Source: a virus. From it: DNA of 45,935 bases. A model generated the notes under the pieces. The model was not told where the DNA came from, searched no databases, and saw nothing but the letters and a program-made list of their open reading frames with translations. This document shows, one piece after another, positions 1 through 45,935 of this stretch. Location of the stretch: IMG/VR virus record IMGVR_UViG_3300050821_005846, positions 1 to 45,935 of that record; one strand, 5' to 3'. Positions within the stretch are counted from its first letter, which is position 1. Every line of letters begins with the position of its first letter. The position numbers were made by a program, and so were the translations under genes.

Positions 1-41
1 CTCCACAACACGTATACAAATAATGGTTTAATCTTTTTCAT
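1..41 (-). CDS. 5' end of the 106-aa minus-strand protein (duplicate copy)
   Basis: The start codon at 41-39 and the first 13 codons repeat the beginning of the gene that is complete at 45559-45879. It is the same gene read across the circle junction, not a second gene. Confidence 0.9.
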   Translation of the reverse strand, partial: MKKIKPLFVYVLW

Positions 42-97
42 GTTTATTGCCTTGTTTAATTAATATGAGCTAATTATAACAAACAAATTAATATATA
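1..97. repeat. Terminal direct repeat, left copy
   Basis: These 97 bases are identical to 45839-45935. The simplest reading is that the molecule is circular or circularly permuted and that the assembler left one overlap. A true short terminal repeat is possible but less likely, because the copy begins inside a coding sequence. It carries the start of the 106-residue minus-strand gene and part of its promoter. Confidence 0.97.
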
Positions 98-101
98 ACA
101 A
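73..101 (-). promoter_or_regulatory. Sigma-70-type promoter reading leftward
   Basis: Read on the minus strand this is TTGTTA (101-96), a 17-bp spacer, and a perfect TATAAT (78-73). It would start transcription near 66 and drive the minus-strand gene starting at 41 (45879 on the circle). The same hexamers and spacing recur at 8624-8652 and 45355-45383. Confidence 0.75.
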
Positions 102-130
102 GTCATTTAATATATTTAATAGGAAAATTA

Positions 131-159
131 TTGTCCAGTGCATTGAACCGCGGTATCAT
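131..159 (+). promoter_or_regulatory. Possible promoter of the head operon
   Basis: TTGTCC (131-136), 17 bp, TATCAT (154-159) matches the sigma-70 consensus at 4 of 6 and 5 of 6 positions. It sits directly before the large terminase gene. If used, transcription would start near 166, which favours ATG 183 over TTG 159 as the start codon. Confidence 0.4.
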
Positions 160-182
160 TGAGTTTTGCGTGGTTATCCCCG

Positions 183-1814
183 ATGTTATCCCCGGAAAAT
201 GTGGAAAACTTGCCGTTTATATTTGATTATCGAAAGCCTGATTATGGGCAAATCATGATCAACAGATACGAGCGTTTAAAATACATCCGTCAACATCCTG
301 AAATAATGCCAGGCATGAGATTGTTTTACCGTGATAATCCTGCGCAATTCATTACCGATTGGGGTATGACATTTGACCCGCGTAACGTTGAGCGTGGATT
401 GCCTGCGTTGATACCTTTCTTATTATTTCCTCGCCAAGTTGAATGGATACACTGGATTGTTGCGCGTTGGAAAAACCAAGAGCCGGGATTAACAGATAAA
501 TCGCGTGAAATGGGTTTGAGCTGGTTAACTGTTGCTGTTGCTACTACTTTATGTATATTCCATGAAGGAATGGTTATAGGGATGGGGTCGCGCAAAGAAG
601 AGTATGTCGACAAGAAAGGTGATCCAAAATCATTGTTTTATAAAGTAAGGCAATTCACATCTAATTTACCCATTGAATTTACAGGTTCATGGAATGAGCG
701 TAAACATGCGCCTTATATGCGCATTGAATTTCCCGATAGTGGATCAGTCATTACAGGGGAAGCGGGTGCAAATATTGGGCGTGGTGCGCGAACATCAATT
801 TACTTATGCGATGAGGCTGCTTTTTTTCAGCAAGCTGATTTGATTGACGCAGCGTTATCACAGACCACGAATTGCAGGATTGATATCAGTACTCCTTGTG
901 GAATGAGCAACCCATTTGCGCGTAAACGGTTTGGTGGCAAGGTTAATGTATTTTCGTTTCATTGGACTGACGATCCGAGAAAAGATCAAGCATGGTATGA
1001 AAAGCAATGTTATAACATTGACGATCCGGTTATCATTGCGCAGGAAATTGACCTTGATTATTCCGCTTCCGTTGAAGGGATATTGATACCTGCTATATGG
1101 GTTCAAGCTGCCGTTAACGCTCATATTAAACTTGGTATCAATCCAAGTGGTATACTCAAAGCTGGGTTTGATATTGCTGATAGCGGGAAAGATAAATGTG
1201 CTATGTGTTTTAGGCATGGTATATTAGTTGAACATATGGAGGAATGGAGTGGGAAAGATTCAGACATTTATCAGAGCGTTGAAAAGGCATTCCTGCACTG
1301 CGATAATTATCGTTATCCTGCTGTATATTATGATGCTGATGGCCTCGGTGCTGGTTGCCGTGGGGATGCTAAAAACATCAACGCCAAACGGACTAAACAG
1401 ATTAAGTTCAACCCATTCTGGGGGTCAGGCGCGGTAGTTAATCCAGAAAGCAATCCATTTAATTATTCAAATGATGGATGGGATGGTGATAAAGGGAGAA
1501 CCAACGAGGATTTTTTTCATAATGCTAAAGCACAAGCATGGTGGGAGGTTAGAAAACGTTTTCATGCAACATATCGAGCCATTACGGAAGGTACTGTTTA
1601 TCCCCATGATGATTTGATATCGATATCAGATTCAATTCCTGATTATAAAAAATTAATGATCGAATTATCTCAAGTAACTTACGGGCAATCACAAAGTTCT
1701 GGTAAGATGTTGGTAAACAAGATGCCAGATGGTACAAAATCGCCTAACAAAGCCGATAGTCTGGTTATAGCCTTTGCTCCTTTAAAGAAAGTCAATCCGG
1801 GGTTTTTTTCATGA
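183..1814 (+). CDS. Terminase large subunit (ATPase and nuclease)
   Basis: This is the DNA-packaging motor that docks on the portal, pumps DNA into the prohead and cuts the concatemer. Numbered from ATG 183, a Walker A-like KSREMGLSW lies at about 106-114. A Walker B LCDEAAFF has its acidic pair at about 210-211. The RNase H-fold nuclease is shown by GFDIADSG (about 329-336), YYDADGLG (about 382-389) and a late KADS. Length (543 residues) is normal for the family. The frame is open back to TTG 159, but that codon lies in the putative -10 box and neither start has a good ribosome site. The next gene overlaps its stop as ATGA. The small subunit is not adjacent; a candidate lies at 25257. Confidence 0.95.
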
Positions 1815-3343
1815 TCAAACGATTATTAGACAAAATGGGTTATGTTAAAAAGCCCGAACCTGTTGAAGTTAAACCAGAACGTCCACGCCAAACATTCAGC
1901 ACTGAAGATGTCTATCAAAGTATGCATGAAAGAACTGAAATGTTATGGGAGAAAAATTTCAAACCGTTACCAAAAGGATCTGCTGGCATTGCAATGGATT
2001 CAAAGTCTGATACGTTTGCTATGGATAATAATTTGAACGTTAAAATACCTTTTAACAATAATGAAATTATTCCACCAGCACAACTGTTGTGGTATGCAGG
2101 CCAAACTTTCATTGGATATCAATTATGCGCTATGCTAGATCAACAATGGTTGATATCTAAATGCTGTCTAATGCCTGCAAAAGATGCTGTGCGTAATGGC
2201 TACGAAGTCACTATCAATGATGGGGAGGATTTCGAAGGTGAACATGCTGCGATATTGGATGATATACGTAAAGCGGACGTTAAATATCACATTAACAAAA
2301 ACCTCATTGAATTTATTCAGATGGGTCGAGTCTTCGGTATTAGGGTTGCCATGTTTATTGTGGATAGTGACGATCCTGATTACTACGTACACCCTTTTAA
2401 TCCTGACGGGGTAATGCCGGGAAGTTACAGAGGTATATCGCAAATAGATCCATATTGGATAACCCCACAATTAAGCGCTGAATCATCCGGAAACCCTGCT
2501 GCAATAGATTTTTATGAGCCAACGTGGTGGATTATTAACGGAAAACCAATACATCGTACTCATCTGGTTATATTCAAAACTGAAGAAGTAGCGGACATTC
2601 TCAAGCCAACATACATTTTTGGTGGCATACCTATACCGCAAAAGATTGCAGAGCGCGTATATGCCGCTGAACGGATAGCAAATGAAGCACCTATGCTGGC
2701 ATTAACCAAACGTACTGATGTTATTAACATTGACCTTGCGCAAGCTGCTGCACAACCCGGTGGAGTCGTTAACCGGATTCAGCAATGGGTTTATAATCGT
2801 GATAATTACGGTATTAAAACACTTGGTCTTGATGAGGATATGAAGCAATTTGATACCTCCCTGACAGACCTTGATGCAGTTATTATGACTCAATATCAAT
2901 TAGTTGCAGCTGCATCAAATGTCCCTGCTACAAAGCTTATGGGTACAAGTCCTAAAGGATTTAATGCCACAGGTGAATTTGAAGAAGCTAGTTATCATGA
3001 AGAACTTGAAAGCCTTCAATGTCATGATTTAACGCCTTTGTTGGATAGGCATCATCTTTTGTTGATACGTTCAGAGATTGCGCCGAGATATAATCTTGAA
3101 CCGTTTAACACCACCATAACTTGGAAACCTGTTGACGCAATGACAGCGGAAGAACTTGCTGCGCTTAATAAGCTCAAAGCTGAGACTGGTCAAGTGTTAA
3201 TTACATCTGGCGCTATTGATGGCAATGATGAGCGTGGACGTATTATTGCCGATCCTGAAAGCGGGTATTCAGGAATGGAAGACGAAGAGATTGAAATTGA
3301 AGAAACTGGCGTTGTAAATAGCAATCCTAGCGAGGCAGACTAA
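1811..3343 (+). CDS. Portal protein, DUF1073 family
   Basis: The 510-residue product resembles the DUF1073 family of phage portals, the dodecameric ring at one capsid vertex through which DNA passes and on which the tail is built. The recognisable parts are the central region with [18 protein letters not shown], the stretch around [17 protein letters not shown], and the late [20 protein letters not shown] block typical of these proteins. The C-terminus is acidic and probably disordered. The start overlaps the terminase stop by four bases, so translation is probably coupled. The position between terminase and the Mu-F-like protein is the canonical one. Confidence 0.92.
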
Positions 3344-3495
3344 TGGATGATTTAATTGAACATATAAAATATATCATTTTAAAAACAAAAGAACGTAGAC
3401 AATTGGGTTATGACGATCCGATTCGTAAAGCTTCAAGTCATGGTTATATTGAGGCATTGGAAGAAATATTGGAATTTATAGAGGACAATCAATAA
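3343..3495 (+). CDS. Small hypothetical protein (50 aa)
   Basis: A 50-residue frame begins on the portal stop (TAATG overlap) and ends in another TAATG overlap with the next gene, so it is stitched into the operon at both ends. The sequence starts [20 protein letters not shown] and looks like two charged alpha helices ending in LEEILEFIEDNQ. No family was recognised. It is part of a two-gene insertion between portal and Mu-F-like genes, next to a Tad2-like gene, and may be another early-acting accessory protein. Confidence 0.75.
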   Translation: MDDLIEHIKYIILKTKERRQLGYDDPIRKASSHGYIEALEEILEFIEDNQ

Positions 3496-3770
3496 TGGAT
3501 TTTAGTCATGCATTAATAAGTATAAAACATGGTCAATTATTGACACGTTCTGGTTGGAATGGAAAAGGAATGTTTATATTTTTGGTTAAAGGTTCTAACT
3601 TCAAAGTAAGCCGTGAACCATTATTGAATATATTTGAGGAAGGTACTGAAATTGTTTATCGTCCTCATATTGATATGAAATATGTTGATGGATCTATTGG
3701 TGTTTGGCTTGCTTCGATGGGCGACATTATGGCAGATGATTGGATGTTATATGAAAAGAAAGACATCTAA
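3495..3770 (+). CDS. DUF2829 protein, Tad2-like (Thoeris anti-defence)
   Basis: The 91-residue product is an end-to-end DUF2829 domain. Diagnostic parts are RSGWNGKGMFIFL (18-30), FKVSREPLL (36-44), RPHIDMK (56-62), WLAS (71-74) and ADDW (80-83). Known members named Tad2 bind the TIR-made signal of Thoeris (gcADPR type) and so silence that defence; some also bind cyclic nucleotides of CBASS. Many DUF2829 genes have not been tested, so anti-defence activity here is inferred from sequence family. It sits in the head operon by TAATG overlap and its last 20 bases overlap the Mu-F-like gene, which would make it a late gene unless read from elsewhere. Confidence 0.88.
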   Translation: MDFSHALISIKHGQLLTRSGWNGKGMFIFLVKGSNFKVSREPLLNIFEEGTEIVYRPHIDMKYVDGSIGVWLASMGDIMADDWMLYEKKDI

Positions 3771-4599
3771 ACGCATAGTTAAAAAACGTCAAGATGTTTT
3801 GCGCGGCCAACCGCTTAACGTTAACGCTTCAATACAGCAAAAATATTCAGCACAACTTACGGATCTTACGAAACTCATGATTGATGAAACAAAGCATGAA
3901 TTAATGGGTTTATTTCGTAGCTCAACAGCGCAGGAATATTTTGCAGAAGATGCTAGTATATCCAGTCAAGCACGAATATTGATGAATAAATTAACTGATA
4001 AATTCACAGAATTGTTTAACTACAAATCATCATCTCTTGCTAAGACAATGGTTGAACATTCCATGCGCTATAGTACTACTACTCTTAATCGTAGTTTGAA
4101 ACAGTTAAGCGGTGGATTGTCGTTAAAAACCAGCATCATTACGCCTGAGCTTGAAGATGTATCAAAATCAATCATTGCTGAGAATGTGTCGCTGATTAAA
4201 TCCATACCACAGGAATATTTCAAAGACATTACAGGCGCGGTAATGCGTAGTATATCCGCAGGTGGAATGTTTGATCTGAAGCCTGAGATATTGAAATATG
4301 ATGGCATGACAGCACGCAGGGCGCATTTGATCGCATTAGATCAAACACGAAAGGCATACACACTAATTAACAAAGTTAAAATGGAAAATATTGGTGTTAC
4401 GCAATTTGAATGGTTACACACAGGCGGAAGCCAATCACCTCGTGAATCGCATGTCAAAATATCTGGCATGATATTCAGCTTTGATAATTTGATTGCCGAA
4501 CAAATTGCTGCTGGCGTTCCTGAACGTGATTTGGGAATGCCTTCTATTCCACCATACTGTAGATGTAGAATGCTTCCAGTGATTGATTTTGAAAGATAA
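3751..4599 (+). CDS. Head morphogenesis protein, phage Mu gpF-like
   Basis: The C-terminal half carries the Mu F-like minor head domain: ARRAHLIALDQTRKAY, then FEWLHTGGSQSPRESHVKI and the closing GMPSIPPYCRCRMLPV with its characteristic CRCR. These proteins are minor capsid components needed for prohead assembly and are usually made beside the portal. The N-terminus is basic (KRKTSKRIVKKRQ), followed by helical sequence. The frame is open further upstream to 3682, but that part is a shadow of the DUF2829 gene. ATG 3751 is the natural start and gives 282 residues. Confidence 0.9.
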   Translation: MKRKTSKRIVKKRQDVLRGQPLNVNASIQQKYSAQLTDLTKLMIDETKHELMGLFRSSTAQEYFAEDASISSQARILMNKLTDKFTELFNYKSSSLAKTMVEHSMRYSTTTLNRSLKQLSGGLSLKTSIITPELEDVSKSIIAENVSLIKSIPQEYFKDITGAVMRSISAGGMFDLKPEILKYDGMTARRAHLIALDQTRKAYTLINKVKMENIGVTQFEWLHTGGSQSPRESHVKISGMIFSFDNLIAEQIAAGVPERDLGMPSIPPYCRCRMLPVIDFER

Positions 4600-4612
4600 T
4601 CATTAATATTAC

Positions 4613-4641
4613 TTGTTATATTAATGATTATGTTATATTAT
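4613..4641 (+). promoter_or_regulatory. Promoter of the large non-coding RNA
   Basis: TTGTTA (4613-4618), a 17-bp spacer and TATTAT (4636-4641) form a good sigma-70 promoter. Its -35 box lies in an 11-base motif, ACTTGTTATAT, that is shared with the promoters at 73-101 and 8624-8652. Predicted transcription starts at about 4648-4650, exactly where the first helix of the structured region begins. Confidence 0.65.
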
Positions 4642-4648
4642 TGTTTTT

Positions 4649-5151
4649 GTAAACCCTAAACGATTCGTGCCGTTATGTGCATGGTGGTTGAAAGTGTGTA
4701 TGCATGGGTTTGCACTTATTATGAGGATAGCGATGTTGACAGTGAAACATAAGTTATCGAAAAGTCTTGTAGGGGAAAACAGGAAGTGCGCACTGATAGT
4801 TTTCTAAAGCTTGGCAATTGCTCGCTGAGGTAGAAGCATAAAAACACTTGCAATACTTTTTATGTGGAACAGGAGATCGCGAGAAATTCTACAAGTACGT
4901 GCAATTCGTGCCTATCCTCAATCCTATTCCACACCTCGAGAAGGTGGGATCGTGCGTTATCAGCATGTTAATGTAATATTATGAATCGCGTAGCTCAGCT
5001 TGGCAGAGCAACTCTGAGGGGTGGGTCGCCAGTTCAAATCTGGCCAGTTGACAGAAATTACATAGATAACAACCACTATAACGTACGCATATGATTATAG
5101 AGGTGTGGTGAAAGTCCACCACCAACATTTGGGATTCACTGACTCCCAAAT
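4649..5151 (+). ncRNA. Large structured non-coding RNA (GOLLD/ROOL-like in kind, family unknown)
   Basis: No gene is present between 4600 and 5215 on either strand, although the rest of the genome is packed. The stretch is richer in G and in short palindromes than its flanks. Local helices include 4649-4656 with 4706-4713, 4733-4737 with 4746-4750, 4765-4770 with 4779-4784, 4837-4844 with 4857-4864 (8 bp), 4932-4936 with 4942-4946, 5105-5110 with 5117-5122, and 5127-5134 with 5144-5151 (8 bp). Possible long-range helices are 4722-4730 with 4912-4920 (9 bp) and 4863-4869 with 4927-4933. The last two would cross each other as a pseudoknot. Two nested helices (4956-4961 with 5065-5070 and 4971-4977 with 5057-5063) enclose a tRNA-like element. 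The 3' end is uncertain and there is no U-run after the last hairpin, so it may be processed from the operon transcript. Large ornate phage RNAs such as GOLLD and ROOL are the nearest known kind; membership is inference only. Confidence 0.6.
4984..5050 (+). other. tRNA-like element without a normal anticodon arm
   Basis: A near-perfect D-arm is present: TA, GCTC (4993-4996), loop AGCTTGGCA, GAGC (5006-5009), A. It is followed by a perfect T-arm: GCCAG (5028-5032), loop TTCAAAT, CTGGC (5040-5044). Only 17-18 bases separate the two arms, about five too few for an anticodon arm plus variable loop. The flanks cannot form a 7-bp acceptor stem. It is therefore either a decayed tRNA gene or a tRNA mimic held at the tip of a helix in the larger RNA. 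Confidence 0.6.
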
Positions 5152-5215
5152 TAAACTATTGATTACATCCTCACAATAAGTGCATAATTGAACCCATAAT
5201 TCAAGGGATACAATT

Positions 5216-6520
5216 ATGCCGCTCAAATCTGGTAAAAAAAACTTCGGTCGTAACGTAGCAGAACTTGAACGCGCAGGTCATAAACCAAGTCAGGCACTTG
5301 CGATCGCATATAAAACCGAAGGCAAAGATACGGAATCGGCGCGTGAAGAAGATATTAATGGCTTCACAGAAATTCAAGGTAATCCCATAAGCAAAGTCGG
5401 CGTATTTGAATACAGCGGACAACAAATTTCCCCCGATCTCGAACCCAACAGAATATATAAAGTATTTCGTTCAGAAGAAGCGCTAAATAACGAGGAAACA
5501 ATCAATTCGTTCAGATTATTACCATGGACTGATGATCACACTATGCTTTCAGGTAAGCCAGAAGATGGTTTAACCGATCCCGCCCGAAAAGGTGTGCATG
5601 GCATCATCGGCGAAAACGTATATTTCGAAGCGCCATACCTCAAAGCCAACGTTAAAATATTTTCTGCCCAATTAGCAAAACTCATAAATTCCGGCAAGCA
5701 AGAACTATCCATTGGATATCGCTGTGTTTACGAAGCGAAAAATGGCGAGTATGATGGTGAACAGTACGAATTTTTACAAAAAAACATAATGGGAAACCAT
5801 CTTGCGTTAGTTGACGAAGGCAGGTCTGGGCATGATGTTGCAGTCCTTGATCACTTTAAATTTACCCTTGACTCAAAGGATCTAAAAATGGCAGAGAAAA
5901 AAGGCGACATGGAAAAACCAGAAGATGCAAAGGATGAAGGCGAAATGTCCATGAAAGAAATGTGTTCCATGATGCGGCGTATGGCCGAGAAATTGGAAGG
6001 CATGGATATGGATGCCGCCAAAGATGAATTTGAAGATGATGTAGAAGCTGAAAAAATTAACGGCTCTGAAAATCTTGATGACGTTGATTTAGGCAAGTTT
6101 GTTGAACGTGCCAACGGAATCGATTCAGACGAAGACAAAGAAAAAGAGACCGAAGACGAAGAAGAAACAGAAAAAAAAGCTGAAGAAGAAGGTGATGCCA
6201 AAGACGAATACGAAGAAAAAAAGGAAGGCGCAATGGATGAGAAATTGATGACTAAACGAATCATGGCGCAAATATCAACTAGAGATGCGTTGGCCAAACG
6301 TTTATCGGTTCACATTGGGACTTTCGATCATTCACAAAAAACTGTTGAAGAAGTCGCCGTTTATGGCGTTAAAAAATTGGGTTTACGATGCTCCCCTAAA
6401 AATGCCGTTCACGTTTTGGATGGTTATCTGGCAGGTGCTCGTCCTTCTCGTGTAGCGATGGCAGAAGATTCTAAACGGCCATCAACTTCAATCGATGCAT
6501 ATCTTGCAGGGGAAAAATAA
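5216..6520 (+). CDS. DUF2213 prohead protease fused to an acidic scaffold-like region
   Basis: Residues 1-36 form a short basic lead (MPLKSGKKNFGRNVAELERA) common in phage DUF2213 proteins. Residues about 45-215 are the DUF2213 domain, including LPWTDDHTMLSGKP, GKQELSIGYRCVY and NHLALVDEGRSGHDVAVLD. Family members are thought to be HK97-type prohead proteases, with His and Ser catalytic residues expected in the LPWTDDH and ELSIGYR segments (family knowledge, not proven here). The next 150 residues are extremely acidic and Lys/Glu/Met-rich, as in scaffolding cores, and the C-terminus is again ordered. The protein therefore looks like protease and scaffold in one chain. The ribosome site AAGGGA precedes ATG 5216. 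Its stop overlaps the cement gene start. Confidence 0.85.
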   Translation: MPLKSGKKNFGRNVAELERAGHKPSQALAIAYKTEGKDTESAREEDINGFTEIQGNPISKVGVFEYSGQQISPDLEPNRIYKVFRSEEALNNEETINSFRLLPWTDDHTMLSGKPEDGLTDPARKGVHGIIGENVYFEAPYLKANVKIFSAQLAKLINSGKQELSIGYRCVYEAKNGEYDGEQYEFLQKNIMGNHLALVDEGRSGHDVAVLDHFKFTLDSKDLKMAEKKGDMEKPEDAKDEGEMSMKEMCSMMRRMAEKLEGMDMDAAKDEFEDDVEAEKINGSENLDDVDLGKFVERANGIDSDEDKEKETEDEEETEKKAEEEGDAKDEYEEKKEGAMDEKLMTKRIMAQISTRDALAKRLSVHIGTFDHSQKTVEEVAVYGVKKLGLRCSPKNAVHVLDGYLAGARPSRVAMAEDSKRPSTSIDAYLAGEK

Positions 6521-7035
6521 TGCCTTTTCAATCTACTGTTTCAATCCAACAGGGTTTTGGTGTACCAGGCGAACAATATGATGATAGCCCGGTTATTGCC
6601 AATACGTATACAATTGACTCGGCATCTGCTGCCTATAATATTATCGGCGCAACATGCTGCACAGTATCATCACAGGGTTTTGTCGCTGCTGGTGGAACAA
6701 ACCCTTTTGCCGGATTTTTAGTTAATCCTAAAGTTCAAGCATTATACGGAACAGGTGGCGTGCCATTGGCTCCTACATTAACTGTCAACAATTTTGATAT
6801 TGTTGAAGTGTTATCCATGGGTACCATTATTGTTACATTGCCTGCTGCGGCTGCGATTGGTGATTATGTGGTTTATAACACTACAACTGGAGCAATCAGT
6901 ACAATTACACCTTCTACCCCATTGGCTTCTGGCACTGCATTTGCTAATGCAATTGTGGTCTTATTTACTGTGAGTGGAGCAGGTTTGGGTGTGATACAAG
7001 TCAATCCTACTTACATAATCCCACAACCAGCATAA
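6520..7035 (+). CDS. Capsid structural cement protein
   Basis: The 171-residue product starts MPFQSTVSIQQGFGVPGEQY, the typical opening of the Gp24-like structural cement family found directly before DUF2184-type capsid genes. The rest is beta-rich, with AAGGTNPFAGFLVNPK and ALYGTGG. Such proteins bind the outside of the capsid lattice and stabilise it. The start overlaps the upstream stop as TAATG, and the major capsid gene follows after 12 bases. Confidence 0.85.
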   Translation: MPFQSTVSIQQGFGVPGEQYDDSPVIANTYTIDSASAAYNIIGATCCTVSSQGFVAAGGTNPFAGFLVNPKVQALYGTGGVPLAPTLTVNNFDIVEVLSMGTIIVTLPAAAAIGDYVVYNTTTGAISTITPSTPLASGTAFANAIVVLFTVSGAGLGVIQVNPTYIIPQPA

Positions 7036-7047
7036 GGACATAAAATC

Positions 7048-8169
7048 ATGCAAAGAGCTGCTACAGTTCACAGCTACATCGCCGCTAAAGACGTGCGTTC
7101 GCTGAAAAACTTTGATGTAAATGAATGGGAATCATTGCAAAAAATCGGTATTCATATCAACGGTCATAACGTCCGTCAAATGATGCACGGTAAAAAAGCA
7201 ATGGATTCCATGATTCATTCCATGGATAGTTTGCAACCATTGGTTACAACTGCATCCATCAATACCCCTGTTCAATTCCTACAGAATTGGCTCCCAGGAT
7301 TCGTACTTGTAGCTACAGCTGCTCGTAAGATTGATGATTTAACCGGCGTAATGACCACGGGTTCATGGGAAGATGAGCAAATCGTACAAGGGATCATGGA
7401 GCGTGTGGGTACAAGCCAGATTTATGGCGATTACTCAAACGTGCCATTATCAAGCTGGAACGTAAATTTTAACTACAGAACTGTAGTTAGATTTGAAGAA
7501 GGCATCAAAGTGGGTGTACTTGAAGCTGCGCGAGCCGCTCGACTTCGTGTTGATGATTCAGGCATGAAGCGTAAAGCCGCTGCACAAGAATTGGACATTC
7601 AGCGCAATGCAGTTGGCTTTTTTGGGTTCAATTCGGGCGATAATAATACATATGGGTTTCTTAACGATCCGGGCTTGCCTTCCTATGTACAAGTAGCGAC
7701 TGGCGTGGCTGGTTTCACATGGGCTGTTAAAACATTTCTTGAGATTCAGAGCGATATTGTTACAGCAATTCAAACATTGCGTACACAATCACAAGATACA
7801 ATTGACGTTGAAACCGTTGATTTAACGCTTGCTGTTGCGACTGCTGCCGTGGATTATTTGAGCAAAACATCTAACTTCGGTATCAGTGTTCGCGCGTGGT
7901 TGAGTGAAGCATATCCACGCATTCGGGTAGTATCTGCGCCACAGTTGAACGCTGCAAATTCTTCTGATAACGTGTTTTATTTATACGCTGATCGTATTCT
8001 TGACGAAAGTACTGATGGTGGGGCAACCATAATTCAAATGGTTCCATCTAAGTTCTACACTTTAGGTGTTCAACAAGAAGCAAAAGCGTACACTGAGGAC
8101 TTTTCTAACGCAACCGCAGGTATAATGGTCAAGCGGCCTTACGCTTTCGTGCGTTATTACGACATTTAG
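7048..8169 (+). CDS. Major capsid protein, DUF2184 family
   Basis: The 373-residue protein matches the DUF2184 group of HK97-fold capsid proteins. Clear parts are LQNWLPGFVLVATAARKIDD, GSWEDEQIVQGIMERVG, and the basic helix segment EAARAARLRVDDSGMKRKAA, ending in MVKRPYAFVRYYDI. It forms the icosahedral shell. A purine-rich AAGGACAT precedes ATG 7048. A strong terminator follows, so this is the last gene of the head transcript. Confidence 0.93.
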   Translation: MQRAATVHSYIAAKDVRSLKNFDVNEWESLQKIGIHINGHNVRQMMHGKKAMDSMIHSMDSLQPLVTTASINTPVQFLQNWLPGFVLVATAARKIDDLTGVMTTGSWEDEQIVQGIMERVGTSQIYGDYSNVPLSSWNVNFNYRTVVRFEEGIKVGVLEAARAARLRVDDSGMKRKAAAQELDIQRNAVGFFGFNSGDNNTYGFLNDPGLPSYVQVATGVAGFTWAVKTFLEIQSDIVTAIQTLRTQSQDTIDVETVDLTLAVATAAVDYLSKTSNFGISVRAWLSEAYPRIRVVSAPQLNAANSSDNVFYLYADRILDESTDGGATIIQMVPSKFYTLGVQQEAKAYTEDFSNATAGIMVKRPYAFVRYYDI

Positions 8170-8177
8170 TATTATTA

Positions 8178-8210
8178 TTTAGCCCCTTAATTGGGGCTAA
8201 ATTTATTTTT
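8178..8210. terminator. Intrinsic terminator after the capsid gene
   Basis: A 9-bp stem TTTAGCCCC / GGGGCTAAA (8178-8186 with 8193-8201) with a 6-base loop is followed by a T-rich run to 8211. It ends the plus-strand head operon. The A/T flanks also allow some termination of the opposing minus-strand transcript. Confidence 0.85.
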
Positions 8211-8402
8211 TTATTGCTTACTCATTGCTTCAATTTCTGCTTGTGATTCAATTTCCATCTTAATGCATTTCAAAACCATAATATTTCCACCCATTTGTAA
8301 CCATTTTTGCGTGCAGCTATCTACGATCTCTTGTCTTGTTTGGAACGCATGACTTGAAAAAGCCACGCAACATAAAACTGCTATTGATATAATTTTATAC
8401 AT
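8211..8402 (-). CDS. Small exported protein (63 aa)
   Basis: From ATG 8402 the product has a typical signal peptide: a Lys near the start, the hydrophobic run IISIAVLCCVAF, and a likely cleavage after SSHA. The mature part is about 45 residues with two cysteines (in SCTQKW and LKCIKM) that could form a disulfide. It overlaps the stop of the upstream membrane-protein gene. Function is unknown; a role in lysis, adsorption blocking or superinfection exclusion would fit a small periplasmic phage protein, but nothing in the sequence decides it. Confidence 0.75.
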   Translation of the reverse strand: MYKIISIAVLCCVAFSSHAFQTRQEIVDSCTQKWLQMGGNIMVLKCIKMEIESQAEIEAMSKQ

Positions 8403-8404
8403 GA

Positions 8405-8593
8405 TCAAAATACCTTAGTTAAAATTAAACCGCCAATCATCGTGACCATCGTTCCGATAATCCATTTAAATTGGTTATCCATTTTTTCATCAAGACGATC
8501 AAATCGTTTATCAATGCTATCAGCTATACGTTCAAGCAATCTAATCCTAACTTCATGGTCAACCAAGTTTTCAATATTATCGTGTGCTTTCAT
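8405..8593 (-). CDS. Small membrane protein, XhlA-like architecture (62 aa)
   Basis: The N-terminal two thirds form a charged coiled-coil-like helix (VRIRLLERIADSIDKRFDRL), and the C-terminus is one transmembrane segment (WIIGTMVTMIGGLILTKVF). This layout is that of the XhlA/hemolysin-type lysis accessory proteins that sit on the inner membrane. Homology is not certain. The ribosome site AAGGAA stands 7 bases before ATG 8593, behind a strong minus-strand promoter. Together with the exported protein downstream it makes a two-gene cassette facing against the structural genes. Confidence 0.75.
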   Translation of the reverse strand: MKAHDNIENLVDHEVRIRLLERIADSIDKRFDRLDEKMDNQFKWIIGTMVTMIGGLILTKVF

Positions 8594-8623
8594 TTTAATT
8601 CCTTATGTTAAGTAACTGAAACA

Positions 8624-8652
8624 AGTATAACAAACTATTTTATATATAACAA
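8624..8652 (-). promoter_or_regulatory. Sigma-70 promoter of the two-gene minus cassette
   Basis: On the minus strand: TTGTTA (8652-8647), 17-bp spacer, TATACT (8629-8624). It lies about 30 bases before ATG 8593. The surrounding 11-mer ATATAACAAGT and the 19-base spacing of two TAACAA elements are the same as at 73-101. Confidence 0.75.
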
Positions 8653-8677
8653 GTGATATTATATATTTTAACTATAT

Positions 8678-8706
8678 TTCACATATTCATATTAACCGGA
8701 TATACT
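8678..8706 (+). promoter_or_regulatory. Sigma-70 promoter of the tail operon
   Basis: TTCACA (8678-8683), 17-bp spacer, TATACT (8701-8706). Transcription would start near 8713, giving a leader of about 24 bases that contains AAGGATGT before ATG 8737. It is divergent from the promoter at 8624-8652. Confidence 0.7.
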
Positions 8707-8736
8707 AATTGAATAAATTTTTCTAAGGATGTAAAA

Positions 8737-9156
8737 ATGCCCTACGTATATTCAACAGCTACAAATTCATCATATTATTGCGCTTATGATTCAACACCCG
8801 GAAGCCCGTCTGTATTGAAGAAGAAGGTGGAAATAAGAGGCGGTCATAATTTAAACGCCGCGCATAATGCTGCACAAAAGAATAATATTTATACCCCTTA
8901 CGGTGTGCGCACTGAAGTATCCGATGCTGACTTGGAATTCTTGTTGGGTAATCCTACATTTAATCGTCATGTTAAATTAGGTTTTTTATCGGTAGATAAC
9001 AAAAAAGTTTCGCCTGAGAAAAAAGCGCGTGATATGGAGCAGAAAGATGGTAGTGCTCCGTTAACTCCTAAAGATTTTGATACCGGTGCAAGTTCAGATT
9101 CTGGTTTGAAAACATACGCGAAAAAAGTTGATTCAATGCCGACAATGTCGATCTAA
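8737..9156 (+). CDS. Hypothetical structural-region protein (139 aa)
   Basis: This is the first gene of the connector/tail operon, with AAGGATG before its ATG. The N-terminus is Tyr/Ser-rich ([20 protein letters not shown]). A central [15 protein letters not shown] segment and [20 protein letters not shown] follow, and the C-terminal third is polar and probably disordered. No family was recognised with confidence. Position between major capsid and the DUF4054 connector suggests a head-completion or head-decorating role. Confidence 0.8.
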
Positions 9157-9164
9157 GGATTGCT

Positions 9165-9638
9165 ATGAGCACGTCAATATTAACTTTTGATTATGCGACA
9201 TTTATTGCATTAGTTCCTGAGTATTCGGATTCTACTTTGTATTCTGAGTCGATATTACAGGCGTATTGGAATAGTGCGATCAACTACATATCAGATTACA
9301 ATTATGGCGAAGTGAATGGCACTAAACGTCAGTACGCAATCAACTTAATGGTTGCGCATTTGATATACATTGCCAATCTTGCGGCATCCGGTACAGTTCC
9401 GTATCTGATGCAAGCTGCCACGATTGACAAGGTCAATGTTACGTTAACCCCTCCGCCATTAAAGAATCAATGGCAATGGTGGTTGTCCTTGTCACCATGG
9501 GGTCAACAATTGTTTGCTTTATTGCAAGGCGCATCCGTTGGAGGAAATTATATCGGGGGGAGTGCAGTATTGCAGGGGTTTTCTACCACTGGATTTAGGG
9601 GTGGAATTGGTCCAGGCTTTAATCCTTGGTGTCAATGA
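9165..9638 (+). CDS. Head-tail connector, DUF4054 family
   Basis: The 157-residue product starts with a helical domain ([20 protein letters not shown]) and contains [16 protein letters not shown], the pattern of DUF4054 adaptor proteins. These bind below the portal and form the first ring of the neck. The C-terminal half is Gly/Trp-rich ([14 protein letters not shown]), as in related phages. Its stop overlaps the next gene's start as ATGA. Confidence 0.82.
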
Positions 9639-10153
9639 TGAAAATCATACGCACTAAAACGACCGTGGGTAAAAACTTGACAGTGGCATTGAAACAGCTT
9701 GATGGTCTTGAAGGTCGGGTAGGTTGGTTCAAAGATGCTAGATATGAAGAATATAAAGAGAACGGAGAAAAAAAAGGTGGAGAATACGTTGCTTTTATTG
9801 CTGCTCAAAATGAATATGGCAATCCGAACAAAAATATACCTGCAAGACCATTCATGCGTCCAACAATTCGTGAACAGAAAAATAAATGGTTGGCATTTGC
9901 GGCCAAACTGTCAGGTCAAGTATTAGAGGGAAAACTATATGCGCATCAAGCCATGGAATCAATTGCTGTAATGGCTGAAAATGATGTTTTGAAAAAGATA
10001 GCTTCAATTTACACTCCTCCACTTGCACCAATTACAATTGAAAAACGGATCGCAAGATATTCAAATCAAAATAAATTGGGGAATTTATACAAGCCTTTGG
10101 TTGATACAGGCCACATGATCGCAACATTAACGCATGAAGTGGTGTCAGCATGA
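9635..10153 (+). CDS. Neck/tail-completion protein, HK97 gp10-like family
   Basis: This protein of about 170 residues has the hallmark [17 protein letters not shown] and a C-terminal [16 protein letters not shown]. Both are typical of the HK97 gp10-like / virion morphogenesis family that closes the neck or starts tail joining. ATG 9635, overlapping the upstream TGA, is the best start. The open frame extends to TTG 9626, but the ATGA overlap is the usual coupling here. The downstream gene is a homing endonuclease that seems to have inserted between this and the next neck gene. Confidence 0.85.
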
Positions 10154-10803
10154 ATTATATAAAAATATATGATTCAATCATTGAAAAATATAGAAATGAA
10201 TTGGCTGTTGGTTATTGTGAAGTGCATCATATCATTCCAAAATGTATGGGAGGATCCAATGAGAAAGATAATCTGGTTGCATTACCATATCGTTATCATT
10301 TTGTAGCGCATTTATGTTTGGCTAAAATTTATGGCGGAAAATTATTGGGTGGCGCATGGATTATGTCTAATTGCGGAGAGAATAATTCAAGAAAATATGC
10401 ATGGCTTAGAAAAAAAGTAGCAGAATATTCTAGACAATTAAATACAGGAAGAAAACAAACACCAGAAGCCAAGAAAAAACAAATAGAAAACCAAACTGGT
10501 AAAAAAAATGGATTTTATGGAAAAAAACATACTCAAGAAACTAAAGACAAAATTATTGCTAGTCATAAAGGTATGAAAAGAAAAAAACATACTGAAGAAA
10601 CAAAGAAAAAAATGTCTCAAAGTGGCAAAGGCCGTATTTTTACAGAAGAACATAAATTAAAGATATCTCTTTCAAGAAAAGCCAAAAAAATGGGATCTCC
10701 TATGGAAGGGAAAAAACATACAGCGGAATCGATTGCTAAAATGTCTAAAGGTCATATGGGTAATATTCCTTGGAATAAAGGCATGAAAAAAGGAGTTATT
10801 TAA
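10150..10803 (+). CDS. HNH homing endonuclease with NUMOD3 repeats
   Basis: The first 60 residues form an HNH/HHH nuclease: EVHHIIPKCMGGSNEKDNL (24-42), with two His at the core and a later RYHFVAHLCLAKIY. The remainder is very Lys-rich and made of repeated NUMOD3-type DNA-binding units: GFYGKKHTQETKDKI, KKHTEETKKKM, FTEEHKLKIS, KKHTAESIAKM. Such proteins cut intron-less or homologous target sites and spread their own gene. Codon use is more A-rich than the neighbours. The gene is placed with ATGA and TAATG overlaps on both sides, so it has been fitted neatly into the neck gene cluster without breaking a gene. Confidence 0.92.
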   Translation: MNYIKIYDSIIEKYRNELAVGYCEVHHIIPKCMGGSNEKDNLVALPYRYHFVAHLCLAKIYGGKLLGGAWIMSNCGENNSRKYAWLRKKVAEYSRQLNTGRKQTPEAKKKQIENQTGKKNGFYGKKHTQETKDKIIASHKGMKRKKHTEETKKKMSQSGKGRIFTEEHKLKISLSRKAKKMGSPMEGKKHTAESIAKMSKGHMGNIPWNKGMKKGVI

Positions 10804-11183
10804 TGTCTATACCAGGACAAAATATACTCAATATGGCGTTGACTTTAATCAATCGCCAAACTGTTCAATATTATCAATTTGAATCACGTGCATTAAATTC
10901 TGTTGGACAGGATGTCACAACTTATGCATCAGTTGTTAATTTAGTGGGGAGTTGGCAACCAGTACCTCGGAAAATGTATATTCAATACGGTTTGAATTTG
11001 CAGAAGGATTATTACACGTTTTATACATCAAATAATTTGCTCGACGTTACACGCGATGTATCTGGTGATCAGGTTGCATTTATGGGTAAACGTTATCAAG
11101 TTGAATCAAATAATGACTGGTTCCAACTTGATGGATGGAAAGGCGTCTTATGCGTTGATCAAGGAGCCGATGCCGATGGCTAA
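10803..11183 (+). CDS. Neck/collar protein (126 aa)
   Basis: By position and content this is the collar-type protein that normally follows the gp10-like gene in DUF3383-sheath phages. The middle contains SWQPVPRKMYIQYGLNLQKD and VAFMGKRYQVESNNDWFQLDGW, recognisable from that family. It probably forms a ring between head and tail. Translation is coupled to the upstream homing endonuclease by a TAATG overlap, suggesting the ancestral partner was the gp10-like gene. Its end overlaps the next gene by 8 bases. Confidence 0.72.
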   Translation: MSIPGQNILNMALTLINRQTVQYYQFESRALNSVGQDVTTYASVVNLVGSWQPVPRKMYIQYGLNLQKDYYTFYTSNNLLDVTRDVSGDQVAFMGKRYQVESNNDWFQLDGWKGVLCVDQGADADG

Positions 11184-11724
11184 TATTTATGACAATACGC
11201 TGATTCAATTATTTTTGCCGATCATTAACGCCGGATTAATTTCGGATGGCTATTCAGGCGTAATCGTTCAGCAGTCAAATCAGCCTACTATGCAAGGTAT
11301 TAATACTTCTCCTTCCATATACTTTTTTAAGATGCATTCTAAACGATATGGTTATTTGGGTCGTTATGATGCATGGGATTCTGATACTAGCGAAATGGTT
11401 CACACCGAGTCACAATATTATGAAAGCACTTGGCAATTTGCCGCTTTAGTATTGCAATCACCTTTAACGCCAGACCAATATACTGCTAGTGATTTGGTTG
11501 ATGAGGTAGCCAGTATTATACAATCTGATAATACACGACAAATATTGAATGCTTCGGGTATCGGAATGCTTAGAATTAGTGATATAGTAAACCCATATTT
11601 TCAAGATGACAGGGATAATTTTGAAGCCTCACCAAGTTTTGACGTCACATTCACATATCAAAACTTTAGAGTTTCACAAAATCCCAAAATAGATGATTTT
11701 ACCGTGGACGTCGTAGGTATATAA
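11176..11724 (+). CDS. Neck/tail terminator protein, LIC_12616-like
   Basis: ATG 11176 is chosen because AAGGAG (11161-11166) lies 9 bases upstream; the open frame reaching 11056 is a shadow of the previous gene. The 182-residue product has YESTWQFAALVLQ, LVDEVASIIQSDNTRQ and DNFEASPSFDVTFTYQNFR, as in the gp12-like neck terminator family, which caps the tail tube and joins it to the head. It directly precedes the sheath gene. Confidence 0.8.
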   Translation: MANIYDNTLIQLFLPIINAGLISDGYSGVIVQQSNQPTMQGINTSPSIYFFKMHSKRYGYLGRYDAWDSDTSEMVHTESQYYESTWQFAALVLQSPLTPDQYTASDLVDEVASIIQSDNTRQILNASGIGMLRISDIVNPYFQDDRDNFEASPSFDVTFTYQNFRVSQNPKIDDFTVDVVGI

Positions 11725-11745
11725 CTAGACAAGGTGATTCAAAAC

Positions 11746-13560
11746 ATGGCTATTCCAATTTCGCAATATGTCAATATTAATTCAAGCGTGGGTGCTGCAT
11801 CAGGTGCAATTATTCGTAACTTGTATGGTCGTATGTTCACGGGTAGCACGTATCTGGATGTTGATTCATTCGAGGAATTTACCAGTGCGGCAGATGTAGG
11901 TACAGCTTTTGGTTTTTCAAGCGAAGAATATTATCGGGCAGTATTTTATTTCGGTTGGGTAAGTAAAAATAATTTACAAGCGCAGGCCATACAATTTGCT
12001 CGATGGAATAGCGATGCTGCAAGTGCGCCTATGGTGATATCATCTCCTTTAACTGCAACATTTAATGCTGCTTCCTGGGCATCGATTACCAATGGCGGTT
12101 TTATTATCACCATTGGGGGTGTGGTTTTAGACTTGTCAGGCACATTGGTTTTTACAGGTGTAACAACAGGCGCTGAAGTCGCTGCGATTCTGCAAACTGG
12201 AATTAGAACCGGTACTGGTTCGGTCTTTACATCCGCTACAGTTACATATGTTGGTGCTGCGCCTAATCCGGGGTATGTATTTACAGCTGGAGCAACTGGC
12301 GCGGCAACGATTTCAATATCAGCGCCTATTAGTGGAACCAATATAACAGGAATCACCTTACCAACGACCACAAATGGTGGTTTGGGTTGGTTGCCTGAAC
12401 AAGTATTAAATCCTGATGGAACGGTATCTGTTCAAGGTGCAATTTGGGATCCGGGTTCATCAGCGCAGACATTAACTGAATGTTTAACGGCATCTGCTGC
12501 ACAATCAAACAACTTTGGAACATTTGGATTCATGAATAATTTGAATTTAGACATTTCACAGGTTACTGAAATTGCAACATGGAATTCATCTCTCTCCCCA
12601 AATAATCAATACATGTATACGTTGCCAGTAAGTTATGCCAACACAACAAGCTGGCAGGAAGCATTGGCAGATTTTGGTGGTTGTAGTATTACTATTCAAT
12701 CTCCACCATTTTCAGGAACAGGATTAACTGCGAGCAGTTCGGCTACATTAAGCAATGTTTCTATAATTGGATCTAATGTTCCCTTAGTGGGCATGCCGAT
12801 ATCAGGAACAGGGATCCCAACAGGAACTACAATTTCAGTCGTGGTATTGGTAAGTTCTAATCCCAATGTGTATACATTAACTCTATCTGCTAATGCTACG
12901 GCATCGGCTACAGTAGATTTAACATTTTCAAGGTTAGAATTTCCTGAAATGGTGCCTATGATGATTGCCGCAGCGACTAATTATTCAGGATTTAATACTG
13001 TTCAAAATTATGAATTCCAGACTTTTGCATTAACTCCTAGTGTTTTTGAACAATCATTTGCTAACGCATATAATGATTTAAACATAAACTATTATGGTGA
13101 GGTTCAAAACGCAGGACAAAAGGTCAGTTTCTATCAGCAAGGTGTTTTGCAGGGTTTGATCACTAATCCACTTAATCAAAACACTTATGTTAATGAGATA
13201 TGGTTAAAAGACGCCATGGCGGTTGCGATTCTTAACTTATTACTTGGCTTGAATCAGGTTCCTGCCAATGCGCAAGGGCAATCTCAAATATTATCGACTA
13301 TGCAAGGTGTGATTAATACTGCATTAAATAATGGTACGATCAGTGTGGGTAAATCATTAACTACTTTACAACAAACATTTATTACTGCTCAGACAGGTGA
13401 TTCTGTTGCATGGCATCAAGTACAGAATAACGGGTATTGGGTTAATGTTGTTATTGTGCCCAGCGGTAGTTCTCCTGTAATTTACACTGCTGTTTATACA
13501 TTAATTTACTCGCAAGATGATGTGATTCGTTTGGTTACTGGATCTAACATTTTAATCTAA
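11746..13560 (+). CDS. Contractile tail sheath, DUF3383 family, with an inserted domain
   Basis: The 604-residue protein is the contractile outer tube. The N-terminal domain includes [18 protein letters not shown] and [16 protein letters not shown], both typical of DUF3383. The C-terminal domain includes [20 protein letters not shown] and [20 protein letters not shown]3383 sheaths are usually shorter. The extra length comes largely from residues about 318-394, a beta-rich, Ser/Thr-rich module containing [16 protein letters not shown]. That module also occurs in the baseplate J-like protein. AAGGTG precedes ATG 11746, which is preferred to GTG 11734. Confidence 0.93.
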
Positions 13561-13570
13561 GGATTCGATT

Positions 13571-14014
13571 ATGCAAAATATTAGCGGTTTTGGTATAGTC
13601 CTTTCGATTATTGCCAGTAAAACATTCCCGGTCGGATTGGTTATTAATCAGTTCGCTGATGATGCAGATCCACTCGACGTTCCATCATTACAGATTGCTG
13701 ATAAGGCTATGGGGTTGAATGGTGACTTGATTGTATGGTCTAAAGCCAACCCATTAGTTGTAACCCTTGATGTTATTCCCGGTTCATTTTCAGATATAAA
13801 CTTGTCTATTTTGCTTGAAGCTAATCGCGTTGGTCGGGGTAAAATTGGCGCACGCGATACCATTACAATGACTGTTTTATACCCTGCTGGTAACTTCATT
13901 GTCTTGAGCAATGGCGTGATTACTGATGGTATGCCGTTCAATTCGGTATCTAGTGCGGGGCGTTTGAAATCAAAGAATTATGCTTTCTCATTTGAAAATC
14001 GTGTTGGTGGTTAA
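13571..14014 (+). CDS. Tail tube protein, DUF3277 family
   Basis: The 147-residue product is a full-length DUF3277 tube subunit, with [20 protein letters not shown] near the start, [20 protein letters not shown] in the middle and [15 protein letters not shown] at the end. Hexameric rings of this protein form the inner tail tube around the tape measure. AAGGATTCG precedes its ATG. It sits in the standard order after the sheath gene. Confidence 0.93.
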
Positions 14015-14016
14015 AT

Positions 14017-14445
14017 ATGTTGCGTGAACCAAAAGAAATTGAGATAGATGGTAAAACATTTGTAATTAGTAAATTTCCATCATTGGCAGGATATGAAATT
14101 GTTACTCAGTTGACATTGACAGCCATTCCTAAGCTAGCAGAATTTAAAGAACATCGAGCAATGTTTATTAAAATGTTGGCTTACACAGGAGTTAAAGTTG
14201 CTGGAATTGAAGCGCCATTAATGCTGACTACTGAAGCATTAATTGACAATCATACGAATGATTGGGAAATGATGGGAAAATTGGCATATTCTGTTTATGA
14301 GTACAATGTAAGTTTTTTGGAACGTGGAAGTCTCTCAAACTTCCTACAAAACGCGCTGGAGAACTTACCCGATTTTGCTGCGAAAATGTACCAGAAATGG
14401 TCGCAACAATCATCGCCCAAGAAAAAGCGAGCTATTACGAGTTAA
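14017..14445 (+). CDS. Tail assembly chaperone, short (unshifted) form
   Basis: This 142-residue protein between tube and tape-measure genes has the position and shape of the gpG/gpE-type tail chaperones. It starts MLREPKEIEIDGKTFVISKF and is mostly helical. It ends in a basic tail that overlaps a second reading frame. The stop at 14443-14445 is bypassed by a probable -1 frameshift described in the next entry. Confidence 0.85.
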   Translation: MLREPKEIEIDGKTFVISKFPSLAGYEIVTQLTLTAIPKLAEFKEHRAMFIKMLAYTGVKVAGIEAPLMLTTEALIDNHTNDWEMMGKLAYSVYEYNVSFLERGSLSNFLQNALENLPDFAAKMYQKWSQQSSPKKKRAITS

Positions 14446-14555
14446 AAGAATTATTGACGCTTGAAGACATGTTTAAGATTTTTGAAGTGATCGTGATTAA
14501 TTCATATAATGAACAAGCTGCAATTGATGCAGCAAAGAAACATAAGGGGGTATAA
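14017..14555 (+). CDS. Tail assembly chaperone, -1 frameshift extended form
   Basis: The -1 frame is open from within the chaperone gene to TAA 14553-14555 and encodes a family-like tail: IIAQEKASYYELKELLTL, DMFKIFEVIVINSYNEQAAI, ending KKHKGV. It has no plausible start of its own and ends in TAATG overlap with the tape measure, as the second chaperone products of other phages do. The A-rich GAAAAAG at 14421-14427 (0-frame reading G AAA AAG) is the likely slip site. The ratio of long to short chaperone sets tail assembly in lambda-like and P2-like systems (established knowledge). Confidence 0.8.
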
Positions 14556-15736
14556 TGGCTATTATCGATACTTTCCTTATGTTGTTTAAAGCTGATACAT
14601 CATCTGTTAAAAAAGGGACTGACGAATCCGAAAAAGGACTTGTTAAACTGGGTGACCAAGCTAAAAAAACTGATAAACAAGTTCAGCATATAGGCGAAAG
14701 TCTGGTTAAGTCTGCCACAGCATTTACGGGATTAGTTGCTGGATTTGCTTCACTTGCAGCTGTTACTGTAGGTTTTAAATCTTCTTTAGATTACACGAGA
14801 AATATTGCTGATATATCCCGTGAATTACAAATTAATGAGTCGGTGGTTGATTCATGGGGTAGGGTATTAAAGAGAACTGGTGGCGATGCCAATTCTTTCA
14901 AAAATGCGATTCAAGGTTTACAAGGCCGTTACGGTGGAACACCCGAACAGATTTTAGCGCAATTACCTAAATTTGCCGATTCATTTTCTAAACTTAGTAA
15001 ATCACAAGCACTGATTCGTGGTAAGCAATTTGGTCTTGATGTACCTACTATTCTGCTATTGCAACAAGGAAGGCGTGAACTTGAAAGCCTGATTCAACAA
15101 CAAATTAAACTCGGCGTCGTAACTGATAAAGATGCTATTGCATTACGTGCATTTGATAATGCTTTGGATAATGCAAGTCAGGCTTATTCTACTTTTTTCA
15201 GGGATATATCTCGACCATTATTGCCAGGATTTACTAAAGCAATTAATTATCTAGTTGAACATCAAGATATTGTTGAAGGTGCATTACTTGGAATTGCTGG
15301 AGCTGCTCTTTTGTTGGCTTCGCCTTTCATTATTGCAAACGCTGCTGTGATTGCCTTAACGGGAGGGATCGCGCTATTAATTACAGGATTTGCCCTTGTA
15401 TTTGAAGATATTAAATCATTCATTCAAGGAACTAAGGATTCATTAACGGGTGCAGTGGTTAATAATTACGGGAAAAGAATCAAGCAAACAATCGGTGTCG
15501 CAAAAGATAGACTGGAATCTTTTAAACATCCGGGTGGATTTATTGATCAGGTTAAAAACAATTTTTCAAACGCTTATAATAACAACCCTTTTTTTGGTGG
15601 TAACTCAGTCCATGTTGGTAAAGTTGAAATAAATACTCAATCAACAGATGCAAAAGGTATATTCCAAGAGTTTTCGGACTGGGCAAAAGAAAAAAATCAA
15701 GCGCAAGATCACTTTAGTTCGGCGGTATTATACTAA
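14555..15736 (+). CDS. Tail tape measure protein (short)
   Basis: The 393-residue protein has the tape-measure signature: polar N-terminal coiled coil (KKTDKQVQHIGESLVKSATA), hydrophobic stretches that could enter the host membrane (LLGIAGAALLLASPFIIANA and ITGFALVF), and a Gln/Asn-rich end. At roughly 1.5 angstrom per residue it predicts a tail of about 60 nm, short for a myovirus. It overlaps the chaperone frame by one base (TAATG). Confidence 0.9.
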   Translation: MAIIDTFLMLFKADTSSVKKGTDESEKGLVKLGDQAKKTDKQVQHIGESLVKSATAFTGLVAGFASLAAVTVGFKSSLDYTRNIADISRELQINESVVDSWGRVLKRTGGDANSFKNAIQGLQGRYGGTPEQILAQLPKFADSFSKLSKSQALIRGKQFGLDVPTILLLQQGRRELESLIQQQIKLGVVTDKDAIALRAFDNALDNASQAYSTFFRDISRPLLPGFTKAINYLVEHQDIVEGALLGIAGAALLLASPFIIANAAVIALTGGIALLITGFALVFEDIKSFIQGTKDSLTGAVVNNYGKRIKQTIGVAKDRLESFKHPGGFIDQVKNNFSNAYNNNPFFGGNSVHVGKVEINTQSTDAKGIFQEFSDWAKEKNQAQDHFSSAVLY

Positions 15737-16326
15737 TGGCTATTTCAAACATTATAAATACTTTATTGCCTTCATTTGCTCATGATTCAGTAGCCGTTTT
15801 CACACAAGATTTTACCCAAATATTTCGCAATGCTCGTGCATTAAAAGCCGTAGTTAAAGAACAATCAAAGGTTATGCAGCATCCAGTTGAATCAGGCATT
15901 GTAATAACTGATCATAGGATTATATTGCCAATTGAAATAGAATTATCTTTGATATTAGCTAAAGATGATTATCAAAGCGTATATCAATCGATTCGCGGTT
16001 ATTATTTGCAAGGTACTTTGTTGGTTGTTCAGACTCGTTCTGGTGTGTATCAAAATATGTTGATACAACAAATACCGCACGAAGAAAACCCGGATATGTA
16101 TAATGCTTTAACAGTTGCAATGACATTAAGACAGGTTTTGTTCGCGGTTGCTCAATATGGCGTTGTTCCAAAATATGCAAAAAATTCAACCACTCAAGCA
16201 AAAGGATCTCAATTAGGAACTAAAGCAACAACAAATCAAACAGCTTTAGCATCAATGTATGCTTCTAAACTAGGTGGGAATAGCACAGAACTATTATTAG
16301 AAAAAGAAATACCAAGGAGAACATAA
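15736..16326 (+). CDS. Dit-like baseplate/distal tail protein
   Basis: The 196-residue product, directly after the tape measure, resembles the N-terminal domain of Dit-like phage tail proteins: VESGIVITDHRIILPIEIEL is followed by YQSVYQSIRGYYLQGTLLVV and a variable, Thr/Gln-rich C-terminus. It is expected to cap the tube and form the hub ring onto which the other baseplate proteins bind. The start overlaps the tape-measure stop. Confidence 0.75.
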   Translation: MAISNIINTLLPSFAHDSVAVFTQDFTQIFRNARALKAVVKEQSKVMQHPVESGIVITDHRIILPIEIELSLILAKDDYQSVYQSIRGYYLQGTLLVVQTRSGVYQNMLIQQIPHEENPDMYNALTVAMTLRQVLFAVAQYGVVPKYAKNSTTQAKGSQLGTKATTNQTALASMYASKLGGNSTELLLEKEIPRRT

Positions 16327-16327
16327 T

Positions 16328-16693
16328 ATGCAAAATATCCCCTTGCAGGCAATTCCTAATCAGAATTTTATGTTTCAAGATGCCACCACCCAAACAAATT
16401 ATTTTATCCAGATTAAAACATGTTCATTCGATGACGCTCAAATTGCAGCATTTACCATATCAATAAATGATGTTTTAACAGTATCAGGTTGTAGGGCTGT
16501 AGCTGGTTATCCAATTTTAGCTTCTGTATATCAACAGAATGGTAACTTTGTCGTTTTAACGGCAAATGACGACATCCCTGATTATCGACGATTTGGCATT
16601 GATCAGTTTCTTATTTATGCCAATCAAACTGAATTGAATGCTATTGCTACGGCGCAAGCCACTGCATTGACAGACATTGAAGATTTAACATGA
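16328..16693 (+). CDS. Baseplate plug-like protein (Pam3 gp18 / DUF6983-like)
   Basis: The 121-residue protein starts MQNIPLQAIPNQNFMFQDA and contains AGYPILASVYQQNGNFVVL and RRFGIDQFLIYANQTELN. This pattern is that of small baseplate proteins described as the plug in the cyanophage Pam3 structure (recognised from memory). It lies between the Dit-like and hub genes, as expected. It overlaps the hub gene by 4 bases. Confidence 0.65.
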   Translation: MQNIPLQAIPNQNFMFQDATTQTNYFIQIKTCSFDDAQIAAFTISINDVLTVSGCRAVAGYPILASVYQQNGNFVVLTANDDIPDYRRFGIDQFLIYANQTELNAIATAQATALTDIEDLT

Positions 16694-17523
16694 CAACGGC
16701 TGCTTTAGATCCGCGCATAGTTAAAGTATCCATTGAGATTAATGGCAAACTTAAAATATACACCGATCCAATCCAATTGACCGCGAATGGCACCCGTTAT
16801 GGCAACGCATTACAAAACGAGTGCACGGTAACATTAGACAACTTAGACGTTGAAACACAAGATTATCTTTTAACTGAAACATCCCCATACAACTTAAATC
16901 GAACACCTAAGCGCGTTATCGTGGAAGCAGGCCGAGTTTCCTATGGAACTGCTGTCATTTACGTGGGTAATATAGTTCGTGCTATAGTGAGTCAGCCGCC
17001 AGATATTACTATTTCCTTGCAATGCCTTACAGGTAATTTTTACAAAGGGAATATCTTGTCAAAATCCTGGCCGGGTATAACACCGATGAGTCAAATATCG
17101 GCGGCAGTAGCTAATGATTTAAATGTAGGATTATTATATCAAGCAACTGAAAAAAATATTACGAATTCAGCATATACAGGCGACGCTTTAGGACAGGTTG
17201 GAAATCTGGCTCAAATGGGGAACTTTAATGCATTCATTGATAACAATACTCTCGTGGTTAAAGATGCATTCATTCCTCTTAACAATTCATTGCGTATTTT
17301 AAACGCACAAAATGGCATGATTGGAATACCTGAGTTCACCGAGCAAGGTATAAAAGTTAAATTCTTGTTGGATAATCAAACTACATTAGGATCATCTTTG
17401 CGTATTGAAAGCAAACAATATCCTGCCGCTAATGGTGATTATGTAATTTATAAACTGGCATTTCAAATTGCTAATCGTGATACACCATTTTATTTTATTG
17501 CGGAGGCTTCGCGTCGACGATGA
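16690..17523 (+). CDS. Baseplate hub protein
   Basis: The 277-residue protein resembles the gpD/gp44-type hubs of small contractile tails. It has N-terminal beta strands with LTANGTRYGNALQNECTVTL, then PKRVIVEAGRVSYGTAVIYV (a typical hub strand-turn-strand) and GDYVVIYKL-like strands near the end. The trimeric hub connects the tube to the spike encoded next. Start and stop both overlap neighbours by 4 bases, indicating coupled translation of the baseplate set. Confidence 0.78.
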   Translation: MTTAALDPRIVKVSIEINGKLKIYTDPIQLTANGTRYGNALQNECTVTLDNLDVETQDYLLTETSPYNLNRTPKRVIVEAGRVSYGTAVIYVGNIVRAIVSQPPDITISLQCLTGNFYKGNILSKSWPGITPMSQISAAVANDLNVGLLYQATEKNITNSAYTGDALGQVGNLAQMGNFNAFIDNNTLVVKDAFIPLNNSLRILNAQNGMIGIPEFTEQGIKVKFLLDNQTTLGSSLRIESKQYPAANGDYVIYKLAFQIANRDTPFYFIAEASRRR

Positions 17524-18170
17524 CAAATTATAATCCAAACATTGACCCTGCCAATAACGGTACTTTAGTCGGTACGATAGAATTCGCATACCAACAAATG
17601 ATTAAAAACACTGATGGGATGCTTCCTGCCACTGTTATTAGTTATGACCGAACCACTAACCGGGTCATGGTTCAATTATTGATTACATTGGTTACTACTG
17701 ATGGAACGCAAGTGCCTAGGCCAACAGTTGCAAGCTTGCCTGTTTTAGTTTTGGGCGGAGGTGGGTTTACCTTGTCATTTCCACTCAATGAAGGTGATTT
17801 AGGATGGGTCATGGCTAATGACCGTGATATCAGTTTATTTTTACAGACGTATGCACAAGCACAACCAAACACCGGTCGAGTTAAGAATTTCAGCGATGGA
17901 TTATTTATTCCTGACATTATGAAAACTTACAATGTAACTGAAGCAAATAATGGATATGTCACATTAGCAAATAAAAATGGTTTGGCGTCAATATCAATCG
18001 GTGTAAATCCAACAAGCATGTTAAATGAAGTCAACATCAAAGCAGATGTTATAAATTTAATACCTAACGCCACGCTTGGTTTTGTAAATATTTATGGACA
18101 ATTAGCTGTAACCGGGCCAATTGGTGCAACTATTCCTCCCGTTCCTCCTGTTCCTTTTCCTCCGGGGTAA
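17520..18170 (+). CDS. Baseplate spike (gpV / Gp138-like)
   Basis: The protein has the N-terminal OB-like domain of membrane-piercing spikes: GMLPATVISYDRTTNRVMVQ is followed by FTLSFPLNEGDLGWVMANDR. The C-terminus is a beta-helix-like part with hydrophobic repeats. It ends in PPVPPVPFPPG, a proline-rich tip where related spikes bind a PAAR-type or metal-bound apex. It acts at the centre of the baseplate and enters the outer membrane first. Confidence 0.85.
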   Translation: MTNYNPNIDPANNGTLVGTIEFAYQQMIKNTDGMLPATVISYDRTTNRVMVQLLITLVTTDGTQVPRPTVASLPVLVLGGGGFTLSFPLNEGDLGWVMANDRDISLFLQTYAQAQPNTGRVKNFSDGLFIPDIMKTYNVTEANNGYVTLANKNGLASISIGVNPTSMLNEVNIKADVINLIPNATLGFVNIYGQLAVTGPIGATIPPVPPVPFPPG

Positions 18171-18173
18171 TTT

Positions 18174-18563
18174 ATGCCAACTTTAACACTTGCTGCAAAT
18201 GTAAACGGCACAATATCAGGTGTCGCATACAATGATTTATATCTTGATTCGATGGGTAATATTGCCGTTAGCCGTGATCAGCAAGCATTGCTGGAAGAAT
18301 GTTCACAAGCAACTAAAACACAATTGGGTGAAATGGTATTAAATACTGATATCGGTATCCCTTATGCCAACACTTTGTGGCTTGGTGTACCAAATGAGCA
18401 ACAGTTTATATCAGCTATTACAAATGCCCTGCTATCTGTTCAAGGAGTTCTGGAAGTAGTATCCTTGATTACATCTCAAGGTGGAACTTTGGCTGCTGAT
18501 AATTACAATTTTAACGCTGTAATTCGGACTATTTACGGTACAGGAGTATTGAACGGTGGCTGA
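18174..18563 (+). CDS. Baseplate wedge protein, gp25/gpW-like
   Basis: The 129-residue product has the gp25-like core LYLDSMGNIAVSRDQQALLE, then TQLGEMVLNTDIGIPYANTL and a C-terminal VLEVVSLITSQGG. gp25-family proteins link the sheath to the baseplate wedge. The stop overlaps the GTG start of the baseplate J-like gene by 8 bases. Confidence 0.85.
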   Translation: MPTLTLAANVNGTISGVAYNDLYLDSMGNIAVSRDQQALLEECSQATKTQLGEMVLNTDIGIPYANTLWLGVPNEQQFISAITNALLSVQGVLEVVSLITSQGGTLAADNYNFNAVIRTIYGTGVLNGG

Positions 18564-20337
18564 TGCAATTTACACATATACAAACTCCACAGGCGTTATC
18601 ACCACTGCTGATGCTGCTACGATTCAAAACGTAGTTGTAACCGAATATCAAACAGTATTTGGAACTGATTTAGTAGCTCCAGATGTTGATAATCTGCAAG
18701 GTTCATCAACACCTCAAGGCATATTAATCAATGCCGAGGCTCAATCACGCATCGCTTTAGCAGATAATAATGCGGCTATCGCTAATCAAATAAACCCCAA
18801 TGTTTCAGGCGGTATTTTTCTTGATGCTTTGTTGGCTTTGACTGGTGCTGCACGCAATCCAGCTACACAAACTACGGTTTATGCATCATTAACCGGCACA
18901 GCTAATACGGTTATCCCAGCTGGGTCTTTAGCATCTGAAACTGCATCTGGTAATGCATATCAATATTATTTGGTGTCGGCGACAACTTTGGATAGTGATG
19001 GTAACGCTACGGATGTTCAATTTAATTCTGTGTTGTATGGTGCTATTCCATGTAATGAAAATACTCTAACTACGATTATCAGCAATATTATTGGATGGGA
19101 TTCTGTTGGGGATAATACAGCTCCAGATCCCATCGGCCAAGTAGTCCAATCTGATGCAAGCGCACGTAATGATCGTTTGGTTGAATTGGGTATTCAGGGT
19201 AATTCGTTAGCAGGTGCAATCATTGGGGCTGTTAATCTTGTTTTAGGAACATTAGGAAGCATTAGATTTTTAGAAAACTTCTTCTCAACAAGCCAAACCA
19301 TTGACGGTGTCTTAATGGTTGCTCATTCCATTTATATTTCAGTGTTCACTCCGAATTCAACTTATACTGGAGATATTGCACAATTCAGTCGTTTATCATT
19401 GTTGGGTACAAATTCCACGGCAACCGTGACATTTACAGGCACAAATACTACAGTAATTCCTGCTGGATTTTTAGTCTACGAAACGACATCAGGATATAAT
19501 AATCAATTTTATACGAATACTTCTGCAACCATTCCAAGTGGACTGACTATTGATGTTCCTGTTACGGCTGTTAGTACAGGAGTAGTGAGCGCTCCAATTG
19601 GTTCCATCACCTGTATTGTGACTCCATTATCAGGCGTTTCATCAGTAACTAATGCTGCCGCAGCAACTAATGGAACACAATCATTAATTGCATATCAAAT
19701 CGTATCTAAAAAGAGTGCAGGTGCAGCATATAATAATGCATCGGCATTTACACAGGTAGGTACATTAAATTCAACGACAACAATTTCAGGGTTAACTACT
19801 TCGGTTATGTCTGTTGGAATGTCTGTTTCAGGACTTAATATTCCAACAGGAGCTGTGATTTTATCCATTACAAATTCAACGACTATCGTTATATCTATTG
19901 CAGCAACAGCAACAGGCAGTTATTTATTGAAGTTTGGGTTAGGTGTTCCGCAGCAAGCCATGGTTATTGTGCCTTATAGTAATCAACAAATGATAGTATT
20001 GTTTGATACCGCCAATCCAATACGGATATTAGTATCACTAACTGTAACAGTCGTAACACCACTTTCAGATCCGACAACTGCAATTAGAGGCGCAATAACT
20101 ACTTATGCAGATGGTGGGATAACCGGAATTCCAGGTCTTGTTGTTGGACAAGCAGTATCAGCATTTGAATTGGCGGGTGCTGTTACAAGTCAATTTCCCG
20201 GTGTTTTTGTGCATAGTTGTTTAATATCAATATCCCCGACATCCCCAACATCTAGCGTTGAAATACCTATATCCATTTATCAAATAGCAACTATTGCAGC
20301 CACGACTGATTCAGATATTTCGGTGACTTTTGTATGA
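18556..20337 (+). CDS. Baseplate J-like wedge protein, with an inserted domain
   Basis: The 593-residue protein matches the baseplate J / gp47 type. It has an N-terminal TTADAATIQNVVVTEYQTVF, then VSGGIFLDALLALTGAARNP and paired VIPAGSLASETASGNAYQYY and VIPAGFLVYETTSGYNNQFY beta units, and ends in the helical ITTYADGGITGIPGLVVGQA part. Residues about 396-463 hold a module with SVGMSVSGLNIPTGAVI that resembles the one in the sheath protein and interrupts the usual sequence. The start is GTG 18556, overlapping the gp25-like stop. Confidence 0.88.
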   Translation: MADAIYTYTNSTGVITTADAATIQNVVVTEYQTVFGTDLVAPDVDNLQGSSTPQGILINAEAQSRIALADNNAAIANQINPNVSGGIFLDALLALTGAARNPATQTTVYASLTGTANTVIPAGSLASETASGNAYQYYLVSATTLDSDGNATDVQFNSVLYGAIPCNENTLTTIISNIIGWDSVGDNTAPDPIGQVVQSDASARNDRLVELGIQGNSLAGAIIGAVNLVLGTLGSIRFLENFFSTSQTIDGVLMVAHSIYISVFTPNSTYTGDIAQFSRLSLLGTNSTATVTFTGTNTTVIPAGFLVYETTSGYNNQFYTNTSATIPSGLTIDVPVTAVSTGVVSAPIGSITCIVTPLSGVSSVTNAAAATNGTQSLIAYQIVSKKSAGAAYNNASAFTQVGTLNSTTTISGLTTSVMSVGMSVSGLNIPTGAVILSITNSTTIVISIAATATGSYLLKFGLGVPQQAMVIVPYSNQQMIVLFDTANPIRILVSLTVTVVTPLSDPTTAIRGAITTYADGGITGIPGLVVGQAVSAFELAGAVTSQFPGVFVHSCLISISPTSPTSSVEIPISIYQIATIAATTDSDISVTFV

Positions 20338-21137
20338 ATGTTCAAGGGTTTGATTTTACTGTTGACGTATTGCAGTCCATTTTATGGCAATATAACCACG
20401 CTACAAATTTATTATCATTAGTTGATAATAAGCAGACATGGTTAAACGAAAATCAAACTAATTTTTGGTTTAATGAAAATGCATCTAGTGATACTACAGG
20501 AAATGGCTGGTATCAAAATGTATTTAATTTGCTTACAGCAAACACATTCGGGCTAGCAGTGTGGTCAATTTTATTGGATATACCTCTATTTGTTACGACT
20601 CCTCAAATACCAAATAGCCAAATATGGGGATTTAATGCTTACACTGATGATACCGATACAGCATTAATCAATAATTATTTTAACTTTGGCAATACATCAG
20701 AAACAGTCAGTAACTTTTCTAACTTAAATACTACGATCACATTAAGCAACGAAGAACAAAGATTTTTATTAAGATTGCGTTATTATCAACTGGTGACTCG
20801 TGGGCAGATTTTATCGCCACAAGCTTTAGAATCCGAATCAAATACCAATCCAACTCCATACGATATAAATTCATTTTTGAATTATTTATGTGAAACATCT
20901 GATATTGATTATCCGGGTGAAATTTACATTCTTGATAATTTAGATATGACAATAACCTATGTTTTTACCAGCGCAAGTTTTTCAGTCGCATTATTACAAG
21001 CTATTATCAATCTTGATTTATTTCCAAGACCTGCCGGAGTATTATTAAATACAGCGGTTGTGATAGGTGGTAATTTCTTATTTTTGAACGAAAATGTATT
21101 CACATTATTAAACGGTAATCCATTGGCTGTGCTTTAA
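20334..21137 (+). CDS. Baseplate/fibre-adaptor protein, DUF2612 family
   Basis: The 267-residue product has DUF2612 features: WNYA-like start with SILWQYNHATNLLSLVDNKQ, GLAVWSILLDIPLF, and a C-terminal LFPRPAGVLLN followed by NFLFLNENVFTLLNGNPLAV. These proteins correspond to gpI of P2 and attach tail fibres to the wedge. It overlaps the J-like gene by 4 bases, and the first fibre gene follows after 9. Confidence 0.82.
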   Translation: MNVQGFDFTVDVLQSILWQYNHATNLLSLVDNKQTWLNENQTNFWFNENASSDTTGNGWYQNVFNLLTANTFGLAVWSILLDIPLFVTTPQIPNSQIWGFNAYTDDTDTALINNYFNFGNTSETVSNFSNLNTTITLSNEEQRFLLRLRYYQLVTRGQILSPQALESESNTNPTPYDINSFLNYLCETSDIDYPGEIYILDNLDMTITYVFTSASFSVALLQAIINLDLFPRPAGVLLNTAVVIGGNFLFLNENVFTLLNGNPLAVL

Positions 21138-21146
21138 GGATAAACA

Positions 21147-23138
21147 ATGTCAGATACTATTTTAACAGTTTTTACCTCCAATCCTGCATCGAGTATGCAG
21201 ATTACCGACTTATTATATTTAGGTCGTTACCCATACGATTCAACAGATGATTTTGCTATCACGTGGCAAAATATGATGGCGAGCATTACCGAATTAGGAA
21301 CAATATCTGCTGGTATATGGAATGGTGATTTCATATTGCCAGAGTTTGGCGGTACAGGCGTTGATAATGGTTCAAACACATTAACTCTAGCAGGTAATTT
21401 AACAACATCCGGTGGCTTTGCATCTACATTTACTATGACAGGTGCGACAAATGTAACTTTTCCGACTAGCGGCACATTGTCTACTACTGAAGGAACGGTT
21501 ACAAGTGTATCTGGAACATCTGGATTCATAACCTCAACCGGTGGAAATACGCCAGTTATTGATATTGATGCAACGTATGTTGGACAAACTTCACTAACCA
21601 CCTTGGGTACGATTAGTACAGGTTTATGGCAAGGAACATTGATTGGTTCTACGTATGGCGGTACTGGAGTAGATAACGGATCCAACACTTTAACACTTGC
21701 TGGAAATCTATCGACGTCAGGTGCTTTTGCTTCTACATTTACAATGACTGCTGCAACGAGTGTGACATTTCCAACTAGCGGAACATTAGCCACAGTAGCA
21801 GGTACTGTATCGTCCATCACTGGTACCTCAAACGAAATCACGGCCAGCGCGTCCACTGGTGCGGTAACGCTATCCATACCTAACAATCCTGTATTGCCCG
21901 GCACTGGTGGTGTGCAAGTGCCAAGTGGAACCACTGCACAGCGCGCTGGGTCTGCCGGTACGATTCGACTAAATACACAAACTTCACTGTTTGAATCTAC
22001 AGTCGACGGGTCAACGTGGGCTACGATAGAAACTAGCGCAGTCGGAGTCACTTCTGTAGCCGGAACCGCTAACGAAATTTTAGTCAATGGGACGACGGGA
22101 AGTGGACAAACTGGCGCGCTTACGCTTACTTTGCCTCAAGCTATTGGTACTTCGAACACACCAATATTTGCTGGATTAAATGATACGAATAATTTGCCAA
22201 TATTATCTTTTACTACAGCTGCATCAGCTACAGATTATTTTAATATAGTAAATGGAATTGCAAACAAATCATCTATATCAGTTGTGAGTTCAAATACAAA
22301 TGCCAGCTTTTCGTTAATAGCAAAAGGTACAGGTGGTGTTGTAATTGGATCTTTGGGTGCAACAACAACACCATTAGCATTGCAAGTAGGTTCAAATGAC
22401 ATTGGATTTTCTGTACCTACATTAACAACTAACCGAGTGTATACATTCCCGGATATAAGTGGAACTATTGTACTCAACTCAACGGGAATAAAAGCACCAA
22501 CAATACAAAAATTTACCTCTGGATCGGGAACCTATACAACGCCTGCTGGTGTTTTATATATTAATACCAAGATGGTTGGTGCTGGTGGGGGTGGCTCAGG
22601 AGGAGGAACATCTGGGCAAGGAACAGGTGGAACTGGCGGAAATACAACATTCGGAACAAGTTTATTAGTTGCGAATGGTGCATCTGGAGGGGTTGGAGGA
22701 GGAGCAGGCGGGGTGGGTGGAACAGCTTCACTTGGTTCCGGTCCAATTGGCACTGCAATCCAAGGAGCAACAGGACAAGGAGCAGGTGTTCAAGGAGTCG
22801 TAAGCACATATGAAGGGGCTGGAGCAGCCGGCGCTAGCTCTCCTTTTGGTGGTGCCGGAAGTGGCACGAATCAGGGTGGAAGCGGAAATGCAGGTGGGGC
22901 TGCTATTGCAAATAGTGGATCCGGCGGCGGTGGTTCCTCGGTAACCAATTCAGCAAATAATGCTTCTGGAGCAGGAGGAGGCGCAGGTGGATATATCGAT
23001 GCATTAATATCCAGCCCACTATCCACTTACTCATATGCAGTAGGTGCAGGCGGAACAGCGGGTACAGCTGGTGCTTCTGGTTCAGCAGGAGGCGCAGGCG
23101 GCTCAGGATATATTATCATCACGGAATATTATCAGTGA
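21147..23138 (+). CDS. Tail fibre with two repeats and a glycine-rich tip
   Basis: The 663-residue fibre has three parts. Residues about 50-245 hold two copies of a roughly 100-residue repeat, each with GGTGVDNGSNTLTLAGNL and FPTSGTL. A second module follows with PGTGGVQVPSGTTAQRAGSA and WATIETS. Residues about 475-655 are extremely Gly-rich (GAGGGGSGGGTSGQGTGGTG onward) and end in GGSGYIIITEYYQ. Gly-rich ends of this type pack as polyglycine II sheets in S16-like adhesins and carry receptor-binding loops (established for that family; inferred here). The second fibre at 25875 shares both modules in a different order. Confidence 0.88.
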   Translation: MSDTILTVFTSNPASSMQITDLLYLGRYPYDSTDDFAITWQNMMASITELGTISAGIWNGDFILPEFGGTGVDNGSNTLTLAGNLTTSGGFASTFTMTGATNVTFPTSGTLSTTEGTVTSVSGTSGFITSTGGNTPVIDIDATYVGQTSLTTLGTISTGLWQGTLIGSTYGGTGVDNGSNTLTLAGNLSTSGAFASTFTMTAATSVTFPTSGTLATVAGTVSSITGTSNEITASASTGAVTLSIPNNPVLPGTGGVQVPSGTTAQRAGSAGTIRLNTQTSLFESTVDGSTWATIETSAVGVTSVAGTANEILVNGTTGSGQTGALTLTLPQAIGTSNTPIFAGLNDTNNLPILSFTTAASATDYFNIVNGIANKSSISVVSSNTNASFSLIAKGTGGVVIGSLGATTTPLALQVGSNDIGFSVPTLTTNRVYTFPDISGTIVLNSTGIKAPTIQKFTSGSGTYTTPAGVLYINTKMVGAGGGGSGGGTSGQGTGGTGGNTTFGTSLLVANGASGGVGGGAGGVGGTASLGSGPIGTAIQGATGQGAGVQGVVSTYEGAGAAGASSPFGGAGSGTNQGGSGNAGGAAIANSGSGGGGSSVTNSANNASGAGGGAGGYIDALISSPLSTYSYAVGAGGTAGTAGASGSAGGAGGSGYIIITEYYQ

Positions 23139-23169
23139 CATACTCATACCAATATTAAGGATATAATTT

Positions 23170-24021
23170 ATGACAGTGCCAATATATTACACCTATCCGT
23201 TTGCAATTGATGGCGATAGGGATAGCATCAATCCACAAAATAGCAATCCTAATTTAATATCCTATCAAAATGGATGGGTTGCATCTTATCAAGCTAATTT
23301 AGCCGATCCAGATTCAGGTGCACAACCTATCAATCGTCAGCAAACGAATCAAATGTTTTATGATGCAACATTAAATATTCAACAATATCAGCAACAAGGT
23401 ACTCCAAATTGGTATTCCGCTGATGCTAATTCAGCTTCAATTCCATATCCATTATATGCTCGTGTTTTATACACTGATAATAATGTATATGAATCACAAA
23501 CAGGTGCGAATACAGCCACACCGGGAGTAGATAGTTCATGGCTTCGTGTCAGTGGTTCGACAGTTATGCCTGGTACGATTATTGATTGGGCTGGAAGTAC
23601 TGTACCTGCTGGATATTTGAATTGCGATGGTTCACAAGTCAGTCAGACTACTTATTCAGCATTGTTTGCGGCCATTGGTACCACATGGAATATTGGTTCG
23701 CCAAGTTCTGGTAATTTCTTTTTGCCAGATTTACGTAGTTATGTTACCGCTGGTTCTGGAGTTACATTAGCACCATTAGCTGATGGAAATGTGGGGACAA
23801 GAGGCGGTTTGGCTACTACAACCGAATTGGTAAGTCATACTCATACCGCAACTATTAAAGGACAAAATACGGCTGGAAGCGGAGATGGTGGAGGGTTATA
23901 TACAACTAATACATCTTCTCCTTCATTAACGGGTACAGTAGTCATCTCATCTCAAGGAACTGGATCTTCAGCTACGATTGTTCAGCCAACAGCTGTAGTC
24001 ATGAAATTGATTAAATTCTAA
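23170..24021 (+). CDS. Tail fibre with phage tail-collar domain
   Basis: The C-terminal half is a phage tail collar domain: MPGTIIDWAGSTVPAGYLNC, then DGSQVSQTTYSALFAAIGTT, NFFLPDLR and a late HTHTATIKG with its His pair. Such domains form trimeric knobs at fibre tips. The N-terminal 130 residues are Tyr/Asn/Gln-rich and probably attach to the baseplate or to another fibre. AAGGATATA precedes the start. Confidence 0.87.
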   Translation: MTVPIYYTYPFAIDGDRDSINPQNSNPNLISYQNGWVASYQANLADPDSGAQPINRQQTNQMFYDATLNIQQYQQQGTPNWYSADANSASIPYPLYARVLYTDNNVYESQTGANTATPGVDSSWLRVSGSTVMPGTIIDWAGSTVPAGYLNCDGSQVSQTTYSALFAAIGTTWNIGSPSSGNFFLPDLRSYVTAGSGVTLAPLADGNVGTRGGLATTTELVSHTHTATIKGQNTAGSGDGGGLYTTNTSSPSLTGTVVISSQGTGSSATIVQPTAVVMKLIKF

Positions 24022-24028
24022 GGACAAC

Positions 24029-25264
24029 ATGAACATAGTTTTAAGAAAAGTTGATGAACTAATCAGATATGAAAAAAATGCACGAGTGCATTCTTTAGCG
24101 CAAATTCATCAAATTGCAGAATCAATCAAAAACTTTGGATTTAACGATCCAATTGAAATCGGTAAAGATAATATTCTAATCAGTGGTCATGCACGATTGG
24201 AAGCTGCCAATAAATTAGGCATGAAAGAAGTCCCAACGATTACGCACGATCACATGACCAAAACACAGCGGAAAGGTTATGTGTTGGCTGCGAATCGCAT
24301 TGCAATGTCATCGACTTGGGATAATGAGTTATTAAAACTTGAATTTGAAGAATTACAGGATGATGACTTTGATTTGACTTTAACTGGATTTGAACAGGAT
24401 GAGATTGATTTATTGCTTAATCCTGAAGAGTTGAATGATGGATTGGTTGATGCAGATGAATGTGGGGAGATTGATGAAGAGAATGTTGTTAGTAAATTAG
24501 GTGATGTTTGGATTTTAGGAAATCACCGTTTGATGTGCGGTGATTCAACAATGGTTGATAATGTTGACAAGGTTATGTCCGGTCAATCACCTAACATGAT
24601 GATCACCGATCCTCCATATGGTGTGAAATTAGATATGTCATGGAGGGACAAAGCCAAACCTGACGGAACTAAAAATAATAAAAATATTGTTTTGAACGAT
24701 GATATTGCAGATTGGTATGATACTTATGTTTTATTTAAAGGAAACATAGCTTACGTTTGGCATGCACCATCATTTACAGACGTTGTCATGGATGGATTAA
24801 GACGATCAGGATTTGATGTAAAACAACAAATAATATGGAATAAATCAGCACTGGTAATGGGTCGATCAAATTATCATTGGAAACATGAACCATGCTGGTA
24901 TGCGGTTAGAAAAGGAGCGACTTCCAACTGGAAATCAGATAGAAAGCAAACAACCGTTTGGGATATATCAGCACCGAATGCAAGCAGTGGTTCAAAATCA
25001 AATGATGATAAAACTATTCATCCAACACAAAAACCTATTGAAGTTTATACTCGATCGATTGATCATCATACAAATCCAGGTGAATATATTTATGATCCAT
25101 TCGGAGGATCGGGAACTTTAGTGATCGCGTGTGAAAAAACAGGTCGCCGAGCATTATCAATCGAGCTTCATCCAAAATATGTGGATGTCATCGTAAGACG
25201 CTGGCAAAAATTCACAGGTAAAAAAGCAATTCACGAAGAAACAGGAGTAGAATTCAATGGCTAA
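24029..25264 (+). CDS. ParB-like domain fused to DNA methyltransferase
   Basis: Residues 1-90 are a ParB/sulfiredoxin-like domain (NARVHSLAQIHQIAESIKNF, ILISGHARLEAANKLG). Residues about 155-405 are a beta-class DNA methyltransferase, with DPPY at 194-197, the target-recognition region between, HPTQKP near 330 and the AdoMet-binding DPFGGSGT near 355. It probably makes N6-methyladenine, protecting phage DNA from host restriction or marking it for packaging. No restriction partner is nearby. It lies directly before the small terminase gene and overlaps it by 8 bases, an arrangement seen in many phages. Confidence 0.93.
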   Translation: MNIVLRKVDELIRYEKNARVHSLAQIHQIAESIKNFGFNDPIEIGKDNILISGHARLEAANKLGMKEVPTITHDHMTKTQRKGYVLAANRIAMSSTWDNELLKLEFEELQDDDFDLTLTGFEQDEIDLLLNPEELNDGLVDADECGEIDEENVVSKLGDVWILGNHRLMCGDSTMVDNVDKVMSGQSPNMMITDPPYGVKLDMSWRDKAKPDGTKNNKNIVLNDDIADWYDTYVLFKGNIAYVWHAPSFTDVVMDGLRRSGFDVKQQIIWNKSALVMGRSNYHWKHEPCWYAVRKGATSNWKSDRKQTTVWDISAPNASSGSKSNDDKTIHPTQKPIEVYTRSIDHHTNPGEYIYDPFGGSGTLVIACEKTGRRALSIELHPKYVDVIVRRWQKFTGKKAIHEETGVEFNG

Positions 25265-25700
25265 TTCAGCTGAATATGAAAAAAAACATCCATCCAAACG
25301 ATATGGCAGAGAACGCACATTCGAAATAACAGACGAAGTATTAAAAACCGTAGAAGTGCTGGGCGGTCGTGGTTTAACAGTAAAACAAATTTGCGATTAT
25401 TTTGGTACCAATGATTGCACATGGTATCAACGTTGCTCTGAATTCCCAGAATTGAAAGTAGCATTTAAAATGGGAAAATCGAAGCAAATTGCACATGTCT
25501 CTGGTAAACTGATTGAACAAATCAATGACGGAAGCACACAAGCCACAATATTCTATTTAAAAACTCAAGCTGGCTGGAAAGAAGAAGCTGAGGAAGAAGC
25601 ACAGGAACAAGGAAAGCCCAGTGTGACGTTTAATGTTAACGATCCCATCGAGGCTGTTAAGATATATCAACAATTCGTGCGAGGAACAAGCCGTGAGTGA
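25257..25700 (+). CDS. Probable terminase small subunit
   Basis: The 147-residue protein has a helix-turn-helix LTVKQICDYFGTNDCTWYQR followed by SEFPELKVAFKMGKSKQIAH, an oligomerisation helix with LIEQINDGSTQATIFYLKTQ, and AGWKEEAEEE. The order homeodomain-like HTH, 'fields of Ala/Lys helix', 'ATIFYLK.....W' is that of small terminases, which bind the packaging site and stimulate the large subunit. It lies 25 kb (about 21 kb the other way round the circle) from the large subunit. Alternative: a DNA-binding regulator acting with the methyltransferase. Confidence 0.75.
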   Translation: MANSAEYEKKHPSKRYGRERTFEITDEVLKTVEVLGGRGLTVKQICDYFGTNDCTWYQRCSEFPELKVAFKMGKSKQIAHVSGKLIEQINDGSTQATIFYLKTQAGWKEEAEEEAQEQGKPSVTFNVNDPIEAVKIYQQFVRGTSRE

Positions 25701-25878
25701 TTATGTCACCGCCTCAAATGGCGTCCAATTAGAATTAAATGCTCTTGCTAAAACATTAACCTATTCTGGCGGTTTAGTTACCACGCAAACTGTAGTTTTT
25801 TCCGGAAAAACTTATGTGCAAACCTATACCAATAATGGCACGCAAATAACAGGCGTTAGCCAGTGGGTGGTGCAATGA
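25693..25878 (+). CDS. Small fibre-region protein (61 aa)
   Basis: The frame starts with GTG 25693 overlapping the small-terminase TGA, and ends in an ATGA overlap with the second fibre gene. The product (DYVTASNGVQLELNALAKTL, TQTVVFSGKTYVQTY) is beta-rich and resembles fragments of fibre attachment domains. No family was recognised. It may be a short chaperone or connector for the fibre encoded next. Confidence 0.65.
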   Translation: MSDYVTASNGVQLELNALAKTLTYSGGLVTTQTVVFSGKTYVQTYTNNGTQITGVSQWVVQ

Positions 25879-28037
25879 TTGATTTAGGTGAATTGATTGT
25901 TGATTTAAGCATTCTTGGCGTTGCAATGGGTCAAGGCGGCAGTGATGTGTCTTCAATACTTGGCACAGCAAACCAAATTGCAGCGTCATCTCCCACTGGA
26001 ACAGTTACCTTATCATTAGTCAGTAATCCTATATTGCCGGGAACAGGTGGTGTAACGTTGCCTGGTGGTACTACTGCTCAGCGTGCTGGTGGAGCAGGAA
26101 CGATCAGATTAAATTCCCAAACCAATGTTTTTGAAAGCACAGTTGATGGAACTAACTGGGCCACGATTGAGACCTCAGTAACTGGTGTTACCAGCGTATC
26201 CGGAACATTAAATAGAATTACTTCCACGGGTGGAACTACCCCAGTTATAGATATATCTGCAAGTTATGTCGGTCAATCATCGATCACAACTTTGGGAACC
26301 ATTTCTACCGGAATATGGAATGGTACTCTAATCGGTAGTACATTCGGTGGCACAGGGGTTGATAATGGTTCCAGCACGCTGACACTCGCAGGTAATCTCG
26401 CTACCTCGGGTGCTTTTGCTTCTACATTTACAATGACTGCTGCAACAAATGTTACGTTCCCGACATCTGGTACATTATTAACATCATCTGGAGCAGTAAC
26501 ATCGATCACAGGAACCACCAGTCAGATCATAGCGTCTTCTGCTACAGGAGACGTGACATTAAGTTTACCTCAATCTATAGCCACAACAAGTTCTGTACAA
26601 TTTGCTACCATTCAAGTGCCCGAAGTATTAGATGCAAATGGAAAAGAGGTTTTCAGTTTTGTATCTACAGCTAATGCCGTGAACTTTTTGTCTGTCGCTA
26701 ACAACATCACGGGCAATACCCCAATACTTCGGGCATTAGGAACTGACTCAAATATATCGATGGCTCTGTTAATGAAGGGTAATGGGCAATTATTCATCGA
26801 AACCGCTGCTCTAACAACGCCACTGACTATATTATCTGGGACCAGCTCTCAGCACATCACTAATTTCTTATTTGCAAATACATCTGCGACTGATAGTTAT
26901 ACTTTCCCAGATGTTAGTGGGACTATGACGGTATTAGGCAACACAGCAACAGGTACAGGTTCAGTAGTTTTAGCGAACACACCAACTTTAATTACTCCAG
27001 TTTTGGGCGCTGCAACAGGAACAAGTATAGTCCTGTCGGGTAATGATTCAGCTAACAATTTCTTCCCGGGATACAATACATTTACAACATCTCAAACACT
27101 AACAATCAACTCACCTTATTCCCTTTACATGACAGGATCTACTTCGGGTCAGTCGTTCACAATGCCAGTGGTTACTACATTCTCACAATTAGGCGCACCG
27201 TACATGTTCATGAATAACTCAACACAAAGTTGGGCTATTAATTCGAGCGGTGGAAATTTAATTGTGAATTTACCTTCCAACTCGATGGTTATATTACAGT
27301 GTGTGTTACTCACCGGTACAACAGCTGCAAGTTGGAATGTGATGCCTATTACCTATGTGACTGTTCCAATTTCAGCGGGAGGAACAGGACAAACAACAGC
27401 AAGCGCAGCTATTACTGCACTCGGTGGTGTGGGTCTAGCATCAGTCAATACATACACTGCTGCACAACAATTCGCATTTAATACTTTAACGTTTGCCAGT
27501 ACTGTGGCTATTAATCTTTCACTGGCCAACAACTATTACTTAACGCTTACAGGCAATGCAACGCTTGGAGTTCCCACTAATCCCGTGGCAGGTCAATCGG
27601 GTGTAATCAATGTCAGACAAGACATCACTGGGTCACGAACATTGGCTTATTCGTGGCCATATCAGTTCGTTGGAGGGGTTGCTCCTACATTATCAACAGG
27701 AAAGCTGGTTTTCGATCAGCTGATGTACATGGTAAATAACTATTCCACATCAACCGTAACAGTAACTATTGCTACACCTGCTGTAATGACATGGACATCA
27801 CATGGTCTTGTATCAGGACAACGAATTCAGCTTGCAACAACAGGGGCTTTGCCAACGGGATTGACGGCAGCTACAACGTATTGGGTGACAGTAATTGACG
27901 CGAATACGTTCAATCTATCTACATCTTTAGCCAATGCTCAAAGCGCGACTTTCATTGCAACATCCGGATCGCAATCAGGCACACAAACAGCAACTAACTT
28001 TAGCATCACTCTGACAATCAACCCAGCGGTGGCGTAA
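25875..28037 (+). CDS. Second long tail fibre, module-shuffled relative to the first
   Basis: The 720-residue protein begins MIDLGELIVDLSILGVAMGQ. It then has the PGTGGVTLPGGTTAQRAGGA / WATIETS module followed by one GGTGVDNGSSTLTLAGNL / FPTSGTL repeat. The first fibre has these in the opposite order and with two repeats. The rest is beta-rich, including a FPDVSGTM unit and SAGGTGQTTASAAITALGG, typical of phage fibres, and ends in a small domain with GQRIQLATTGALPTGLTAAT. ATG 25875 overlaps the upstream stop. Confidence 0.85.
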   Translation: MIDLGELIVDLSILGVAMGQGGSDVSSILGTANQIAASSPTGTVTLSLVSNPILPGTGGVTLPGGTTAQRAGGAGTIRLNSQTNVFESTVDGTNWATIETSVTGVTSVSGTLNRITSTGGTTPVIDISASYVGQSSITTLGTISTGIWNGTLIGSTFGGTGVDNGSSTLTLAGNLATSGAFASTFTMTAATNVTFPTSGTLLTSSGAVTSITGTTSQIIASSATGDVTLSLPQSIATTSSVQFATIQVPEVLDANGKEVFSFVSTANAVNFLSVANNITGNTPILRALGTDSNISMALLMKGNGQLFIETAALTTPLTILSGTSSQHITNFLFANTSATDSYTFPDVSGTMTVLGNTATGTGSVVLANTPTLITPVLGAATGTSIVLSGNDSANNFFPGYNTFTTSQTLTINSPYSLYMTGSTSGQSFTMPVVTTFSQLGAPYMFMNNSTQSWAINSSGGNLIVNLPSNSMVILQCVLLTGTTAASWNVMPITYVTVPISAGGTGQTTASAAITALGGVGLASVNTYTAAQQFAFNTLTFASTVAINLSLANNYYLTLTGNATLGVPTNPVAGQSGVINVRQDITGSRTLAYSWPYQFVGGVAPTLSTGKLVFDQLMYMVNNYSTSTVTVTIATPAVMTWTSHGLVSGQRIQLATTGALPTGLTAATTYWVTVIDANTFNLSTSLANAQSATFIATSGSQSGTQTATNFSITLTINPAVA

Positions 28038-28038
28038 T

Positions 28039-29259
28039 ATGTTAACGGCAACAATGCAACAAGATACATCGTCACAATCGACATGGCTGACGACCAATGC
28101 GGGGTCAGCGAGTACAACCATTGTTGTACCAACGAGTTCGACTGGAACTTATGGTTGTACCGTTGATTGGGGAGATGGCACTACTAGTAACATTAGTACA
28201 TTTAGCGACGCTGCTTGGACTCATGTTTATGGCTCAAGCGGAACATATACTGTTAAAATTTACGGAACCTTTAACGGTATTTTTTTCGACAACACTGGTG
28301 ATAAATTAAAGATATTAACCATCACAAAATGGGGATGCAATTTTAGATTAGGGACAAACCAAGGATTGTATTACGATGGATGTACAAATCTAACGATATC
28401 AGCTACTGACGCACTGATTTTGAACGGTACGACATCTTTAGCATCTGCATTTCAGACCTGCACATCTATTGCGACGATACCGAACATCAACTCTTGGGAC
28501 GTCTCACAAGTAACAAGTCTAGCAAGTACGTTTAGCGGATGTTCTTTATTTAATCAATCGATTAATTCGTGGAATGTTGCCAATGTTACATTAATGAGCT
28601 CATTGTTTAGTAATGCAACACTATATAATCAGTCTATGAGTTCGTGGAATGTTTCGAATGTCACGACGATGAATTCCATGTTTCGGGGCACAACTTACAC
28701 TCAATCATTGAATGCTTGGAATATTGCGAACGTTACAAATTTAGGATCTATTTTTTCCAGAAGTTCAACCGGTGCAGGCGCAAACCCTCCGTGCGGTAGC
28801 TGGGTAACAAGCTCCGTAACAGTAATGTCGTCACTTGCCAGCGATAATACATCATTCAATCAAAATATTGGTGGGTGGAACACAGCAAATGTAACGACCT
28901 TCGCAAGCGCGTTCCTAAGTGCATCGTCATTTAACCAAGCACTCGCATGGAATACTGCAAAAGTTACCAATATGAGCTCTATGTTTAACGGAGCGACGGC
29001 ATTTAACCAAGATGTGAGCGCATGGAGTATTGCAGCGCTCACAAACGCTACGACAATGTTCACGAGTTCAGGATTTAGCATGACCAATTACAATCTGCTG
29101 TTGAGCAACACCGCTGGATGGCCATCTCAAGCGACGATTCAAACAGGCGTTGTATTCAGCGCAGGTTCAGCACATTATGGTGGCGCATCGGCTATTGCCG
29201 GTCGAGCTATATTGACCGGGACTTTCGCTTGGTCAATTACTGACGGCGGAACACCGTAA
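28039..29259 (+). CDS. BspA/DUF285-repeat adhesin with PKD-like N-terminus
   Basis: Residues about 25-75 look like a PKD-type fold (VDWGDGTTSNISTFSDAAWT, HVYGSSGTYTVKI). Residues about 125-360 are a series of roughly 25-residue repeats with the core F..C..FNQ...W..SNVT.M..MF, as in BspA leucine-rich-repeat (DUF285) proteins: SGCSLFNQSINSWNVANVTL, ATLYNQSMSSWNVSNVTTMN and SASSFNQALAWNTAKVTNMS. Such repeats occur on bacterial surface proteins and phage adhesins that bind cells or glycans. It directly follows a fibre gene, so a receptor-binding role is likely. Confidence 0.88.
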   Translation: MLTATMQQDTSSQSTWLTTNAGSASTTIVVPTSSTGTYGCTVDWGDGTTSNISTFSDAAWTHVYGSSGTYTVKIYGTFNGIFFDNTGDKLKILTITKWGCNFRLGTNQGLYYDGCTNLTISATDALILNGTTSLASAFQTCTSIATIPNINSWDVSQVTSLASTFSGCSLFNQSINSWNVANVTLMSSLFSNATLYNQSMSSWNVSNVTTMNSMFRGTTYTQSLNAWNIANVTNLGSIFSRSSTGAGANPPCGSWVTSSVTVMSSLASDNTSFNQNIGGWNTANVTTFASAFLSASSFNQALAWNTAKVTNMSSMFNGATAFNQDVSAWSIAALTNATTMFTSSGFSMTNYNLLLSNTAGWPSQATIQTGVVFSAGSAHYGGASAIAGRAILTGTFAWSITDGGTP

Positions 29260-29285
29260 TTATTTAACATAACTTAGGAAATAAA

Positions 29286-29912
29286 ATGACATTAATTAGC
29301 AAAACAGAGCAAACAGTCGGTGAATCAAGGTTGACAGTAGGCGTCAATGATGATGATTTACAAGCAGGTTATAATAATACCTCGAATTCTACGCATGCAG
29401 CAGGGGGGTTTTTATCATTTCCGTCAAGCGCAAGTTTGGGATCGATGAAATGGTTTTCGAGCAATCAGGGTGGTAACTTTGCATCTACAGTGACCAATGC
29501 TACGTTTGGCCAAGCTACTGCATTGACCTATCCTGATCCGGGCGCATCTTCTGCAAATATTATTTTAAGTGTTGTGGGTGGATTCAATAAATACGGTGTA
29601 ACCAATATCACAGCAGGAACAACGCAAACTCAAGCTGGTGCAACTGCGATCACTTCAGGTATTGTAGTGGTTACCACAGGCAATGCAGGCGATGGTATTA
29701 TACTTCCCGCATTATCAACGGCTTTGATCGGATTGCGTGTTCAAGTAATCAATTCTAGTGCGGCTGCTGGTGTTATTTATGCTACTGGGACAACAAATAC
29801 AAATACAATTAATGGCACGGCAGGAGCCACGGGTGTTGCTTATGCAGCTTCTAAAACTTTGTTTTTAGTTGCTATCAGCGCTACAGCGTGGGTTTCAACA
29901 TTGAGCAACTAA
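29286..29912 (+). CDS. Fibre/decoration protein (208 aa)
   Basis: A small Ser/Thr/Ala-rich beta protein ends in a repeated pattern (GDGIILPALSTALIGLRVQV, GVAYAASKTLFLVAISATAW) found at the C-terminus of many short phage fibres and tail-spike accessory proteins. The N-terminal half has AAGGFLSFPSSASLGSMKWF. It is the last gene of the fibre set and is followed by a terminator hairpin. Exact role unknown. Confidence 0.75.
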   Translation: MTLISKTEQTVGESRLTVGVNDDDLQAGYNNTSNSTHAAGGFLSFPSSASLGSMKWFSSNQGGNFASTVTNATFGQATALTYPDPGASSANIILSVVGGFNKYGVTNITAGTTQTQAGATAITSGIVVVTTGNAGDGIILPALSTALIGLRVQVINSSAAAGVIYATGTTNTNTINGTAGATGVAYAASKTLFLVAISATAWVSTLSN

Positions 29913-29926
29913 TGCTATATTAATCT

Positions 29927-29948
29927 GGCCAGTTTACTGGCCTTTGTA
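29927..29948 (+). terminator. Hairpin terminator after the fibre genes
   Basis: GGCCAG / CTGGCC (29927-29932 with 29937-29942) forms a perfect 6-bp GC-rich stem with a TTTA loop, followed by TTTGTAATT. The U-run is short, so read-through into the lysis genes is likely. Confidence 0.6.
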
Positions 29949-29968
29949 ATTATAAATGGAGCAAATAA

Positions 29969-30241
29969 ATGTTAGCAAAAATTGAAGAAAAAATTAAAGG
30001 TGTAGAACAACAAGTCGCTCAAGCCTTAGCCCAGCATACATTTTTGTCAGGTGCTTTAACAGCACTGAAAGAAGCATTAACGCTAGGCGAAGCAATTTCC
30101 CCTGCAAGCCCTGTCGTTGCTGGAATTGAAGAAGCTGTTAATGTTGGAGATGAAGTTATATCTGCATTGGATGAATTAGATCCTGCTTCACCTGCAACTG
30201 ACGCTTCAACCGAACAACCTGCACCTGTGGCAGCTAGTTAA
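29969..30241 (+). CDS. Hypothetical protein before the lysis genes (90 aa)
   Basis: An amphipathic, Ala/Glu-rich helical protein (MLAKIEEKIKGVEQQVAQAL, VVAGIEEAVNVGDEVISALD) with an acidic, Pro/Ala-rich tail (STEQPAPVAAS). There is no transmembrane segment. Its stop overlaps the start of a membrane-protein gene by one base. Similar small helical proteins occur near phage lysis cassettes, but I do not recognise the family. Confidence 0.75.
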   Translation: MLAKIEEKIKGVEQQVAQALAQHTFLSGALTALKEALTLGEAISPASPVVAGIEEAVNVGDEVISALDELDPASPATDASTEQPAPVAAS

Positions 30242-30426
30242 TGCGGTTTTTAATCCGAATTATTGCAGTCTGCGCCGTATTGGTGGGACTGCTATGGTTT
30301 GAATGGCTTTATGATTCTGATATTTTTATGGATACACCAAAAACCGTTGTTTATGCATCTGAAAATGATGATGAAAGTGTTGATGAAGATAATGCCGTTT
30401 CAGCCATGCAGGAGGAATTCCAATGA
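30241..30426 (+). CDS. Small membrane protein, candidate holin or spanin-type
   Basis: The 61-residue product has one N-terminal transmembrane helix (FLIRIIAVCAVLVGLLWFEW, residues 3-22) and an acidic tail outside the membrane (ENDDESVDEDN). It overlaps the endolysin start by 4 bases, and its end carries GGAGG, the ribosome site of the endolysin gene. Position and topology suit a holin-like or spanin-like lysis protein, but one helix of this kind does not prove it. Confidence 0.65.
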   Translation: MRFLIRIIAVCAVLVGLLWFEWLYDSDIFMDTPKTVVYASENDDESVDEDNAVSAMQEEFQ

Positions 30427-30860
30427 TTTTGAATGACGAAATGTTGAAACAAAGAATAATACTTCATGAGGGTTTGGAAACGACATTATATAAAGATTCC
30501 TTGGGTAATTTTACCATTGGAGTTGGTCATTTACTTGAGCCATCCAAAGGTGGAAAATTATCAGTTAATGCTTGCTTATATATTCTAGGTGAAGACATGG
30601 CAAATGCTCACGTTGAATTAATGCCTTATCATTGGTACACGAAATTGGATAATGTTCGTGCCGGCATGTTGGTGGAAATGTGTTTTAATATTGGTCTTCA
30701 TGGTGTTCTAGAATTCCATGACATGATTCAATCTATCGAAAATAGTGATTATGCTAAAGCTGCGCAAGACTTTTTGAATAGTGCGGAGGCTCGTGAAATC
30801 CATGCTGAACGTGCTGATGATATGGCTTATCGTTTAGAACATGGTGCTTACAAAGCGTGA
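30423..30860 (+). CDS. Endolysin, T4-type lysozyme (GH24)
   Basis: The 145-residue protein has the GH24 catalytic triad at T4-lysozyme spacing: Glu16 in LHEGLE, Asp25 in LYKDSLG and Thr31 in FTIGVGH (T4 has 11, 20 and 26). It cleaves the glycan strands of peptidoglycan at the end of infection. There is no signal peptide, so it needs a holin to reach the wall. GGAGG lies just before ATG 30423. Confidence 0.95.
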   Translation: MILNDEMLKQRIILHEGLETTLYKDSLGNFTIGVGHLLEPSKGGKLSVNACLYILGEDMANAHVELMPYHWYTKLDNVRAGMLVEMCFNIGLHGVLEFHDMIQSIENSDYAKAAQDFLNSAEAREIHAERADDMAYRLEHGAYKA

Positions 30861-31219
30861 TTGGTAATGAAGATGTCATGCAAATGTTAACCGTTAATTG
30901 GTTACGGCAATGCACTGACTTACCTTTCTGGCATACAGCGAACGAACGTCAAACTAGTGCTCAACATGGTTTGAAGCTTAAAAAAATGGGTGTATTGTCA
31001 GGAGTTAGTGATCTTATATTTCCACGTGGAAATTCAACGTTTAAAGGATTAGTTTTAGAATTAAAGGTCAAACCAAATAAACCAACGAAATCTCAAATTC
31101 AATTTCAAGAAATGATGATCGAAGAAGGTTATGCATGTTTTATTTGCTATTCATATGATGAAGCCATTCAAGTAATAAAAGCCTTTTATTCATCTACTGA
31201 TACTAAATTCAAAGAATAG
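30857..31219 (+). CDS. VRR-NUC domain nuclease
   Basis: A stand-alone VRR-NUC (PD-(D/E)XK-like) nuclease of 120 residues: NERQTSAQHGLKLKKMGVLS, GVSDLIFPRG (metal-binding Asp), LVLELKVK (Glu-x-Lys), and SQIQFQEMM (Gln). In phages such proteins resolve branched DNA or act with the neighbouring SF2 helicase. The start is GTG 30857, overlapping the endolysin TGA. It is convergent with the helicase gene, only 12 bases away. Confidence 0.92.
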   Translation: MIGNEDVMQMLTVNWLRQCTDLPFWHTANERQTSAQHGLKLKKMGVLSGVSDLIFPRGNSTFKGLVLELKVKPNKPTKSQIQFQEMMIEEGYACFICYSYDEAIQVIKAFYSSTDTKFKE

Positions 31220-31231
31220 TTAAAGTATATT

Positions 31232-32938
31232 TTAATTAAAAATCTTTTTTGATATTTTCCATTTATTAAAATCATCTTTATAAACTATAAGTTGATATGG
31301 CGTTTTCAGGGTAGGATGTTGTAACATTTTTTTCATTAAATTCACATTATGCATGTAAGGATACCAGTGTCCGGGATTCAGGCAATGCATTTTAATAAAC
31401 GAATGTTTAAATATTTTCTTTCCTAATTCACTTCGAAGTGAAAAATTTTCATATGCATCTGTATAACCGCATTTATATTGAACGTTTACAGTGGGGAACG
31501 ATCCTGAACTAACTGATACCCAGTAATTAGCTTGAATTACATTTAACGTATGTTTATCAGGTTTTTTTCGTTTTAATTTTGCGTTTGGATCGATAAGTTC
31601 GACTTGGCAAGATCTACACTGACGGGCTGTAATGTCGTTCTTTGTTGAGCATGAAGCGCACTCTTTAAACTGGAAATAATAGGTGCATCTAGTGTTGTCC
31701 GGTAGGTTTCCCACACATCGGCGACTATGAATAGTATTAAGACTATTGCAGGTAAAGCACGGAATACAATAATCAGGATCGTCTTTGTTTTTAGGGCGCA
31801 AAGCTTCATTGATAATTGGATCATCAATATCCCCATGGCGCTGTAGGTTACCTGCCCAGTCAAGTATCAAAGCGCTTTCCTTGCCGTGATGCAATCTAAG
31901 TACTCGACCTATTGCTTGGGTGTAGAGCACAAGGGACTCTGTGGGTCTCAGAAATGCGGATATATCGAACGAAGTGATATCAATCCCGACAGTTAGTACA
32001 TTGACATTAATCAAGTATTTTATAATCCCATCACGCGCGTCTTGAAGTATTTTTGTCCTTTCATGATGGGGTGTATCGCCTGTAACGACAGCCCACTGGC
32101 CATCAGGAAGGCTACGGGCACATTCGTAGCAGTGTTTTTTTGTGGATGCAAACACGAAGGCGCCTGTACGTCCGTTTTCAACGACTGATACAAGTTCTCG
32201 CATAATTTCACCCGTCAATCTTTCGTTTTTAGACAATGCTGCCTCAATATCTTTGTTCTTAAACTTTCCAAAGGAGTCGACTTTGCATTCACTAAAATCT
32301 ATGGAATCTGCATTTGTTAGCCCAAATATAGGATTGGTTAGGTAACCTTTACTAATTAACCATGAAGTAGATATCGAGCAAAGCTTAGATTTAAACATCA
32401 TGTTTGACCCAATTATTGATTCAGCCTTGTTCCTATAGCAAGTTCCGCTTAATCCAATAATTCTAAAATTATATTGTTCTTGTTGTGCTAGCATGGAATA
32501 GTGGTTGATAATTCTCATATACATTGAGCTTGAATCTCGGAAGTTAATATTATGACATTCATCAATAATTATAATTCGAAACTTTTTTGTGCTGACGTCC
32601 TTTTTGCGTTTGATATCTTGGCAAATGGAGTTTGGGGAAGCGAATGTTACGAGGTATTTAGTTTCCTTGGTATTGAGGGAGGCTACATACAAACCGCAAT
32701 TTCCACCTTGGAGCTTATACGCCTCGGCGTTTTGCTGTATCAGCGTACTATTGAATGTTAAGCATAATGCGTCATAGCCAGCGCGCTCCATGACAAGAAG
32801 AACGCTCGCCAAAATTAATGATTTGCCTGATCCAACTGAGGCATCAATTAGGATTGGATCTGACGATGATTTTAATTCTTTTAGAATATCATCAACTATT
32901 CTTTGTTGATAATCCCTAAGAATTTTCATTAAAATCAT
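31232..32938 (-). CDS. SF2 DEAD/DEAH-type helicase with zinc ribbon
   Basis: Helicase motifs are in order: RDYQQRIV (Q-like), ASVGSGKS (Walker A, 33-40), DECH (126-129), GLSGT (motif III region), VGIDITSFD, and QAIGRVLR (motif VI). After the two RecA domains comes a Cys-rich part (CIPCFTC, CASCSTKNDI, CRSC), probably one or two zinc ribbons, and a C-terminal domain of unknown kind. It likely unwinds branched or duplex DNA in phage replication or recombination, perhaps with the VRR-NUC and endonuclease VII-like neighbours. ATG 32929 is an alternative start; the first codons overlap the upstream gene. Confidence 0.92.
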   Translation of the reverse strand: MILMKILRDYQQRIVDDILKELKSSSDPILIDASVGSGKSLILASVLLVMERAGYDALCLTFNSTLIQQNAEAYKLQGGNCGLYVASLNTKETKYLVTFASPNSICQDIKRKKDVSTKKFRIIIIDECHNINFRDSSSMYMRIINHYSMLAQQEQYNFRIIGLSGTCYRNKAESIIGSNMMFKSKLCSISTSWLISKGYLTNPIFGLTNADSIDFSECKVDSFGKFKNKDIEAALSKNERLTGEIMRELVSVVENGRTGAFVFASTKKHCYECARSLPDGQWAVVTGDTPHHERTKILQDARDGIIKYLINVNVLTVGIDITSFDISAFLRPTESLVLYTQAIGRVLRLHHGKESALILDWAGNLQRHGDIDDPIINEALRPKNKDDPDYCIPCFTCNSLNTIHSRRCVGNLPDNTRCTYYFQFKECASCSTKNDITARQCRSCQVELIDPNAKLKRKKPDKHTLNVIQANYWVSVSSGSFPTVNVQYKCGYTDAYENFSLRSELGKKIFKHSFIKMHCLNPGHWYPYMHNVNLMKKMLQHPTLKTPYQLIVYKDDFNKWKISKKIFN

Positions 32939-33851
32939 CTAAATATTTGGCTGCTTTTTTAAGCAGAGTGGATGATTCTTTAAATCTACCCAGCCCATTA
33001 TTGCAATGAGTACATAAGAGCCCTCTTATTTTTGTTTCTCCAGTTTCTAATTGTATTTTGTGACAATGATCAGCCGCCAAACTTCTAACCTTTCCTTTGT
33101 CAACCATAGTTTCTGGAAGGTTGCATATTGCACACAAACCTTTTTGATTTTCCCATAATTTATTGTATTCAATTCGGGTTAATTTAAATTTTCTTGAAAT
33201 ACTAGTTGTTTCTTCATATTTATGATATTGAATTCGACGGCATATTGAACATCTTGGATTTAAAGATTTTAATTCTGAATTTGTAAACTCTTTCATTTCC
33301 TTTGTTATTTTACATGTTGAACACCTTAAAGGTATATTTTCTTCCAATCTTTTATTTAGCCTTTCTTCATTATATAAACTTATTCGTTTTGAATCCGTAC
33401 AATCTATACAATGAATTTTTGGATATCTTATTCCATGATCAAGATAATGAGTTATTAATATTTTTTCATTGCCAATATTCCCATGGATATCACATTTTAA
33501 TAAAAAATATCCATCTTTATGTTCTTTTAAATACCTTTCCCAATCTAATTTATGTTGATTCGTTCTAATTTGACTGTGATAGCATTCCGTGCAATATAAT
33601 AAATACAAAGGATGCTGAATCGAATTATAAGATTTAAAAAAATCTTGGATCTTCTTTTCTATATGGCAACCTTTGCAGATCTTAAATAAAGGACTATGGA
33701 TCGGATTTTTTATTAGTCTATCCTCTAAAGTTTGTTTAACGTTACATGCTTTACATATATTTAAGTAGCCAGACTTTACTTTTTTGCTTTTCTTGAAAAG
33801 GTATATTTGCTTTTTTTCTATACAATGACTGCAAGTTCTAAATTCTGTCAT
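32916..33851 (-). CDS. Endonuclease VII-like nuclease with multiple zinc ribbons
   Basis: The C-terminal 80 residues are a recombination endonuclease VII domain: LTRIEYNKLWENQKGLCAIC, AADHCHKIQLETGETKIRGL, and LLCTHCNNGLGRFKES. It has the zinc-binding Cys pairs and catalytic DHCH. The N-terminal 230 residues hold at least four CxxC pairs (CSHC, CKAC, CKGC, CTEC, CIDC, CSTC, CSIC), so the protein is studded with zinc ribbons. It probably resolves branched DNA before packaging. GGAGGGG lies 2-3 bases before the ATG, and the leader is structured. Confidence 0.9.
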   Translation of the reverse strand: MTEFRTCSHCIEKKQIYLFKKSKKVKSGYLNICKACNVKQTLEDRLIKNPIHSPLFKICKGCHIEKKIQDFFKSYNSIQHPLYLLYCTECYHSQIRTNQHKLDWERYLKEHKDGYFLLKCDIHGNIGNEKILITHYLDHGIRYPKIHCIDCTDSKRISLYNEERLNKRLEENIPLRCSTCKITKEMKEFTNSELKSLNPRCSICRRIQYHKYEETTSISRKFKLTRIEYNKLWENQKGLCAICNLPETMVDKGKVRSLAADHCHKIQLETGETKIRGLLCTHCNNGLGRFKESSTLLKKAAKYLDDFNENS

Positions 33852-33857
33852 AACCCC

Positions 33858-33930
33858 TCCATCAAGGCATCAAATAGGATCCAAGTCAACGCTTGATGAG
33901 AGCGTGTTCAGCCGCCGCCTAGACTTGGAT
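33858..33930 (-). promoter_or_regulatory. Structured leader of the endonuclease VII-like gene
   Basis: A 9-bp perfect inverted repeat, ATCCAAGTC / GACTTGGAT (33879-33887 with 33922-33930), encloses a small hairpin (33889-33893 with 33901-33905). The loop bases 33892-33898 can instead pair with 33860-33866, right beside the ribosome site. The two folds exclude each other, so the leader could switch translation. Not tested. Confidence 0.45.
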
Positions 33931-33934
33931 AAAC

Positions 33935-33943
33935 ATTATATCA
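33935..33943 (-). promoter_or_regulatory. Extended -10 promoter of the endonuclease VII / helicase genes
   Basis: The minus strand reads TGATATAAT, a perfect -10 with the extended TG element, and no good -35. Transcription would start near 33928, at the foot of the leader hairpin, giving a leader of about 77 bases. Confidence 0.5.
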
Positions 33944-34159
33944 TCAATCAATCGGATAATCCGGCAATTCTTGCCAATGGGTTATATCAACCAAATCATT
34001 TAAAGTATCTGAACCATAAAAAAGATGGGTAGCAACCCATTCACTACCAACTCTATATCCAATCATATGAGATCTAGGAAATGGATTTTCTGCATCTTTT
34101 GCCATAAATAATACTTTTTGATATTTTTCAGGCTGTCTTTCTGAGCATTTAATCCACAT
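33944..34159 (-). CDS. DUF551 protein
   Basis: A complete 71-residue DUF551 domain: WIKCSERQPEKYQKVLFMAK at the start, GYRVGSEWVATHLFYG, and ITHWQELPDYP at the end. DUF551 proteins are common in phages and their function is unknown. It overlaps the upstream gene by 11 bases in the early minus-strand operon. Confidence 0.85.
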   Translation of the reverse strand: MWIKCSERQPEKYQKVLFMAKDAENPFPRSHMIGYRVGSEWVATHLFYGSDTLNDLVDITHWQELPDYPID

Positions 34160-34376
34160 TTTTCAAAAACTCCATATCAATTTTATGTTCAACCATCCAG
34201 TGATCAACAAAACTACAAGTCTGTTTTAAGTCAATGCAAGGATGGACATTGAATAAAGCAGTTCTTAAATCATTATGAACTACAGATTTATAGAATGAGC
34301 CAGGATTTATTCCATGATAAAAATAATTGTTTAAAATATCGTGCAAATCTGCATCAATACCTATTCTAATATCCAT
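34149..34376 (-). CDS. Hypothetical early protein, paralogous to the 44.6 kb gene (75 aa)
   Basis: The pattern NYFYHGINPGSFYKSVVHND, LRTALFNVHP, then VDHWMVEH matches that of the protein at 44553-44912 (NYVLKGWKPGGFVHAMLAND, VDEWLEMH). The family is familiar from many phage genomes but has no known role. It is a single compact helical domain with no obvious catalytic residues. Confidence 0.75.
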   Translation of the reverse strand: MDIRIGIDADLHDILNNYFYHGINPGSFYKSVVHNDLRTALFNVHPCIDLKQTCSFVDHWMVEHKIDMEFLKNVD

Positions 34377-34384
34377 AATTTACC

Positions 34385-34576
34385 TCAAAAATCTTCGTAT
34401 GTATCAGGAACTACCATATTCATGAATTCAAAGTTTTCAATAACATCAACTATATCTGCCGATAGATTGTTAACGATAAATTCAATGTCAGTCCCTGATA
34501 AATTAAATCCTACAATGTTGCTCTTAATGACCGCTTGCAAATGAACAAAACGATCATCTTTACTTAAATTTGTCAT
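34385..34576 (-). CDS. Hypothetical early protein (63 aa)
   Basis: A small acidic helical protein (FVHLQAVIKSNIVGFNLSGT, DIVDVIENFEFMNM). AAGGAATTAT precedes the start. No family recognised. It lies between the SSB-like gene and the 75-residue protein in one transcription unit. Confidence 0.7.
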   Translation of the reverse strand: MTNLSKDDRFVHLQAVIKSNIVGFNLSGTDIEFIVNNLSADIVDVIENFEFMNMVVPDTYEDF

Positions 34577-34603
34577 TATAATTCCTTTTATTATTGATTA
34601 ATA

Positions 34604-35197
34604 TTAGAACGGTATCCCGCTGTCATCGTCTGGAAGTCCTGATAATCCAGAATTACGATTCAATGCGCTATCATGCGATGAACTGGGTGCATGTGATGTA
34701 ACAACAACCATTTGTCCGGTTTCTGTAGGAACCGATCCAGATTTGTAAACCTCCGATACGCGATTACCTTCCAACAATTTACCGTCTTTAGCGACGGTGT
34801 CCCATTGAACGATTTTAACTGACGCCATTTTTCCTATCATGGGCATAAGATCGCTATCAGTTGGAGCGTCATTATGTGCTGGTTTGAAAGAGGATAAATC
34901 CATGATCAATTTCATCATATTTAAATTACGATCAATCGTTTCAGTTTTTTGATCGAAAACTTTAAGTTTTAATCCGACTTCACGATTCTTAAAATCACCA
35001 TCAACCATTTTGAAAGTAACTTCATAATATTTTTCTTCCATTTGGGTATAAGCGTTTAATTTGTTAACCAAACAAAATTTAATAATTTTAGAATTTGCAA
35101 TTGTTCCATCTGGAATAATAGTAAAATCCTTCAAAAATGCATGTTCAGCATTACCAGTAATAACTTTTCCGCTTCCAGAATTCCAGAACTGTTCCAT
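34604..35197 (-). CDS. SSB-like / DUF669-type single-strand DNA-binding protein
   Basis: The 197-residue protein is an early recombination-module protein. It has a beta-rich N-terminal domain (KYYEVTFKMVDGDFKNREVG, LKLKVF), a disordered Ser/Pro-rich linker and a C-terminal DDDSGIPF. That tip mimics the DDDIPF tail by which bacterial SSBs dock replication and repair enzymes. Together with the P-loop ATPase upstream it looks like an SSB plus Sak4-type annealing system. DUF669 membership is a guess from length and context. Confidence 0.75.
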   Translation of the reverse strand: MEQFWNSGSGKVITGNAEHAFLKDFTIIPDGTIANSKIIKFCLVNKLNAYTQMEEKYYEVTFKMVDGDFKNREVGLKLKVFDQKTETIDRNLNMMKLIMDLSSFKPAHNDAPTDSDLMPMIGKMASVKIVQWDTVAKDGKLLEGNRVSEVYKSGSVPTETGQMVVVTSHAPSSSHDSALNRNSGLSGLPDDDSGIPF

Positions 35198-35210
35198 AAT
35201 TTAATTCCTC

Positions 35211-35501
35211 TTAATGTGTAGTAGTTTGTGAAAGTTCGTCATAACCTGATTGGCATGAATAATTTAATTGTGATAATAAATTCATAAAAATTTCTTTTCT
35301 TGATGACTGTGAACCGTTTTCAATAAACAAATCAGTTAATATCAATAAATGACCATGACACAATGCTGATAAAAGTGGCATAATTATCTCGTAAACATCT
35401 TTTAAACTGCTATGATCGTCGTGTAAATTTATAATTGTGTTTCTAATTAAATCATCAACAGACAAGAATAATTTTTTTGCTAACTCTTCCATTGGATCCA
35501 T
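35211..35501 (-). CDS. Hypothetical early protein (96 aa)
   Basis: A helical protein (MDPMEELAKKLFLSVDDLIR, VYEIIMPLLSALCHGHLLIL) between the ATPase and SSB-like genes. No family recognised and no membrane segment. Spacing to both neighbours is very short, so it belongs to the same operon. Confidence 0.72.
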   Translation of the reverse strand: MDPMEELAKKLFLSVDDLIRNTIINLHDDHSSLKDVYEIIMPLLSALCHGHLLILTDLFIENGSQSSRKEIFMNLLSQLNYSCQSGYDELSQTTTH

Positions 35502-35502
35502 T

Positions 35503-36153
35503 TTAATAAGCCTCTATATGTTTTGAAATTTCAAATAAATCGTTAGGAATATACAAATCTTCATGCAAGCCATAAGGGGTTTTGCTTAAATGAGTGCCGT
35601 CATGATTAGTTAGAAAAACATATTTATTGTCGTAAAATAAAGCATAGTAAACAAAACTGAATTTACCTTCAATGCATACATATTGATCAACCATCTTTCC
35701 AATAGTGCGAGGCTTATAAAATCCATTTTGGTCAGCTTCGGTATGCATCATAACAAAACAAAATAAATCATCACGCAATAAACTAACAATATCCAAAATG
35801 TCAAAAGCATCTTTTCCTATGGTGACAAATTTATCATAGCCCTTTTCGCTAGCTTTACGCATAAATGAATTTGTTAACGTGTAACCGAAATCATCTATAA
35901 CCAAATATTTAATATCCAAACGTTTTGTATTGATCAATTTAATAACACGCATAATAGCCATATGATCGTCACTAGCATAATAATTACCAGTTAAACCATC
36001 AGGCGTTAATTGAGTGTAAGAAACTTTTGCTCCACGAAAAGGCAACGGCTTTCCAATTACATTTATAATGAAAGTTTGTTCTGAAGGTAAATTGCGAATA
36101 GACGTACTTTTACCTGCACCACTTTGACCCAAAACTAACACAGCATTACTCAT
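35503..36153 (-). CDS. P-loop ATPase, Sak4-like recombination protein
   Basis: Walker A is GQSGAGKS (9-16) and Walker B is YLVIDDFG (about 84-91), in a RecA-like fold of 216 residues. The segment RNLPSEQTFIINVIGKPLPF is typical of phage ATP-binding proteins next to SSB-like genes. Such proteins (Sak4 class) anneal single strands with the help of an SSB. Later landmarks are CFVMMHTEADQNG and RTIGKMVDQY. It is the second gene after the early minus promoter. Confidence 0.85.
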   Translation of the reverse strand: MSNAVLVLGQSGAGKSTSIRNLPSEQTFIINVIGKPLPFRGAKVSYTQLTPDGLTGNYYASDDHMAIMRVIKLINTKRLDIKYLVIDDFGYTLTNSFMRKASEKGYDKFVTIGKDAFDILDIVSLLRDDLFCFVMMHTEADQNGFYKPRTIGKMVDQYVCIEGKFSFVYYALFYDNKYVFLTNHDGTHLSKTPYGLHEDLYIPNDLFEISKHIEAY

Positions 36154-36217
36154 TTTTTAGCATCCATCTTCAACATATAAAGCGGGAACATTATCATGTT
36201 CAACAATTATAGAATCC

Positions 36218-36694
36218 TTACTGAATGATATCGTCGGAGAGCACGCTGTCAACGCTAAAATCATATACATCGCTATCAACAATCGGTTCATCTTTAACTA
36301 TCCTTATATGTAATTTTTTGTCAGTTCGTTTAATAAATTTGTTCATAAGTTCAATGTCATCATTACTACCAAACATTTCTAAATTTTTAATTGCCTTCTT
36401 ATTGATCTCATAACTCGAAACAGGCTTAACAACATCATAACGTGAGTCAATTTTTTTCAATCCAGTCAAATATTCATAAAAAGCATTTTTGTCTAATGTT
36501 AAATTAGATCCGGTAGTAATCGTTATTTTATAGTCAAGAAATTCATGAGTGTGAGCACCGTGTTTAGTGTGACACAACATTTCTTTTAATTTTTCCTCGC
36601 TACGTTGCTTTTCAATATTGTAATGCGCTATTCGATGAGCACATTCTTCAACATGAAAAATCAAACTTTTAATGGTTTCGGTAGAATCTGACAT
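36218..36694 (-). CDS. Hypothetical early protein, first gene of the minus replication operon
   Basis: This 158-residue protein opens with a helical, coiled-coil-like part (HVEECAHRIAHYNIEKQRSE) and then a beta-rich part (FLDYKITITTGSNLTLDKNA). The layout resembles small phage proteins that sit before Sak4-like ATPases and are compared with Mu Gam, but I cannot confirm that. Its promoter lies at 36724-36752. The gap to the ATPase (36154-36217) holds only a 6-bp inverted repeat (36187-36192 with 36197-36202). Confidence 0.75.
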   Translation of the reverse strand: MSDSTETIKSLIFHVEECAHRIAHYNIEKQRSEEKLKEMLCHTKHGAHTHEFLDYKITITTGSNLTLDKNAFYEYLTGLKKIDSRYDVVKPVSSYEINKKAIKNLEMFGSNDDIELMNKFIKRTDKKLHIRIVKDEPIVDSDVYDFSVDSVLSDDIIQ

Positions 36695-36723
36695 TTAAAC
36701 TCCGTTTATTAAAGTAAAAATAC

Positions 36724-36752
36724 ATTATGGCATAGTTTGATTAATATAACAA
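36724..36752 (-). promoter_or_regulatory. Early promoter for the minus-strand replication arm
   Basis: Minus strand: TTGTTA (36752-36747), 17 bp, CATAAT (36729-36724). It lies 30 bases before the first early gene and overlaps the operator-like palindrome at 36747-36760. Confidence 0.65.
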
Positions 36753-36760
36753 CTATGTTA
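36747..36760. promoter_or_regulatory. Operator-like palindrome in the divergent early region
   Basis: TAACA-ACTA-TGTTA is a perfect 5-bp inverted repeat. It covers the -35 box of the leftward promoter and lies just before a possible rightward -10 (TATACT, 36762-36767). A dimer of the Cro-like protein encoded next to it could bind here and control both directions. This is inference from position. Confidence 0.4.
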
Positions 36761-36792
36761 ATATACTTTCACATTAAATAATAAGGATAAAA

Positions 36793-37002
36793 ATGACATA
36801 CGAAGAGGTTCTCGCATACTGTGGCGGAACAGGTTATAAGATTGCACAAACATTAAAGGTATCCATGGCAACCCCATGTCATTGGAAAGCCCAAGGATTC
36901 ATTCCTATTGTGGCTCAAATGAGGATTGAAAAACTGACGGGTCGCAAGTTAAGAGCTGATTTAAACCACTGTGAGCCTACTAATGACGTTATCGATCAGT
37001 GA
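36793..37002 (+). CDS. Cro-like (YdaS-type) helix-turn-helix regulator
   Basis: The 69-residue protein has a compact HTH domain: GTGYKIAQTLKVSMATPCHW (an unusual turn with CHWKAQG in the recognition region), then GFIPIVAQMRIEKLTGRKLR, typical of Cro/YdaS proteins. It is divergent from the early minus operon and next to a palindrome. It is the only transcriptional switch protein seen; no CI-type partner was found. AAGGATAA precedes the start. Confidence 0.85.
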   Translation: MTYEEVLAYCGGTGYKIAQTLKVSMATPCHWKAQGFIPIVAQMRIEKLTGRKLRADLNHCEPTNDVIDQ

Positions 37003-37210
37003 GCGTGAAGAACTAGAGTTATTGCGTAAATCAGCGCATAGGTGGGTTAGTGACCCGTTAGAACGGGTTTGCTTTGAATTGGAATCAATATTAAACAACC
37101 CACATTCAAATCGAATAGATTCTATCTTGCCGACTAATGTGGCGTTTAAATTAATTAATGCTGTTTTGTTGATGAAATCCAAGGGGGATAAATGCGTTTG
37201 CGATATTTAA
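36983..37210 (+). CDS. Hypothetical protein (75 aa)
   Basis: ATG 36983 lies inside the end of the Cro-like gene; GTG 36971 is an alternative start. The product is helical (SISEREELELLRKSAHRW, LPTNVAFKLINAVLLMKSKG) and ends KCVCDI. It overlaps the next small gene by 19 bases. No family recognised. Confidence 0.65.
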   Translation: MTLSISEREELELLRKSAHRWVSDPLERVCFELESILNNPHSNRIDSILPTNVAFKLINAVLLMKSKGDKCVCDI

Positions 37211-37350
37211 TGATGCTTAAGGGGTTTATGAGGGAACTTTGTGTTGCCATTGTAGGTATTATTTTGGGCGTTTCATTTTTATTTATACGATTCGCGCCAT
37301 TTATATTGTTGGCTTATGTAATCGCGCATTTTGCAAGGAAATGGTGGTGA
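37192..37350 (+). CDS. Small membrane protein (52 aa)
   Basis: AAGGGGGAT is followed by ATG 37192 and a 52-codon frame that ends at TGA 37348. The product has two hydrophobic helices (CVAIVGIILGVSFLFI and APFILLAYVIAHF) with basic flanks (MRLRYLMMLK, ARKWW), so it should cross the inner membrane twice. Function unknown. Early small membrane proteins of phages often act against the host or against co-infecting phages. Confidence 0.7.
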   Translation: MRLRYLMMLKGFMRELCVAIVGIILGVSFLFIRFAPFILLAYVIAHFARKWW

Positions 37351-37353
37351 TTT

Positions 37354-37527
37354 ATGACATTAAAAAACACACTTTTTAAACCAGCTAATTACATACATAA
37401 CAATGGCGATAAAGAATATGTGATCATTATTGGTTATGACAAGAAAGGTAATGCGTGGATAAAATGGAATGATCATTTCATCAATATGGTTCCAGTTACG
37501 CGATTAGAGGTTATAGATAATGACTAA
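37354..37527 (+). CDS. Small hypothetical protein (57 aa)
   Basis: A 57-residue beta-rich protein (NYIHNNGDKEYVIIIGYDKK, GNAWIKWNDHFINMVPVTRL) starts 3 bases after the membrane-protein gene and overlaps the next gene by 8 bases. The fold pattern suggests a small SH3-like barrel, but no family was recognised. Confidence 0.65.
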   Translation: MTLKNTLFKPANYIHNNGDKEYVIIIGYDKKGNAWIKWNDHFINMVPVTRLEVIDND

Positions 37528-37705
37528 ATATTACTTATGCGACGATTCATGTGCACCGATGGATATGGATTCATTGAGCATTGAATTCATAGAAAATCAT
37601 GAATGCCGTGACGATGATTTTACATACGATTCGCCTGAAGATTTAATCGCTACGTTAGAACGTAAAATTAAGGAATTAAGATGGATAATCAAATCATCAA
37701 TTTAA
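37520..37705 (+). CDS. Small hypothetical protein (61 aa)
   Basis: An acidic protein with MTKYYLCDDSCAPMDMDSLS and a C-terminal helix ATLERKIKELRWIIK. It overlaps both neighbours and is part of the run of small genes between the regulator and the initiator. No family recognised. Confidence 0.65.
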   Translation: MTKYYLCDDSCAPMDMDSLSIEFIENHECRDDDFTYDSPEDLIATLERKIKELRWIIKSSI

Positions 37706-38019
37706 CAGAACTTTATCTGCGTATAATAAAAATTATAGACTGCATTCAGTCAATAAACGAACGAATTGATATATTGCAAGAGTTTTTTGAACAACACGAA
37801 GAATCCATTTTAGCATTACAAGATGGGTTATATCCGTTAGAACGTAAGTCAAAAAAACTTTGCGACAACGATATTCATCAATGGGAATACGGTTTATCAC
37901 ACACAAAATGCTCTGTTTGTGATGTGTTTTGTGATTGCGATTTTATTCCAAGCAAAAAAACACATGGGCCATTTGACATCCAAGCATGCAAATATTGTCA
38001 GCGTGAAAAGCTAGCTTGA
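37681..38019 (+). CDS. Coiled-coil protein with C-terminal zinc ribbon (112 aa)
   Basis: Residues 1-55 form a long helix (IIKIIDCIQSINERIDILQE, FFEQHEESILALQ). The C-terminal half has paired cysteines (TKCSVCDVFCDC and ACKYCQRE) that could bind zinc. Function unknown. Its end overlaps a small lipoprotein gene on the other strand. Confidence 0.68.
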   Translation: MDNQIINLTELYLRIIKIIDCIQSINERIDILQEFFEQHEESILALQDGLYPLERKSKKLCDNDIHQWEYGLSHTKCSVCDVFCDCDFIPSKKTHGPFDIQACKYCQREKLA

Positions 38020-38151
38020 CGGCCTGGAATCCTCTTTAGTCTTATCAATGACAGGCTTTGGCGGTTCTTTAGGCTTACAAGCAAAGAACCCATTGGCAAT
38101 CACTACCGAAACGGCAACAGTGATTTTAACGGCAGGCTTATTGATAAACAT
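38011..38151 (-). CDS. Small lipoprotein (46 aa)
   Basis: On the minus strand, AAGGGG stands 6 bases before ATG 38151. The product starts MFINKPAVKITVAVSVVIAN and has a lipoprotein-type signal ending GFFAC. A short Pro/Lys-rich mature part (CKPKEPPKPVID) follows. Size and proline content recall Rz1-like outer-membrane spanins, though no Rz partner was found nearby. It faces against the surrounding genes. A possible promoter (TTGTTT, 18 bp, TATACT) lies upstream on the same strand. Confidence 0.55.
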   Translation of the reverse strand: MFINKPAVKITVAVSVVIANGFFACKPKEPPKPVIDKTKEDSRPSS

Positions 38152-38216
38152 CTTAATCCCCTTGTTTGTGGATTAAGTATATTTTACCACATTTACATAA
38201 AACAAGGACAATCAGA

Positions 38217-38507
38217 ATGTTTGAACGTTTTAAAAGAAAATCAAAAACTAAATTAACCCTAGTTAAACCACCAAAACCAAAACTAACCTACGATTTAATA
38301 AAAGATGAGGTGTTAACCAAAATACGCGCTATTCATCCAAATAAAGATATTAAATACACCTTATCAGAAGATATTTTCATGGTGAAAACATGTGACATCC
38401 GCAGAATGATGCCAATCATGGTAATGTACGAAACAAATACAGGATTAATGACCCAATATTCTTTGTTAATATTAATTCCTGACTTGTTGGAACGTTACGA
38501 GTTATAA
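38217..38507 (+). CDS. Hypothetical protein (96 aa)
   Basis: ATG 38217 is preferred because ACAAGGA lies 8 bases upstream; the longer open frame to 38166 has no ribosome site. The N-terminus is basic (FERFKRKSKTKLTLVKPPKP), followed by a small alpha/beta domain (IKDEVLTKIRAIHPNKD, MMPIMVMYETNTGLMTQYS). No family recognised. Confidence 0.68.
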   Translation: MFERFKRKSKTKLTLVKPPKPKLTYDLIKDEVLTKIRAIHPNKDIKYTLSEDIFMVKTCDIRRMMPIMVMYETNTGLMTQYSLLILIPDLLERYEL

Positions 38508-38700
38508 ACAATTTATATACAGTTTATTATCTTGATAGACAAATAGATCATGTGTAATATAGCAGGCTAACTAACACCCGCAAAGTGTTAGCCAAGCCTT
38601 GGGCGTAGCCCGGAGATCGTATTCACACCCATCATAAGTGGGCGAAATATGTTGATATATTATACGCAGTGCGTTAAAAAGTCAAGTGTTATTTTTAAAA
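38508..38700. ncRNA. Structured non-coding interval with a strong reverse promoter
   Basis: About 250 bases hold no gene before ATG 38762. Hairpins lie at 38571-38577 with 38585-38591 (7 bp; alternatively 38565-38571 with 38587-38593) and at GGGC / GCCC 38601-38604 with 38608-38611. A near-consensus minus-strand promoter (TTGACT, 15 bp, TATAAT, 38684-38659) would send a transcript leftward through these stems. It may be a small regulatory RNA or part of a replication origin. No known family recognised. Confidence 0.4.
38659..38684 (-). promoter_or_regulatory. Near-consensus leftward promoter inside a gene-free interval
   Basis: Minus strand TTGACT, 15-bp spacer (16 if the hexamer is shifted by one), TATAAT. 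There is no coding start within 300 bases downstream on that strand except the lipoprotein at 38151, so an RNA product is the likelier output. The spacer is shorter than optimal. Confidence 0.45.
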
Positions 38701-38761
38701 AATTTATGTCATTGTTATGGCAGGGATTTTTATCGATCGTAATTTGTTACAAGGAAACGTT

Positions 38762-38899
38762 ATGAATGAAAAGGGTCATAGGATTTTACAGGTTTGGTGT
38801 TTGTTTTTAATGCAACAGAAGTTAACGGATGAAGAGAAAGCTTACCGCATAAGCCGTGCAGTAAGCATTTTATACACACAATATCGAAAGGGATTATAA
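38762..38899 (+). CDS. Small hypothetical protein (45 aa)
   Basis: ATG 38762 has ACAAGGA ideally placed upstream and gives a 45-residue helical protein (ILQVWCLFLMQQKLTDEEKA, YRISRAVSILYTQY). The frame is open back to ATG 38717, which has no ribosome site. It ends just before the replication initiator gene, so it may be cotranslated with it. No family recognised. Confidence 0.62.
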   Translation: MNEKGHRILQVWCLFLMQQKLTDEEKAYRISRAVSILYTQYRKGL

Positions 38900-38904
38900 C
38901 TATA

Positions 38905-39699
38905 ATGAAAAATAATACAATAGAAAAATTCACAGGTACATTTAACAAAGAAGATACTGGTTGCACCATTTCCGTAAATTCAACCATACAATCCATTACA
39001 GATATTAACGTACTTGGCTTATATGCTTATTTATTAAGCAAGCCAAACGATTGGAAAATATACCCTAAAGAAATACAAAAACATTTTAAAATAGGAAAAA
39101 ATAAAACCTATGCATTATTGAATAAATTAATAGCTTTAAATTTAATAAAACGAGTAGATATTAAACACAAAGGAAAATATGTAGAGTTTATTTATATGCT
39201 CTATCTTAAACCATACTGTACTCCTTCACCAGTTCCCTGTTTTCAAGAACTGGAAAATCCAGAACTGGAAAAAGGGGATACATACAAAACAAAGAAGGAA
39301 CAAAACAAAGAACGTAGTGGTGGGAAAACATCTCCGGCGCATTCGGAGGGGGCGGCGGTGGGCGAAGACCACGCCCCCGGACAACAGCCCTTAAACACCA
39401 CAACATCAACTGCAAGGTCAACACATCACCACACACTCACTGACTTTAATTTATTTTTGGATAGAGACATTCCTTGTCCTTCAAAACCTACGATACAATC
39501 TGAAAAAGTACTTGCTAATGCAAAAGCAGAATTGGCAAAACGTAATTTAACACTTGAGGTTTTTTTGGATTATTTAACAGAAAAGTGTGGGCGTTGGCTT
39601 TACGAGCCGTATAATGACAAAGTAAACAGCTTCTATGTGTTATTGAGGCTGAGGAACATTGAAAAGGCATGTGCAGGTGATTTTGAGGATTTTAACTAA
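38905..39699 (+). CDS. Winged-helix replication initiator
   Basis: The N-terminal 110 residues form a winged-helix DNA-binding domain (LGLYAYLLSKPNDWKIYPKE, IQKHFKIGKNKTYALLNKLI). A low-complexity linker (residues about 125-175, SGGKTSPAHSEG, TTTSTARSTHHH) joins it to a C-terminal domain (AELAKRNLTLEVFLDYLTEK, YVLLRLRNIEKACAGD) like those that contact the helicase loader or DnaB. The DnaB-type helicase gene follows directly. The linker-coding DNA holds repeats and a GC-rich hairpin, so the origin may lie inside the gene, as in lambda O. Confidence 0.85.
   Translation: MKNNTIEKFTGTFNKEDTGCTISVNSTIQSITDINVLGLYAYLLSKPNDWKIYPKEIQKHFKIGKNKTYALLNKLIALNLIKRVDIKHKGKYVEFIYMLYLKPYCTPSPVPCFQELENPELEKGDTYKTKKEQNKERSGGKTSPAHSEGAAVGEDHAPGQQPLNTTTSTARSTHHHTLTDFNLFLDRDIPCPSKPTIQSEKVLANAKAELAKRNLTLEVFLDYLTEKCGRWLYEPYNDKVNSFYVLLRLRNIEKACAGDFEDFN
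39229..39272. repeat. GAACTGG repeats inside the initiator gene (candidate iterons)
   Basis: AGAACTGGAAAA occurs twice in direct orientation (39246-39257 and 39261-39272, 15-base period). An inverted copy, CCAGTTC, lies at 39229-39235. Initiator binding sites are often placed like this inside the initiator gene. Confidence 0.4.
39348..39378. other. GC-rich hairpin in the initiator linker
   Basis: GGGGGCG (39348-39354) pairs with CGCCCCC (39372-39378) across a 17-base loop. The surrounding 60 bases are far more GC-rich than the genome. Encoded residues are low-complexity linker, so the DNA rather than the protein may be what is kept. Confidence 0.45.
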
Positions 39700-41015
39700 T
39701 GTCGATGGAAACAGAAATAAGAGTTTTATCAACGTTGATTGGAGTCGGAGATCCAAAAGATATTAAAATATTGGAATCAATGCTTCAATTAACAGCAGAA
39801 TTGTTTAAAGATGAATCATCACGCGGATTGTTTGAATTCATTAAAACATTGTTCGACAAACAAGAGGCATTTGATTTAACAAGATTGTTGGATATTGTTC
39901 CAGCAAATCTTTTTGATTGCTTAAAGCAATCAAGCTACTACTGGTCAACATCAACACTGAAAGATGATGTTAAATTTTTAATGGATGTGCGTAAAACCGC
40001 TGTAATAGGATGTAAACTGAAAACGATTGCCTATAATTTTGAAAAACAAAAATTACCTTCCGCGGCGTGCAATGCTGCCATAGATGGATGTCTTGATATT
40101 GCACAAATGGCTGTTATGAATGACTCTCATGTTTTTACAGCTGAAATGTGCGCAGAAAATTATTATGCTGAAAATAAGAAAAATAATAAATTGATACCCA
40201 GTGGCATACAAACGCTTGATAAATTGAATGACGGTGGGTTTAAAGAAAACAGCTTGATTACGATTGCCGGGCGATCTGGGATGGGTAAAACAGGGTTCGC
40301 TGTCCATTTAGCACATCATTTAGCAAGCAATCATCCTAATAATCATGTTTTGTTTTACAGTTTAGAAATGTCAGCGGACGATATCTATGAAAAACAATTA
40401 GCAACCATAATGGGAAAACAACCTGCAAATGCATTCTCAGGTGAAATAGCCTTAGCAGTCAATCATTCATTAAGAGTACCATTTACGATTGATGTTAAGC
40501 CTATGGCCACTATTTCATACATAGAAACGACTGCTCGCATTACAGCAATAAGAAAGCCAATATCAGTTATTGTGGTTGATTACATCGGCATTGTTCAAAA
40601 TACAAACAAACTGGAAACGCATACGCTAAAACAAGCCGATATTTCATTGCGTTTAGCTGCATTAGCCGCCGAATTAAATTGCATTGTTATTGCATTAACT
40701 CAAGTTAATCGCGATCATGCAGGCAGACAGGATAAAGTACCTGTGACTTCTGATGCTGCCGATTCCAGTGGTAGTGAACGTTCATCTAGCTATTGGCTTG
40801 GCGTCTATAGACCAGAAGTTGATAATGAATACGAAGGAAAAAATCAATTTGTTGTAAAGTGCAGAAAAAACAGGTTTGGTAAAACATGGTCAGCTATGTT
40901 TGCATTTAACAATGCAACTTTTGGTGAAATTAATCAATATGGAATGAATGAACCCGTAAAAAATGAAAAAGGAATATCATCTTTTGTTAGGAATAAACCG
41001 ATACCGTTTGATTAA
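39699..41015 (+). CDS. Replicative DNA helicase, DnaB type
   Basis: The 438-residue protein has the DnaB layout: N-terminal helical domain (residues 1-130), linker, then a RecA-like motor. Landmarks are LDKLNDGGFKENSLITIAGR, Walker A AGRSGMGKT (190-198), FYSLEMSADDIYEKQLA (motif H1a region), VIVVDYIGIV (Walker B), ALTQVNRD (motif H3) and the C-terminal KCRKNRFGKT. It unwinds DNA at the phage fork. It follows the initiator by a one-base overlap. The last residues are PIPFD, resembling an SSB-type acidic tip. Confidence 0.95.
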   Translation: MSMETEIRVLSTLIGVGDPKDIKILESMLQLTAELFKDESSRGLFEFIKTLFDKQEAFDLTRLLDIVPANLFDCLKQSSYYWSTSTLKDDVKFLMDVRKTAVIGCKLKTIAYNFEKQKLPSAACNAAIDGCLDIAQMAVMNDSHVFTAEMCAENYYAENKKNNKLIPSGIQTLDKLNDGGFKENSLITIAGRSGMGKTGFAVHLAHHLASNHPNNHVLFYSLEMSADDIYEKQLATIMGKQPANAFSGEIALAVNHSLRVPFTIDVKPMATISYIETTARITAIRKPISVIVVDYIGIVQNTNKLETHTLKQADISLRLAALAAELNCIVIALTQVNRDHAGRQDKVPVTSDAADSSGSERSSSYWLGVYRPEVDNEYEGKNQFVVKCRKNRFGKTWSAMFAFNNATFGEINQYGMNEPVKNEKGISSFVRNKPIPFD

Positions 41016-41070
41016 TACAAAAGCAATTTATTAGCAATATAAATACAATGTGATTAAAATAAGGATATTT

Positions 41071-41298
41071 ATGTTATTTGAGCAACACTGCGATAATTTA
41101 GGAATACAATTATTGCGTGAGGATATTGAGTTTATCAAGATTCGATTGAAAAAGGTACCTAATGTTAGCATTAAAACTGTATTATCTCGTTATGCGGATA
41201 TTTGGGTATTCGAAATGAATACTACACGTGACCTGACAAAGGCACAAAATGCTGGAAGGCGTGCCGCTAATAACTTTCTGAGGGAATTTACACAATGA
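41071..41298 (+). CDS. Hypothetical protein (75 aa)
   Basis: ATG 41071 with AAGGA upstream is preferred to GTG 41050. The product (FEQHCDNLGIQLLREDIEFI, LSRYADIWVFEMNT, KAQNAGRRAANNFLREF) belongs to a recognisable group of small helical phage proteins encoded after replicative helicases. Its role is unknown. It overlaps the cold-shock gene as ATGA. Confidence 0.75.
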   Translation: MLFEQHCDNLGIQLLREDIEFIKIRLKKVPNVSIKTVLSRYADIWVFEMNTTRDLTKAQNAGRRAANNFLREFTQ

Positions 41299-41516
41299 TC
41301 GCATTACGTGGTGTGACGAAATGGTTTGATAGCAAACATGGATTTGGATTTATTGATGTAGACGGCGTGGATTACTTTGTTCACTACCGGTCAATCAAGA
41401 TGGCTGGATATAAAAAACTCGAAGAAGGCCAAGAAGTAGTGTTTATGGGTGAAAAAGGTGACAAAGGATATTTCGCAAGTGAGGTCATAATCGTAAAGCC
41501 AGGGGGTTGCAGTTGA
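41295..41516 (+). CDS. Cold-shock domain protein (CspA-like)
   Basis: A 73-residue single cold-shock domain: KWFD (9-12), GFGFI (16-20, RNP1), YFVHY (27-31, RNP2), LEEGQEVVFMGEKGDKGYFA and VIIV. It binds single-stranded RNA or DNA and usually acts as an RNA chaperone or anti-terminator. RNP1 differs slightly from the host type (HGFGFI for KGFGFI), which should not stop binding. It is the last gene of the replication operon. Confidence 0.93.
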   Translation: MIALRGVTKWFDSKHGFGFIDVDGVDYFVHYRSIKMAGYKKLEEGQEVVFMGEKGDKGYFASEVIIVKPGGCS

Positions 41517-41674
41517 CCTTGACCCTAGTTAACAAGGGGTTAAGGGGGTAAATATTTTAATGCTGCGTGGTTTTGGTTGTTTTTATACAAAGATACGATT
41601 AATAATTATAATTGAAATTTGACGTGTGTATGGCGGTTTTAAAGCGTAATGTGGCTGTAGCTGCATGAAGTAAA

Positions 41675-41709
41675 AAAACCGTTAACCTGATTATTGGGTT
41701 AACGGTTTT
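41675..41709. terminator. Bidirectional intrinsic terminator
   Basis: A perfect 13-bp stem, AAAACCGTTAACC with GGTTAACGGTTTT (41675-41687 with 41697-41709), has a 9-base loop. On the minus strand the stem is followed by a T-run, and on the plus strand it ends in TTTT. It separates the plus replication operon from the minus Fis/CsrA operon. Confidence 0.9.
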
Positions 41710-41747
41710 CAATTCGATTGCCATTATTTTGATATTGATTAAATTAT

Positions 41748-41993
41748 TTATTCCCTAGTGCCGACATATTTATCACCAAAATGTTCTTGTAGTGATGATC
41801 GCAACGTTCCTCTGCTGATTCCTAACACACGCGCGGTTTTGGATTGATTGTATTTACACATCTTCATAGTGGCCTCAAAGGTGATGCGATCTAACTCTTG
41901 CCGCAAAGTATTATAGACATTTTCTTCTTTTAGAATTAAAGCTTCTTTAACCATTGACTCAATGATTTCTGATAAATTTTGTTCTCTACTCAT
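41748..41993 (-). CDS. Fis-family DNA-binding protein
   Basis: The C-terminal part is a Fis-type helix-turn-helix: [20 protein letters not shown] followed by [17 protein letters not shown], which parallels the 'NQT.AA..MGI.RGTLRKKL' core of bacterial Fis. Residues 1-35 form the helical dimer part. ATG 41993 is chosen because GGAGAG lies 7 bases upstream, giving 81 residues; the open frame reaches 42038 without a ribosome site. Fis proteins bend DNA and control growth-phase genes. It overlaps the CsrA stop by 8 bases. Confidence 0.88.
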
Positions 41994-42372
41994 CTTTGTA
42001 CTCTCCGTTTGATATTGTTTCCAATAGTCTTGTAACATTAATAAACATATTTAATCTTTCGCGTTGGTTCATAGTCATCGCGCCGTTATGGTTTATATCA
42101 TCACTTAAATAATGAAGAGAACCATCTTTAATGCTGAATGTATATCTATTATTCAGCATATCATATATCTGCATTTTTTTTCTCCATGAATTAGCATCAT
42201 TTAATGATGATTTAAGATCTATTCGTTGTTGAATTTCTTCACGATGTATAGGGATATCTGGAGGAGCATCAGCACCTATTAATACTTGACGACCTTTAAC
42301 ACCTAAGATTTTAAGATATATATTCCCATTTATTACAATACGCTCGCCTATTCTTCTCGTTAAAATTAACAC
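41986..42372 (-). CDS. csrA: CsrA-like RNA-binding regulator with a long C-terminal extension
   Basis: Residues 1-55 align without gaps to Csr[11 protein letters not shown] (RNA-contacting Leu4, Thr5, Arg6, Arg7 kept), [20 protein letters not shown], and HREEI with Arg44. All residues needed for GGA-motif binding are present. CsrA is normally 60-65 residues. Here about 72 more follow ([40 protein letters not shown]), of no recognised kind. The GTG start has ACAAGGAG 6 bases upstream, itself a CsrA-type binding core, so it may repress itself. It should bind mRNA leaders of phage or host and change their translation. Confidence 0.95.
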
Positions 42373-42406
42373 TAACTTCTCCTTGTTTTACGTTTTAAAA
42401 TTACTA

Positions 42407-42688
42407 TTAACCTTGTTTTAACCTCAATTTGGTTGCTAATGCGTCGGTTATATGTTGAGCAATATATTCCATATCATCAGTGTCGAGTTCGTTCAAACAA
42501 TCAAGTATCGTGTCCTTTATGCTGAATCCATTGATGATATAATCTGGATTTTTGATAGGGGGTGCTATTGTTGTGCCCGATACATAGATAGGATTTTTGA
42601 GTGTGTAATGACATTCATCACAAACCCATTCACCATGACATTTGCAGTAAATACTATGCATAATTTCTTTTTGTTGATTCATCGACAC
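42407..42688 (-). CDS. Zinc-ribbon hypothetical protein (93 aa)
   Basis: GTG 42688 has GAGGA suitably placed; ATG 42682 is the alternative. The N-terminus has a four-Cys cluster, YCKCHGEWVCDECHY, expected to bind zinc. Then comes an acidic helical part (FSIKDTILDCLNELDTDDME, YIAQHITDALATKLRL). No family recognised. It is the gene upstream of csrA, probably in the same transcript. Confidence 0.7.
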   Translation of the reverse strand: MSMNQQKEIMHSIYCKCHGEWVCDECHYTLKNPIYVSGTTIAPPIKNPDYIINGFSIKDTILDCLNELDTDDMEYIAQHITDALATKLRLKQG

Positions 42689-42882
42689 GGGCAATCCTCA
42701 CAATTTAATCTGTTACATAAATCACATGGTTCATGATCACAATAGTTTTCGATTAAGGATTGGATTTTCATATACAAATTATCATTTTTATTTTTCGATT
42801 CTATATTAGGATTAAATTCCCATGAACTGGATTCACTCCATTCTAAAATTATTTATAATTCATCTTTCGTAAAGTCATTCAT
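42679..42882 (-). pseudogene. Cys-rich small gene interrupted by an in-frame TAA
   Basis: GAGG and ATG 42882 open a frame (MNDFTKDEL) that meets TAA at 42855-42853. The same frame then continues for 57 codons as IILEWSESSSWEFNPN, then DNLYMKIQSLIENYCDHEPC and DLCNRLNCEDCPCR, to TGA 42681. The two parts read like one protein of a familiar phage type (MTKEEL.xILEW...KIQSLI..YC.H...C). A single base change would restore it. Either it is a nonsense-mutated gene, a mixed population or an assembly error, or a 30-residue form is made from an internal ATG. Confidence 0.65.
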
Positions 42883-42917
42883 TGCTTAACCTCACATGCA
42901 CAATTTTTGGCAGTTAA

Positions 42918-43028
42918 TTAACCAATTATTTGCGAAATTATTACACCATCGTAAATTGTATGAGCTATAAAAACTACTACAAACGTGAACAATAGTCCGC
43001 ACAGAAACCCTTGAGTATTATGTTCCAT
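42918..43028 (-). CDS. Tiny membrane protein (36 aa)
   Basis: ATG 43028 overlaps the upstream stop (TAATG). The product has one transmembrane helix (FLCGLLFTFVVVFIAHTIY) and a short tail. The overlap chain with its upstream neighbours supports it as a real gene. Function unknown. Confidence 0.6.
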   Translation of the reverse strand: MEHNTQGFLCGLLFTFVVVFIAHTIYDGVIISQIIG

Positions 43029-43192
43029 TATTCCATTTCCTTTAGTTCGGAGGATTGTTGATTTACTATTTCATTTATAGTTTCAGCAATTTCGTGCCTA
43101 AATGATTCCGACTCATTTCTTTGATTTAATCTGGATAGCAGGCAGCTTGAATACTCAATCAACTGCATTATCTGTTTTTCGCTAATTATCAT
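43028..43192 (-). CDS. Small helical protein (54 aa)
   Basis: The frame starts with ATG 43192 inside an ATGA overlap and ends with TAATG into the next gene. The product is helical and Glu-rich (MIISEKQIMQLIEYSSCLLS, HEIAETINEIVNQQSSELKE). No family recognised. Confidence 0.6.
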   Translation of the reverse strand: MIISEKQIMQLIEYSSCLLSRLNQRNESESFRHEIAETINEIVNQQSSELKEME

Positions 43193-43314
43193 GAGTGCAC
43201 CGTTCCTTTAATAAATAACTCTATCCACCACCATACGCCGCTTCCAGATAAACAGCACAGTGAATAATATATCCATGGAGCTAGGGTTATGCGTTTATTT
43301 TCTCTAATCTTCAT
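43189..43314 (-). CDS. Small membrane protein (41 aa)
   Basis: ATG 43314 overlaps the stop of the 362-residue gene as ATGA. The product, MKIRENKRITLAPWIYYSLC followed by CLSGSGVWWWIELFIKGTVH, has a basic start and one Trp-rich hydrophobic stretch. It is probably membrane-associated. Support is the overlap at both ends. Function unknown. Confidence 0.58.
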   Translation of the reverse strand: MKIRENKRITLAPWIYYSLCCLSGSGVWWWIELFIKGTVHS

Positions 43315-44399
43315 CGGTAACATTCTCCACATTTGATGCATTTATATTGAGATGGACAGCTAAGAAAACAGGCGTCTAAATCAGGCTCATGGTCACATTT
43401 ACCCTGAAAATAATCAGGATCGTCTTTGACTTTTTGGGTGATATCCACACCATCCGCGATAATTTTTACGTCCCAAATTGTTTCATCGTTACATTTAATA
43501 CATTTCGAAATAAAATACATTCCAGATTGAGATAATGTTTTTTTGTAATCGTGCTGGCATCCGGTTGTTCCGTTAACTAAGGTTATTTTTCCTGACCCTT
43601 TAGGCTCAATAGCACCCGGAAAGGGTAGCATGTCATCAGATTCAAATCCTTTTATGTCGCCTTCGAATAGTGGTTGGTATTCTTCACGCTTGCCTAGTTT
43701 TGCGCCGGAGACGTTCCAGTATTCATCAGTTACTTTCGTATATTTTATTTTTTCAGTCCATTCATGATCGCAGTAGAAATAATCAGAATAGTGGGTATCC
43801 AAAATATCTAATCCACATTTTTTGCATGGATTTTTATTAGATATTGGCTCAAGCATACTTGACCAATATGCAATCTGTGCTTCGATTAGCGCGGCTTTGG
43901 TGGGGTAAAGTTTGGACTCACAAATAATTAAACCTTTAATTGAATAACATTGTTCTCCGTTAATATCACAACCTAACTGCTCGCAAATAACATCCTCAAA
44001 CGGTTGATGATTAACTATTCGCCAAATATGAGCGCCTTCTTTGTATTGCGGCTCTGGCTCGGTTAATTCCTCTGGCTTATCTATCTTTTTTACAGCATAC
44101 CAACGCCCGTTAATTACCCTATACTCACCGGCGCATACAGATACACTGCAGTTAGATGTAAATATTTCTTCCAGTATTTCGCCGAAATAACCCGGTTCTA
44201 TTGATTCTGGCTGGGTTAATTCGCGAAGCTTTGTGATTAGATCGTCGATACTGTATGCCACATAAATACATAGATGATTATCATGATTAAAGAGTTCGAA
44301 TTTAACTTTATCACTCCAGCCAAATTCATACATACAATAGAATTTGTTGTGTTCTAACATGATATTATGTGCAATTTTAAGCTTTTCGCAGTCAATCAT
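43311..44399 (-). CDS. Large accessory protein with zinc ribbons (362 aa)
   Basis: The largest protein of the accessory block. It has scattered CxxC pairs (PCKKCGLDILD, SKCIKCNDE, YKCIKCGECYR) and a Cys-rich end that repeat roughly every 80-120 residues. The middle carries YDIDDL-like alpha/beta segments (CIYVAYSIDDLITKLRELTQ) and EYQPLFEGDIKGFESDDM. It looks like a composite of small domains of the kind found one by one in other phage accessory genes. No enzymatic motif seen and no family recognised. Confidence 0.7.
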   Translation of the reverse strand: MIDCEKLKIAHNIMLEHNKFYCMYEFGWSDKVKFELFNHDNHLCIYVAYSIDDLITKLRELTQPESIEPGYFGEILEEIFTSNCSVSVCAGEYRVINGRWYAVKKIDKPEELTEPEPQYKEGAHIWRIVNHQPFEDVICEQLGCDINGEQCYSIKGLIICESKLYPTKAALIEAQIAYWSSMLEPISNKNPCKKCGLDILDTHYSDYFYCDHEWTEKIKYTKVTDEYWNVSGAKLGKREEYQPLFEGDIKGFESDDMLPFPGAIEPKGSGKITLVNGTTGCQHDYKKTLSQSGMYFISKCIKCNDETIWDVKIIADGVDITQKVKDDPDYFQGKCDHEPDLDACFLSCPSQYKCIKCGECYR

Positions 44400-44563
44400 G
44401 GATATAATTCCTCAAGTTTGTTTAATATTTCTCGTATTTCCAGAATGCAATCATGAGACTTATCAATTCGTCTAATATCCATATATGCTGAACAATCCAG
44501 CATTAATCTTTCTATTTTATTTGCACTTAAATGTATAACTTTCACGGTATTTTCATAATCCAT
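44396..44563 (-). CDS. Small helical protein (55 aa)
   Basis: ATG 44563 (or 44566) overlaps the upstream gene, and the stop overlaps the start of the 362-residue gene as ATGA. The product is helical (VKVIHLSANKIERLMLDCSA, CILEIREILNKLEELYP). No family recognised. Confidence 0.62.
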   Translation of the reverse strand: MDYENTVKVIHLSANKIERLMLDCSAYMDIRRIDKSHDCILEIREILNKLEELYP

Positions 44564-44912
44564 CATTTTTGTTCTCCCGATGCATTTCTAACCATTCATC
44601 AACAGCTTGATAACTACCTTGCGATTGATAAGGCGTATGATTGTAAATGTACGAGCATATTTCAAATATGTATCTACGATTAATCGAATCAGCTGCACCA
44701 CAGGCACCCTTTAAATCATTCGCAAGCATGGCGTGAACAAAACCGCCTGGCTTCCAACCTTTTAATACATAATTATCAATTGTGTCTTTTGTTCTGCGGG
44801 GGATATTATGTTCTTGATTGTGATTTAATTGTTCAAGTTCTTCATCACGCCTAACTGATCGCATTAAATCTTCGAAGCTATCAAATGACTCAATCATTAC
44901 ATCATCATTCAT
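44553..44912 (-). CDS. Hypothetical accessory protein, paralogous to the 34.1 kb gene (119 aa)
   Basis: The core NYVLKGWKPGGFVHAMLAND, LKGACGAADS, YIFEICSYIYNHTPYQSQGS and VDEWLEMHR is a family seen in many phages. The 75-residue protein at 34149-34376 carries a shorter version. An acidic N-terminal lead (SFEDLMRSVRRDEELEQL) is extra here. ACAAGGATTATTC precedes the start. Role unknown. Confidence 0.75.
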   Translation of the reverse strand: MNDDVMIESFDSFEDLMRSVRRDEELEQLNHNQEHNIPRRTKDTIDNYVLKGWKPGGFVHAMLANDLKGACGAADSINRRYIFEICSYIYNHTPYQSQGSYQAVDEWLEMHRENKNDGL

Positions 44913-45138
44913 GAATAATCCTTGTTTTTAAATGTTTAAGACAATCGTCCTGATTAAAATAATTTTTGCACAAATTCATTTCAACATTAATTAAACCTAC
45001 ATCTGATGATTTTATCTTTGAATGATCACCTAAATATCCATCACCACAACCCGTTAACATGAACATCAAACAAATGATCATGACAGTTAAACAAAATGAG
45101 GCTAACGCTTCGGCCGCTATTAATAGATTATGCTTCAT
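44905..45138 (-). CDS. Lipoprotein (77 aa)
   Basis: A lipoprotein signal is clear: hydrophobic segment ALASFCLTVMIICLMFM and lipobox LTGC at residues 28-31. The mature part of about 47 residues has two more cysteines (NLCKNYF, DDCLKH). Phage lipoproteins of this size are often superinfection-exclusion factors, but nothing here proves it. It overlaps both neighbours. Confidence 0.8.
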   Translation of the reverse strand: MKHNLLIAAEALASFCLTVMIICLMFMLTGCGDGYLGDHSKIKSSDVGLINVEMNLCKNYFNQDDCLKHLKTRIIHE

Positions 45139-45322
45139 TGCGTTTTTCCTGATGATATCGATATGAAGTTAAATCTCCAGCCAATGAATAAAGTTTAACA
45201 ATCAAACTATCAATTTCGATTAATGAAAGGCTAAAATAGGTAAGATTTTTATTTAGAGCGGTAATGGTTACATCATGATCAAAACTATTGTGAATATTGG
45301 GCTTTACAGATATGTTTAACAT
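45128..45322 (-). CDS. Hypothetical protein (64 aa)
   Basis: A beta-then-helix protein (MLNISVKPNIHNSFDHDVTI, LTYFSLSLIEIDSLIVKLYS) directly after the promoter at 45355-45383. It overlaps the lipoprotein gene by 11 bases. No family recognised. Confidence 0.7.
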   Translation of the reverse strand: MLNISVKPNIHNSFDHDVTITALNKNLTYFSLSLIEIDSLIVKLYSLAGDLTSYRYHQEKRNEA

Positions 45323-45354
45323 TTTTATGCCTCATGGCTTAATTAATATTGTTT

Positions 45355-45383
45355 ATTATAACGCATTGCATTTAATATAACAA
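45355..45383 (-). promoter_or_regulatory. Consensus-like leftward promoter of the accessory block
   Basis: Minus strand TTGTTA (45383-45378), 17-bp spacer, perfect TATAAT (45360-45355). It drives the 64-residue, lipoprotein and downstream accessory genes. Confidence 0.78.
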
Positions 45384-45557
45384 TTCATTTAATACTGAAT
45401 CTCTACAGGTTAACGGGCGGATAAACATTTCAATATTGTTTTCCGTTTCGCTGGTTAAAAAATAACTTAACCATTTTTGCTTGGTGTATAACCCATCATG
45501 ATTCAAATGGGTTAGTAATGAAGTTTTAGATGTTTCGTTGAATTCGTCAATAGTCAT
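45372..45557 (-). CDS. Hypothetical protein (61 aa)
   Basis: ATG 45557 is chosen because it lies directly after the upstream stop; the longer frame to 45668 would overlap that gene by 110 bases. The product (MTIDEFNETSKTSLLTHLNH, DGLYTKQKWLSYFLTSE) looks like a small helical domain. The -35 box of the next promoter lies in its last codons. Confidence 0.65.
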   Translation of the reverse strand: MTIDEFNETSKTSLLTHLNHDGLYTKQKWLSYFLTSETENNIEMFIRPLTCRDSVLNELLY

Positions 45558-45558
45558 G

Positions 45559-45879
45559 TTAATTCCAATCAATTGAAGATAAGAAAGCAACATTTTCTTC
45601 TGAGTCGCCAAATTGTTTGTAATATCGAATAAAATTGTATGCGTGAATTCTGAAACCGTGTGCTTCATTAGGGCATAAATCTAAGCGACATCCGTATTCT
45701 GAACCGTCATCAAACAACACATTAATTTTTGTTTTGTAATAACCGCCTTCGGGATCGTGTGATAAACCAACGTTTACCGCTTTACGTTCAAAATCTTCAA
45801 ACTTTAACAATGAATTTTCTTCAAATTCACCTGATTCACTCCACAACACGTATACAAATAATGGTTTAATCTTTTTCAT
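45559..45879 (-). CDS. Accessory protein, possibly LPD25-like (106 aa)
   Basis: The sequence LFVYVLWSESGEFEENSLLK, GGYYKTKINVLFDDGSEYGC and RLDLCPNEAHGFRIHAYNFI resembles a small domain found within large polyvalent proteins of phages and plasmids (LPD25-type; recognised from memory, unchecked). No catalytic residues seen. The start lies inside the terminal repeat, and the promoter is at 73-101 across the circle junction. Confidence 0.72.
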   Translation of the reverse strand: MKKIKPLFVYVLWSESGEFEENSLLKFEDFERKAVNVGLSHDPEGGYYKTKINVLFDDGSEYGCRLDLCPNEAHGFRIHAYNFIRYYKQFGDSEENVAFLSSIDWN

Positions 45880-45935
45880 GTTTATTGCCTTGTTTAATTA
45901 ATATGAGCTAATTATAACAAACAAATTAATATATA
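45839..45935. repeat. Terminal direct repeat, right copy
   Basis: Exact copy of bases 1-97. It shows that the contig ends where it begins. The unique genome is 45,838 bases. Confidence 0.97.

Follow-up and report, generated by a model that had tools for sequence, protein, structure and literature searches.

A structured RNA with a predicted pseudoknot in a phage head operon, with a homologue at an unrelated site in a second phage

Judged from sequence comparison, the gap between two head genes of the phage analysed here holds a real structured RNA whose core is predicted to be pseudoknotted. The DNA is a virus record of 45,935 bp, referred to below as the window (the whole stretch analysed); the gap spans 4600-5215 and the conserved core 4928-5124 (positions are those of the window, on the plus strand unless stated otherwise). 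The case for a structured RNA rests on a homologue of about 162 nt, located at 4195-4356 of a second phage contig, L068 (IMGVR_UViG_3300037156_000035). The reading of this element that we favour, with a probability of roughly 45%, is that of an accessory RNA gene that moves horizontally (an 'RNA moron'), has a cargo arm and presumably acts in trans.

The portal, MuF, DUF2213, cement and major capsid genes of the window are tightly ordered, and the gap lies between a MuF-like head morphogenesis gene (3772-4599, start tentative) and the DUF2213 gene (5216-6520). The original prediction that these 616 bases carry no gene was borne out, since the open reading frames inside the gap, on either strand, have 56 amino acids or fewer, the six longest ones tested gave no PHROGs match, and the flanks are packed. 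MuF and DUF2213 are adjacent in relatives, separated by 8 nt in L003 and overlapping by 4 nt in L010, and the 616 nt are therefore an insertion in the window lineage. A further accessory insertion, a Tad2-like (Thoeris anti-defence) gene at 3495-3770, precedes MuF in the same operon; in L003 the large open reading frame preceding MuF overlaps the Tad2-like gene. A free-standing HNH/NUMOD3 homing endonuclease is also encoded within the structural operon (10150-10803, plus strand). Like phage moron genes, of which the Tad2-like gene is an example, the gap is an accessory insertion in an otherwise gapless structural operon and is absent from relatives, but unlike them it carries RNA and not protein.

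Taken alone, the window sequence would leave the claim of a structured RNA open. The promoter proposed for it, with a start near 4649, found no support: the sigma-70-like site TTGTTA-17-TATTAT has 9 of 12 consensus matches, equally good sites occur seven times in 1 kb against 3.1 ± 1.4 expected, a count near chance, and the -35 box overlaps an AT-rich palindrome (4600-4627, assigned to neither strand) directly 3' of the MuF stop codon. The minimum folding energy of 4600-5215 gave z-scores of -2.95 and -2.67 against shuffles in two computations, while several control windows of the same genome, mostly coding, fell between -2.4 and -2.7 and the lowest reached -3.84. Since other windows equal or beat the region, folding energy is no evidence here, and it was dropped as support after this genome-wide control. 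The region also contains an inverted repeat of 18 nt, 94% complementary, whose strands (4711-4728 and 5167-5184, possibly extended by 4704-4710 and 5191-5197) would form a long closing helix around most of 4600-5215; no homologue covers either strand. The longest such helix in 60 shuffles averaged 12.3 nt with a maximum of 19, and the observed one is unusual but not decisive. Two further features belong to the window copy only, namely an upstream domain (4729-4927), whose fold is predicted without covariation support and which has no counterpart in L068, and a hairpin after the core (5127-5151), which has no U-run and is absent in L068.

The homologue came from a scan of viral contigs with the sequence of the H5 hairpin of the core, which returned seven contigs, one of them (L068) also matching around the hairpin. 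Aligned by blastn, the region and L068 share two blocks, one of 47 nt at 96% identity (E = 1.5e-16) and one of 63 nt at 87% (E = 4e-17). The arms that separate these blocks in the two copies bear no relation to each other. Outside this arm the RNA is about 92% identical, whereas the proteins common to both phages are weakly similar (about 25-44% amino-acid identity), meaning that the RNA core is much better conserved than they are. The structural proteins of L068 look P22-like, a judgement made from gene order and sequence and not from a family search. Separately, short stretches of 84-88% DNA identity link the two phages (window 43671-44253 and L101 7171-7491) within genes that have otherwise diverged, which is a sign of recent exchange.

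Local hairpins exist, as first predicted, and folding each core separately and without constraints gave the same H1, H2, H4 and H5. H1 (4928-4949, UCC.CACCU-CGAGA-AGGUGGGA) and H5 (5105-5122, GUGGUG-AAAGUC-CACCAC) are identical in both copies. H2 (4951-4967, CGUGC-[GUUAUCA]-GCAUG) has two pairs that change on one side with pairing kept. In H4 (5072-5104) three pairs change on both sides and compensate, and one pair is broken (U-A to C.A). Between H2 and H4 stands the variable arm H3 (4971-5063), with the base AUGUAAU/AUUACAU in the window and AUCGA/UCGAU in L068 and an interior unrelated between the copies. Pseudoknotted long-range pairings had originally been suggested as possible, and one specific pseudoknot is retained in L068: the GUUAUC of the H2 loop (4956-4961) can form all six pairs with the GAUAAC that follows the arm (5065-5070) in both copies, and since these pairs are invariant they are no more than consistent with a pseudoknot.

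The original prediction had proposed looking for compensatory changes in a homologue, and L068 supplies them. All 43 pairs form in the window and 42 of 43 in L068, and when the two are compared, five pairs have changed on both sides and compensate (two of them at the base of H3 and three in H4), two have changed on one side with the pair kept (H2) and one is broken (H4); H3 was aligned manually, guided by its pairing, and this part of the comparison deserves less weight. Of the eight substitutions in the 3' block, six make up three compensating pairs, one falls in a loop and one breaks a pair; at least three compensating pairs would arise from random placement of eight such substitutions with P = 7e-5. 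Shuffling columns gave 20 of 500, a procedure with little power for two sequences, and no double change survived when the partners were shifted by one to three columns. Compensatory pairing between homologues, the mark of a structured noncoding RNA, was thus found in two sequences, and the covariation amounts to one comparison between the only two known members. No competing conserved reading frame was found: a frame of ten codons (GTG CGT TAT CAG ... TGA) runs uninterrupted through both copies, yet the substitutions track pairing and not codons, and it was set aside. A structured RNA is therefore present as predicted, whereas of the roughly 500 nt envisaged homology supports only 4928-5124, about 200 nt.

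The two copies occupy different surroundings. The L068 core follows directly on the stop codon of a gene homologous to window 34604-35197, which we take to be DUF669-like, and precedes a Cas4-like exonuclease gene, ending about 18 nt before the next start codon, while the window core lies 328 nt past its upstream gene and 91 nt before its downstream gene. The flanking genes are unrelated between the phages. Among 14 relatives of the L068 exonuclease, the two genes lie at most a few dozen nt apart in 12 and the upstream side differs in 2, and none of the 14 contains the core. Since the occupied sites differ and the relatives are empty at both, the two copies sit at unrelated sites, which is the pattern of a mobile or horizontally acquired element: the same element at non-homologous sites that are unoccupied in relatives. 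The close fit of the L068 core between a stop and a start codon would suit a cis-acting operon element (an attenuator, a frameshift stimulator or a translational control), but the looser spacing in the window, the unrelated neighbours and the relatives that manage without the core make a cis role very unlikely.

The main rival to a mobile RNA gene is a mobile DNA element of miniature size, similar to IS200/IS605 and ending in single-stranded hairpins, whose folds would act as single-stranded DNA with the transposase supplied in trans and the RNA incidental. It would explain a short element without an open reading frame, with ends (TCCACACC...CCACCACCA) common to both copies at two unrelated sites and a hairpin at either end, and the TTAAT on both flanks of the L068 core (4190-4194 and 4357-4361) could be its target-site duplication. 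Yet no such repeat flanks the window copy, only one core copy was found per genome, and the tRNA-like cargo described below is an RNA feature. Moreover, the folds span the whole element, and the two copies have the pseudoknot and a G-U pair in common, as would be more natural for RNA. We regard the DNA element as unlikely on this evidence. Spread by homing of a self-processing or guide-type RNA (a ribozyme, an intron remnant or the omega-RNA used by an RNA-guided nuclease) would likewise fit the mobile-looking distribution, the conservation, which is strong in paired as well as unpaired parts, and the free-standing HNH-type endonucleases present in both phages. However, neither copy matched a group I or group II intron, HEARO (IscB omega-RNA) or a known ribozyme in Rfam at E up to 10, neither an RNA-guided nuclease nor a reverse transcriptase was recognised next to either copy, and splicing would restore nothing because the sites are intergenic; this origin is quite unlikely.

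The family has two members so far. A covariance model scored the two copies at 154-163 bits and gave no other noteworthy match in 62 sources, and model R1 found no third member in relatives of both phages, 369 Gammaproteobacteria genomes, 398 Pseudomonadota genomes (two partly overlapping samples) and two small orders; a weak R1 match inside a GGDEF-type gene was judged to be chance. No real homologue was obtained by blastn with the window region against phages or with the L068 core against phages and plasmids, and an exact search for TTCAAATCTGGCCAGTTGA had no match. Pattern scans for H2 and H4 returned L068 and otherwise matches without the rest of the core; since such scans require near-exact sequence, divergent members can escape them. 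Within the window, a stretch at about 4660-4752 (plus strand) was considered as a diverged second copy of the core; it is no more than a lead, as the model scored it at 2.2 bits (E 0.49) and its local alignment was not above shuffles. The sequence CGTGCCGTTATGTGCATG from that stretch looks similar to H2, and a downstream ACATAA is a potential pairing partner for its loop.

Regarding known RNA families, Rfam covariance models run on both copies, at the gathering score and at E up to 10, returned only the tRNA-like piece and chance matches, and neither Rfam nor ARAGORN found a tmRNA in the window. The original prediction had likened the RNA to GOLLD (which we take to be Rfam RF02032) and ROOL. 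Since the Rfam test (GOLLD, ROOL, OLE) failed at every threshold tried, the element does not belong to these families by that test. A giant ornate RNA of the same sort, some 474 nt long, with the 18-nt helix closing it, and homo-oligomeric, would still account for the phage location, the large predicted fold, the closing helix and a variable segment with a tRNA-like piece, which recalls the variable linker of GOLLD that can hold a tRNA (PMC12286853). Against it stand the missing Rfam match, the absence of the outer part from the L068 homologue, and the lack of a nearby tRNA gene, none having been found in the window or in the scanned parts of the L068 record, so that the typical location of GOLLD, ROOL and OLE RNAs (in phages, often near tRNA islands) is shared only as to the phage. 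We assign this explanation a low probability. GOLLD is similarly a phage-borne structured RNA whose variable region may contain a tRNA (PMC12286853), but its size is about 800 nt against a core of about 160-200 nt here, its covariance model does not match, and the tRNA in the arm described here is degenerate, lacks an acceptor stem and has no tRNA gene nearby; the resemblance is only an analogy. ROOL RNAs are also phage-borne, pseudoknotted and of unknown function, but differ from the present RNA by the covariance model, by the far smaller conserved core here and by the absence of a tRNA island. Since no Rfam family fits, the RNA forms a new family of a known general kind, the phage-borne structured RNAs, and its distribution is unusual for that kind.

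The tRNA-like segment of the window lies in the H3 arm (4990-5045) and consists of a D-arm (4993-5009) and a T-arm (5028-5044) around a degenerate, short anticodon region, without an acceptor stem. It matches the tRNA model (RF00005) in D-arm and T-arm sequence at 23.8 bits, below the gathering score of 29; the distance between the two arms is about 5 nt less than in tRNA, and the acceptor positions are unpaired by inspection. ARAGORN found no tRNA gene in the window by default and, when relaxed, only a single unassignable tRNA-???, and the segment is not a tRNA gene. A fold with both arms has a predicted energy of -22.2 kcal/mol against -25.3 for the best alternative, computed without tertiary contacts or modification, and since the alternative is better by 3.1 kcal/mol the tRNA elbow is only putative. 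Similar stretches inspected in other phages are ordinary tRNA genes. A short-spaced tRNA elbow used as a search pattern was likewise abandoned, since its 51 contigs held what appear to be short or truncated ordinary tRNA genes and none fits the model. The L068 arm has a different sequence, with no tRNA likeness noted.

The window also encodes a CsrA homologue with an overlapping Fis-family helix-turn-helix protein (41748-42372, minus strand), unusual host-type global regulators for a phage. A sponge RNA for this CsrA, comparable to CsrB or RsmZ, would give the element a partner encoded in the same genome, but GGA occurs at background (8 found, 8.2 expected), there is a single ANGGA, and none lies in the loops of the conserved hairpins. 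The many loop GGA motifs of CsrB, CsrC and RsmZ are thus missing, and we rejected membership of that group; a sponge function is extremely unlikely. Elsewhere, at 33852-33945 (minus strand) and upstream of a gene for an endonuclease VII-fold protein, a TATAAT-like box accompanies a 9-bp hairpin (ATCCAAGTC...GACTTGGAT), possibly another small structured RNA.

Returning to the mobile accessory RNA gene, we propose that it is transcribed by read-through, from the late operon of head genes here and from the replication operon in L068, and that the RNA works in trans, its conserved pseudoknotted core being a scaffold that gives stability or is recognised by a host protein. In this phage an RNA of 474 nt, bounded by the long outer helix, may be excised from the operon message; the stalks of rRNA precursors serve RNase III excision in the same way. 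The H3 arm would present a cargo that differs from phage to phage, here a tRNA elbow made of a D-arm and a T-arm without an acceptor, and the combination of conserved chassis and exchangeable arm suits an RNA presenting different ligands. Such an elbow could decoy a host factor that reads tRNA, for example a tRNA-targeting defence nuclease or a T-arm enzyme, as the anatomy of the arm suggests; since L068 lacks this cargo, a decoy for tRNA readers cannot be the general role. The other accessory genes in the window operon (the Tad2-like gene and the homing endonuclease) support the account of an accessory RNA. In its most specific form, the proposal is a new family of mobile, miniature RNA genes travelling from phage to unrelated phage. 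Their pseudoknotted chassis would stay constant while the cargo arm is exchanged, and the tRNA elbow without an acceptor would be one such cargo, serving as a decoy for a host defence that reads tRNA; this version is speculative, and we would not expect it to hold in full.

Phage genomes are read almost solely for proteins. If the account given here is true, phages would possess a new type of accessory gene, a compact, moron-like RNA whose chassis stays the same while site and cargo vary, and its core offers a defined 200-nt target for tests of structure, binding and anti-defence activity. Should the tRNA elbow be a decoy, the blunting of tRNA-directed defences by phages through RNA, and not protein, would become testable.
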